47,720 nucleotides of DNA from an uncultured Chthonomonas sp. (GTDB lineage: Bacteria; Armatimonadota; Chthonomonadetes; Chthonomonadales; CAJBBX01), in NCBI GenBank assembly GCA_903885605.1, contig CAISJD010000169.1, forward strand, positions 1 through 47,720, given 5' to 3'. Under the pieces are notes generated by a model. That model saw nothing but the letters and a program-made list of their open reading frames with translations. It searched no databases and had not been told where the DNA came from. Positions 1 through 47,720 of the stretch are shown piece after piece. The translations under genes were made by a program, and so were the position numbers. Within the stretch, counting starts at the first letter, position 1. Each line of letters opens with the position of its first letter.

Positions 1-982
<982 letters not shown>

Positions 983-1011
<29 letters not shown>

Positions 1012-1771
1012 GAGCTGCCAGCCGGGCCATCTCGTCCAGCTGATCGCGAAGGCCGTCAGTCACCTCCACATCGCCGGTGATCGACACGGCCGCCTGGTCC
1101 ACGGCAACGCTGGTGATCCGAACAGGGAAGGGGAGTACGCTGAAGTCGAACCCCGACGCCAGCCGCCGTGCGTAACGGCGCAGGACTGAGCGCGGGATGG
1201 GCAGCCTCACGCCGACTACGGTCATCCTGTCGGGGTCGTAGGCCAGCCGCGTGGGTGAGACAAGGCGGGGTTCGGCTCGTACCGTGAAGTCCCACCACCT
1301 GCCAAGCATCCGCCTCTGGCCATAGAGGATCAACTTGCCCTGCTGGAGCCTGAGCACCCGCACGCGGTAGTTCGGGTCTCCGCCGGCGTCCTGCTTCAGA
1401 TAGCGGTTGATGGCCGCCTCGGCGATGATGGCACGAAAGCCTGCGGCGCCCACTGAGCGCACCTTTCGCCGGCCGATGTCGATCTTCAGCCGGGTCAGCG
1501 TCACCTCGAGCTCTGCGAGTTCGATGGCATCCCGGAGCGCCACTCCCGAGCCGCGGATGGCTACGCGCGCAAGATCGCCCCGGAGGGTGTTCAGGGGAGC
1601 GCCGTCCACCCGCACCGTCCATGCGCCGGCCGGGCCGATGTAGCCGTTGAGCTGCTCTCGGATCAGGCGTTCGGCGTGCCGGTTAATTGGGCGGGCGCAG
1701 CCGGACAGCAGGAAGGCGAAGGCCAGCGCCGCAAGGATGCGGGCCGGCCTCCGCCAGGACGAGGGCATCAT
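983..1771 (-). CDS. LmeA-like (DUF2993) lipoprotein
   Basis: A 262-residue protein with a basic N-terminus, a hydrophobic stretch and a lipobox LLSGC (Cys25), so it is predicted to be a lipid-anchored envelope protein. The body alternates beta-strand-like segments with the pattern of the DUF2993/LmeA family, which binds phospholipid-type ligands in a tubular fold; this assignment comes from overall pattern and is moderate. Its ATG shares one base with the pntB stop (TGATG), so it is translated with the transhydrogenase operon. Its C-terminal end runs 29 bases into the opposite-strand lon gene. No enzymatic motif is visible. The link to transhydrogenase may be only operonic. Confidence 0.7.
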
Positions 1772-3192
1772 CAGTCGCCGGATGCCAGCTCCTTGACCAT
1801 TTCGCCGACATACTGCTTGGCGTCGCCGAAGAGCATCAGGGTCTTCTCCATGTGGTACAGCTCGTTCTCGATCCCGGCGAACCCGGCAGACATTCCTCGC
1901 TTGATCACCATCACGGTGCGGGCCTTGTCCACGTCGATGATCGGCATGCCGTAGATCGGGCTCGACTTGTCGTGCCGTGCGGCAGGGTTGGTCACGTCGT
2001 TGGCGCCGATCACCAGCGCCACGTCGACCTGCGGCATGTCCGGGTTGATCTCGTCCATTTCCAGCAGCCGCTCATAGGGGATATCGGCCTCGGCCAGCAG
2101 GACGTTCATGTGGCCCGGCATACGTCCGGCCACCGGATGGATGCCAAATCGCACGTCGACGCCGCGCTTGGTCAGCTGATCGCAAAGGTCGCGGACCTTG
2201 TGCTGTGCCTGGGCCACGGCCATACCATAGCCGGGGATGATGACCACGCTCTGTGCCATGCCGAGGATCGCAGCTGCTTCGTCGGGCTGGGCGCTGCGCA
2301 CGGGCTTCGCCTCGACCTTGCCGGCCACTGCCGTCTGGACCTGCCCGAAGGCTCCGAACAGCACGTTGGTGAACGAGCGGTTCATGGCCTTGCACATGAT
2401 GACCGAGAGGATGAAGCCGCTGGAGCCGTCCAGGGCGCCGGCGATGATCAGCAGCTTGTTGTCCAGCACGAAGCCCATGGCCGAAGCCGACAGGCCCGCG
2501 TACGAGTTGAGCAGCGAGATGACCGTCGGCATGTCGGCGCCGCCGATGGGGATGATCAGGAAGACGCCGAAGAGCAGGGCAAGGAGGATCAGCAGCGGGA
2601 ACATCAGTTGCCCGACTACTCCGCCTGCCAGGCCCGCCTGCGTCGGATCGATCGCAAGGGCGATGCCGATGAGGGCGGCCATAGCCAGGATGCCGAGGTT
2701 GACGAAGTTCTGGCCTTTGTACGTGATCGGCCGGCTGGGCAGGATGCCTTGCAGCTTGCCGAACGCCATGAGGCTACCCGTGAAGGTCAGGTACCCCAGC
2801 AGCACCTCCAGCGCCAGTACTCCGCTGGTGAAATGGTCCAGATGGCCGCCGTGCTGGGATCGCGCCAGGTAGTACTCGGCGGTGCCCACAAGGCCTGCTG
2901 CCAGTCCGCCGAAGCAGTGCGACAACGCGGTCCGCTGCGGCACTGCCGTCATGGGCATCAGCAGCGCGATCGGGATGCCGATACCGGCGCCCACCAGGAG
3001 GGTGAGGACGATCCAGTGGAACGCCTTGATCTCGGGCAGGAGCAGCGTGCCGACGATGGCCGCGGCCATGCCGATCTCGCCTGCCCAGACACCCTTGCGG
3101 GCCGTCTTGGGCGCGTTCAGCCACTTCAGGGCCAGGATGAAGAGTGCGGCGGCAATCAGGTACGAGGTCTGCGTCAGGATCGGGTTGCTCAT
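1771..3192 (-). CDS. pntB: NAD(P) transhydrogenase subunit beta
   Basis: A 473-residue membrane protein forming the NADP(H)-binding half of proton-translocating transhydrogenase, which moves hydride between NADH and NADP+ at the cost of the proton gradient. The N-terminal half holds about nine hydrophobic helices (domain II). The C-terminal ~180 residues are the soluble NADP domain (domain III), with the typical GYGMAVAQAQ loop near residues 320-332 and later GANDVTNPAA and KRGMSAGFAGI segments. Length matches the family. The ATG overlaps the pntA2 stop by four bases (ATGA). It is followed directly by the lipoprotein gene. Confidence 0.96.
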   Translation of the reverse strand: MSNPILTQTSYLIAAALFILALKWLNAPKTARKGVWAGEIGMAAAIVGTLLLPEIKAFHWIVLTLLVGAGIGIPIALLMPMTAVPQRTALSHCFGGLAAGLVGTAEYYLARSQHGGHLDHFTSGVLALEVLLGYLTFTGSLMAFGKLQGILPSRPITYKGQNFVNLGILAMAALIGIALAIDPTQAGLAGGVVGQLMFPLLILLALLFGVFLIIPIGGADMPTVISLLNSYAGLSASAMGFVLDNKLLIIAGALDGSSGFILSVIMCKAMNRSFTNVLFGAFGQVQTAVAGKVEAKPVRSAQPDEAAAILGMAQSVVIIPGYGMAVAQAQHKVRDLCDQLTKRGVDVRFGIHPVAGRMPGHMNVLLAEADIPYERLLEMDEINPDMPQVDVALVIGANDVTNPAARHDKSSPIYGMPIIDVDKARTVMVIKRGMSAGFAGIENELYHMEKTLMLFGDAKQYVGEMVKELASGD

Positions 3193-3509
3193 CGGGCGCC
3201 GCCCTCAGTCTTGCCGCCGGTGCGCGACTTGAACATCTTCAGCATGCGGTCCGTGATGAGGAAGCCGCTGACGACGTTAATCATGGAGGCCGTGACGGCC
3301 AGGGCGCCGAGGATCGAGAAGAGGTTGATCTCCCCGCCCTGCTTGCCGAGGATCACCAGCGAACCCACCAGGCTGATGGCCGAGATGGCGTTCGTGAGGG
3401 ACATCAGAGGCGTGTGCAGCAGCGGGGAGACGCGGCGGATCACCTCGAAGCCCAGGAAGGTAGCGAGTACGAAGACGTAGAGGTTCGAGACGAGCGAGCT
3501 GGTTTCCAT
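3189..3509 (-). CDS. pntA2: NAD(P) transhydrogenase subunit alpha part 2 (membrane segment)
   Basis: A 106-residue protein with three to four hydrophobic helices. It matches the small membrane subunit found where PntA is split into two polypeptides: a LATFLGFEVIRRVSPLLHTP-type helix start, then the TNAISAISLVGSL segment. It supplies part of the proton channel (domain II) and sits between the soluble NAD-binding subunit and PntB. It overlaps pntB by four bases and follows pntA1 after a 15-base gap. In E. coli the same region is fused to the alpha subunit, so the split three-gene form is seen here directly. Confidence 0.93.
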   Translation of the reverse strand: METSSLVSNLYVFVLATFLGFEVIRRVSPLLHTPLMSLTNAISAISLVGSLVILGKQGGEINLFSILGALAVTASMINVVSGFLITDRMLKMFKSRTGGKTEGGAR

Positions 3510-3524
3510 GGAGTGCTCCGTGTC

Positions 3525-4694
3525 CTATGCCTGTATGGCGGCGGCGCGGGGCTCAAGCCCCAGCCGCTCGCGCACGAGGGGGTGTACGACCTCACCCTGA
3601 TCGATCACTAGGGTGCCCTGCGCGATCTCATCGCCGCCAAAGCTCTCAGCGTTCAGGCCCTTGATGTGCGTGAGGAACGCCACGACATTTCGGGCATAGA
3701 GCTGGCTGCTGTGGAAGGGCAGGGAGGCCGGCACGTTCAGCGGCCCGATGACGGTGGCGCCGCCGCACTCCACGCTCTGCCCGGCCACGGTGGCCTCGCA
3801 GTTTCCGCCCCGTTCAGCGGCCAGGTCGACGATCACGGAGCCGGGCCGCATGGCCAGAACCATGTCGCGCGAGATCAGCACCGGGGCAGTTCGGCCCGGC
3901 ACGGCGGCGGTGGTCACCACCACGTCCATGTCGGCAACCACGCCTGCCATCAGTTCTGCCTGGCGGCGGTAGAAGGCCTCGTCCATGGCCTTGGCGTATC
4001 CGCCCTGGCCGTCGGCGGTCTCCATGGGTAGCTCGAGGAACTTGGCGCCCAGGCTCTCCACCTGCTCCTTCACGGCCGCGCGGACATCGTAGGCGGTCAC
4101 GATGGCTCCGAGCCGCTTGGCGGTTGCGATGGCCTGCAGGCCCGCGACACCGGCTCCGACGACGAAGACCTTGCTCGGGGTGATGGTGCCGGCGGCGGTC
4201 ATCATCATGGGGAAGAGCTTGGGAAGATGGTTCGCGGCCATCAGCACGGCCTTGTAGCCCGCCAGGCTGGCCTGCGATGAGAGCACGTCCATTGTCTGCG
4301 CGCGGGTGATGCGCGGCAGCAACTCCAACGCGAACGCCTTGACCCCGGATGGAGCCGCCAAAGCGGCTGCCGATGCCTCGCTCAGGGGCTCGAGGTGCCC
4401 CACCAGCATCTGGCCGGGACGCACCAGCGCGCTGTCGGTTGCCCAGGACGCCGGGTCTGCACCAAGTGACCTGACCATGGCTACCGCGTCGGACTGTGCA
4501 AAGACCTCTGCTCGAGATCCGACGACGGCGCAGCCGGCCGCGCTGTAGTCGGCGTCCGGGAACCCGGCGGCCGATCCGGCGCCGGACTCGACCAGGATCT
4601 CAAAGCCCGCCTTCTTCGCCGCAGCCACTGCGGCTGGAGCCATGGCGACGCGTCGCTCGCCGGGGTAAGCCTCTCTTGGGATGCCTAACTTCAC
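3525..4694 (-). CDS. pntA1: NAD(P) transhydrogenase subunit alpha part 1 (NAD-binding)
   Basis: A 389-residue soluble subunit of the AlaDH/PNT family that binds NAD(H). It opens with VKLGIPREAYPGERRV, the family hallmark, and carries the Rossmann motif GAGVAGLQA near residues 170-185. The frame stays open 47 codons further upstream. I chose the GTG at 4694 because the homologous protein begins there and a strong GGCGGAGG ribosome site lies seven bases before it; the upstream residues look like untranslated leader. It is the first gene of a split transhydrogenase operon that diverges from the NAD+ synthetase genes. Confidence 0.95.
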   Translation of the reverse strand: MKLGIPREAYPGERRVAMAPAAVAAAKKAGFEILVESGAGSAAGFPDADYSAAGCAVVGSRAEVFAQSDAVAMVRSLGADPASWATDSALVRPGQMLVGHLEPLSEASAAALAAPSGVKAFALELLPRITRAQTMDVLSSQASLAGYKAVLMAANHLPKLFPMMMTAAGTITPSKVFVVGAGVAGLQAIATAKRLGAIVTAYDVRAAVKEQVESLGAKFLELPMETADGQGGYAKAMDEAFYRRQAELMAGVVADMDVVVTTAAVPGRTAPVLISRDMVLAMRPGSVIVDLAAERGGNCEATVAGQSVECGGATVIGPLNVPASLPFHSSQLYARNVVAFLTHIKGLNAESFGGDEIAQGTLVIDQGEVVHPLVRERLGLEPRAAAIQA

Positions 4695-4977
4695 CGTTGT
4701 GCCTCCGCCTTGGGGTGGCGCCTGCGCCGGGTGCAGCGTGCCGTCTGCGTGCCTCGGCCGGGCCAAATGGGTGCAGCAGTTGTGGGTCGGACCGACGGCA
4801 GGCCCCCGTGCGCCACGATGCGGGGACCGATCCATTGGTCGCCTCCAAGAGGCGCTACGAGTCCACGGCGGCCAGTGTGCCCATGAGGCACAACGTAACG
4901 ACCGCTACCCACAGGTGATCGACCGGAGGCGGCCACCCGGAAGCGCGGCGCGATGCCCGCAGAAGGACCATGCGGGA

Positions 4978-4986
4978 AGTGTACCA
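4978..4986 (-). promoter_or_regulatory. Candidate extended -10 promoter of the pnt operon
   Basis: Read on the minus strand, the bases give TGG-TACACT, matching an extended -10 (TGn plus four of six positions of TATAAT). There is no clear -35 box. It would start transcription near 4971, leaving a long leader before the pntA1 GTG. This is a motif match only. Confidence 0.3.
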
Positions 4987-5033
4987 GACGCCATCCTCGG
5001 CGGGGCAGAAGGGCGTGGCGTCGGCCCCGGCGG

Positions 5034-5039
5034 TATACT
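5034..5039 (+). promoter_or_regulatory. Candidate -10 box for the NAD+ synthetase operon
   Basis: TATACT lies about 90 bases before the first gene of the operon and matches five of six consensus positions. No good -35 hexamer is seen at 16-18 bases upstream. A TATACT element also precedes the zinc cluster at 23848. Motif evidence only. Confidence 0.3.
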
Positions 5040-5128
5040 TGCACGACGACCACGCCGCCAGGGTGTGCGGCGAAACCGCTTGGTTCAGTCGTCCGAGGTG
5101 CCTCGGGCCGGCTAGAGGAGCTAGTGGC

Positions 5129-6046
5129 GTGTCCTATACCGTGGCTGTGGCGCAGCTTAAGCCCAAGAAGGCGGACTACCAGCACAATCTCGCCCGCGTG
5201 GCCGGCGCTTTCGAGCAGGTGGCGCACCTCGCGCCAAGGCCCGACGTGCTGGTCCTGCCTGAGACGGCCATGAGCGGCTACTTCCTCGAGGGCGGCGTTC
5301 GTGAGTCCTCCCGCACGGCGCAGGAGCTCTTCACCGATCTGCTGGCCCGGTTTCGGGGCTGTTTCCCCCCTGATGCGGCGCTGGATGTGGTGGTCGGCTT
5401 CTACGAGGCAGCCGAGGGGCGATACTACAACTCCGCACTTTATGCCACGCTGAGCGGGACCGAGTGCCCGGAGCAGGCCCGCATCGTCCACGTGCATCGC
5501 AAGTTCTTCCTGCCGACCTACGGCGTGTTCGACGAGAAGCGGTTTGTGGCCCGAGGCCGGACGATCGCGGCCTTCTCCACGCGCCTTGGGCCGGCCGCCA
5601 TGCTCATCTGCGAGGACGCGTGGCACTCGGTCTCCAGCGCGGTAGCCGCCCTGCAAGGTGCGCTCTCGCTGTACGTCCTCAGCGCTTCGCCGGGTCGGGG
5701 CTTCGAAGGCGCCACCACAGGCAACCTGCAGCGCTGGGATAGGCTCCTCCCGGGGATCGCCGAGGAGCATAACGTGTTCGTGGTCTACGCAGGGCTGGTC
5801 GGCTTCGAGGGCGGCAAGGGCTTCACCGGCTCGTCGCGCATCGTGGATCCCTGGGGCGCCGAGGTCGTGCGTGGCCCGGTGGCCGGCGAGTGCTTGCTGA
5901 CGGGTTCGGTCGATCTCGACCTGCTCGCCGCGGCCCGAGCCGGGACGCCGCTCTTGATGGACCTGGAGTCGAACCTCGGCGACTTAAGCCTTATGCTGGA
6001 CCGCTTGGTCCGCGGCCCGCACGAGCTCCTTGGAGGCAGCCTGTGA
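5129..6046 (+). CDS. Nitrilase-type glutamine amidohydrolase, glutaminase half of NAD+ synthetase
   Basis: A 305-residue carbon-nitrogen hydrolase. The E-K-C catalytic triad is visible as Glu45 (LVLPETAMSGY), Lys125 (HRKFFLPTYGVFDEKRF) and Cys161 (LICEDAW). The Lys and Cys motifs closely resemble the N-terminal glutaminase domain of glutamine-dependent NadE, which releases ammonia for amidation of deamido-NAD. I start at GTG 5129 because VSYTVAVAQLKP begins the domain and GAGGAG lies eight bases before it; the frame upstream is untranslated leader. The stop overlaps the nadE start by four bases (GTGA), so the two proteins are almost certainly partners. A generic nitrilase role is the alternative. 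Confidence 0.88.
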   Translation: MSYTVAVAQLKPKKADYQHNLARVAGAFEQVAHLAPRPDVLVLPETAMSGYFLEGGVRESSRTAQELFTDLLARFRGCFPPDAALDVVVGFYEAAEGRYYNSALYATLSGTECPEQARIVHVHRKFFLPTYGVFDEKRFVARGRTIAAFSTRLGPAAMLICEDAWHSVSSAVAALQGALSLYVLSASPGRGFEGATTGNLQRWDRLLPGIAEEHNVFVVYAGLVGFEGGKGFTGSSRIVDPWGAEVVRGPVAGECLLTGSVDLDLLAAARAGTPLLMDLESNLGDLSLMLDRLVRGPHELLGGSL

Positions 6047-6918
6047 GCGCACACGACCTCGAGCTGCCTTTGATCGCCGCGAGGCCGTTCGACCCGGAGG
6101 ACGCAACCCCGCTGGAGCTGAACCCAACGCTCACCGTCGATTGGCTGGTCGAGTTCCTGCGCGATGAGATCGTCCGGCGCCGGGGCTTCCGCCGCGCGGT
6201 GGTAGGTCTCTCCGGCGGCGTCGACTCGTCGCTCACTGCCTACCTCTGCGCTCTGGCCCTCGGCGCCGAGAACGTCTTCGGCGTCCGAATGCCGTACCGC
6301 ACCAGCAGCCAGGACAGCCTGGACCATGCCGCCATGGTCGCCGAGGCTCTCGGGCTGCCCATGAGTACCGTGGAGATCACCGGCGCTGTCGACGGCTACC
6401 TGAGCCTTGAGCCGGACGCGGACGGACGGCGGCGCGGCAACGTGATGGCTAGGACGCGGATGGTGGTCCTGTTCGACCAGAGCGCCAAGCTCTCCGCCCT
6501 GCCGGTGGGCACCGGCAACAAGACGGAGCGCCTCTTCGGGTACTTCACCTGGCATGCCGACGACTCGCCGCCTGTGAACCCTCTGGGCGACCTCTACAAG
6601 ACCCAGGTCTGGCAACTCGCATCGGCGGTCGGCGTACCCGAGGTGATCGTCCGGAAACCCGCCTCGGCCGACCTGGTGGTGGGCCAGACGGACGAAGGCG
6701 ACTTCGGCATCTCCTATGGAAGGGCCGACCGGGTCCTCTACTACCTTCTTCGGGGATACACCCCGGAGAAGCTGGTGGAGATCGGCTTCCCTGCCACGGA
6801 GGTCGGCCTGGTAGTGGGGCGGCTCAGCTCAACACACTGGAAGCGCCACCTGCCGACCAGCGCCATGCTCTCGACCACCAGCATCAATGATTACTACCTG
6901 CGCCCCGTGGACTATTGA
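6043..6918 (+). CDS. nadE: NAD+ synthetase, ATP-pyrophosphatase domain
   Basis: A 291-residue adenine-nucleotide alpha-hydrolase-type enzyme that adenylates deamido-NAD+ and amidates it to NAD+, the last step of NAD synthesis. The PP-loop SGGVDSS is at residues 57-63. Later family elements are GTGNKTERLFGYFTWHAD, then NPLGDLYKTQVW and the KPASADL-x-x-GQTDE segment. The start is GTG 6043, with GGAGG six bases upstream, overlapping the stop of the glutaminase gene. Most glutamine-dependent synthetases carry both activities on one chain; here they are two coupled genes. Confidence 0.95.
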   Translation: MSAHDLELPLIAARPFDPEDATPLELNPTLTVDWLVEFLRDEIVRRRGFRRAVVGLSGGVDSSLTAYLCALALGAENVFGVRMPYRTSSQDSLDHAAMVAEALGLPMSTVEITGAVDGYLSLEPDADGRRRGNVMARTRMVVLFDQSAKLSALPVGTGNKTERLFGYFTWHADDSPPVNPLGDLYKTQVWQLASAVGVPEVIVRKPASADLVVGQTDEGDFGISYGRADRVLYYLLRGYTPEKLVEIGFPATEVGLVVGRLSSTHWKRHLPTSAMLSTTSINDYYLRPVDY

Positions 6919-6945
6919 CGTGCCGCATCGAAGGCTCTAGTCCGC

Positions 6946-8079
6946 GTGGGGCGCGCTTCAACCTTCGCCTGGTGGCGGCTTGCACTGGGTCATCCCGAAC
7001 TGGTGGCCTGGTACCTGCGCAGCCGCCCGCGAATGATGGGCCTTGCGCTGGAGCAGCGGTCGCGTCGGGGGCGTAGCCGACCGCCCATAGGGATCACACT
7101 CAAGCCGACGCTCGCCTGCAACCTGCGATGCCGGATGTGCTCGTTCGCCGCCGACGGCTCAGTACAGGCGAACCCGCGCGACTCGCTGCCCATGAAGGTC
7201 TGGAAGGGCCTCGTCGACGATGTCGCGCCGTGGCGGCCCTACATCTGGCTCACCGGCGGCGAGCCGACCCTTTGGCCCGGCCTTGCCGAACTGCTGGCGC
7301 ACTGTCGGACACGTGGGTTGCTTACCGGCGTTACGACCAACGGCACCATGCTGGCGACAGTGGCCGATGCGATCATGCGATGCCCGATGGACATCATGGT
7401 CGTCTCGGTCGACGGTGTCGCCGATGTGCACAACGTGGTGCGCGGCCGTGACAGCTCGTTTGAGCGCATGGCCGAGGGCGTGGCCGCGATCCGGCGGCTG
7501 AAGGGCGCCTCGCGCAGTTCCCGGCCGACGCTCGTACTGAGCTGCGCCATCACGCCGGACAACTACGACCGGCTAGGCGACCTGCTAGACGTGGCGGAGG
7601 AGTTCGGGGCGGATGCCCTGAGCTTCCAGCACCTCTGGCAGACGACGCCCGCCATGGTGGCGGAGCACAACCAGAAGTGGGGGCGTGCACATCGGTTGCC
7701 GGTTCCGGAACTCGGGGCACAGCCGCAGCAGGTTGATGTCGACCGGCTGCTCCAGGCGATCAGCGTGGTCAGGCGGGCATCGCCGCGGATACCTGTCCTG
7801 TTCCAGCCGGACCTCACCGAGAGTGAGGTCGGGCTCTACTACGCCGAGCCGGAGCGCTTCGTGAAGCGGCGCCGTGCCGCCTGTGCCTGGCTCAACACCG
7901 ATGTGCTGCCAAACGGCGATGTCTCGCCATGCTTCGGCATGGTCTGCGGAAACATCGCCCAGCAGGGATTCCGTGAGATATGGAACGGTCCGGTCTTCGC
8001 GGAGCACCGCCGCAGGCTGAGCGTGGAGGGCGACTTCCCGATCTGCGCCCGTTGCTGCGCCTACTGGCGTCGCGACTGA
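6946..8079 (+). CDS. Radical SAM protein with SPASM-like C-terminal cysteines
   Basis: A 377-residue protein with the radical SAM cluster motif CNLRCRMC (Cys58, Cys62, Cys65) and the SAM-binding GGEP motif at 104-107. The C-terminal ~75 residues hold further cysteines: a CAWLN-x-D-x-x-PNGDVSPC segment, then a C-G-N motif and a CARCC cluster. This is typical of SPASM/twitch domains that bind auxiliary iron-sulfur clusters. Such enzymes modify peptides, cofactors or other substrates; the substrate cannot be read from sequence. It starts at GTG 6946, 27 bases after nadE, with only a weak ribosome site. It lies between NAD and pyrimidine genes. No precursor peptide gene was recognised nearby. Confidence 0.85.
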   Translation: MGRASTFAWWRLALGHPELVAWYLRSRPRMMGLALEQRSRRGRSRPPIGITLKPTLACNLRCRMCSFAADGSVQANPRDSLPMKVWKGLVDDVAPWRPYIWLTGGEPTLWPGLAELLAHCRTRGLLTGVTTNGTMLATVADAIMRCPMDIMVVSVDGVADVHNVVRGRDSSFERMAEGVAAIRRLKGASRSSRPTLVLSCAITPDNYDRLGDLLDVAEEFGADALSFQHLWQTTPAMVAEHNQKWGRAHRLPVPELGAQPQQVDVDRLLQAISVVRRASPRIPVLFQPDLTESEVGLYYAEPERFVKRRRAACAWLNTDVLPNGDVSPCFGMVCGNIAQQGFREIWNGPVFAEHRRRLSVEGDFPICARCCAYWRRD

Positions 8080-8095
8080 GATAGGAGAACGCACA

Positions 8096-8680
8096 ATGGA
8101 GAACCACGAGGCCCTGGCCCTCTTCGCCGGCGCCGGCGCCCTGCTGACGGGGCACTTCAAGCTGTCGAGCGGTCTGCACAGCGACCAATACCTTGAGAAG
8201 TTCCGGCTCTTCGAGGATCCGCGCACACTGGACCGGCTGGCGGCCGACCTCGCCGCGCGGTTCGCGGACGACCGGATCGATGTGGTGCTCGGTCCCACCA
8301 CCGCGGGCATCATCCTTGCCTATGCTGTGGCGCTCCACCTGGGTGTTGAGGCCCGCTACGCAGAGCGCGAAGGCGACGAGCGGAGGCTCAGGCGCGGACA
8401 GGTACTGGAACCCGGCGCACGGGTCCTGGTGGTGGATGACATCCTCACCACCGGCGGCTCGATCCGCGAGTGCCTCGGCGTGCTGGAAAGCCATGGCGCC
8501 GTGCTTGCCGGAGTGGGCGTGCTGGCTGACCGCACCGGTGGCGAGCTCACGTTCGGCGCTCCCACACGATCCGTGCTCTGCGTCAAGGTGGCTGCCTTCG
8601 AGCCCGGCCTTTGCCCTCAGTGCGCTGCGGGAGCTCCGCTGACCGCGCCGGGCACCCGGCATTTGGCGAGTGCGTCCTGA
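8096..8680 (+). CDS. pyrE: Orotate phosphoribosyltransferase
   Basis: A 194-residue type I phosphoribosyltransferase that joins orotate to PRPP to give orotidine monophosphate in UMP synthesis. The PRPP loop VLVVDDILTTGGS is at about residues 110-122, and GHFKLSSGLHSDQYLEKF near the N-terminus is the OPRT substrate segment. The C-terminal tail has a CPQC pair, which I recall from the PyrE subgroup of thermophile-like lineages. ATG 8096 is preceded by AGGAGA. The stop shares one base with the next start (TGATG). Confidence 0.92.
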   Translation: MENHEALALFAGAGALLTGHFKLSSGLHSDQYLEKFRLFEDPRTLDRLAADLAARFADDRIDVVLGPTTAGIILAYAVALHLGVEARYAEREGDERRLRRGQVLEPGARVLVVDDILTTGGSIRECLGVLESHGAVLAGVGVLADRTGGELTFGAPTRSVLCVKVAAFEPGLCPQCAAGAPLTAPGTRHLASAS

Positions 8681-11136
8681 TGCTGCGCCTGCTCTCTCTG
8701 GTGGCGTCAGCGTTGCTCGCGAGCGTGGGTTCGCAGGCGCAGACGGCGCCGACGCCTGCCGTACTCGGATTTGAGCAGCACGACGGGACGCGCTGCGTCG
8801 GCTGGGGTCCGTTCGGCGCAGGCTACGAGATTGAACGTGACCAGCCCAGGGAGGGCGCCGCCTCGATACGCTGTGCGGCGCCGAGGTCCGGCGAAGCCCA
8901 CGGTGCCACGTTCACCGCCGACCTGAACCAGCGTGTCGCCAGGCCGGTAGTGGTCACGGGCTGGAGCCGCTGCGAGGGCGTGTCCGGCAATGCGGATAAC
9001 GATTACGCGATCTACATCGATATTACCTACACCGATGGGACGCCTCTATGGGGCCAGACCGCCCCGTTTGCGGTCGGCTCCCACGGTTGGCAGCAACGTC
9101 AGGTCACGGTGATCCCGGCAAAGCCCATCGCCAAGGTGTTCGTCCACGCCCTGTTCCGCAACCATACGGGCACAGCGTGGTTCGACGGCTTCACGTTCAA
9201 GACCCCTGACCACGCGGACTTCTTCGACTCGCAGCCATTGGCGCCGCCGGTCCTGCCGGCAGGAGCTACCTCCGGATGGTTCGTGCGCGACGTGGCGGCG
9301 GGAGGCAAGCTGCTTCCGGCCAATGCGGCGACCGCGTCGGCGCTTGGGTTGCGCCTGGCCTGCACGTCCGCGAAGGCGCGCGTTGGCGTCGCACAAAGCC
9401 TCCGCGTCGTCGACATGAAGGCGCGCGACCGGGCCCTGACACTCACCTACGTGCGCCGGGTGGCGGGCGGGCCCTGCCTCTGGCTCCACGACCTCCGTGA
9501 GACCCGGCAGGTAGACGCCAACAGCGACGCGTGCAACGTCACGCGGACCAACCTGGGCGCGGCCGGGCAGATGTCGATCTACCCGTTCGGGGCCGTGGGG
9601 TCCGGCAAGAGGGTCGTTGCCATTGGGGTGCCCGCCTCGCTGGGGCCGCGCGTGGTCCGCTTCGGGTTCAACGGGTCGTCGAAGCTGCTCTACGCTTCGT
9701 TCGATGTGGCCTTGAGCCGCCGCGCAGTCCGAAGCTTGGACAAAGCTGGGCGAGCGACTGCGGCAGTGACCGCGCTCTCCTTCGAAGCCGACGCCCGGTG
9801 GGGCTTCCGGTCCGTGGCGGCGCAGTACTACAAGCACGATCCCGCCGCCTTCGAGCGCCGCGCCAAGGCCGACGGCCTCTGGATACCCTTCGTGCCACCC
9901 GCCAAGGTGGAGCGGAGCGCCGACTTCGGGTTCGCATACCACGAGGGAGACGATAGCCTGCAGTCCGACGACCAGCTGGGCGTCCTCAGCTTCCGATACA
10001 CGGAGCCGATGACCTACTGGATGGCGATGCCCAAGACGATGCCGCGGACCCTTGAAGCAGGTCTCGCCGAGGTGCGCCGGCAGGCTCGCGAGGCCACCGG
10101 CGAGCAGAAGCAGATGGCCCAGGCGACCCTCAACAGCGGATGCCTGGAGGCTGACGGACGTCCGCACGTCGACTTCATCGACGCGCCGTGGACCAATGGC
10201 GCCGTCTGGGCCCTGAACCCCAACCCGGCCCTTAAGCCGCCTATGGGCGAACTGAGCCGCGCGCAGATGGCGTTCAGCGACGATGTGCTGCGGCGCATCT
10301 ACGCATCGGGATCGCTGGATGGTGAGTACCTCGACTCGCTTGAGGGGTGGGCGGACGTGCTGGACTATTCGGACCGGGGCCTCGCTGCCCTGGCATCGCC
10401 GCCGGCGTTCGCATCGGACAGCCTGGAACCGGTAGCGCCGACCTGGTTCAACGTGGCCGAGATGACCCGCTGGCTCAGCGGACGGCTTCGGTCCATGAAC
10501 AAACTGCTGATGGCCAACGCCACGCCGTGGCGCATCCACTGCTTCTCACCGTGGCTCGACGTCATGGGCACCGAGACGAACTGGCTACCGGGCGGGGAGT
10601 GGCGGCCCGACACGCACGCGATCTTCAGTCTGCGCCGCGTGCTCAGCGGCACGAAGCCCTACCTGCTGCTGCAGAACACGGACTTCGAGAAGTTCGGCCG
10701 CGCCGAGGTGGAGCGGTATATTCAGCGCTGCATGTTCTACGCGGTCTTCCCGAGCATGTTCAGCGTGGACGCGTCGTCGCGCAACTACTGGACCCAGCCG
10801 CAGTGGCACAACCGCGACCGTGACCTCTTCGTCCGCTACATGCCGGCGATCAAGGCCCTCTCCGCGGCGGGCTGGCGGCCGATCACCGGGGCCACTGCCA
10901 CGCCGTCGACAGTCTGGCTTGAGCGGTATGGCGCTGAATGCCTCGCCGTCACCAACACGTCGGGTACCGACGCCGACGCCGACGTGCGGTTCGAGCGCGA
11001 AACCGGACCGGTTGCGGCGCACGACCTGGTGTCCGGTGAGGTCGTGCCTGCCGGACCGGCAGGCAAGGTGATGCAGTTCAAAGTGAAGCTCAAGGCGGGG
11101 GAGACCCGGGCGTTCCGGATCGGACCCAAGCCGTAG
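8680..11136 (+). CDS. Large secreted protein of unknown function, possibly glycosidase-like
   Basis: An 818-residue protein with a clear signal peptide (MLRLLSLVASALLASVGSQAQ). Residues ~25-180 look like a carbohydrate-binding jelly-roll: beta-rich, with a FEQ-x-x-GT opening and WFDGFTF near its end. A beta-rich middle follows. A region near 540-720 resembles a TIM-barrel hydrolase, with acidic motifs DGEYLDSLEGW and MGTETNW that could supply catalytic residues. A small C-terminal beta domain closes the protein. I do not recognise a specific family, so glycosidase activity is a guess from architecture. The start is ATG 8680, coupled to the pyrE stop; the frame upstream overlaps pyrE and is not coding. 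Confidence 0.75.
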   Translation: MLRLLSLVASALLASVGSQAQTAPTPAVLGFEQHDGTRCVGWGPFGAGYEIERDQPREGAASIRCAAPRSGEAHGATFTADLNQRVARPVVVTGWSRCEGVSGNADNDYAIYIDITYTDGTPLWGQTAPFAVGSHGWQQRQVTVIPAKPIAKVFVHALFRNHTGTAWFDGFTFKTPDHADFFDSQPLAPPVLPAGATSGWFVRDVAAGGKLLPANAATASALGLRLACTSAKARVGVAQSLRVVDMKARDRALTLTYVRRVAGGPCLWLHDLRETRQVDANSDACNVTRTNLGAAGQMSIYPFGAVGSGKRVVAIGVPASLGPRVVRFGFNGSSKLLYASFDVALSRRAVRSLDKAGRATAAVTALSFEADARWGFRSVAAQYYKHDPAAFERRAKADGLWIPFVPPAKVERSADFGFAYHEGDDSLQSDDQLGVLSFRYTEPMTYWMAMPKTMPRTLEAGLAEVRRQAREATGEQKQMAQATLNSGCLEADGRPHVDFIDAPWTNGAVWALNPNPALKPPMGELSRAQMAFSDDVLRRIYASGSLDGEYLDSLEGWADVLDYSDRGLAALASPPAFASDSLEPVAPTWFNVAEMTRWLSGRLRSMNKLLMANATPWRIHCFSPWLDVMGTETNWLPGGEWRPDTHAIFSLRRVLSGTKPYLLLQNTDFEKFGRAEVERYIQRCMFYAVFPSMFSVDASSRNYWTQPQWHNRDRDLFVRYMPAIKALSAAGWRPITGATATPSTVWLERYGAECLAVTNTSGTDADADVRFERETGPVAAHDLVSGEVVPAGPAGKVMQFKVKLKAGETRAFRIGPKP

Positions 11137-11158
11137 ACGCATCAAGGAGGTAGAACCG

Positions 11159-11536
11159 ATGAAGAAGGCGCTATGGACCGGCGCGAAGGTGGCGGAAGCC
11201 CCCTACACGCCGGGAGTGCAGGTTGGTGGTATGGTCTTCGTCTCGGGCCAGGTTCCGCTGGATCCCGCGACGAAGCAACTCGTGGCCGGGGAGTTTGAGG
11301 ACCGCGTGCGGCAGTGCCTCGCCAACGTGGCCGCCGTGCTTAAGGAAGCCGGGGCGGACCTGTCCAGCGTCGTGAAGACCACGGTCTTCCTCACGGACCT
11401 GGACCAGTTCGCCCGCATGAACGCCGTCTACAAAGAGCACTTCGGCGAAGTGCGACCTGCGAGAAGCTGCATCCAGGTGTGCCGCCTGCCCATGGGCACC
11501 GACGTGGAGATCGAGGCCATCGCGGTCGTGTCGTAG
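11159..11536 (+). CDS. ridA: RidA-family enamine/imine deaminase
   Basis: A 125-residue protein of the RidA/YER057c/UK114 family, which hydrolyses reactive enamine/imine intermediates such as 2-aminoacrylate released by PLP enzymes. Family landmarks are VFVSGQVPLDP near residue 28 and the active-site stretch VRPARSCIQVCRLP, with its conserved arginine, followed by DVEIEAIAVV. An AAGGAGG ribosome site lies eight bases before ATG 11159. It is the last gene of the rightward run. Its stop is only five bases from the stop of the convergent ftsY, so no room remains for a terminator between them. Confidence 0.94.
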   Translation: MKKALWTGAKVAEAPYTPGVQVGGMVFVSGQVPLDPATKQLVAGEFEDRVRQCLANVAAVLKEAGADLSSVVKTTVFLTDLDQFARMNAVYKEHFGEVRPARSCIQVCRLPMGTDVEIEAIAVVS

Positions 11537-11541
11537 CGGGG

Positions 11542-12435
11542 CTACCGGAGGAGGGCTTCGATGAAGGCTCCGGCCTCGAAGTCCTCCAGGTCATCGGACT
11601 TCTCGCCCGTCCCCACGAGCCGGATCGGGACGCCCACCTCGTCCGCGATCGTGAGTACGATGCCGCCTCGGGCGGTGCCGTCCAGCTTTGTCAGCACGAT
11701 CCCGGTGATGCCCACGGCGTCGCGGAACTGCTTGGCCTGGTTCAGGCCATTCTGGCCGGTGGTTGCGTCCAGCACCAGCAGCGTCTCGTCCGGCGGCCGA
11801 CCCAGCTCGCGCTCGGCCACTCGCACCACCTTGCGGAGCTCCTCCATCAGGTTGTCCTTGGTGTGGAGGCGCCCGGCCGTGTCGGCGATCACGGTGTCGA
11901 TGCCGCGGTTGCGCGCCGCCCGGATGGAGTCGAACACCACGGCGGAGGGATCGGAGCCCTCGCGGTGCTTCAGCACGGAAGCGCCTACGCGGTCCGCCCA
12001 GATCTCGAGCTGGTCGATGGCCGCCGCACGGAAGGTATCGCCCGCGGCCATCATGACCGACCGGCCCTCGGCTCGGATGCGGCGGGCGATCTTGGCGATG
12101 GTGGTTGTCTTGCCCACGCCGTTCACGCCGACCACCAGGTAGAGGGTCGGCTTGGTCTCGGCCTGCGCAAGCGGCAGCCCCTGCTGCGACGAGCGCTCCA
12201 TCACCTGGGTCAACGCGCAGCGCAACGTAGCGCGGACGTCGTCCTGCGAAGCGATGCGAGACTCCCGGACCTCCGTGCGCAAGGCGTCCAGGGCGGCCGT
12301 CGTGGTAGCCACGTTCACATCGGCCTGCAGCAGCAGCGCCTCCAGATCCTCGAACAGCTCCTCGTCGATGCGGCCTCGACCCGTGATGAGGGTGTCGACG
12401 CGTTGTAGGATGCTCTTGACGAAGCCGAACCGCAT
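11542..12435 (-). CDS. ftsY: Signal recognition particle receptor FtsY
   Basis: A 297-residue SRP GTPase that receives ribosome-nascent-chain complexes at the membrane. The N domain is followed by the G domain with P-loop GVNGVGKT (103-110), a DTFRAAAIDQL segment, DTAGRLHTKDNLMEEL, and the TKLDGTARGG motif near the end. It is a minimal NG form without the long acidic A domain of E. coli FtsY. I start at ATG 12435, where a GGGAGGTGA ribosome site precedes it; the frame upstream overlaps the neighbouring transporter gene. It is the last gene of a leftward run that begins with sugar-transport genes. Confidence 0.95.
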   Translation of the reverse strand: MRFGFVKSILQRVDTLITGRGRIDEELFEDLEALLLQADVNVATTTAALDALRTEVRESRIASQDDVRATLRCALTQVMERSSQQGLPLAQAETKPTLYLVVGVNGVGKTTTIAKIARRIRAEGRSVMMAAGDTFRAAAIDQLEIWADRVGASVLKHREGSDPSAVVFDSIRAARNRGIDTVIADTAGRLHTKDNLMEELRKVVRVAERELGRPPDETLLVLDATTGQNGLNQAKQFRDAVGITGIVLTKLDGTARGGIVLTIADEVGVPIRLVGTGEKSDDLEDFEAGAFIEALLR

Positions 12436-12470
12436 TGGTCGGTCACCTCCCTGAGGGTACGTCGGCGCGC

Positions 12471-13280
12471 CTACAGCGCCTTGGATGCGCTCCATGCGCA
12501 GACGAGCACCGCTACGAAGCCGTATGAGAGCAGCACGACAGACCCATCGCCGCCGAGCGTGGCCATACCCACCAGGGCGCCCGCGGCCGCGCCGCCCACA
12601 GCGCCGCCGAGGCACATGGCCCAGCCGATGGTGCGGTCGATCGCCCCGCGGACGGCATAGGCGAGCAGGGGCAGCAGGGCGCCCGCCACAGCCACCAGCA
12701 ACGACGCCAGCAGGGCGGTGCCGGGCCGTAGCCCCATCAGCAGGACACAGGCAGGCACCAGCAGGATGCCGATGGGCACCGCCGTGGCGGCGCTGGCCAC
12801 CCCAACCAGGGCGCCGAAGACGGCGATGCCCATGGAGGTGCCGGCCCAATCGAAGGTCAGCGCGGACGGACCGCCCAGACGCGTGTGCCAGCCCTGAGAC
12901 ATGACGTACACGGCAAGCAGGGCGCAGAGCGTGTAGGCGATGCGCGGCACGATGCGCGCAGGGAAACGCTGCCGAATGACCCCGCCGATCACTACGCCGA
13001 TGAACGCCGAGGCGGTGAGCAACGCGACCAGCTCAACGGACACCGATGCCTGGCCGGTGAGCATGGCGCCGCCGACCGCCGCCACCGCCGCCGCTACGGC
13101 CGCCATGAGCGCCGTACCTGCCCGCCTCTCCGGCGTGAAGCCCAGCATGAAGCCGATCAGCGGGTCTGCGGCGATCTGGTTGGATATCCCCGAGGCGCCG
13201 CTCATCAGGCCCAGCACGCCGGACAGCAGGAACATGACCGCCGCCTTCGCAAGCGGCATGTTGAACTGCCGGCGCTTCAT
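12471..13280 (-). CDS. TauE/SafE (TSUP) family membrane transporter
   Basis: A 269-residue integral membrane protein with about eight hydrophobic helices in two similar halves. The pattern is that of the sulfite exporter/TSUP family: a GVLGLMSGASGI start, with GAAAGALVGMATLGG in the last third. Members move small sulfur-containing or organic anions; the substrate is not predictable. Its ATG overlaps the upstream permease stop by four bases, so it is co-translated with an ABC sugar transporter. Confidence 0.75.
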   Translation of the reverse strand: MKRRQFNMPLAKAAVMFLLSGVLGLMSGASGISNQIAADPLIGFMLGFTPERRAGTALMAAVAAAVAAVGGAMLTGQASVSVELVALLTASAFIGVVIGGVIRQRFPARIVPRIAYTLCALLAVYVMSQGWHTRLGGPSALTFDWAGTSMGIAVFGALVGVASAATAVPIGILLVPACVLLMGLRPGTALLASLLVAVAGALLPLLAYAVRGAIDRTIGWAMCLGGAVGGAAAGALVGMATLGGDGSVVLLSYGFVAVLVCAWSASKAL

Positions 13281-14347
13281 CCCTTGATGCCCGTCAGCGT
13301 CACGCCCTGGATGAAGTACCGCTGCGTCATGAAGAAGAGCAGCAGGACAGGCAGCATCATCATGGTCGATGCCGCCATCAGCAGGCCGGGCTCACCGCCA
13401 TGCGCGGTCTGGAATAGCTGCAGCGCGTAGGCCAGCGGCATCTTCAGCGGCGAGCTGATGTAGATGAGCGGCCCCATGAAGTTGTTCCATGAGCCCATGA
13501 AGGTCATGATGGTGAGCGCGGCCATGGCGGGCTTGATCAGCGGCAGCATGATGCGCCAGTAGATGCCGAAGTAGGAGCAGCCGTCGATCTTCGCGGCGTC
13601 CTCCAGGTCGTTCGGGATCGTCAGGAAGAACTGCCGCAGCAGGAAGACGTTGAACGCGGAGCCAAGGAAGGCCGGCGCCCAGAGTGGCTTCAGCGTGTCG
13701 ATCCAGCCCAGGGCGCGGAAGATCAGGAAGACCGGCATCATCGTGACCGCGCCGGGAAGCATCATCGTGGCCAACAGGACCATGAAGAGCGGGTCGCGTC
13801 CGGGCCATTTGAGTCTGGCGAAGCTGAACGCAACCAGCGACGAGGAGAGCAGCGTGCCCACGATGGTCAGCGCGCAGAGGACCAGCGTGTTCATCACGTA
13901 GACGAGGCCGTTGTTCGTCTCCGGCGGCAGGAATGCCAGGGCGTCCGGGTAGTTCTTCCAGACCGGGGCGAACTGCTTGATCTTGGTGACCGCCGACCTG
14001 GGCGCCTCGAACACCTTGCCCTTCAGCTCGGCGGGCTCGAGCACCTTCAGGATGCGCTCACCGGTGTCGCGCTCCTGAATGACGGCGGCCTTCACCTTCG
14101 TGCCGGCATAGGTAGCCTCGGCTAGCCCGGCCTCCTTGCCGTCGATCAGCACCTTCACCTGTTGCCGCGGCACCCACACCGGCGGGAACTGGCTCATGTC
14201 CTCGTCCTCCTTCAGAGACGTGACCACAAGCCACGCGAAGGGGACCAGGAAGACCAGCGAGCCCGCCACCAGCAGCAGGTGGAGGACTGCTTTGCGTCGG
14301 AACTCACGCACCGCCCTGCGCCGCATCTGAGCCGTTAGGGGCCTCAT
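13277..14347 (-). CDS. Carbohydrate ABC transporter permease (MalG type) with an inserted external loop
   Basis: A 356-residue inner-membrane permease. The coupling EAA motif (EDAAKIDGCSYFGIYWRIMLP) lies about two-thirds along the chain, and the C-terminal half is an ordinary MalG-type bundle. It is longer than usual. After the first helix and FPPVWVP (~54-60), about 65 extra residues of soluble beta-like sequence precede the FAPVWKNYPDAL segment (~126-137) that normally follows at once. The start is ATG 14347, overlapping the previous stop (ATGA); GGCGGAGAAG is the ribosome site. Its partner is the fused binding-protein/permease upstream. No ATPase gene lies in this operon. Confidence 0.9.
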   Translation of the reverse strand: MRPLTAQMRRRAVREFRRKAVLHLLLVAGSLVFLVPFAWLVVTSLKEDEDMSQFPPVWVPRQQVKVLIDGKEAGLAEATYAGTKVKAAVIQERDTGERILKVLEPAELKGKVFEAPRSAVTKIKQFAPVWKNYPDALAFLPPETNNGLVYVMNTLVLCALTIVGTLLSSSLVAFSFARLKWPGRDPLFMVLLATMMLPGAVTMMPVFLIFRALGWIDTLKPLWAPAFLGSAFNVFLLRQFFLTIPNDLEDAAKIDGCSYFGIYWRIMLPLIKPAMAALTIMTFMGSWNNFMGPLIYISSPLKMPLAYALQLFQTAHGGEPGLLMAASTMMMLPVLLLFFMTQRYFIQGVTLTGIKG

Positions 14348-16827
14348 TTCTTCTCCGCCTCGTAGTGGACCCACCGCGGCGCGGACTTGAGCTGCACCAG
14401 AGTCAGGGCCAGGATGATGGTGAACAGCACCCAAGCCAGGGCGGAGGCATACCCCATCTTGAAGTACTTGAACGCATTGTTGAAGAGGTACATCACCGGC
14501 ACCAGCAGGCTGTCAACGGGACCCACGGAGCTTCCCCCCGCGCCCTGTCCGCTGAGGACGTAGACCCGGTCGAACTCCTGCAGGGCTCCGATGGTGCCCA
14601 TGATCAGGTTGAAGAAGACATAGGGCGAGAGCATCGGCAGTGTCACGTGGCGGAACTTCACCAGCGGGCCGGCGCCGTCCAGGTCGGCAGCCTCATACAG
14701 GTGCTGCGGGATGCCCTGCAGGCCGGCCAGCCAGAGGATCATGCCTCCGCCGGCACCCCACAGGCCCTGGACGATCAGCCCGGGCTTGGCCCATTCGGCA
14801 GCGCCGAACCATCCGGGCGGCGTCCATCCGAACCAGGGGGTGAGGGTCGCCTTCCACGCCGCGTTCAGCAGGCCACGGTTCGGATCGCCGTTCAGCACCC
14901 AGGCCCAGAGCACCGCGCTGGCCACCACAGGCACGATGGAGGGCAGGTAGAAGCAGGTGCGGTAGATGCTCATGCCGCCCACCTTCGAGTTGAGCAGCAT
15001 GGCGATGGCCAGCCCCGTGGCCATGCCCAGCGGTATACCGATGAGCGCCAGGTAGCCGACGTTGTAGAGCGACGTCTTCAGGTAGTAGCTGTCGGTGGTG
15101 AAGAGGTCGATGTAGTTCTGGAAGCCCACGTAGCGCGGTGCGTGGAGCACATCGTAGTCACAGAAGCTGAGGAACATCGACGCCACGATGGGCCCCGCCG
15201 TCAGCGCCAGGAAGCCGAGGATCCACGGCGCGGCGAAGAGGTAGCCCGCCCATGCCTCAGAACGGACCACGCGCCCCATACCGCGGACCCGGCGGACGCC
15301 GACGAACACGGCGCCCAGCAGGGCGAGCACGATCAGCGATCCCACCACGATGGGGGCGGTAGTGCCCAGCAACGGGAACCGGTCGCGGCTGTGGGAGCGG
15401 TCCAGTTCCGATTGGACCACTCGGGTCGCCTCATCCATGGCGGCCTGCGCCGTCAGCTTGGTCTCCTTGTGGTGCGTGGCCTGGTCGAAGGCTCGAACAT
15501 GCTCATCCCAGAGCCGTTGCCCAACGAAGGTCACTGGGCGGAACTTGGCGTAGGGCATCATGTCCATGAAGAGCTTGAGAGGCTTGCGGTACCGCTCGGA
15601 ACTTGGCGCGAAGGCCGCCATCACCGCCTCGTTCACGCGCTTGTTGGCGGAGATCGTGGGGATGTACGGGCGTGACTTCGATAGGCAGTACTGCTTCTGG
15701 GCCGCCGAGTCGATGAGCGCCGCCTCGGGGCTGCACATCCACTTGATGAACCGCCACGCCTCCTCGCGATGCGCCGCGCCGCGGGGGATCGCGTAGCTGA
15801 AGCCGCCGGACCAGGTGAGGAACGGGTCCTGACCCGCGAAGCGCCCGGGCTTGCCGCCCTCGGTCTGTGCGAGGCGGTCATCGGGCACGGGCGCCGGAGC
15901 CACGGCGAAGTCGAGATCAGGGCGGTAGCGGCCGATGCTCTCCAACACCCAGTTGCCGTCCACCTTCATGGCGACCTTGCCGGTGAGGAACGGGTCGAGT
16001 TCCTGCGCCTGGAAGCCCGAGGCGTAGGAGTCGATCCGCGTCACGCCGCCAAGGGCATCGTAGACGCTGACCATGAAGTCCAGCGAGGCCACGCTCTCCG
16101 GGTTGTTCATGGTGCACTTGCGGCCGTCCGGACTCATGAACTCGCCGCCGTTCTGCCAGCTGTAGAGGTAGAGGAACGAGTTGCCGTAGTTCGGGATGAA
16201 CCCGATCCGGTCGAAGGAGCCGCCCGGCGCCTCTTTGGTCAGCTTCTTGGCGAACTCCCTCAACTCCGACCAGGTGCGCGGCGGCTTGTCCGGGTCCAGG
16301 CCGGCGTCGCGGAGCAGGGAGCGATTGTAATAGAGCGCGCGGTCGTCGGTGCCCGATGGGACAGCGTAGACCTTGCCGTTGTACACCGCCTCGGCCCAGC
16401 AGGCGTGGTAGTAGTCGCTCTCGCGGATGCCGTCGGACTGCTTCTGGTCTCGGGCGATCAGGTCGTCCAGGCTGCCGAACGTGTCCCGCGATGCCCAGTC
16501 GCCGATGGTGAACCGGTCCTGATGGATCACGTCCGGCGGGACGCGGCCCACGATGGCGGTCATCAGCTTCTGCGGGTTCATCTGGCCGGCGCCCATGGAG
16601 AGCACCGTGACCTTGATGCCCTTGTTACGCGCCTCGAACGTCTTGACGCGTGCCTCAAGCCCCTTGCTTTCGGCGCCGTATTGCAGGCCCCAGACCACGA
16701 GGTTGACCGGCTCGGGAGCGGCGCTTCGACGGCAGCCTCCCAGGGCTGCCAGGACGGCCGGACCGATCAGAGCGGCCGTGAGCGCGGCGCGCAGCCTGGT
16801 TCTGCGGGTATATCGAGCGACGAGCAC
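14344..16827 (-). CDS. Fused solute-binding lipoprotein and ABC permease (MalE-MalF type)
   Basis: An 827-residue protein joining two normally separate subunits. It opens with a signal region and lipobox ALGGC (Cys32). Residues ~40-470 are a family-1 extracellular sugar-binding protein: a VVWGLQYG start, WSELREFAKKLT, then GKVAMKVDGNW. A hydrophobic helix follows at ~485-510. From ~525 to the end it is a MalF-type permease, starting with an AGYLFAAPWILGFLALTAGP helix and carrying an EAADLDGAGPLVKFRHVTLP coupling loop near 705-730. I chose GTG 16827; the open frame upstream is antisense to the NlpC gene. The binding domain should face outside the inner membrane, tethered to its own channel. 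The sugar is unknown. Confidence 0.9.
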   Translation of the reverse strand: MLVARYTRRTRLRAALTAALIGPAVLAALGGCRRSAAPEPVNLVVWGLQYGAESKGLEARVKTFEARNKGIKVTVLSMGAGQMNPQKLMTAIVGRVPPDVIHQDRFTIGDWASRDTFGSLDDLIARDQKQSDGIRESDYYHACWAEAVYNGKVYAVPSGTDDRALYYNRSLLRDAGLDPDKPPRTWSELREFAKKLTKEAPGGSFDRIGFIPNYGNSFLYLYSWQNGGEFMSPDGRKCTMNNPESVASLDFMVSVYDALGGVTRIDSYASGFQAQELDPFLTGKVAMKVDGNWVLESIGRYRPDLDFAVAPAPVPDDRLAQTEGGKPGRFAGQDPFLTWSGGFSYAIPRGAAHREEAWRFIKWMCSPEAALIDSAAQKQYCLSKSRPYIPTISANKRVNEAVMAAFAPSSERYRKPLKLFMDMMPYAKFRPVTFVGQRLWDEHVRAFDQATHHKETKLTAQAAMDEATRVVQSELDRSHSRDRFPLLGTTAPIVVGSLIVLALLGAVFVGVRRVRGMGRVVRSEAWAGYLFAAPWILGFLALTAGPIVASMFLSFCDYDVLHAPRYVGFQNYIDLFTTDSYYLKTSLYNVGYLALIGIPLGMATGLAIAMLLNSKVGGMSIYRTCFYLPSIVPVVASAVLWAWVLNGDPNRGLLNAAWKATLTPWFGWTPPGWFGAAEWAKPGLIVQGLWGAGGGMILWLAGLQGIPQHLYEAADLDGAGPLVKFRHVTLPMLSPYVFFNLIMGTIGALQEFDRVYVLSGQGAGGSSVGPVDSLLVPVMYLFNNAFKYFKMGYASALAWVLFTIILALTLVQLKSAPRWVHYEAEKK

Positions 16828-16920
16828 GTGCGAACCCCCATTGGTGTGTGGCGGCGATCGGGAATGCACTATTCTACCTTCGGCACATGCACGGGGCCGC
16901 GGCCGGGAGGAGCAGGGACA

Positions 16921-17730
16921 GTGGACACAGGAAGCAGAGCGGTTGTGACGAGCAATGTCGCCTCCATGCGCGCAGAGCCTTCGGACCGATCCGAGAGGGT
17001 GAGCCAGGCCCTGCACGGGCATACGGTGCGGGTCCTCGAGGAGCAAGGCGCCTTCTGCCGCGTCCGCACGGCCGACCAGTATGAGGGTTGGATGCACAGC
17101 GCCGCCCTGCGGCGGCTCGCGCGGGGCGAGGAGTACCCGGACCTCGAACGCCTGAGGGTGGTCAGCCGGCCGCTGCTTCGGGTCCATGCCGCCGGGTGCG
17201 CGCCCTCCGGCGTGGCGCCTCCGTACCTGCTGTCGGCAGGAAGCCTGGTGGAGTGTGGCGATGTGGTCCGCCTGGCTGACGGCTCCACGGTGCGGCTGGC
17301 GGCTTCCGGACTGCGCACGCCCACCGATGCCGTGCCGACGCCGTCGGCCGTCCTGGCCGTAGCGCGGCGGTTCCTGGGCGTGCCGTACCTGTGGGGCGGA
17401 TCGAGCGCCTTCGGCCTGGATTGCTCCGGCTTCGTCCAACTCGCCTTCGGCCTTTGCGGCCTGCTGCTCCCGCGCGACGCCGACCTGCAGGCCGACTCGC
17501 CACTGCTCGCCGAGAGGCCCCTCGGCGCGCCGATGGCAGGGGACCTGCTCTTCTTCGGCCCGGCGCAGCCCGCAACCGGCCGGGCCATCACGCACGTGGC
17601 CATCGCCATGGCGGGCGGCAGGTACATCCACTCATCCGGACGCCTCGGCGTCGCGATCTCGCATGTGGGCGACGAGACGTGGCGCAGCCTTGTCCGCGTC
17701 CGGCGCCCGGCGTTCTGGCCTCCGCGCTAG
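16921..17730 (+). CDS. SH3b-NlpC/P60 murein peptidase (YkfC-like)
   Basis: A 269-residue protein: an SH3b domain (~8-60: SNVASMRAEPSDRSERVSQ, then YEGWMH), a second SH3-like segment (~70-135), and an NlpC/P60 cysteine peptidase domain. Likely catalytic residues are Cys168 (LDCSGF), His225 (ITHVAIAM) and His237 (YIHSSG). The architecture resembles gamma-D-glutamyl-diamino-acid endopeptidases of murein-peptide recycling. No signal peptide is visible from GTG 16921, which would fit an intracellular recycling role. GGGAGGAGC precedes the start. The long frame upstream is antisense to the fused ABC gene. It diverges from that operon. Confidence 0.88.
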   Translation: MDTGSRAVVTSNVASMRAEPSDRSERVSQALHGHTVRVLEEQGAFCRVRTADQYEGWMHSAALRRLARGEEYPDLERLRVVSRPLLRVHAAGCAPSGVAPPYLLSAGSLVECGDVVRLADGSTVRLAASGLRTPTDAVPTPSAVLAVARRFLGVPYLWGGSSAFGLDCSGFVQLAFGLCGLLLPRDADLQADSPLLAERPLGAPMAGDLLFFGPAQPATGRAITHVAIAMAGGRYIHSSGRLGVAISHVGDETWRSLVRVRRPAFWPPR

Positions 17731-20696
17731 AAGTTCAGGCCGAGATCGGCGTCGAAGGAGCTGACGGAATAGCTGTAGTTGCCGCTCGTAGAGGTGTCAT
17801 GGCTGATCGACTGCTGGTGCCGCATGCCCACCTGAAGCCGCAGCTGGCGGCCCATGTCGAACACGAGGCCCATGTTGAAGCGCCGGGCCAGCGCGGCCAG
17901 GTAGCCGGTACTGTTGGAGTGCTCGTACTCGGCGAAGACGTTGGTGGCGTGCCAAACCGGGTACTCCAGCCGAGTCCGGACCGAGGCCAGGTTGGTGCCG
18001 CCGGAGCCGAAGTAGGTGCCGTACCCACCCGTGTAGCCTCCGGTCCCGGTTGTGTCCGTAGTGGCCGTGCTGGTGGTGTTCTGGACGGAGACGCTGAGGT
18101 CGGTGACGAGCTTGCCCCAGGGCTTGCCGCGAGCATTGATGAACACGCCCATGTTGTTGCTGCCGCCCTCGGTACCCAGGTAGGTGACCTTCTGCAGCAT
18201 GAGGCCGCTGCTGAGCGAGAGCCGCTCCCCTGCGTTGTATGTAGCGCTCATGGAGAGGTCATTGCGCTTGCTGTTGTACATGTAGTCGCCGGCGCTGGCG
18301 CTGGTGCGGACCTGCGCCTCAATCGACAGGGCGCCGGCAGGCTGATAGCTCGCCGTCAGCCCCATCATGCGGGAGTTGCCGCCGAAGGAGCCGCTCCCCA
18401 TGCCGTAGTACCCCGAGTTGAACCCGCCGCTGTAGTTGCCCGATCCGCCCAGTCCGGTGTTGAAGCCTCCTCCGCCGTAGGTTCCGCCCCCGGTGTAGTA
18501 GGACTGGAGCCGCTGCATCAGGCCGGGGGCGGTGGCGGTGGAACCCGTCGTGTTGTTGAAGATCGAGTAGCCTCCGCTATCCTGCTTCTGGAGGTTTAGG
18601 GTCAGTTGGAGGGCCTTCATGGGGACGACCCGCCCTGTGAGCTGCAGGTCCAGCGCGTTGTTGCTGCCGCCGGTCCCGCTCTTCATGATGCTGTCCGATA
18701 TTTGGGCGTCCACCGAGTAGCGTTCGCCGGGCTTCCATCGCAGGCCGAGCCGGGAGGTCAACGCGTCGGTGTTGTAGCTCGTGGCCGTGGCGCCCACACT
18801 CGATGAGTAGGAGCCGGATGACCGGTTCACGTTGCGACCGAGCGACAGGTCGATGCCCCACGGCCCGGTGTTCGTTGTGTAGGCCAGCGTGTCCGATTGC
18901 ATGACGCTGTTGCCGGTGCCGCCGCTATAGGTGGTGTTCATGGAGTTGTGGCTGACGCTGAGGCTCCCTTTGCCCAGTTCCCACTTGCCGGTGATGCCGT
19001 TCTGGTTGTAGTCGTCCATCCCGGTTGAAGCGGCCAGGCCACCGGTGCTCGAGGTGGAGTAGGAGTACTGAGGGCGCCGCGAGCGCTGGTAGTTGGCCGT
19101 GATGCTCACGCGCTTGGATGGCGTGTAAGCGATATCGGTCTGGATGCCGCGCTCGTTGCGGTTGAAGCCTGGGCTCTCCACGGCCGTGAACGCGGGAGAG
19201 ATGTTCTTGTAGACCCAGTTGAGCCGGAGCTTCTCGCCGGCCAGGCGGTTCTCGCCGCGGATCTGCACCGCAGTGCCGCTGGACGGGCCGCCCGACAGCG
19301 AGAGCTTGCTGGAGGCCATCTCTGCAGTGATGGTGCCCGACTTGCCCATCGCCATCTGCGCGTCGAAGCCCATTACCTGCCGATCGCCTTGCGTCTCGGT
19401 CGAGGTGACCGGGGTGTAGGTGATGCGGATGATCTGTGTGCTTGGAATGGGCAGCTGAAAGTAGACGCGGTTAGGCAGCAGGGGATCAACGACGAAGTCC
19501 GTGCCATAGGCCTGGGGAAGCGTTCCCACGGTGACGGTCATCGGATACTTGGGCGTGCATCCAGTCAGCTTGCCGGCGGTGTCGTAGACCAGGGTCACAT
19601 CAACGGGTAGCTCCAGGGTATAGGGCGTGGTGGCGCTGTTGTAGCCGTAGAACTGCTCGGTGCGGCTGATGACGCCCTTGTTCGAACCCGATACCTGCGA
19701 CAGCATGCTGAAACCGACCTTGGGGCCGCTCGTGCCGCCGTAGTCGGCACGCCAGCCCATGATGGCGCCGCCGCTCTGGCCGTAGTTGTAAACCTCGAAG
19801 GTGACCGCGATCGTGTCCAGTTCGTGGACGATCAGGCCATTCAGGAAGTTGAGTTCGCCTGTATACGGGTCCAGCGTGTAGTCCGTGCCCTTCACGAGTT
19901 CGCGGTTGTTGACGCGCACCCGTTCGCTTCCGTCTACGATCTGGCCCGCGAAGACGTAGTAGGGGCCGGACCGGTTGGCGCCGTTGAGGGTGACCGTGCG
20001 CGTCTGTGCCTTCGACTTGCTCACCAGTGACGTGAGCCGCAGGTTGCGCGCCAGGTTGGCCGTGACCTGTATGCCCTTCAGCGACTTGGAGAAGCCGATG
20101 AGCGAGTTGCCGGTCAGGCCCGCCTGGATATCGCCGGCATTTACCTTGTAGTCGCGGGTGACGTAGTCCAGGGAAAGGCGGTTGTCGTACGGGCTACCGT
20201 ACAGGTAATCGCTGTAGTGTGTCTCGAAGTTCAGGATGCCGAAGAGCTTGCCGCGCACCGCCAGGTCGGTGCTGGTGTAGCCTCCACCCAGTGCTTTGCG
20301 GCCCAGGTACTGGGAGCTGTCGTAGGCGTCGCGGCTACCGTTAACCTGCTCCATATGGAACCCGAGGTTGTGCGAACCCTGCAGCTTCACCTCGGACTTG
20401 GTCTGCTCGCCAATCCTCTGTAGCTTGCTGCGCAGGCCGCCCAGGAGGCGGTCGGACTTCTTCGGCGTCTCGCCTTCAAAGGGCGCCTTGCCCCCTTTGA
20501 CCTTCTTCGGCTTCTTGGCTCCGGCCTTGGATTGGTCTGCCCGCTGCTGCTTGACTTCCGAGGGCGTCAGTGTGCGGATGCGCCGCATGATGTCCCAGGG
20601 GCTCTCTGCCTTGTCGGTTGCCTCCTGTGCCGATGCGCGAACGGCGCCTGTCACCACGAGGGCGAGCGTCACCAGTCGGAGTGCTCGGCCGATCAT
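17727..20696 (-). CDS. Large outer-membrane beta-barrel protein
   Basis: A 989-residue exported protein: signal peptide ending near ASAQ (~24), a lysine-rich linker (~50-75), a beta-rich middle, then a long run of amphipathic strands ending in phenylalanine (LGLNF), the usual C-terminal signature of outer-membrane barrels. Two GTD[Y/F]-x-x-DP elements (~268 and ~400), each followed by a strand-rich segment, suggest duplicated periplasmic beta domains. A Gly/Tyr-rich insert lies near 728-780. No plug, SLH or POTRA domain is recognised. The ATG overlaps the csaB stop by four bases. Its stop shares the palindrome CTAG with the stop of the convergent NlpC gene. Function unknown. Confidence 0.85.
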   Translation of the reverse strand: MIGRALRLVTLALVVTGAVRASAQEATDKAESPWDIMRRIRTLTPSEVKQQRADQSKAGAKKPKKVKGGKAPFEGETPKKSDRLLGGLRSKLQRIGEQTKSEVKLQGSHNLGFHMEQVNGSRDAYDSSQYLGRKALGGGYTSTDLAVRGKLFGILNFETHYSDYLYGSPYDNRLSLDYVTRDYKVNAGDIQAGLTGNSLIGFSKSLKGIQVTANLARNLRLTSLVSKSKAQTRTVTLNGANRSGPYYVFAGQIVDGSERVRVNNRELVKGTDYTLDPYTGELNFLNGLIVHELDTIAVTFEVYNYGQSGGAIMGWRADYGGTSGPKVGFSMLSQVSGSNKGVISRTEQFYGYNSATTPYTLELPVDVTLVYDTAGKLTGCTPKYPMTVTVGTLPQAYGTDFVVDPLLPNRVYFQLPIPSTQIIRITYTPVTSTETQGDRQVMGFDAQMAMGKSGTITAEMASSKLSLSGGPSSGTAVQIRGENRLAGEKLRLNWVYKNISPAFTAVESPGFNRNERGIQTDIAYTPSKRVSITANYQRSRRPQYSYSTSSTGGLAASTGMDDYNQNGITGKWELGKGSLSVSHNSMNTTYSGGTGNSVMQSDTLAYTTNTGPWGIDLSLGRNVNRSSGSYSSSVGATATSYNTDALTSRLGLRWKPGERYSVDAQISDSIMKSGTGGSNNALDLQLTGRVVPMKALQLTLNLQKQDSGGYSIFNNTTGSTATAPGLMQRLQSYYTGGGTYGGGGFNTGLGGSGNYSGGFNSGYYGMGSGSFGGNSRMMGLTASYQPAGALSIEAQVRTSASAGDYMYNSKRNDLSMSATYNAGERLSLSSGLMLQKVTYLGTEGGSNNMGVFINARGKPWGKLVTDLSVSVQNTTSTATTDTTGTGGYTGGYGTYFGSGGTNLASVRTRLEYPVWHATNVFAEYEHSNSTGYLAALARRFNMGLVFDMGRQLRLQVGMRHQQSISHDTSTSGNYSYSVSSFDADLGLNF

Positions 20697-21748
20697 CGGG
20701 CGACGACCTCTGCGACCAGCGCCGCCGTGCGGAGGGCCTCGCGCCGAAGCTCAATGCCGCGGGCGACCTGGAGCCGGCGAATCTCCGGCGTTGCGGCCAG
20801 TGCCGACCGGCAGAGTGCCTGTACGGGCGCGCTGCCGAATTCCTCGGTGCAGTAGGCCGAGAGCCTCGCCGAACTCATGAAAGACTTCACCTTTGGGTCG
20901 TACGAAAGGGCTACCACCGGGGTAGCCGCCATTACCGCGAACACCAGCGCGTGGAGGCGCATAGCCACCACGAGACCGGCGCCGCCCACCAGATCCAGCG
21001 CCGAGGCGACATCCGGCACATTGGCCACGAAGCAACCTTCACCTGCCAGAGCCGCAGCCTCGCGGGCGAGTGACACGTCCTCGCCGGCATGCATGGCCAG
21101 TAATGCTACGCGCTGAAGGCCCTCGCCCCGCACTGCCCGCACTAACTCGGCCGCGTCCGCCGCCGTCCGAAGCGAACCCCACGCCCGCAGCGCCAGCACT
21201 GCCAATTCGCCGCCGGGTTCCCTCTGCGGCCGCTCCGGCAGTGCGAAGGCCGGGTCGGCGGTCACCTCCAGCCGCGCCGTAGCGCCGCCGATTCTCCGCA
21301 CCAGCTCCGCCGAGTCTGGATCTCGAACCGTCACCAGCGCCGCGGTCCGAAACGCCGCCGCTGTGATCGTCCGCGACAGCGGCCGATGCAACGGACCCAC
21401 GCCCTGCGCGTAGACCACAGCCGGGAGGCCCATGCGGCGGGCCAACCAGAGGTAGCCCGCGTAGTAGAGCAGCGACCGGATGCTCGTGGCGTCCTGGAAG
21501 AGGCTTCCGCCTCCGGAGATCGCCACATCCGTCTCGGCCATGGCCGCGCGCACGGCACGCACGTCCATCCTTGGTACGGCACGGATGCCGTGCCATGTTT
21601 CCGTGGAGGCCGGCGCGCCGGATAGGGCGACCAGTCCCTTGGTGTCTCCGAACTGGTGGGCCCAGGAATGGACGATCCCACCCAGGACGGCCTCGTCGCC
21701 CAGGTTGCCGCATCCGTAGTAGCCGCAGAGCAACCCGCGCAGGCTCAT
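20693..21748 (-). CDS. csaB: Polysaccharide pyruvyl transferase
   Basis: A 351-residue enzyme of the CsaB family, which adds ketal pyruvate to a cell-wall polysaccharide so that SLH-domain proteins can bind it. Family elements are GYYGCGNLGDEAVLGGI at the start, ISGGGSLFQD-x-TS near residue 75, VYAQGVGPL and the late AMRLHALVFA and YDPKVKSF motifs. I start at ATG 21748, which overlaps the previous stop (ATGA); the frame upstream lies within the DUF5693 gene and is not coding. It sits between that membrane protein and an outer-membrane barrel, suggesting a role in cell-envelope cohesion. Confidence 0.93.
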   Translation of the reverse strand: MSLRGLLCGYYGCGNLGDEAVLGGIVHSWAHQFGDTKGLVALSGAPASTETWHGIRAVPRMDVRAVRAAMAETDVAISGGGSLFQDATSIRSLLYYAGYLWLARRMGLPAVVYAQGVGPLHRPLSRTITAAAFRTAALVTVRDPDSAELVRRIGGATARLEVTADPAFALPERPQREPGGELAVLALRAWGSLRTAADAAELVRAVRGEGLQRVALLAMHAGEDVSLAREAAALAGEGCFVANVPDVASALDLVGGAGLVVAMRLHALVFAVMAATPVVALSYDPKVKSFMSSARLSAYCTEEFGSAPVQALCRSALAATPEIRRLQVARGIELRREALRTAALVAEVVAR

Positions 21749-23757
21749 GCGCCCGGAGTGTTCCCTGCCTGCGCGGTCGCCATACGCCGCCCAAGCGCCA
21801 GCCATACAGCGCTGCCGATGGCGCAGCCCAACACCAGCCCGATGGCCACACGCGCCACCGACAGGTGTATGGGCGTGTGGATATGGCAGAACGTGTTGGC
21901 CATGGAGACCAGGCCCAGCATCCCCACGATGGTCAGCGCCGGCGCCCAGGTACGGCGGCCTGAAGCCGCCAGCGCCGCTCCGAGGAAGATCAGCGGGTGA
22001 CCGATCAGAAACTCCTTCGTGCGGGGGCGAACGATGAGCCACGCGTCCAGGATCGAGCGCACCCGAAGCTCCCAGCCCGAGACGCCGACGCCCGGCTCGT
22101 TACCCGTTCGCGCCACGGCGAACGCCAGCGCGACCAGTGCGACCATAGCGCCGCCTACCATTCCCACACGGAGCGGGCTGGACAGGAAGTCGCCCACACG
22201 CCTTCGCGTTGCCGGCAGGGCGGCGCGAAGGCTCTCGCCCGGTCCGGGCAGGCCGGTGACGGCTGCCAGGGCCACCAGCAGGACGGGCAGGGCGTGCGCC
22301 AGTTTGATGCCCGCGAACTGCTCCGTATGGAGCATGAAGTCTCGGTTGCAGAGCAGGCCCACCACGAGCAACCCGCCCGCCGCCGACAGCGCCGCGCCTC
22401 CCAACAGGCCTCTCAGACCTGCGGCGATGGGGGACGGGCTTCTGGCTCCGGCAGCGTTGCTCGAGCCGGACAGCAGTCTCAGTCCGGCCAGCGTAGGACA
22501 GGCGATGGCCGCGATCAGGGCCGCCGCCTTGGCGCCCAGATGCCCCGCCACGCCGCCCGCGGCGATCGCAAGCGCCACCAGAAGCAAGCCGACGGCCGCC
22601 GGAAGGCTCGCCTCTCCAAGCACGGCCAGCGCAACAAGCACCACGGCCGCGCCGGCCCCCAGCCCTGCCAGGGCGCGTACAGCCAAAGGCGCTACGGGCT
22701 CGCCCAACAGCCTCGCGGGTCCGGTTGCCATCTCGCCACGCTTGCCGAGGCCGCCCGCGATCGACTTGACCATGGCGAGGTTCTCACCGACAGGGTCAGG
22801 CCCCGTGAGGAACGGGAGGCGAATGTAGCAGAGCCGTATGTTCCGCTCTCGGGCGGCGCGTACGAAGCGCTCCACCGCCTCGGACGGCGCGATCTGCGAC
22901 AGCTCCGCCTCGGCGATGCTGTGTACACGCAGGAAGCGGCCCTCCAGTAGCTCCGCCAACCGCTCGTCGCCCTTCTGTTTGCCGAACTCGACCTGCCCCC
23001 AGATCAGTCCGCTTGCCACGAGCGCCTCGGCCGCGTCCCGCACACCGGCGCGGAAGCCCATCACCTCGGTGCCGGTGAAGACCATACTGCGGGCGCCCAG
23101 GGATCGGGCCGACCGGAGCGAGGCAGTCATCGAGGCGAGATCGGCTCCCGGGAAGTTACCGAGCCGCGCCACGACGCGAAGCCCTGCCCGTTGTACCTCG
23201 GTGCAGTCCTGGTTGGAGAGGCCCGTGCCGATGGTAAGCAGCGTCTCGGCGTCGGCCACGAAGGCCGCGACGGTGACCGGCTCGCCCCGATCGTCGGGAG
23301 CGACGGGTTCGTACCGCACCAGGGCAACCGGCGCGTTCAGGGGCGGCGCCTGGGACGCCAGCCCGGCGAGGCCCCGGTCCTCCAGGGCGGACGCCACTTG
23401 CGTGGCCAATCCGCGCGTCGAGCAGAGCAGCATGGATGCGGTGCCGGTAGATGTGATGCGGACCAGACCTGCCTGGCAGAGCTCGGCGACCGTGAGCTCG
23501 CTGACACCGACGGAGGAGACGCCCTGGGACTTGAAGCGTTTTAGGAGCGCTACGGTCGAGATGCCCTGCGTGGCGGCCAAGGCCCTGACCTGGTTCAGGT
23601 CGATGCACAGCTCAACGCGTCGGTTTCGCGCCTCGGTGCGGTGGCGCTGGAGGCCCAGCCAGCTCGATGCGGCGACGCCGACGACCAGACAGACCCACGC
23701 GAAGCGCCTGACGAAGAGAGACAGAACACACCCTCCAATAGGGCCGCCACCGACCAT
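21745..23757 (-). CDS. DUF5693-family multi-pass membrane protein
   Basis: A 670-residue protein: one N-terminal helix (~10-35), about 300 extracytoplasmic residues with an alpha/beta pattern, then eight or so helices to the C-terminus. The soluble part has short conserved-looking segments (ELCIDLNQVRALA, LLKRFKSQGVSSVGVSE, ARLGNFPGA) that fit a TIM-like domain. As I recall, proteins of this kind accompany csaB in other bacteria; function is unknown. ATG 23757 has AAGGGAG ten bases upstream. A CTG nine codons in, preceded by GGAGG, is a less likely alternative. It heads the DUF5693-csaB-barrel operon. Confidence 0.8.
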   Translation of the reverse strand: MVGGGPIGGCVLSLFVRRFAWVCLVVGVAASSWLGLQRHRTEARNRRVELCIDLNQVRALAATQGISTVALLKRFKSQGVSSVGVSELTVAELCQAGLVRITSTGTASMLLCSTRGLATQVASALEDRGLAGLASQAPPLNAPVALVRYEPVAPDDRGEPVTVAAFVADAETLLTIGTGLSNQDCTEVQRAGLRVVARLGNFPGADLASMTASLRSARSLGARSMVFTGTEVMGFRAGVRDAAEALVASGLIWGQVEFGKQKGDERLAELLEGRFLRVHSIAEAELSQIAPSEAVERFVRAARERNIRLCYIRLPFLTGPDPVGENLAMVKSIAGGLGKRGEMATGPARLLGEPVAPLAVRALAGLGAGAAVVLVALAVLGEASLPAAVGLLLVALAIAAGGVAGHLGAKAAALIAAIACPTLAGLRLLSGSSNAAGARSPSPIAAGLRGLLGGAALSAAGGLLVVGLLCNRDFMLHTEQFAGIKLAHALPVLLVALAAVTGLPGPGESLRAALPATRRRVGDFLSSPLRVGMVGGAMVALVALAFAVARTGNEPGVGVSGWELRVRSILDAWLIVRPRTKEFLIGHPLIFLGAALAASGRRTWAPALTIVGMLGLVSMANTFCHIHTPIHLSVARVAIGLVLGCAIGSAVWLALGRRMATAQAGNTPGA

Positions 23758-23847
23758 TGCCGGTGCGCTCCCTTAGCATAGGGATGATTCTGGCACAGCA
23801 TCATCGCTGCTGCAAGGCTGGAAGGAGACAATCGAGCCGCGGCGGCG

Positions 23848-23853
23848 TATACT
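23848..23853 (+). promoter_or_regulatory. Candidate -10 box for the zinc cluster
   Basis: TATACT lies inside a GTATAC palindrome five bases before the first ATG of the small leading gene. If used, the transcript would start at about 23860, making that ATG leaderless or pushing initiation to a later ATG. There is no clear -35 box and no recognisable Zur operator. Confidence 0.3.
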
Positions 23854-23857
23854 GACC

Positions 23858-24241
23858 ATGATGGGTGGGCATATGCGCGCCCTGGCGACCCGAAGCACCA
23901 TGACCCAAGCGATCAGCAGACACCGGCACCTGCGCGCCCTGACCCTCTTGGCCCTCGCGGCCTGGGTCTGGTTTGCGTACGGCGCCCCGATGGTGCATCG
24001 GCATGAACGTGAGCAGGCCTCGTGGAGCGTGGCTTGTCAGGCAGGCCACTCGTGCGTCGCCTGCGCATGGTCATCCGTGGGCGGCACATCGGCCGCCTCT
24101 CCAGCACGTCCCGGCCTCATTGTCGCGGCGACGGGTCTGGCCGGACCGCCCTTTGCAGCTTCCTGCTCCCATTCCCGACCCCTCGGCCTTCACGGCTCAC
24201 GCGCTCCTCCCTGCGTCTCCTCTCAGCCCGCTACAGCCTAG
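23858..24241 (+). CDS. Small exported His/Cys-containing protein ahead of the zinc genes
   Basis: A 127-residue protein with a basic start, one hydrophobic segment (ALTLLALAAWVWFAYG) and then an HRHER motif and two cysteine-containing short segments (CQAGHSCVAC). The C-terminal part is low in structure cues. It loosely resembles DUF2946-type small proteins found with metal genes, but I cannot confirm that. Starts at 23858, 23861, 23873 and 23900 are all possible; none has a good ribosome site. Its position in front of a zinc uptake operon suggests metal handling. It could also be a spurious frame. Confidence 0.45.
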   Translation: MMGGHMRALATRSTMTQAISRHRHLRALTLLALAAWVWFAYGAPMVHRHEREQASWSVACQAGHSCVACAWSSVGGTSAASPARPGLIVAATGLAGPPFAASCSHSRPLGLHGSRAPPCVSSQPATA

Positions 24242-24310
24242 TTCCGCCGCCACGGTCGCGCATCAGTGCAGGCCGCGGTGTCGCTTACTAACACACGAGA
24301 GGAACCACCG

Positions 24311-25606
24311 ATGCGCAACCTATGGGCGCTCGTCGCCCTTGTCCATGGCCTTGCTGCGCCTGTCTCTCCGGCCGCCGCGCAGGCCAGTGCTCCCGCCGAT
24401 GTCGAACAACTGAAGGCCGTCGTTGCCAAGCAGGCCGAGATGATCCGCGAACTGCAGGAGCGCCTGAGCAAGCTTGAGGGTGCGTCTGCTGCGGGCAAGG
24501 CGCAGTCCAGCGATGAGCCGCCGGTGCCCGCAGTGACGCTGCCCATGCCCGCGAGTCCGTCGCGGTCGGTCGGGCAGGGCGGCTCGGCGTCCGCGCTGCC
24601 CGACATCGCGGTCTTCGGCAACAACCTCGGCCGCTTGCTCGCCGCCAAGGGCGAGCCGTCCCGGAGCCAGTTCCGCATATCGGAGCTAGAGCTCGCCTTG
24701 CAGCAGCGTGTGGCCGACGGAGTGCTCTTCCGCTCCACGCTGGCGGCGGGTGAGGAAGCGGACTTCGCCATGGGGCTGGAGGAAGGCTACGTCACCTTCA
24801 CCAGGCTCGGCGTGCCGGGCCTCGGGGGAACGCTGGGCAAGCGGCGATTGCCGTTCGGCAAGCTGAACCCCATCCATCCCCACGCCGCCCCGTACGCCGA
24901 GACACCGGCCGCGCTCCGCTATCTCGCCGATCCCGACGGCCTCTCCGGCAATGGCGCGGCGCTGAACTGGCTACTCCCGATACCGTCCCTCTACGCCAAT
25001 CTGGAGCTGGGAGCCGTGCAGGTCGGAGCATCGGACGCGGAGGTCGCTCGGCCGGACCTCACCGGCGCGACGCTCCCGCTCGGGCTTGGAGCCACCGGCA
25101 CGGTCCCCATGGGGCGGCTCTGGCTATCGAAGGCGCTGAACCCGAGCACCGAACTCGAGATGGGCTCGAGCGCCCTTGCGGGAAAGGCGGACAGCGGCGA
25201 CTCGGTTCGTCTGGTCGGCGCCGATGTGACGCTCAAGCAGGCGCTCGGGGCGTTTAGCCGATGGCAGCTTCAGGGCGAGGCGCTGTGGCACACGCGTAGG
25301 GACGCCGGCTCCCGCCTATCCCACACTCGCTCCGGCGCCTACCTCGCGGCCCTCTATGCTCCGGACCAGTACCGTGAGTTCGGCCTGCGCTACGACGACA
25401 GCCGCCTTCCCTGGCCGTTGGAGGGCGGCGAACGGCTGCTCTCGCTGATCTGGTCCAATCGCCTGACCGAGAGCTCGCTCTGGCGCCTGCAGTTGGCGCA
25501 TGGAGACCGGACCACCGATGCCTTGCTGCCGTCGCGGCGGGGCCTCACGGAGCTGACGTTGCAGTTCGTCTGGGGTGCGGGTTCCCACTCGCATCCGTTG
25601 CAGTAG
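24311..25606 (+). CDS. Porin-like outer-membrane protein of the zinc cluster
   Basis: A 431-residue exported protein: signal peptide (MRNLWALVALVHG, ending near PAAAQA), a coiled coil at ~32-58 (VEQLKAVVAKQAEMIRELQE), a Pro/Ser linker, then ~330 residues of alternating strands typical of a beta-barrel (SQFRISELELALQQRV, then FAMGLEEGYVTF). The N-terminal coiled coil before a barrel recalls porins of diderms that trimerise or reach the wall. It ends in HSHPLQ rather than an aromatic residue. AGAGGA precedes ATG 24311. It is directly followed by znuA-znuC-znuB, so it is likely a zinc-regulated outer-membrane channel. Confidence 0.8.
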   Translation: MRNLWALVALVHGLAAPVSPAAAQASAPADVEQLKAVVAKQAEMIRELQERLSKLEGASAAGKAQSSDEPPVPAVTLPMPASPSRSVGQGGSASALPDIAVFGNNLGRLLAAKGEPSRSQFRISELELALQQRVADGVLFRSTLAAGEEADFAMGLEEGYVTFTRLGVPGLGGTLGKRRLPFGKLNPIHPHAAPYAETPAALRYLADPDGLSGNGAALNWLLPIPSLYANLELGAVQVGASDAEVARPDLTGATLPLGLGATGTVPMGRLWLSKALNPSTELEMGSSALAGKADSGDSVRLVGADVTLKQALGAFSRWQLQGEALWHTRRDAGSRLSHTRSGAYLAALYAPDQYREFGLRYDDSRLPWPLEGGERLLSLIWSNRLTESSLWRLQLAHGDRTTDALLPSRRGLTELTLQFVWGAGSHSHPLQ

Positions 25607-25618
25607 GAGGAGACCGCC

Positions 25619-26527
25619 GTGAAGACACCATTGGCATTGCTGGTCGCCGCTGCCGCCGCGTCCCTATGCATGAGCCGGGCCGCCGCCGAGCTCCGCATCA
25701 TCACGGTTGACACAAGCCTCGCCGATATCGCCAGGCAGGTGGCGGGAGATAGGGCCTCCGTGGAGTCGCTCGCACGCCCATCAGACGACCCGCACCACGT
25801 GGTTGCCCGACCCAGCATGATCGTGAAGCTCTCCCGCGCCGATGTGTTCGCGCGGATCGGCATGGGCCTCGACATGTGGGCCGACGCCCTGCTTGACCGC
25901 TCAGGGAACGCGTCAGTCCAGCCCGGCGGCAAGGGGTATGTCGACTGCTCGCGAGGTCTGAAGGCGCTGGATGTGCCCTCGGGCAAGATCGACCCGTCGA
26001 TGGGCGATCTGCATCCCGAGGGCAATCCGCACTATCTGCTGGACCCGGCTCAGGGCATCCTGGCCGCCGGCAACATCGCCGCCGCCCTGATCCGGGTCGA
26101 CCCTTCCGGTCAGCCCTATTACCATTCGCGCTTCGTGCAGTTCGGCGAGCGCGTTAAGGCCGGCCTGCAACGCTGGTCGACTGCGCTGAAGGGCCTCCCC
26201 AACCGCGATGTGGTGCCGTTCCACAGGAGCTGGGCCTACTTCCTCGCGCGGTTCGGGCTGCGCGAATTCGGGGTGCTGGAACCGAGGCCGGGCATTGAGC
26301 CGTCGCCCGGCCATGTGGGGGCGCTTGCCCGGCTAATGAAGCAGGCCGGGGTCAAGGTCGTCCTATGTGAGTCCTTCCGATCCAAACGGTGGCCTGACCT
26401 GTTGGCGGGCCAGTGCGGCGCCGTGCCGGCCTTCGTCCCGGTTGCCGTGGGAGCGGACCCGCAGGCCGGTAGCTACATCGCAATGTTTGACACCATCATT
26501 GAGCGCCTCGTCGGCGCGGCCGGATAG
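25619..26527 (+). CDS. znuA: Zinc/manganese ABC transporter substrate-binding protein
   Basis: A 302-residue cluster A-I binding protein with a signal peptide (cleavage near AAA-E24). Candidate metal ligands are His59/His60 (DDPHHVV), His132 or His138 (LHPEGNPHYLLDP), His202 (PFHRSWAYF) and a C-terminal Asp/Glu. The long His-rich loop of classical ZnuA is missing. GTG 25619 follows an AGGAGGA site 12 bases after the porin stop. It captures metal in the periplasm for the ZnuCB channel. Confidence 0.9.
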   Translation: MKTPLALLVAAAAASLCMSRAAAELRIITVDTSLADIARQVAGDRASVESLARPSDDPHHVVARPSMIVKLSRADVFARIGMGLDMWADALLDRSGNASVQPGGKGYVDCSRGLKALDVPSGKIDPSMGDLHPEGNPHYLLDPAQGILAAGNIAAALIRVDPSGQPYYHSRFVQFGERVKAGLQRWSTALKGLPNRDVVPFHRSWAYFLARFGLREFGVLEPRPGIEPSPGHVGALARLMKQAGVKVVLCESFRSKRWPDLLAGQCGAVPAFVPVAVGADPQAGSYIAMFDTIIERLVGAAG

Positions 26528-26530
26528 TCT

Positions 26531-27325
26531 GTGGGATCCAACGGCGAGAGGCCTGCCCTGCTGGTTCAGGTTCGCTCTGCCTCGCTGGGCTATGCCGGCA
26601 GGCCGGTACTCACCGATATCAACCTCGATATCCGGCAAGGCGACTATGTCGGGATCGTCGGACCGAACGGTAGCGGCAAGACCACGCTGCTCCGTTCGGT
26701 CCTTGGCCTGCTAAGACCGGTCTCCGGCGTGGTGACCCGCTTCGCCGGCGTCTCTGTAGGCTATGTCCCCCAGCGCGATACTGTGGACCCCACGTACCCG
26801 CTGACCGTTCTCGATATCGTGCTTATGGGCCTCTACTGCCGCGTAGGGGCCCTGCGCCGGATTTCGAGGGCCGACCACGATGCAAGCATGGAGGCCCTCG
26901 GCCACGTAGGGTTGGCTGACCAGTCCGATCGGCCGTTTCGGGCACTGTCAGGGGGTCAGAGGCAACGGGTCTTGCTGGCGCGTGCCCTGGCAGGCAGGCC
27001 GTCCCTGCTGCTGATGGATGAACCCACGAACGGGATGGACTTGCCTGCTGAGCACTCCATGATGCTGCTGGTCGACCACCTGAGGCGGGAGCATGGCCTC
27101 ACCGTGGTAATGGTCAGCCATCTGCTCAACACCGTGGTGAACCATGTCGACAGCGTTCTGATGGTAGGGGAGGGGCGCATCCGCTTTGGCGCTGTTTCTG
27201 AGATGGTGTCTGAGCCAGTGCTTGCCGCCCTCTATGCCATGGATGTGCAGGTGGCTCAGGTGGGAAGCCGCACGGTCGTGATGCCCGCCGGCAGGGCGGA
27301 GGGCAAGTCCGATGACGCTGATTGA
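26531..27325 (+). CDS. znuC: Zinc/manganese ABC transporter ATPase
   Basis: A 264-residue ATPase with Walker A GPNGSGKT (44-51), a Q-loop around VPQRDTVDP, signature LSGGQRQRVLLARAL, Walker B LLLMDEPTNGMD and the switch histidine in VMVSHLLN. It powers metal import through ZnuB. It starts at GTG 26531, three bases after znuA, and overlaps znuB by 14 bases. Confidence 0.93.
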   Translation: MGSNGERPALLVQVRSASLGYAGRPVLTDINLDIRQGDYVGIVGPNGSGKTTLLRSVLGLLRPVSGVVTRFAGVSVGYVPQRDTVDPTYPLTVLDIVLMGLYCRVGALRRISRADHDASMEALGHVGLADQSDRPFRALSGGQRQRVLLARALAGRPSLLLMDEPTNGMDLPAEHSMMLLVDHLRREHGLTVVMVSHLLNTVVNHVDSVLMVGEGRIRFGAVSEMVSEPVLAALYAMDVQVAQVGSRTVVMPAGRAEGKSDDAD

Positions 27326-28214
27326 TGTGGTCGACAGCCTGCGCCTGAACGCGATCGGGCTCATGGCCGGGATGGCCGCCGCGGCCGCCTGCTCGTTCCT
27401 CGGCGTTTATGTGGTCCTGCGGCGCATCGTCTTTGTTGGGGCCGCCCTGGCGCAGGTGGCCGGCGCAGGCATCGCCCTTGCGTTCCTGATCGGTCCATTG
27501 CTGGCTGGCGTCGCCCACCGGCTCATGCATGTGAGCGGGCCGCTCCCGCATGTCGGCATGGCCCTTGAGCGCCTCGTCCGCGACCCTCTGGCGGTCTCGC
27601 TCCTCGTGACCGTCCTGGCCGCGGCGCTACTGGCGAAACCGGCCATGGGCGCCGCGGCGGCGAGGGATGCGCGCATCGGCATGACGTACCTGGCCGCCTC
27701 CGCCCTGAGCCTCGTGTTCATCGTCCGGAGCCCCAAGGGCCTGGACGATGTGCGCGAGCTACTGGACGGGAACATTGTTGCGGTATTGAACGGGGACCTG
27801 ATTCAGATGGTGGTCGTCTTCGCCCTGGTCGCCCTGACCCATGCGGCGTTCTACCGTCAGATCCTGTTCGTCAGCTTCGATCCCGAAATGGCCGCCACCC
27901 AGGGCTTCCGTGTCCGCCGATGGGAGCAGCTCTTCTTTGCCACACTCGCCGTGGTCATCTCGGTTGCCATCAGCAAGGCGGGGCTGGTGGCCGTGTTCGC
28001 CTACCTGGTATTCCCAGCGGCTACGGCGCTCAGGCTGGTACGTCGCATGGGTGCGGCGTTCGCGGTTTCTGTGGCGCTAGGTATCGTCGCGACCATTGCA
28101 GGATACGTGGTTGCGCTCCTGGCGGACCTGCCCACGAGCCCGCCGACGATCGGGGTGCTATGTGCGTTCTGGCTCGCCGCATCGGTCTACAGGTGGCGTC
28201 GGCCTCTTGAGTGA
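27312..28214 (+). CDS. znuB: Zinc/manganese ABC transporter permease
   Basis: A 300-residue ABC-3 family permease with eight or nine hydrophobic helices. The family coupling region FDPEMAATQGF lies near residue 190, and SKAGLVAVFAYLVFPAATA follows in a later helix. It forms the inner-membrane metal channel with ZnuC. The start overlaps znuC. A new -10 element and pth follow within 70 bases. Confidence 0.92.
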   Translation: MTLIDVVDSLRLNAIGLMAGMAAAAACSFLGVYVVLRRIVFVGAALAQVAGAGIALAFLIGPLLAGVAHRLMHVSGPLPHVGMALERLVRDPLAVSLLVTVLAAALLAKPAMGAAAARDARIGMTYLAASALSLVFIVRSPKGLDDVRELLDGNIVAVLNGDLIQMVVVFALVALTHAAFYRQILFVSFDPEMAATQGFRVRRWEQLFFATLAVVISVAISKAGLVAVFAYLVFPAATALRLVRRMGAAFAVSVALGIVATIAGYVVALLADLPTSPPTIGVLCAFWLAASVYRWRRPLE

Positions 28215-28244
28215 GCCGGTCGGTAGCAGCCCTCCTGCCCTAGG

Positions 28245-28250
28245 TATAAT
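28245..28250 (+). promoter_or_regulatory. Candidate -10 box for pth
   Basis: A perfect TATAAT lies 25 bases before the pth start codon, with no good -35 hexamer at the usual spacing. It would separate pth and the housekeeping genes after it from the zinc operon. Confidence 0.4.
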
Positions 28251-28275
28251 CAGCGCGTCTCCAGGAGGGCTGACA

Positions 28276-28863
28276 GTGAGTGATGCAGTCCAGTTCCGGC
28301 TGGTGGTCGGCCTGGGCAATCCCGGGGACCGGTACCGCGGAACGCGGCACAACGTGGGCTTCGAGGTGGTGGATGAACTGGCCCGGCGGCAGCAGGTGGC
28401 TGTCGGCAAGCGCCAGTTCCGCGCGTTGCTCGGCGAGTACCGCTTCGGCGATGTGCGTGTCATCCTCGTGAAGCCGCAGACCTTCATGAACCTATCCGGC
28501 GAGGCCGTGGCGGCTGTGGCGCATATGTTCCGCGTAGAGCCGCGCCACATCATCGCGGTCAGTGATGACGTAGCTCTCCCGGTCGGCAAGGTGCGGTTAC
28601 GCCTGCAGGGCTCTGCCGGCGGTCACAATGGCCTGAAGTCGGTGGCCCAGCATCTGGGCTCGCAGGGCTACCCGCGCGTCCGCATCGGCGTCGGCGGCGG
28701 GGCGATGCAGGAACTGACCGACCACGTGCTGGGAAGGTACACTTCGGCGGAACGCCTGCTCGTGAACGACGCAGTGCTCTGGGCCGCGGACGCCGTCGAG
28801 GTGGCCCTTCGCGACGGCTTCGAGATCGCGATGAACCGCTTCAACGGGGAGCCCAAGCCGTGA
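28276..28863 (+). CDS. pth: Peptidyl-tRNA hydrolase
   Basis: A 195-residue enzyme that frees tRNA from stalled peptidyl-tRNA. The family motifs are LVVGLGNPGDRYRGTRHNVGF with the catalytic His, KPQTFMNLSG, the SDDVALPVGKVRLR region with the catalytic Asp, and GGHNGLKS. I start at GTG 28276, with AGGAGG seven bases before it; the frame upstream runs back into znuB and is not coding. Confidence 0.95.
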   Translation: MSDAVQFRLVVGLGNPGDRYRGTRHNVGFEVVDELARRQQVAVGKRQFRALLGEYRFGDVRVILVKPQTFMNLSGEAVAAVAHMFRVEPRHIIAVSDDVALPVGKVRLRLQGSAGGHNGLKSVAQHLGSQGYPRVRIGVGGGAMQELTDHVLGRYTSAERLLVNDAVLWAADAVEVALRDGFEIAMNRFNGEPKP

Positions 28864-28904
28864 GCCACGGGATGGGCCGAGTGGAGGGATTGTGACAAGC
28901 AATA

Positions 28905-28978
28905 TCGGGGTGGCCGGATTCGAACCGGCGACCACTCGCTCCCAAAGCGAGTGCGCTACCAGGCTGCGCTACACCCCG
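28905..28978 (-). tRNA. tRNA-Pro (anticodon UGG)
   Basis: On the minus strand the bases fold into a full cloverleaf: acceptor arms CGGGGTG and CACCCCG with discriminator A, a D arm around GCGCAGCCTGGTAGCGC, an anticodon stem CTCGC/GCGAG enclosing TTTGGGA (anticodon TGG) and a T arm with GGTTCGAATCC. The 3' CCA is not encoded. The gene lies antisense between pth and rsmG and has its own promoter just upstream, inside the start of rsmG. Confidence 0.95.
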
Positions 28979-28987
28979 AACATGTGG

Positions 28988-29017
28988 ATTATGGGCGGAT
29001 CGGCCGACTGATGTCAA
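28988..29017 (-). promoter_or_regulatory. Promoter of tRNA-Pro overlapping the rsmG start codon
   Basis: On the minus strand there is a perfect -35 TTGACA (29017-29012), an 18-base spacer and -10 CATAAT (28993-28988). Transcription would begin two or three bases before the mature tRNA 5' end at 28978. The -35 box is the complement of the first bases of rsmG (ATGTCAA), so the two elements share DNA. Confidence 0.75.
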
Positions 29018-29718
29018 CCACGGACGGCCGCACCTGTGATGGCGCGCGTCTGGCTGAGGGCTGCGAGACCCTCGGCATCCCCCTGACACCCGAGGCGCTC
29101 AGCCGCTTCCTTGGGCTGGGCGAACTGCTGTATGAGGCCAACGCCGCCGTGAACCTGACACGGGTGCCCGTCGGCGATTATATCGAGCTTCACTGCCTCG
29201 ACTCGCTGCTGGTCTGCAAGGCCATAGATATGCGTCGTGTTCGGACGGTGATGGACCTTGGGTGCGGCGCGGGCTTTCCCGGCATCCCGCTGAAGATCAT
29301 GTGGCCGCACCTTCGCGTAGTCCTGGTCGACAGCACGCTGAAGAAGCTGCGGTTCGCCGAGGAGGCCTGTGGGAAGCTCGGGCTTGGCGGCATTCGGGTC
29401 GTGCATGGCCGTGCCGAGGAGCGCATCGGCGAGCTGGTCTACAAGTCGGACCTAGTGGTGGCGCGTGCAGTCGCTCCCATGGCCCGCCTTGTGCCGTGGC
29501 TGGCGCCCTACATCAAGCCCGGTGGTCGGGCTGTCGCGTACAAGGGCGCCGACATTGAGGACGAAATGCGCGCGGCTGAACCTGTCATCAGGAGAAGCAG
29601 CCTTGAGTTGGAGGCGGTCGTTCCTGCGGCGCTGCCCGGCTCCGGCATCGTCCGTAACCTGGTAGCTTTGCATCGACCTCCAGGCGCGACCTCTGCGGCC
29701 ACCAGGACACGAAGGTGA
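29011..29718 (+). CDS. rsmG: 16S rRNA (guanine527-N7)-methyltransferase
   Basis: A 235-residue SAM-dependent methyltransferase (GidB family) that methylates G527 of 16S rRNA. It has an N-terminal helix region with NLTRVP, then LGCGAGFPGIPL (83-94, SAM-binding motif I), then KKLRFAEEAC and VARAVAPM. I use ATG 29011, though its ribosome site is weak; the frame extends upstream into the antisense tRNA. Its stop overlaps the next gene's possible GTG start. Confidence 0.94.
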   Translation: MSTTDGRTCDGARLAEGCETLGIPLTPEALSRFLGLGELLYEANAAVNLTRVPVGDYIELHCLDSLLVCKAIDMRRVRTVMDLGCGAGFPGIPLKIMWPHLRVVLVDSTLKKLRFAEEACGKLGLGGIRVVHGRAEERIGELVYKSDLVVARAVAPMARLVPWLAPYIKPGGRAVAYKGADIEDEMRAAEPVIRRSSLELEAVVPAALPGSGIVRNLVALHRPPGATSAATRTRR

Positions 29719-29726
29719 CCGTGCAC

Positions 29727-30671
29727 ATGGAGCGCCCTTGGGCCGGCAAGGTCGGGGCAGCGCAGCTATCGGTGGTATCCAACACCACGCTGACGATGCT
29801 GAAACTCGTCGTCGGCCTCATGACCGGCTCCGTCAGCGTCCTGTCGGAAGCCGCCCACTCGGCCAACGATCTGGTGGCCAGTGTCATCGCACTGGTCTCT
29901 GTGCGCATATCGGATCGGCCTGCCGACGACGGGCACCCGTACGGCCACGGCAAGGTGGAGAGCCTCTCTGGCATGGCCGAGGCCGCCCTCATCTTCGGCG
30001 CTGCCGCCTGGATCATCTACGAGGCCGTGAGCAAGCTGACCCACGGCACCGAAGATTTCGCGACCGGCCCGGGCATGGCAGTGATGGCGGTGTCCGTAGT
30101 AGTGAATGTCCTGGTGTCGCGGCGGCTGTACTCGGTTGCCAAGCGGACGGACTCCATGGCGCTACATGCCGACGCCGAGCACCTTCGTACAGATGTTGTG
30201 ACTTCGTTGGGCGTCCTGATCGGCCTGGGCCTGGTCCGCTGGACCGGCTGGCATGTGCTCGACCCGGTCGTCGCTGTACTTGTCGCATTGCTGATCGTGT
30301 CGGCGGCATCGCGCCTTTTCGCGGGCGCTGTAGCTCCTCTACTCGACTCCGGCCTGCCGACTGCGGAGACCGACATCGTCCGCGGAGTGCTTGAGGCCGA
30401 GGCGCAGGTGCTGGGCTTCCACAAGCTTCGGACGCGCAAATCGGGCTCGTCCCGGCATATCGACTGCCATGTCATGCTTGATGACCACTTGAGCCTCGTC
30501 GATGCCCACCAGGCTATTGAGGAGCTTGAGGATCGAATTCGCGCCCTGCTGCCGGGCACCGAAGTGGTGCTCCACGCCGAGCCGTTCGAGGCGGAAATGG
30601 AGCATCAGCGCCGCCACCACGGCGTAGCGCCATCTGAACCAGACGATGATGCGCCGCGAGAGCGGCCCTGA
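29727..30671 (+). CDS. Cation diffusion facilitator (CDF) family divalent-metal efflux protein
   Basis: A 314-residue exporter with six hydrophobic helices and a cytoplasmic C-terminal domain. The metal-site motifs are AAHSANDL in helix 2 and the HADAEHLRTD segment in helix 5, with HPYGHGKVE between helices 2 and 3. Such proteins exchange Zn, Fe or Mn for protons. I start at ATG 29727 because AAGGTGA lies eight bases before it; GTG at 29715, overlapping the rsmG stop, is the alternative. The chain ends in a His- and Asp-rich tail. It follows the zinc uptake genes on the same strand, about 1.5 kb downstream. Confidence 0.9.
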   Translation: MERPWAGKVGAAQLSVVSNTTLTMLKLVVGLMTGSVSVLSEAAHSANDLVASVIALVSVRISDRPADDGHPYGHGKVESLSGMAEAALIFGAAAWIIYEAVSKLTHGTEDFATGPGMAVMAVSVVVNVLVSRRLYSVAKRTDSMALHADAEHLRTDVVTSLGVLIGLGLVRWTGWHVLDPVVAVLVALLIVSAASRLFAGAVAPLLDSGLPTAETDIVRGVLEAEAQVLGFHKLRTRKSGSSRHIDCHVMLDDHLSLVDAHQAIEELEDRIRALLPGTEVVLHAEPFEAEMEHQRRHHGVAPSEPDDDAPRERP

Positions 30672-30688
30672 AAGGAGAACTACCACCT

Positions 30689-31822
30689 ATGTCAAGAAGG
30701 CACGGGTCGGCCTATGCGGCGTTGGCCCTTGCGGCGCTGGCGTCGGCCGGCGTCGCCCTTGGGCAGGCAAAGCCCGCCCCGACCCCCAAGCCGCCGGCTC
30801 CGGATGTGGTCGCGATCGTGAACGGCGAGCGGATCACACGCGGCGCCATCGCGGAGCAGCTCATCGCCGACCAGGTCGCTCGGATTTCGGCTCTGGACGA
30901 GCGGTACGCCGACCGGGCTCGCCCGGTGGCCGCGTCGGTCGGCTCTGTCATCCTGAAGCGACTGGCGGGCCGTGGAGCCCGGAAGAGCATGACTGTGACG
31001 AGGGCGGGCGTCGAGGCGGCCCTCTTCGCCGACAAGTCGGCTGTCGTTAAGGACGCGGTCCAGAACTGGATTCGGGAGACCGCCATCCGACAGGCGGCCA
31101 GGGCCGCAGGCGTCACGCCGAAGCCCGCGGAGGCGACCGTCGCATTCGTCAAGGCCGTCGATACGGCACGCAAGCAATTGAACCTCACCGGGATGAGCGA
31201 TGCCAAGGTGCTGGCAACCCTGGGCTACCGCAGCGAGACCATCCGGCGCGGCGTCGATACGTCCCTCTGCCTCGAGGGCATGGTCCGAAAGGAGCTCGAG
31301 GCCAAGATGGGCCACAAGCTCAGCGCATCCGACTACGTCGATGCCCGGCACATCCTGATTCGCGTGAGTCCGCCGCCGCCGACCGTTCCACAGGCGGGCC
31401 AGCCCGCGCCGCCCGCGCCTGATATGGCGAAGCTCTTCGCCGAGGCCAAGACCAAGATCGATGCCATCGCGGCCGACATCGCGGCCGGCAAGAAGACCTT
31501 TGAGAAGTCCGCCACGGACCTCTCCGACGACGGCACCAAGTTCAAAGAGGGCAAGCTCGACGTCTTCGTGCGCGGGCAGATGGATGCCGAGTTCGAGAAG
31601 GCCGCCTTCAGCCAGGAGATGGGCAAAGTGGGCCCGCCCGTGCGTAGCCAGTTTGGCTGGCACCTGATCCGGGTCGATCGCCAGGGCAAGGACATCCCGT
31701 CGGCCGAGCGCGATCAGGCGTGGCAGAACTACATGCGGAGTAAGGCACAGGGGACGGTTTCCGGGATCATGAAGAAGTCAAAGATCACCAACTTCCTCGA
31801 CCCAACGGCCCCCGTCGAGTAG
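30689..31822 (+). CDS. Exported PpiC-type peptidyl-prolyl isomerase (SurA/PrsA-like)
   Basis: A 377-residue protein with a signal peptide (MSRRHGSAYAALALAALASA), a proline-rich linker, an N-terminal chaperone-like helical part starting at VVAIVNGERITR, and a parvulin domain from ~215. In the parvulin domain, ARHILIRV starts the fold and the FGWHLIRVDR strand ends it, with LSDDGTKFKEGKLDVF between. A Pro-rich insert (~225-245) splits the first strand from the rest. It probably helps fold exported or outer-membrane proteins, consistent with the barrel genes in this window. AGGAG precedes ATG 30689. Confidence 0.88.
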   Translation: MSRRHGSAYAALALAALASAGVALGQAKPAPTPKPPAPDVVAIVNGERITRGAIAEQLIADQVARISALDERYADRARPVAASVGSVILKRLAGRGARKSMTVTRAGVEAALFADKSAVVKDAVQNWIRETAIRQAARAAGVTPKPAEATVAFVKAVDTARKQLNLTGMSDAKVLATLGYRSETIRRGVDTSLCLEGMVRKELEAKMGHKLSASDYVDARHILIRVSPPPPTVPQAGQPAPPAPDMAKLFAEAKTKIDAIAADIAAGKKTFEKSATDLSDDGTKFKEGKLDVFVRGQMDAEFEKAAFSQEMGKVGPPVRSQFGWHLIRVDRQGKDIPSAERDQAWQNYMRSKAQGTVSGIMKKSKITNFLDPTAPVE

Positions 31823-31829
31823 GTCACTG

Positions 31830-31864
31830 GCGCGACCGGGCAGACACTGGCTGCCCGGTCGCGC
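31830..31864. terminator. Strong hairpin between convergent ppi and hflX genes
   Basis: A perfect 14-bp stem (GCGCGACCGGGCAG at 31830-31843, pairing with 31851-31864) around a 7-base loop fills the gap between the two stop codons. There is no T-run on either side, so it is not a classical intrinsic terminator; its position suggests two-way transcription end or mRNA 3'-end protection. Confidence 0.65.
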
Positions 31865-31865
31865 C

Positions 31866-33158
31866 TCATGCCTCGGTCGGAGCCTCGGCTTCGACCTGAG
31901 TGGCGTAGGCGGAGAGGCGGCCTGCCAGGTCGCGCGTGAGCTCGGCCCGTAGCGCGATCCCCTCGGGACGGTAGTCCAGGCTGAGCACGCGGCCGGACTT
32001 GTAGCACTGGGCCAGCAGGTTTGGCTTGTCGTAGGGCAGCAGCGCCCGGACTGGCACCAGCAGCGACCGGAGGGTGTGCGCGATCCGGTCCATGAGGTCC
32101 TGCATCCCCTCGCCGGTCTTGGCGGAGATCGTGCACGCGTTGTCCGTGGCGGCGACGCGCTCGGTCAGGGCGAACCGGTCGGGCGCCACATCGGCCTTGT
32201 TCAGCACCGTGATCATGGCCTTGTCCGCGGCGCCCAGCTCATCCAGCACGGAGAGCACCGACTGCTCCTGCACGGCAGCCTCCGGATGCGCCGCATCCAC
32301 CACGTGGATCAGGAAGTCCGCCTCTACGACCTCTTCCAGCGTGGCGCGGAATGCGGCAACCAGGCCGTGCGGCAGGTTGCGGATGAAACCCACCGTGTCC
32401 GTGAGCAGGATGGCCCAGCCCTCCGGCAGGCTCACGCGCCGCGTGGTGGGGTCCAGCGTGGCGAAGAGCTTGGCGTCGGCCATCACGTCAGCGCCCGTCA
32501 GGCGGTTCAGGAGCGTGGACTTTCCGGCGCTCGTGTAGCCCACCAGGGCGGCCGTGGGGAAGGGCAGGCTCCCCCTTTGGTTCCGTTGCTGCCGCCGCTG
32601 GCTGCGGACCTCAGCGATCTCCTCTTCCAGGTCGCCGATGTGGTCGCGCACCTTGCGCCGGTCGGTCTCCAGCTTGGTCTCTCCCGCGCCGCCGCGTACA
32701 CCGATGCCGCCCTGCTGCCGCTCGAACTTCGTGTAGACGTTCATGAGGCGGGGAAGCAGGTACATCTGCTGCGCCAGCTCCACCTGGAGCTTGCCCTCGC
32801 GGGTCCGGGCGCGTTGGCCGAAAATGTCGAGGATCAGTTGCGTACGGTCGATGACGCGGAGGTTGGTCGTCTCTTGCAGGTTGCGCTGCTGGGTCGGCGA
32901 GAGCTCGGTATCGACGATCAGCAGGTCCGCGCCGGTCTCCGCATCGCGGATCTCCTCGGCCTTGCCCCGCCCGATGTAGAAGGCCGGGTCCGGCTCGCGC
33001 CTATGCTGGTGGAACACCTCCAGCACGCGGGCGCCCGCCGTATCGGTGAGCGCCATCAACTCCTGAACTGCGTAGGGCTCTATTGATGCGTCGTTCTCGA
33101 CGCAAACGAGAAGCGCCTTCTCGCTGTCGCCGTCCGTCTCCTGTGCTTGTCGTGCCAT
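31866..33158 (-). CDS. hflX: Ribosome-associated GTPase HflX
   Basis: A 430-residue GTPase that splits stalled or heat-damaged ribosomes. An N-terminal HflX domain (~15-190: [26 protein letters not shown]) and a coiled linker ([15 protein letters not shown]) lead to the G domain: G1 GYTSAGKST (~206-214), G3 [11 protein letters not shown] and G4 NKAD. AGGAGG precedes ATG 33158 by nine bases, directly after a hairpin that separates it from dapL. Confidence 0.95.
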
Positions 33159-33173
33159 CGTTACGGGCCTCCT

Positions 33174-33208
33174 GCCCCCGGCGCAAATGCCCTATCGCCG
33201 CCGGGGGC
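33174..33208 (-). repeat. Intercistronic inverted repeat between dapL and hflX
   Basis: Perfect 10-bp arms, GCCCCCGGCG (33174-33183) and CGCCGGGGGC (33199-33208), flank a 15-base loop. In the leftward mRNA the hairpin ends right before the hflX AGGAGG. It has no T-run, so RNA processing, 3'-end protection of dapL or control of hflX translation are more likely than termination. Confidence 0.6.
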
Positions 33209-33215
33209 GGAGACG

Positions 33216-34400
33216 CTAAACCCTCGCCCCGATGCCGGCGGCCTGAATGCGCCGAACGGCCTCACGGGCTCGATCGCCATGCTGATCGCCCATGACGGTC
33301 AGCGACATCCGGATGAAGCCCTCGCCGTAGGCCCCATAGCCCACGCCGGGAATGGCGAGTACGCCCGCCTCCTCCAACAGCCGCGAGGCGAACTCGATGC
33401 TCGAGCCGCCGCCGGGGATCGGAGCCCAGACGTAGAAGGTGGCCTTCGGGCGCTGCACGTCCCAGCCGAGCGAGGCCAGGCCGTCCACCAGCACGTCGCG
33501 CCGCTCACGGATAACATCCAGGAAGGCGCCGTTGCCCACGTGCTCGATGGCGTAGGCGGCGGCGCGGGATACGGCGGGGAATTGCTTGCTGTCGATGTTC
33601 GACTTCATCTTGTTGAGCGCCGAGATGACATCCTTGCAGCCCAGCGCCACGCCCATGCGCCAACCTGTCATGTTGAACATCTTGGAGAAGGAGTGGAACT
33701 CAACGGCCAGGTCCTTCGCGCCCTCGACTTGCAGGACGGAGGGCGCCCGGTAGCCGTCAAAGGTAACCTCGGAGTAGGCCGCGTCGTTCACGAGGACGAT
33801 ATCGTACTGGCGGCAGAAGTCCACTGCCTCGCGGAAGAACTCCAGGGTCGCCGTGGCGCCGGTGGGATTGTTCGGGTAGTTCAGCCACATGAGCTTGGCG
33901 CGTCGTGCGGCATCGGTGGGGATCGTGGTCAGGTCGGGCACGAAACCGCGTTCGCGCAGGAGCGGCATGGGGCAGACCTCGCCGCCGGCCATGAGCGTGT
34001 TGACGCGGTAGACCGTGTAGGCCGGGTCAGGCGCCAGCGACACATCGCCCGCGTCGATGTAGGTCCAGGCCAGGTGCGCCAGGCCCTCTTTGGAGCCGAT
34101 GAGCATCAGCGCCTCGGAGCGGGGATCGATCTCGACGCCGAAGCGGCTGCCGAACCAGCGCGTAACGGCCTCAATGAACCCTGCCTCACCCAGGGGCGAT
34201 TCGTCGTAGCGGTGCGTCTCAGGGTTCCTGGCAGCCGAATAGAGCGCTTCGACGATGGCCTCGGGGGTCGGCTGGTCGGGGTCACCGATCCCGAGGTCCA
34301 CGAGGTCGCGGCCTTCGGCGATCGCCTTGGCCTTGAGCGCGGCGATCTGTCCGAACAGGTAGGGCGGAATCTGGCTCAAGCGCGTAGACGGACTGGGCAA
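33216..34400 (-). CDS. dapL: LL-diaminopimelate aminotransferase (probable)
   Basis: A 394-residue class I/II PLP aminotransferase. The Schiff-base lysine is in SFSKMFNMTGWRMG (~238). Other landmarks are VDLGIGDPDQPTPEAI near the N-terminus and NYPNNPTGATA. The overall sequence, including the YFGQ/YLFGQIAALKAKA start, fits the DapL group that converts tetrahydrodipicolinate directly to LL-diaminopimelate; a related aminotransferase role is possible. It starts at TTG 34400, with AGGAGA eight bases before it. It supplies diaminopimelate for lysine and peptidoglycan. Confidence 0.85.
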   Translation of the reverse strand: MPSPSTRLSQIPPYLFGQIAALKAKAIAEGRDLVDLGIGDPDQPTPEAIVEALYSAARNPETHRYDESPLGEAGFIEAVTRWFGSRFGVEIDPRSEALMLIGSKEGLAHLAWTYIDAGDVSLAPDPAYTVYRVNTLMAGGEVCPMPLLRERGFVPDLTTIPTDAARRAKLMWLNYPNNPTGATATLEFFREAVDFCRQYDIVLVNDAAYSEVTFDGYRAPSVLQVEGAKDLAVEFHSFSKMFNMTGWRMGVALGCKDVISALNKMKSNIDSKQFPAVSRAAAYAIEHVGNGAFLDVIRERRDVLVDGLASLGWDVQRPKATFYVWAPIPGGGSSIEFASRLLEEAGVLAIPGVGYGAYGEGFIRMSLTVMGDQHGDRAREAVRRIQAAGIGARV

Positions 34401-34468
34401 AGCGGTCGTCTCCTGGGGTCTGGTGTGAGTGCCGGAAGGCTACTGGCTGATTATGGCACACGTCCGTC

Positions 34469-35287
34469 CTAGGCGCCGGCCGCGGAGTACTGGCGCACCC
34501 CCGCACGCCACGTCCAGCGGAGCAGGAGGAGCGCTGCGGCGAGCCAGGCGACCTGCACCGCCATGCCGATGAGCACCTCATGCGGGGTCAGCTTTCCGAG
34601 TGCGACCTCGACGGGGAACGAGCCCATGTACCGGAACGGCGTGGCCTGCGCCGCTGCGGCAAACCCGCCAGGCAGCAGGGCCAGCGGCGCCACGCGGCCC
34701 GAGAGGAAGCTATCCAGCGTGAAGTAGAGCTGGTTGACGGCATCGATGCGCGTGGTCCAGAACGACAGGATCGCCAGCACGTACTGCAGCACATAGCGCA
34801 TGACGGCCGCCAGCGCCAACGACGGCAGGGAAGCCGGGATCCACCAGTACGAGGTCGGCGGGCTTGGCCGGAGCATCAGGTAGATGGCCGCCCAGATGGG
34901 GATCAGCAGCGCCGTGGTGAAGAGCTTGAAGCCGATGTTGGACGCAGCGTCCTCATGGATCGGGTGCAGCGGCCGCAGCAGCTTCGGAGATAGGCTTCCG
35001 GTCCGCACGCGGTAGGCGAACTCGAACACATCCCACGACATCGTGATGTGGCCGTAGATCATGAAGAGCAGGAAGTAGGCCGCGAAGTCGGCCGCTGTGT
35101 AACTGGCGCCTCCCCGGCCCACTGGACCGCCGCGCGCCGAGGTGGTCGCCGCCCATACGGCCAGCGATACGAGCGGGCCCACAAAGCCCCAGAGCGCCCA
35201 GATCAGCACCACCATGCGGTACTGGGCCATCATCGCCCAGGATGCCCGCAGGTTGGCGCGGTAGACCTGCAGCCAGTAGGTCAGCAT
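34469..35287 (-). CDS. ABC-2 type transporter permease
   Basis: A 272-residue membrane protein with six hydrophobic helices, matching the ABC-2/DUF990 permeases: an N-terminal YRANLRASWAMMAQYR amphipathic segment, LRPLHPIHEDAASNIGFK after the second helix, and FPVEVALGKLTP late. It pairs with the ATPase gene that overlaps its start by seven bases. Exporters of this type usually have two such permeases; only one is seen here. Substrate unknown. Confidence 0.85.
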   Translation of the reverse strand: MLTYWLQVYRANLRASWAMMAQYRMVVLIWALWGFVGPLVSLAVWAATTSARGGPVGRGGASYTAADFAAYFLLFMIYGHITMSWDVFEFAYRVRTGSLSPKLLRPLHPIHEDAASNIGFKLFTTALLIPIWAAIYLMLRPSPPTSYWWIPASLPSLALAAVMRYVLQYVLAILSFWTTRIDAVNQLYFTLDSFLSGRVAPLALLPGGFAAAAQATPFRYMGSFPVEVALGKLTPHEVLIGMAVQVAWLAAALLLLRWTWRAGVRQYSAAGA

Positions 35288-36294
35288 GGTTCGGTCGTCT
35301 GGGCGGCCTCGGTCGCGAAGACCTGGCCGATCACCTGCTCGATAGGCGGATCCTCAACCGTCAGGTCTACCACAGGCAGCTCGGCCAGTAGCCGGCCCAC
35401 CGTGGCGGCCGCTTCGGCCTTGGGCGTCTGCAGCGTGACGCGGACGCCGTCTACCTCCACCACGGTGCCGAAGGCCACCGCGCGAGCCGCCGCCGCAGGG
35501 CTCTCCACATCGATCTTCACGAGCTTGTAGGGCGCGATCCGCCGGGCAAGGTCATCCAGGCTGCCATCAAACAGCATCGTGCCGTGATGGATCACGATGA
35601 CGCGCTTGCAGAGCGCGGTAACGTCGGCCATGTAGTGGCTGGTGAGCAGCACGGTGGCGCCGGTGCGCCGATTGTGCTCTGCCACGAACGACCGGATGCG
35701 GCCCTGCATGGTCAGGTCCACACCCAGGGTCGGTTCATCGAGGAACAGCACCCGTGGCCGATGGAGGAGCGACGCGGCCAGCTCGCACTTCATCCGCTCA
35801 CCCAACGAGAGGTTTCGCACAGGCTTGCGCAGGAGTTCGCTCAGGTCGAGGAGCTCCACCAACTCGTCGACGGTCTTGCGGAACTCGGCCTCCGGGATGC
35901 GGTAGACGGCCTGGTTCACAAGGAAGGAGTCCATGGCCGGGATGTCCCAGAGCAACTGGTTCCGGTTGCCCATGACGAGGCTGATCTGCTTCAGGTAGGC
36001 ATGCTCCCGTCGCCATGGCGTATGGCCCAGCACCCGAGCCGTGCCGGCTGATGGGTGCAGCAGCCCGGCCAGCATCTTGAGCGTGGTGGTCTTGCCGGCG
36101 CCGTTGGGGCCCAGGAAGCCCACGACCTCTCCCTCGTCCAGCGTAAACGAGATGTCGCGGACCGCGTGGACCTCCTTGTACGTACGATGGAAGAGGCTGC
36201 GGAAGGCCGCAGCCGCGCCGGCCGACCTCTCGGTGACGCGGTACGTCTTGCTCAGCTTCTCCAGCGATATCTGGCAGGCCACCCTGGCGCTCAC
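35281..36294 (-). CDS. ABC-2 type exporter ATPase
   Basis: A 337-residue ATPase. Walker A GPNGAGKTT is at about 62-70, the signature is LSLGERMKCELAASLLH, Walker B is VLFLDEPTLGVD and the switch His is in LLTSHYMADV. The ~80-residue C-terminal extension is typical of drug/antibiotic-type exporters. I start at GTG 36294, five bases after the peptidase stop; TTG 36315 (overlapping that gene) and GTG 36282 are alternatives and none has a strong ribosome site. Confidence 0.9.
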   Translation of the reverse strand: MSARVACQISLEKLSKTYRVTERSAGAAAAFRSLFHRTYKEVHAVRDISFTLDEGEVVGFLGPNGAGKTTTLKMLAGLLHPSAGTARVLGHTPWRREHAYLKQISLVMGNRNQLLWDIPAMDSFLVNQAVYRIPEAEFRKTVDELVELLDLSELLRKPVRNLSLGERMKCELAASLLHRPRVLFLDEPTLGVDLTMQGRIRSFVAEHNRRTGATVLLTSHYMADVTALCKRVIVIHHGTMLFDGSLDDLARRIAPYKLVKIDVESPAAAARAVAFGTVVEVDGVRVTLQTPKAEAAATVGRLLAELPVVDLTVEDPPIEQVIGQVFATEAAQTTEPC

Positions 36295-36299
36295 GCCGC

Positions 36300-37361
36300 T
36301 CAGATGGGACGCCAATCGATGTCAGCCGTCACGGCCTCGCAGAACGCGGCCACGAGGTCGGCGGCGGCATCGATGTCGGCGATATCCATCACCTCGCCGG
36401 GCGTGTGCATATAGCGAACCGGCGCCGAGACGAGCCCGGTTGCGACGCCCGCGCGGTTCACCTGGATGGCGTTGGCGTCGGTGCCTGTGCCGCCCGGCAC
36501 GGCCTTCACTTGGTAAGGGATGCCCCGCTCCCGGGCTACCTGCACGAGCAGGGAGCAGACCTTCGGGTTAATGTTGGCGCCGCGGGCGATGACGGGACCG
36601 GCTCCGAGCTTGATGTCGCCAACCGTGTTCTTGTCGGCGCCGGGGAAGTCCATGGCGTGGCACACATCGACGGCAAGCGCCACGTTGGGGTCGATCCCGT
36701 AGGCGCTGGTTCGTGCGCCGCGCAAGCCGATCTCCTCCTGAACGGTAGCGACCGCGGTGACGCACCCCTGCAGTTTTGCCGCATCGATCCGGCGTAGCGC
36801 CTCGGCCACCACGCAGGCCCCCATCTTGTCATCGAAGCTGCGCGCCGCGTAGCAGGCGCCCTGCAGGCGCACCATCGATTCGGCATAGGTGACGCAGTCG
36901 CCGATGCTCACAAGCGCCGCGGCTTCTTCCTTCTTGCCGACGCCGATGTCGATCCAGAGGCTGGAGCCCTTCGGCGCCTTCTCGCGCTCGTCTCCCTCAA
37001 GGAGGTGGATCGCCTTGCGGCCGATGACACCGGCCACCGGGCCGTTGGCCGTATGCACGGTCACGCGCTGGCCCACGATGATGGCGTTGTCGTGCCCGCC
37101 GATCATGCCGAAGTAGAGCATCCCGGTGTCGGAGATGCTGCGCACCTGGAAGCCGATCTCGTCCGCATGGCCCGCGAGCATGATCCGCGGAGAGCCGCCG
37201 AGGTTCCGTGAGGCCGCGACACTGCCCATGACGTCGGTCTCCACACTGTCGGCGAACGCCTCCACATGGTTGCGGAAGACCCGCATGACCGGCTGCTCGT
37301 AACCGGACGGACCGGGCGCGTCTACGATGCGTGTGAGGAAGTCGAGTGTTGCTGCGTCCAT
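36300..37361 (-). CDS. M42-family metal aminopeptidase
   Basis: A 353-residue cytosolic peptidase of the M42 group (glutamyl aminopeptidase/deblocking type). Likely ligands and catalytic residues are His65 and Asp67 (AGHADEIGF), Asp177/178 (SFDDKMG), Glu209/210 (QEEIGLRG), Asp232 (LAVDV) and His in YMHTPGEV near 315. These form the two-metal centre of tetrahedral aminopeptidases that finish peptide breakdown. AGGAGG precedes the ATG at 12 bases. It lies between yvcK and the exporter genes. Confidence 0.93.
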   Translation of the reverse strand: MDAATLDFLTRIVDAPGPSGYEQPVMRVFRNHVEAFADSVETDVMGSVAASRNLGGSPRIMLAGHADEIGFQVRSISDTGMLYFGMIGGHDNAIIVGQRVTVHTANGPVAGVIGRKAIHLLEGDEREKAPKGSSLWIDIGVGKKEEAAALVSIGDCVTYAESMVRLQGACYAARSFDDKMGACVVAEALRRIDAAKLQGCVTAVATVQEEIGLRGARTSAYGIDPNVALAVDVCHAMDFPGADKNTVGDIKLGAGPVIARGANINPKVCSLLVQVARERGIPYQVKAVPGGTGTDANAIQVNRAGVATGLVSAPVRYMHTPGEVMDIADIDAAADLVAAFCEAVTADIDWRPI

Positions 37362-37384
37362 CTGCGTTGCTGGCCTCCTGGCGG

Positions 37385-38701
37385 TCAGGACACGAGGCGC
37401 ATGAGCGCCTCAGCCAGGCGGCCGTTGTCGTGTCGCACAACGTCGGTCTGGCTCATGAAATCACCGGTGATCGGTCTGTATCCGAGCGCCCGTACGCGGT
37501 CGGTATCGGGCTCTACAGGTACGGAGCCGGTCTGTCGGTACTTCTGGACGAGTTCCGGGGTCGGCCGTCCGGCGTTCACGAAGACACTGTCGAACACAGG
37601 CCTGGCAACGTGGGACTGGATCGCCTGGACATGGTCGGAGGCCGAAAACCCGTCGGTCTCGCCGGGCTGCGTCATGACATTGCAGACGTAGACCTTGCGA
37701 CATCGGGCGCGCTGCAGGGCCTCCGGGATGCCTGCCACCAGGAGGTTCGGGATGATGCTCGTGAACACGGAACCCGGACCGATGACGATGAGGTCGGCCG
37801 ATGTGATCGCACTGACCACCTCATCCGGCGCGGCGGCTCCCGCCGGTGCCAGGCTGATGCGGCGGATCCGTTGCGGTGCATGGACAATGCGCGTCTCGCC
37901 CTCCAGCACACTGCCGTCATCCATCTCGGCGGCGAGGTGTACATGGCTCAAGGTGCTGGCCAGGACCCGGCCGCGGATGTTCAACACCTCGCTCGTCAGT
38001 TGGACGGCGCGCTCGAAGTCGCCGCCGCTCAGTTCGGCGAGGGCGGCGATCAGCAGGTTCCCGAAGGCGTGCTCGCGGAGCCCCGCAGCCGCGCCTCCGC
38101 CGCGAAAACGGTGCTGGAAGAGCTCGGTCATGAGGCCTTCAGAGTCGGCCAGGGCCACCAGGCAGTTGCGAATGTCACCGGGCGGGAGCATCCTCAGCTC
38201 CTGATGGAGCACACCCGAGCTGCCGCCGTCATCGGTGACCGTGACCACCGCCGTGATGTTGGAGGTGTAGTGCTTCAGGCCGCGGAGCATGGTGGAGAGG
38301 CCCGTGCCGCCGCCGATCACGACGATCCGCGGCCCTTCGGCGAGCACCCTGGTCCGGTAGAAGGAGTCGGCGAGGCCGGCGGCTCCGATGCCCGGCTTCA
38401 GCGCAACTGCCGCCGCAAGGCCAAGCCTGTGGATGCCGATGGCCAATGCCACCCCACCTAGGCAGATCAGGACCCAACCCGCGACAGGGCCGGGGCCTCC
38501 CGGCTGAAGCAGGCCCGGGACGCGGGCGTCGATCTGCTGCCATGCACGTCCGGGGATAGCGAGGAGGTCGAGCGGTCGCGCCTGTCGGACTAGCGAGAGG
38601 CCCAGCAGCAGAAGGGCGGCTCCCGCGGCGATCAGCAGGAGCCATCGCTTGACGCGGATGCCGGGCTGCAGCCACCGACCGGGTCCGGGAGCCTGCGTCA
38701 T
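37385..38701 (-). CDS. yvcK: YvcK/CofD-like protein with membrane-anchored N-terminus
   Basis: A 438-residue protein. Two hydrophobic helices (~19-38 and ~73-95) precede the CofD-like fold, which has GGGTGLSTMLRGLK (130-143), VTDDGGSSG, PPGDIRNCL and NVMTQPGETDGFSASDHV motifs. YvcK proteins bind UDP-sugars and are needed for cell-wall and carbon balance on gluconeogenic media. The ATG overlaps the stop of the holin-like gene (ATGA). Confidence 0.92.
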   Translation of the reverse strand: MTQAPGPGRWLQPGIRVKRWLLLIAAGAALLLLGLSLVRQARPLDLLAIPGRAWQQIDARVPGLLQPGGPGPVAGWVLICLGGVALAIGIHRLGLAAAVALKPGIGAAGLADSFYRTRVLAEGPRIVVIGGGTGLSTMLRGLKHYTSNITAVVTVTDDGGSSGVLHQELRMLPPGDIRNCLVALADSEGLMTELFQHRFRGGGAAAGLREHAFGNLLIAALAELSGGDFERAVQLTSEVLNIRGRVLASTLSHVHLAAEMDDGSVLEGETRIVHAPQRIRRISLAPAGAAAPDEVVSAITSADLIVIGPGSVFTSIIPNLLVAGIPEALQRARCRKVYVCNVMTQPGETDGFSASDHVQAIQSHVARPVFDSVFVNAGRPTPELVQKYRQTGSVPVEPDTDRVRALGYRPITGDFMSQTDVVRHDNGRLAEALMRLVS

Positions 38702-39054
38702 ACGGACCGCGGCTTGTCCGACAAGAGCGAGTTCAGCAGCGAACTGAGCGCCCCCATGGCCAGTGAGCCGATCAGCGCGGCCCCGGCGCTCTCGACCCTG
38801 AAGCCAGGAACAACGAACTGGACAACGAAGAAGAGGAACGCGTTCAGAACGAAGCCGAACAGGCCGAACGTCATGCAGTTAAGCGGGGCGGTGAGTAGCT
38901 TCAGGATCGGGCGCACGAAGGTGTTGGCGAGGCCGATCACCAACGCGGCCAGAAGGAGGGATGTGGCTGGGCGCGCCGAGACGCCGATGCCCACAGAGCA
39001 GACGAGCCAGAGGGCCAGCACGCTGCATAAATAGCGAACCGTCCAGTTGCGCAT
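38698..39054 (-). CDS. Phage-holin-IV-like small membrane protein
   Basis: A 118-residue protein with four hydrophobic helices and the segments IGLANTFVRPILKLLTAPLN and GLFGFVLNAFLFF, which mark the holin superfamily IV-like family of chromosomal proteins. Despite the name there is no phage gene nearby. GGGAGGAGGTG lies just before ATG 39054; the frame upstream is not coding. It is the first gene of a seven-gene leftward run. Confidence 0.85.
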   Translation of the reverse strand: MRNWTVRYLCSVLALWLVCSVGIGVSARPATSLLLAALVIGLANTFVRPILKLLTAPLNCMTFGLFGFVLNAFLFFVVQFVVPGFRVESAGAALIGSLAMGALSSLLNSLLSDKPRSV

Positions 39055-39079
39055 TGCCTTGCACCTCCTCCCTGGTCTG

Positions 39080-39085
39080 ATTGTA
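39080..39085 (-). promoter_or_regulatory. Candidate -10 box for the holin-yvcK run
   Basis: TACAAT on the minus strand (five of six consensus), about 25 bases before ATG 39054, with the ribosome site in between. The -35 region is not recognisable. Confidence 0.4.
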
Positions 39086-39107
39086 CCTTGGCAGTTCCGC
39101 GCGCCTG

Positions 39108-39135
39108 CCCGGCGCCGGCGCACCGAGGCGCCGGG
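39108..39135. repeat. Inverted repeat between divergent holin-like gene and glgA
   Basis: Perfect 9-bp arms CCCGGCGCC (39108-39116) and GGCGCCGGG (39127-39135), with a 10-base gap, giving 19 bases centre to centre. They overlap the expected -35 region of glgA and lie upstream of the holin-like promoter. This is a possible operator, but the region is very GC-rich, so chance is possible. Confidence 0.35.
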
Positions 39136-39140
39136 TGTGG

Positions 39141-39146
39141 TATATA
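39141..39146 (+). promoter_or_regulatory. Candidate -10 box for glgA
   Basis: TATATA lies 39 bases before the glgA GTG in an otherwise GC-rich spacer. No clear -35 hexamer is present. Confidence 0.35.
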
Positions 39147-39184
39147 CACGGCACCCTGTCGCCCCCATCCACGGAGGTCTGCCT

Positions 39185-40669
39185 GTGCCTACGCCGCTCA
39201 GAATCGCGTTTTGTTCCGCCGAAGTGGCTCCCCTTGCCAAGGTCGGCGGCCTGGCCGACGTGGCCGGAGCCCTGCCGAAGGCTCTCATAGGCCTGGGGCA
39301 CGACGTGCGCGTGTTCATGCCGTCCTACCCGTTTGTAGAGCGAAACCCAAACGTGGAGATGTGTCTGGTCGCCGACTGGTTCCCTGTGCAGATCCACTCG
39401 CAATGGACTGAGTGGCTGCAGCTCTTCCGTGTCGCTCCGGACCCCGGCTTCCCGCTCTACCTCGTCCATTCAGGCGGCTACTTCAGGGGCTCGGTGGATA
39501 GCGCGAGCCTCTACGCCGACGGCGCCTACCCGTACATCGTCTTCACTCGCGCCCTGCTGGACGCCGTGCCCAAGGTGGAGCCGGACTGGCAGCCCGACAT
39601 CCTGCACTGCAACGACTGGCACACCGGGCTGGGACCCGCCTACCTGCGATCGACGCATGCCGGTGTCCGGCCGTGGGACCGATGCGCCGGCGTCTACACG
39701 ATCCACAACGTGGCGCACCAGGGCGAGTTCAGCCGTGAGGTCCTGGGCCACGCGGGGCTACCCGGGTGGCTGTTCAGTCCGGAGTACACATCGCACTATG
39801 ATCGCCTGAACTTCCTGAAGTGCGGCTCGGCGCTATGCGACCAGTGCAATACGGTGAGCCCGACCTACGCCGCCGAGGTGCAGACCGCCGAGTTCGGCTT
39901 CGGCCTTGAGGGCCTCTACAGGCACCTGGCGGCGGCGGGCAGGTTCGGAGGGATCGTTAACGGGATCGACGTCGGCGCGTTTGACCCGGCCACCGATCCG
40001 GCCCTGCCCGCCAACTTCTGCGCGTCGGAACCGTCGGGCAAGGCCCTGTGCAAGGCGGAGCTTCAGCGTGAGTGTGGCCTGCACGTCGATCCGTCAGCTT
40101 GCCTTATCGGCATGGTCACGCGCATCGCCGACCAGAAGGGGTTCGACCTGCTCGCGGGCGCGTTCGACCGGATCATGGCGGAGCCCGTGCAGTTCGCACT
40201 GCTAGGCCAGGGCCACCCGCACTATGAGCGTCTCTTCGCGCACGAACTCGCCGGCCGCTACCCGGGCCGGGTGTACGTGCGCCTCGCCTACGATGCGGCA
40301 TTCGGGCAGCGTGTCTACGCCGGCTCAGACCTCTTCATGATGCCCTCGCACTTCGAGCCGTGCGGCCTGGGGCAGCTCATCGCCATGCGCTACGGCACAC
40401 TGCCTGTCGTTCGTGCCACCGGCGGGCTGCGGGACACCGTGGCCGAGGGCGACCAGCGTCCCGGCTCAGGGCCGGGCTTTGTCTTCTGGCCCCGCGATCC
40501 GGCCCACCTGGCCGATGCCGTCAGCCGCGCCTGTGCCGCCTTCGCCGACAAGCCCGGTTGGGCGCGCCTGGTCCGCCGTGCCATGGACGCGGATTTCTCG
40601 TGGCGCCGCTCGGCATCGGACTACGTTGACCTGTACCAGCGCGCCCTGGCCTTGCGCAGGGGCGGTTAG
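39185..40669 (+). CDS. glgA: Glycogen (starch) synthase, GT5
   Basis: A 494-residue glycosyltransferase that elongates alpha-1,4-glucan from ADP-glucose (UDP-glucose possible). The N-terminal sugar-nucleotide motif KVGGLADV is at 19-26, and HCNDWHTGLGPAYL and YTIHNVAHQGEF follow. The C-terminal SHFEPCGLGQLIAMRYG (~385-400) holds the conserved Glu. The start is GTG 39185, with GGAGG seven bases before it; the upstream frame is leader. It stands alone; no glgB, glgC or glgP lies nearby. Its stop overlaps the convergent lon stop by four bases. Confidence 0.95.
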   Translation: MPTPLRIAFCSAEVAPLAKVGGLADVAGALPKALIGLGHDVRVFMPSYPFVERNPNVEMCLVADWFPVQIHSQWTEWLQLFRVAPDPGFPLYLVHSGGYFRGSVDSASLYADGAYPYIVFTRALLDAVPKVEPDWQPDILHCNDWHTGLGPAYLRSTHAGVRPWDRCAGVYTIHNVAHQGEFSREVLGHAGLPGWLFSPEYTSHYDRLNFLKCGSALCDQCNTVSPTYAAEVQTAEFGFGLEGLYRHLAAAGRFGGIVNGIDVGAFDPATDPALPANFCASEPSGKALCKAELQRECGLHVDPSACLIGMVTRIADQKGFDLLAGAFDRIMAEPVQFALLGQGHPHYERLFAHELAGRYPGRVYVRLAYDAAFGQRVYAGSDLFMMPSHFEPCGLGQLIAMRYGTLPVVRATGGLRDTVAEGDQRPGSGPGFVFWPRDPAHLADAVSRACAAFADKPGWARLVRRAMDADFSWRRSASDYVDLYQRALALRRGG

Positions 40670-43068
40670 GGGGACGCGGCGGGCCTCAGTACCAGTGACA
40701 TGGCCTGCCACGCTTCCGTCACGAACTCGAAGGTCATCTCGGCGCGTATCTCGGCGGGCACATCGTCGAGATCGCGCCGGTTCTCCTCCGGGAGTGCCAC
40801 GATCTTGATACCCGCCCTGTGGGCGCCCAGGACCTTCTCCTTGATGCCGCCCACCGGCAGCACCTTGCCGCGCAGGGTGATCTCGCCGGTCATGGCGATA
40901 TCGCGCCGTAGCGGCCTGCCCGTCAGGGCGCTTGCGACGGCGACGGCGATGGCCACTCCGGCTGACGGTCCATCCTTCGGGGTGGCGCCCGCGGGCACGT
41001 GGACGTGAATCTCCCGCGTGCGGTCCAGGTCTACCGGTAGCGCCAGCTCCGTTGAACGCGACCTGACGTAGGTGAGAGCCGCCTGGGCCGACTCCCGCAT
41101 CACGTCGCCGAGCTGGCCTGTGAGCGTCAGGCGGCCGTCCTTGGCGGGCAGCACGGTCACTTCGATCGTGATGGTGTCTCCACCGAACTCGGTCCAGACC
41201 AGCCCCGTGGCGGCTCCGACCTCATCAGCGGACTCAAGGGCTCCATACCGGAACTTCGGCTTGCCCAGCATGGCAGATAGGCCCTCACGCTCTACGCGCA
41301 GGCGGGCGCGGCTCCCTTCGGCGACCTTGCGGGCCACCTTGCGGCAGACTGAGCCGATCTCGCGCTCCAATCCGCGCACGCCAGCCTCCCGGGTGTACGC
41401 ACGGATGATCTGCAGTAGCGCATCGTCGGTGATCACAGGCTTCGTGGGCTTGAGGCCGTTCTCGCGGCGCTGCTTGGGGGCGAGGAAGTCTCGGGCGATG
41501 GCCAGCTTCTCCAGCTCCGTGTAGCCCGTGAACGAGATCACCTCCATGCGGTCCCTCAGCGCCGCCGGGATGGGGTCCAGCAGGTTGGCGGTCGTGATGA
41601 ACATGACATCACGAAGGCTGAAGGGGACCTCCAGGTAGTGGTCGCTGAACTCGCCGTTCTGCTCGGGATCAAGCGCCTCAAGCAATGCCGATGAGGGGTC
41701 GCCCCGGAAGTCCATGCCCAGCTTATCGATCTCGTCCAGCATGAAGACCGGGTTGCTCGTTCCGGCTTGTTTGATGCCCTGCAGGATCCGCCCGGGCATG
41801 GCGCCTATGTAGGTCCGCCGATGCCCCCGGATTTCCGCTTCATCCCGCACGCCTCCCAGCGAGATGCGCACGAACCTGCGGCCCAGCGCACGGGCGATGG
41901 ACTTCCCGATGGAGGTCTTGCCCACGCCGGGAGGGCCCACGAAGCAGAGGATGGGGCCGCGCATGGCGTCTCCGGCGAGGCGCCGCACAGCCAGGAACTC
42001 GATGATGCGCTCCTTGGGCTTCGAGAGGCCGTAGTGGTCGTCGTCCAGTACGCGGACGGCTTCGTTGAGGTCCAGCTGGTCCACTGTCTGCGACTGCCAG
42101 GGCAGGCCGACCAGCCAGTCAAGGTAGTTACGGATGATCCCGGCCTCGGGCGCGGGACCGGGCATCCGCGTCAGGCGCTGGAGTTCCTTCTCGGCTCGGT
42201 CGAGCGCGACGCCCTGCAGGCCGGCGGCCGCGATCTTCTCGCCGTAGTCGGCCATCTCGGCCGCATGGTCATCCACCTCTCCGAGCTCCGAGTGGATGGC
42301 TCGGAGTTGCTCGCGCAGGATCACCTCACGCTGGTTGTCGCCCATGGTCTGCTCGACCCGTTCGCGGATCACGCGCTGCAGTTCAGCGACTTCGGTCTCG
42401 CGGGCAAGCACCGCGGCCAGCTTCTGCAAGCGTTCGTCCGGGCTCAGGGTCTCCAGCAACTCCTGACGCACGGCGATATCGGTATGCCGCAGGTAGGGGA
42501 CGATGGTGTCGGCCACCTCGCCGGCCTCGGTGCTGTTCATCACGGCCAGCAGGGCCTCAGGTGCGATCTGGTGGCTGGTGTGTACCAGGGTCTCAAACTG
42601 CGCCTTCACGAGGCGCATGCAGGCCTCGGTCTCGGGACCTGTGGCGGGCGGCTCATCCGGGTGGGTCACGACGGCCAGCGTGTGGTCCATGACCTCGTCG
42701 CTGATGCTCAGGACATTGACGCGGTCCACACCCTCAAGGACCACGCGCAGGGTGCCGTCCGGAACGCGAAGCACCTGCATCACGGTAGCTGTGATGCCGA
42801 CGTCGAAGAGGTCCTCGGGCATGGGATCCTCCACGGAGAGGTCGCGCTGGGCAAGCAGGACGAGCTTACGGTCCGCGTCCATGGCCGCTTCGACGGCTCG
42901 CACGGATCGCTCGCGTCCGACCAGGATGGAGAAGACGCCCTGCGGAAAGTAGACCTGATCGCGAATGGGGATCAGGGGCAGGACGACCTCATCACGCTTC
43001 AGGCGTCCCGAGGCGGCACGGCGCGCCCGAGGCTTCCGTGCGGCCTTCGGAGAGGCGGGGTCGGACAT
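40666..43068 (-). CDS. lon: ATP-dependent protease Lon (complete)
   Basis: An 800-residue LonA protease: N-terminal substrate domain (LPLIPIRDQVYFPQG start), a helical linker, an AAA+ module with Walker A GPPGVGKT (~370) and Walker B VFMLDEIDKLG, then the protease domain with Ser (~702) in KDGPSAG and Lys 43 residues later in GGIKEK. The N-terminus has a short basic extension (KAARKPRARRAASGRLKR). AGGAGG is nine bases before ATG 43068. It is the last gene of tig-clpP-clpX-lon and is related to, but clearly different from, the Lon at the left edge. Confidence 0.97.
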   Translation of the reverse strand: MSDPASPKAARKPRARRAASGRLKRDEVVLPLIPIRDQVYFPQGVFSILVGRERSVRAVEAAMDADRKLVLLAQRDLSVEDPMPEDLFDVGITATVMQVLRVPDGTLRVVLEGVDRVNVLSISDEVMDHTLAVVTHPDEPPATGPETEACMRLVKAQFETLVHTSHQIAPEALLAVMNSTEAGEVADTIVPYLRHTDIAVRQELLETLSPDERLQKLAAVLARETEVAELQRVIRERVEQTMGDNQREVILREQLRAIHSELGEVDDHAAEMADYGEKIAAAGLQGVALDRAEKELQRLTRMPGPAPEAGIIRNYLDWLVGLPWQSQTVDQLDLNEAVRVLDDDHYGLSKPKERIIEFLAVRRLAGDAMRGPILCFVGPPGVGKTSIGKSIARALGRRFVRISLGGVRDEAEIRGHRRTYIGAMPGRILQGIKQAGTSNPVFMLDEIDKLGMDFRGDPSSALLEALDPEQNGEFSDHYLEVPFSLRDVMFITTANLLDPIPAALRDRMEVISFTGYTELEKLAIARDFLAPKQRRENGLKPTKPVITDDALLQIIRAYTREAGVRGLEREIGSVCRKVARKVAEGSRARLRVEREGLSAMLGKPKFRYGALESADEVGAATGLVWTEFGGDTITIEVTVLPAKDGRLTLTGQLGDVMRESAQAALTYVRSRSTELALPVDLDRTREIHVHVPAGATPKDGPSAGVAIAVAVASALTGRPLRRDIAMTGEITLRGKVLPVGGIKEKVLGAHRAGIKIVALPEENRRDLDDVPAEIRAEMTFEFVTEAWQAMSLVLRPAASP

Positions 43069-43121
43069 GGCGATGGGCCTCCTATGGGACAGCCGTCTTC
43101 AGCAGGAGGCGTCCGGCCGGC

Positions 43122-44384
43122 TCAGGAGGCCTGCCGGACATCATCCGAGTACTCGATGCGCGGGTCTTCGCGGTTAACTACGGTGCCCCGCGTGACAGTG
43201 CATTGGTGCACGTTCTGAAGGGAGGGGATCTCGTACATCACGTTAGTCATCGTCTCTTCAATGATGGTCCGCAGGGCGCGAGCGCCGGTGCTTCGTTTCA
43301 TGGCCTCCGCGGCGATGGCGGTGAGCGCATCGGGCTCGAAGATCAAGTTGACGTTGTCCATCTCGAAGAAGCGCGAGAACTGCTTGGTCAAGGCGTTCTT
43401 GGGCTCGGTGAGGATGCGCACCAGGTCGCCCTCATCCAGCGGGTCAAGCGTGGAGACCACCGGCATACGGCCGATGAACTCGGGGATCAGCCCATACTTC
43501 AGAAGGTCCTCAGGCATCACTTGCGCCAGCGCCTCGCCGATCTCTGACGGTTTGCGCTCCTTGCCCTCCAGCTTCGCCCGGAAGCCCATGCCGCGATGGC
43601 TCAGGCGCCGCGAGATGATCTGGTCTAGGCCCTCGAATGCACCTCCGCAGATGAAGAGGACGTTGCTGGTGTCGAGTTGCACGTACTCCTGCTGCGGGTG
43701 CTTGCGGCCGCCCTGCGGCGGGACGTTGACGACCGCGCCTTCGATGATCTTCAGCAGGGCCTGCTGCACCCCTTCGCCGGAGACGTCGCGGGTGATGGAC
43801 GGGTTGTCGGCCTTGCGCGATATCTTGTCGATCTCGTCGATGTAGATGATGCCCTGCTGCGCGGCGCGGACGGTGTCCTGCAGGCTTGAGCCGGTGTCAG
43901 CCGCCTGGAGCAGCTTCAGCAGGATGTTCTCCACGTCTTCGCCGACATAGCCGGCCTCGGTCAGCGACGTGGCGTCGGCGATGGCGAAGGGCACACGCAG
44001 GATCCGCGCAAGGGTCTGCGCCAGGAGCGTCTTGCCGCAGCCCGTGGGCCCGATGAGGAGGATGTTGGACTTCTGTAGCTCAACCTCACTCTTGGGCGCG
44101 GCGATGCGCTTGAAGTGGTTGTACACCGCCACGGCCAAGACCCGCTTGGCGCGCTCCTGGCCGATGACGTACTGATCCAGAACCTTGTGAATCTCCTTGG
44201 GCTTCGGTACACCGGCAACCGGCGGCGCGGTATCGCCGGGGGTCTCCTCGCCTCGGATGATCCGATCGCACATGGCGACGCAGTCGAGGCAGACGCCGCC
44301 GAGCAGTCCGACGATGAGCCGGACCTGCTCGCGGCGCTTCCCACAGAGGACGCAGCGCTTATCGTTGACTTCTGAGCTCTTCAA
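43122..44384 (-). CDS. clpX: ATP-dependent unfoldase ClpX
   Basis: A 420-residue AAA+ unfoldase that feeds ClpP. The N-terminal zinc domain has Cys11, Cys14, Cys32 and Cys35. Walker A GPTGCGKT is at 112-119, and [10 protein letters not shown] is Walker [16 protein letters not shown] and the C-terminal sensor-2 region [11 protein letters not shown] are also present. The ClpP-docking loop reads RGMGF where the usual tripeptide is IGF or LGF. It starts at TTG 44384, with AAGGAG ten bases upstream; this choice gives a normal N-terminus. It follows clpP after 33 bases. Confidence 0.96.
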
Positions 44385-44417
44385 TGAGGCGAAGCTCCTT
44401 GGCGGACCCGGAGGCGG

Positions 44418-45041
44418 CTACCGGGAGCCCTTCTCCATTACATGATCGACGATGCCGTACTCCAGCGCTTCCTGGGCGGACATCCAGTAGTCGCGGTCGC
44501 AGTCAGTCCGGAGCTTCTCCTTGTCGTGGCCCGTGTGGGTCGCCAGGATGCCCATGAGCGTGTCGTGCGCCTTATTCATCTCTTCCAGGCGAATGCGCGC
44601 ATCGGTAACCGTGCCCTCGTACCCGCCGCTCACCTGGTGCAGCATAACCCGGGAGTGGGGCAGGGCGTAGCGCTTGCCCGCGGTTCCGCCCGCCAGGAGG
44701 ATCGCCGACATGCTTGCGGCCATGCCCACGCAGATCGTGGCTATCTGGCACTTCACGATCTGCATCGTATCGTAGATCGCCAGGCCCGCCGACACGCTGC
44801 CACCGGGGCTATTGATGTACACGTCGATGTCGCCGTCAGGGTCGTCGCGCTCCAGGAAAAGCAATTCGGCGATGATCAGGTTGGCCAGATGGTCGTCCAG
44901 CGCGTCGCCCAGGAAGATGACGCGATCCTTGAGGAGCCGCGAGTAGAGGTCGTATGCCCGCTCACCGCGGGCGCTCTGCTCGACCACCATGGGGATGACG
45001 GAGCGGATGGGCGCTCCGGCAGAACCTATCTCATGGACCAT
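44418..45041 (-). CDS. clpP: ATP-dependent Clp protease proteolytic subunit
   Basis: A 207-residue serine protease that assembles into the tetradecameric chamber closed by ClpX. The triad is Ser110 (GMAASMSA), His135 (PHSRVMLHQ) and probably Asp180 (LRTDCDRD, by alignment). The [16 protein letters not shown] segment is the mature N-terminus. I start at ATG 45041, with GGAGG six bases upstream; 30 further codons of open frame upstream are within tig and are basic, unlike ClpP. Only one base separates it from the tig stop. Confidence 0.97.
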
Positions 45042-45042
45042 G

Positions 45043-46395
45043 TTACGCCTCCGGCGCCGCGGGCGCGTCTGCCGCCTCAATCGCGTTGTAGGTCGGATCC
45101 TCGCTGGCGGGCCCTTCGGTGACCGTGACAACGCGGAAGAGCGCCTCGTGGAGCTTGCGCTGGGCGACGGCGTCGCCGACGCGGCGGCGCTGCTCCTGGC
45201 TCTTGCTCAGGCGCCGTGCGGTCTTGTCGTCCACATCGGCGTTGGCGATGGCCTCGGCCAGCTCGCCGCTGATCTCTTCGTCCGTCACGGTCAGTCCGAG
45301 CTTCGTCGCCAGCGCCCGGAACATGAGCCGCGTCCGCAGGCGGTTGTATGCCACGCCCTGCATCTGAGCCCAGTGCTGCTCTTCGGTCTGGCCGGTGCGC
45401 TGCAGGTAGGCCTCGTACGTCTGGCCGGTGCGCTCCAGAGCCTGGTGCAGGCGAGCCATGTCGTGGTATGCCTCGTCCTGCACGAGGAGGCTCGAAACCT
45501 CAATGGTGGAGCGCCCCATCACCGCTTCGATGGCGCGGCGCTGGCACATATCCTCGCTGAACTCGGCGGCCTGCCGCATCAAGTCCGCGCGGACGCCCTC
45601 GCGCCAGTCGGCGACGTTCTGGAAGGGGCTGATGGTGGCGACCCACTCATCGGTGACCTCCGGCAGCACGGGCTCGTTGATCTTGTCCAGCACGAAGACG
45701 AAGTCCGCGTTCTTGCCGGCGCGCTCTTCCTCGTGGTAGTCCTCGGGGAACTGAAGGGAGAAGCGGCGCTCCTCGCCGATGGCCTGTCCCAGCAGGGCGT
45801 CGTCCAGGCCGGGGAGCGTCTTGCCCATGCGGACCAGTGAACGGCGCGGCACGGCGGGCTCTTCGTCGCCCTCGACGGTGATGCCGAGGTCACCGGTGAG
45901 GACGTCGGTGGCCTCGACGGTTCGGTCGGTCACGGGGACGAGGCGGCTGTACTCGGAGCGGACGCGCTCGACGCCGGCATCGACCTCGATGTCGGTCACC
46001 TCGACGATGGGCTTGTAGACCGACAGGCCCTCGAGGTCACCCAACTCGACCACCGGCGCCAGCGCCACTACGGCCTCAAAGGACGCGGGCTCATCCTCGG
46101 TCAGCTCCGGGATGTTGGCTTCCGGCGAGACATAAGGCTGGATCTGCTCGATCTTGAGCGCCTCGCGAATGCACTTCTGCGCCAGTGACTGCCGCGCGGC
46201 CCGCCGGACGTCTTCCTGATCCACGTACTGCGCGACCACGGCGCGGGGAGCCTTGCCCGGCCTGAAGCCCGGAACGCGCGTCTGCTCCGCCAGGCGGCGG
46301 AACGCGCGCTCAAAGGCGCCGTTCACCTCCGCGGCGTCGGCTTCGATGTTCAGCTTGACGGTACACGGATCCAACTGCTCTCTGGTGACCTTCAT
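45043..46395 (-). CDS. tig: Trigger factor
   Basis: A 450-residue ribosome-bound chaperone with peptidyl-prolyl isomerase activity. The ribosome-binding domain contains the [12 protein letters not shown] signature (~45). A PPIase-like domain (~150-240) and the helical C-terminal arms follow. I start at ATG 46395, with GGGTGAG just upstream; the frame continues upstream but only through the leader. It heads tig-clpP-clpX-lon. Its leader carries a terminator-like hairpin (46444-46498) and a good promoter (46531-46560). Confidence 0.95.
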
Positions 46396-46443
46396 GTGTC
46401 TCACCCCGGTGGTCGTCCGGCTAGGAAGCGGCCAACCTATCTC

Positions 46444-46498
46444 AAAATAATGCGGATACAAGGCTGCGGCCACCGCGACCGCTGTGCCCCGTATCCGC
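46444..46498 (-). promoter_or_regulatory. Terminator-like hairpin in the tig leader (candidate attenuator)
   Basis: In the minus-strand RNA, GCGGATAC (46498-46491) pairs perfectly with GTATCCGC (46459-46452). The stem can extend by five more pairs (GGGGC with GCCUU, two of them G-U), and a GCGG/CCGC stem can form in the loop. It is followed at once by AUUAUUUU (46451-46444). This is the shape of an intrinsic terminator, placed after the tig promoter and 49 bases before the start codon, so it could attenuate the operon. Known leader families were not recognised. Confidence 0.6.
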
Positions 46499-46530
46499 CT
46501 CGATGCCTTCTCACGCAGTCCAAGCGAAGC

Positions 46531-46560
46531 AGTCTACCCCTGCGGCATTTGGAGTGTCAA
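46531..46560 (-). promoter_or_regulatory. Promoter of tig-clpP-clpX-lon
   Basis: On the minus strand: -35 TTGACA (46560-46555), an 18-base spacer and -10 TAGACT (46536-46531). Transcription would start near 46524, giving a ~130-base leader that contains the hairpin at 46444-46498. Confidence 0.6.
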
Positions 46561-46625
46561 CGACAGCCGCTCCGACAGGGCTCGTGCGCAGGGGTCGCGG
46601 CTTGCCGTTGCGGGCGCCCCAATGC

Positions 46626-46655
46626 TTGATTCCGCGGCTCGGTTAGGTGTATAAT
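46626..46655 (+). promoter_or_regulatory. Sigma-70-type promoter of groES-groEL
   Basis: -35 TTGATT (46626-46631), an 18-base spacer and a perfect -10 TATAAT (46650-46655). The CIRCE element begins nine bases after the -10, at the expected transcription start. Confidence 0.8.
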
Positions 46656-46663
46656 CCGCACCG

Positions 46664-46690
46664 TTAGCAGTCGAGTGCCAAGAGTGCTAA
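46664..46690. promoter_or_regulatory. CIRCE operator (HrcA binding site)
   Basis: TTAGCAGTC, nine bases, GAGTGCTAA: the canonical CIRCE inverted repeat with one mismatch in the left arm (consensus TTAGCACTC). It overlaps the groES transcription start, so heat-shock control by an HrcA-type repressor is expected. hrcA itself is not in this window. The rest of the 46396-46759 spacer holds the two promoters and the tig leader. Confidence 0.93.
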
Positions 46691-46759
46691 TCTCTAGGCC
46701 GACAACGGGGCGCCCGCATCGCGGGCCGCGCCGAGCACACTTCATCAGGAGGCAAGACA

Positions 46760-47050
46760 ATGGCGCTGAAACCTCTCGGTGACCGTCTGATCGTAAAGCC
46801 GACCGAAGCGGAAGAGAAGACCGCCGGCGGCATCGTTCTGCCGGACACCGCCAAAGAGAAGCCGCAGCAGGGCGAAGTGATCGCCGTGGGACCGGGCAAG
46901 CTTCTGGACAACGGCAAGACCGCAACCGTCGAAGTTGCAGTCGGCGACGTCGTCTACTACGCCAAGTACGGTGGCACCGAGATCAAGCTCGGGGCCAACG
47001 AGTACGTGATCCTCCGCCAGGACGATGTCCTCGCGGTTCTTGACAAGTAG
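46760..47050 (+). CDS. groES: Co-chaperonin GroES
   Basis: A 96-residue chaperonin lid. [21 protein letters not shown] opens the chain with the mobile loop, and [20 protein letters not shown] closes the fold. AGGAGG lies seven bases before ATG 46760. It is the first gene of the CIRCE-controlled groESL operon and caps the GroEL folding chamber. Confidence 0.98.

Positions 47051-47720
<670 letters not shown>

Follow-up and report, generated by a model that had tools for sequence, protein, structure and literature searches.

The window, by which we mean the whole 47,720-nt stretch of Armatimonadota DNA analysed here, carries three consecutive envelope genes on its reverse strand. The first encodes a polytopic DUF5693 membrane protein of 670 aa (21745..23757), the second the polysaccharide pyruvyl transferase CsaB (351 aa, 20693..21748), and the third a 989-aa protein with the sequence pattern of a large outer-membrane barrel (17727..20696). 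Inspection of both junctions confirmed the order and coordinates of the original prediction, including the ATGA overlaps between DUF5693 and csaB (21745..21748) and between csaB and the barrel gene (20693..20696), all on the reverse strand. The operon comprises exactly these three genes, as the gene upstream is divergent and the NlpC/P60 gene downstream is convergent. The NlpC/P60 protein (16966-17730) contains SH3 domains, and at four other loci (L004, L005, L119 and L120) the gene in this place belongs to the same cluster. The divergent gene (24311-25606) encodes a porin-like protein that contains a SlyX-like coiled coil. Genes for a binding protein of the ZnuA type, an ABC ATPase and a permease follow it, and the whole span (24311-28214) is possibly an operon for metal uptake that includes an outer-membrane channel of its own.

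The proposed identities of the first two products hold. DUF5693 matches PF18949 over its full length (positions 1-604 of 609, E = 9.7e-132), with a layout, predicted from sequence, of one N-terminal transmembrane helix, a large extracytoplasmic part and a multi-helix membrane part containing invariant charged residues. The open-access literature that we searched contained no mention of DUF5693. This protein tracks CsaB, and among the control genomes Thermus, Deinobacterium and Thermotoga have matches to DUF5693 as well as to CsaB and SLH domains. CsaB itself matches PS_pyruv_trans in Pfam (E = 8.3e-33) and exceeds the NCBIfam cut-off for TIGR03609 (264.5 versus 213.1 bits). Its RLH motif, followed by a lysine at +20, corresponds to R306/H308/K328 of the Paenibacillus alvei enzyme; judged by motif rather than by alignment, the arginine of its VRD motif corresponds to R148 and its YYG motif to Y14, while F16 is a cysteine in the window. 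Having kept these PEP-site residues, the protein is predicted to be a pyruvyl transferase. CsaB pyruvylates a lipid-linked repeat (PMC6030368), and the window resembles the secondary-cell-wall-polymer pyruvylation loci of P. alvei, Bacillus anthracis and Thermus thermophilus in having a CsaB above cut-off, retained PEP-site residues and SLH clients in the same genome. In P. alvei, however, csaB shares a transcript with tagA and tagO (PMC6030368), whereas csaB in the window is overlapped by the genes for DUF5693 and an outer-membrane barrel.

The third protein matched no Pfam family, in agreement with its earlier description as a barrel of unknown family. It begins with a signal-peptide-like segment, is rich in strands (several dozen, as suggested by a crude alternation count) and ends in phenylalanine, as do nearly all aligned family members except a few with C-terminal extensions. 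Such a C-terminal residue is expected of an outer-membrane protein folded by BAM. On the strength of this sequence pattern, we assign the protein to a putative new family of very large outer-membrane barrels. AlphaFold models built with close relatives only reached a pLDDT of 27 for the barrel and 34 for DUF5693, and profile searches of solved structures returned nothing meaningful for either. Following the signal peptide, the window barrel has the motif ESPWDIMRRI (residues 31-40, 20577..20606, reverse strand), the counterpart of an (S/T)LW(D/E)xL motif that is common to the window's family and order and is repeated in some members.

Within the barrel family, 19 of 24 aligned members match the profile of SprA/Sov, the outer-membrane translocon of type IX secretion (TIGR04189; best E = 2e-21, below cut-off). 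Nearly all of these matches fall at profile positions of about 593-690. In the window barrel, the SprA-type unit spans residues 250-334 (19695..19949, reverse strand; profile positions 601-686) and scores 34.9 bits over ~90 positions against a cut-off of 200 bits. A second, similar DY...F unit, identified by eye in the family alignment, lies at about residues 385-430 (19407..19544, reverse strand). We rejected membership in type IX secretion on the basis of the sub-threshold score and the coverage of only ~90 positions. Instead, the barrel and SprA have a ~90-residue unit in common, in proteins of about 1000 and about 2300 residues, respectively. No full SprA exceeded the 200-bit cut-off in any of 151 genomes of Armatimonadota, and a GldM search gave no match in these genomes or in the control genomes.

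The same draw of 151 genomes served to survey relatives for the trio, whose absence there would have marked the three genes as chance neighbours. DUF5693 is present in 146 genomes and CsaB in 149; a single-sequence search found a relative of the barrel in 113, some of them short matches to the unit, and a profile search found strong matches in 104 genomes from 25 families, leaving 12 families with none. The DUF5693 gene lies directly upstream of csaB in 118 of the 137 genomes having both, and csaB is followed within 1.5 kb by a same-strand barrel gene in 54 of the 99 that have csaB and barrel, representing 11 families. All three genes are found together in 51 genomes, with the genes of many others on separate contigs of draft assemblies; in several families the barrel is unlinked from csaB. 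Four-base overlaps recur even in distant relatives, between csaB and the barrel gene at L111 and between DUF5693 and csaB at L106 and L077. On the DUF5693 tree, the trio turns up here and there among several deep branches, which fits an old arrangement followed by losses and dispersal, although many of the deep forks have weak support. The three genes thus form a genuine operon, found repeatedly across the phylum, and their retention in 11 families marks a functional neighbourhood rather than a chance one.

When genes were called at about 60 loci with a home-made finder, a longer cassette emerged in some distant families, with the order DUF5693-csaB-barrel-c10-c2-c4-LptC-LptA. Here c10 is a CarboxypepD_reg protein with a lipobox-like start, c2 a secreted protein of about 1000 aa with FlgD_ig at its C-terminus, and c4 a CarboxypepD_reg lipoprotein. 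Locus L111 carries the whole cassette in order, with LptC and LptA calls that are weak alone and strong in relatives. Where the barrel lies away from csaB, it often retains c2 and c4 (L089-L092, L099, L103-L105), and barrel-less genomes can keep DUF5693-csaB-(c10)-LptC-LptA (L067, L068, L070). The window's own family keeps c2-c4 apart from the barrel, at another locus (L193, L195, L211, L212). Counting strong matches in lists compiled by hand, in which fragments underlie a few c2 entries, barrel and c2 occur together in 103 genomes, while 1 has the barrel without c2, 5 have c2 without the barrel and 42 lack both; the corresponding numbers of families are 25, 0, 1 and 11. Fisher p-values for this association take no account of common descent among the genomes. 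Barrel-less genomes also encode the C-terminal module of c2, which weakens the idea that proteins bearing this module all leave through the barrel: it cannot be their sole exporter. In the N-terminal part of c2 proteins (e.g. L196:8725-11742), H...H and WEEG motifs look like a degenerate zinc-protease site; this part matched no Pfam peptidase family.

What does the barrel do beside csaB? The original prediction suggested a dedicated outer-membrane tethering or polymer-export system, given that csaB shares its operon with a barrel rather than with an SLH protein, and noted a lysine-rich linker of the barrel that could touch the pyruvylated polymer. SLH domains bind this polymer, and a motif for ketal-pyruvate binding has been described (PMC10628300). 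The lack of an SLH client that would make csaB need this barrel is not supported: SLH domains occur in 144 of the 151 genomes, and the window's own genome encodes elsewhere a protein with the architecture of OmpM (L003; SLH, coiled coil and Porin_O_P), whose SLH domain has TRYE, like the described motif. Nor is the linker's role: in the window barrel the linker contains 14 lysines with a net charge of about +10, but the charge is +1 to +6 in sampled same-family relatives, strong basicity is confined to the window's genus, and many distant members have a linker of only 5-22 residues. For want of conservation, we rejected it as a polymer binder. The barrel resembles the OmpM/SlpA tethers in its large size, its outer-membrane character and its association with a pyruvylated wall polymer; unlike them, it has no Pfam SLH match and no visible coiled-coil stalk, and a scan of 24 family members found no SLH or other wall-binding domain. 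That the barrel's N-terminal segment grips the polymer to tie the outer membrane to the wall thus seems quite unlikely, despite an operon with csaB kept in many families and the basic linker of the genus, and the barrel is probably not such a tether. A second candidate role, prompted by the failure of the Pfam LptD model (PF04453) to find anything above cut-off in the 151 genomes, is that of the phylum's LptD, which would take LPS from the LptC- and LptA-like genes that adjoin the barrel or csaB in several families. A profile built from eight large OstA-domain ORFs, however, revealed in 149 of 151 genomes a divergent LptD that the Pfam model misses (720-870 aa, with an OstA domain at the N-terminus followed by a barrel), including at L159-L161 and L166-L171 and, following LptF/G, in the window's own genome (G000:C174:12482-14563; L194:7315-9567). 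Its profile showed no relation to that of the window barrel, which itself has no Pfam match to the LptD barrel model or the OstA N-terminal domain. We therefore rejected the barrel as an LptD replacement, a role that we regard as highly improbable.

We tentatively favour a reading in which the trio belongs to an old envelope locus, with DUF5693 and CsaB making the polymer gripped by OmpM and the barrel acting in a separate surface module. CsaB would add ketal pyruvate to the lipid-linked repeat of a secondary cell-wall polymer, and DUF5693 may handle that polymer at the inner membrane in a neighbouring step such as polymerisation, flipping or ligation. The finished polymer would then be held by SLH proteins encoded elsewhere, chiefly OmpM. 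The barrel, c2 and the CarboxypepD_reg lipoproteins c4 and c10 might together form a complex at the outer membrane, with the barrel, in the simplest case, acting as a pore or scaffold by which c2 gets to the cell surface or is seated there; this module is the least certain part of the scheme, and we propose it only provisionally. The barrel may stay beside csaB because envelope growth calls for the joint production of wall polymer, LptC/LptA and the surface module. In favour of this reading are the trio in 11 families, the longer cassette, the 103 genomes with barrel and c2 against 6 exceptions, the retention of c2-c4 by barrels apart from csaB, the SprA-type unit in 19 of 24 members, OmpM in the genome and the PEP-site residues of CsaB. 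Against it stand the separate c2-c4 locus in the window's own family, the c2 C-terminal module in barrel-less genomes, the 12 families with no strong barrel match and the SprA unit's length of only ~90 residues. Those 12 families, and the unlinking of barrel from csaB in several others, could also be accounted for by an ordinary large porin or structural protein that sits in an envelope locus for co-regulation only, with no specific partner; this is rather doubtful, as the tight co-occurrence with c2 and the SprA-type unit both point to something more specific. Export of a polysaccharide across the outer membrane, such as the CsaB-modified polymer itself, would suit an operon with a polymer-modifying enzyme and the one weak EpsL match among the 24 members. 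We consider it unlikely, since we identified no Wza-like or other polysaccharide-export partner in the cassette, and in known systems the polymer, once pyruvylated, is attached to the wall (PMC6030368), so that it need not cross the outer membrane.

OmpM is the chief link known so far between outer membrane and wall in diderm Terrabacteria, whose coordination of the two is still an unanswered question. A phylum-wide locus that brings DUF5693 and CsaB together with LptC/LptA and a new family of giant barrels offers named genes to test. More speculatively, and with rather little confidence, we suggest a machine for secretion or assembly that is specific to Armatimonadota, in which a compact, SprA-like barrel would work with lipoproteins of its own and with c2 as its dedicated surface protein, from the same transcript as wall-polymer pyruvylation. 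If this were true, placing an SprA-like machine on the pyruvylation transcript would keep the growth of wall, surface and outer membrane coordinated. The divergent LptD described above bears on the reported failure to find LptD in diderm Firmicutes (PMC5007114).

Two further observations emerged from the survey. Family f21 (G083, G037, G048, G023, G109 and others) is without both barrel and c2; each of its genomes has at least 25 SLH domains, against 1-9 in most other families. Separately, the same SprA-type unit is found in another set of ORFs, about 1160-1200 codons long (G003:C60, G018:C11, G044:C6 and similar).
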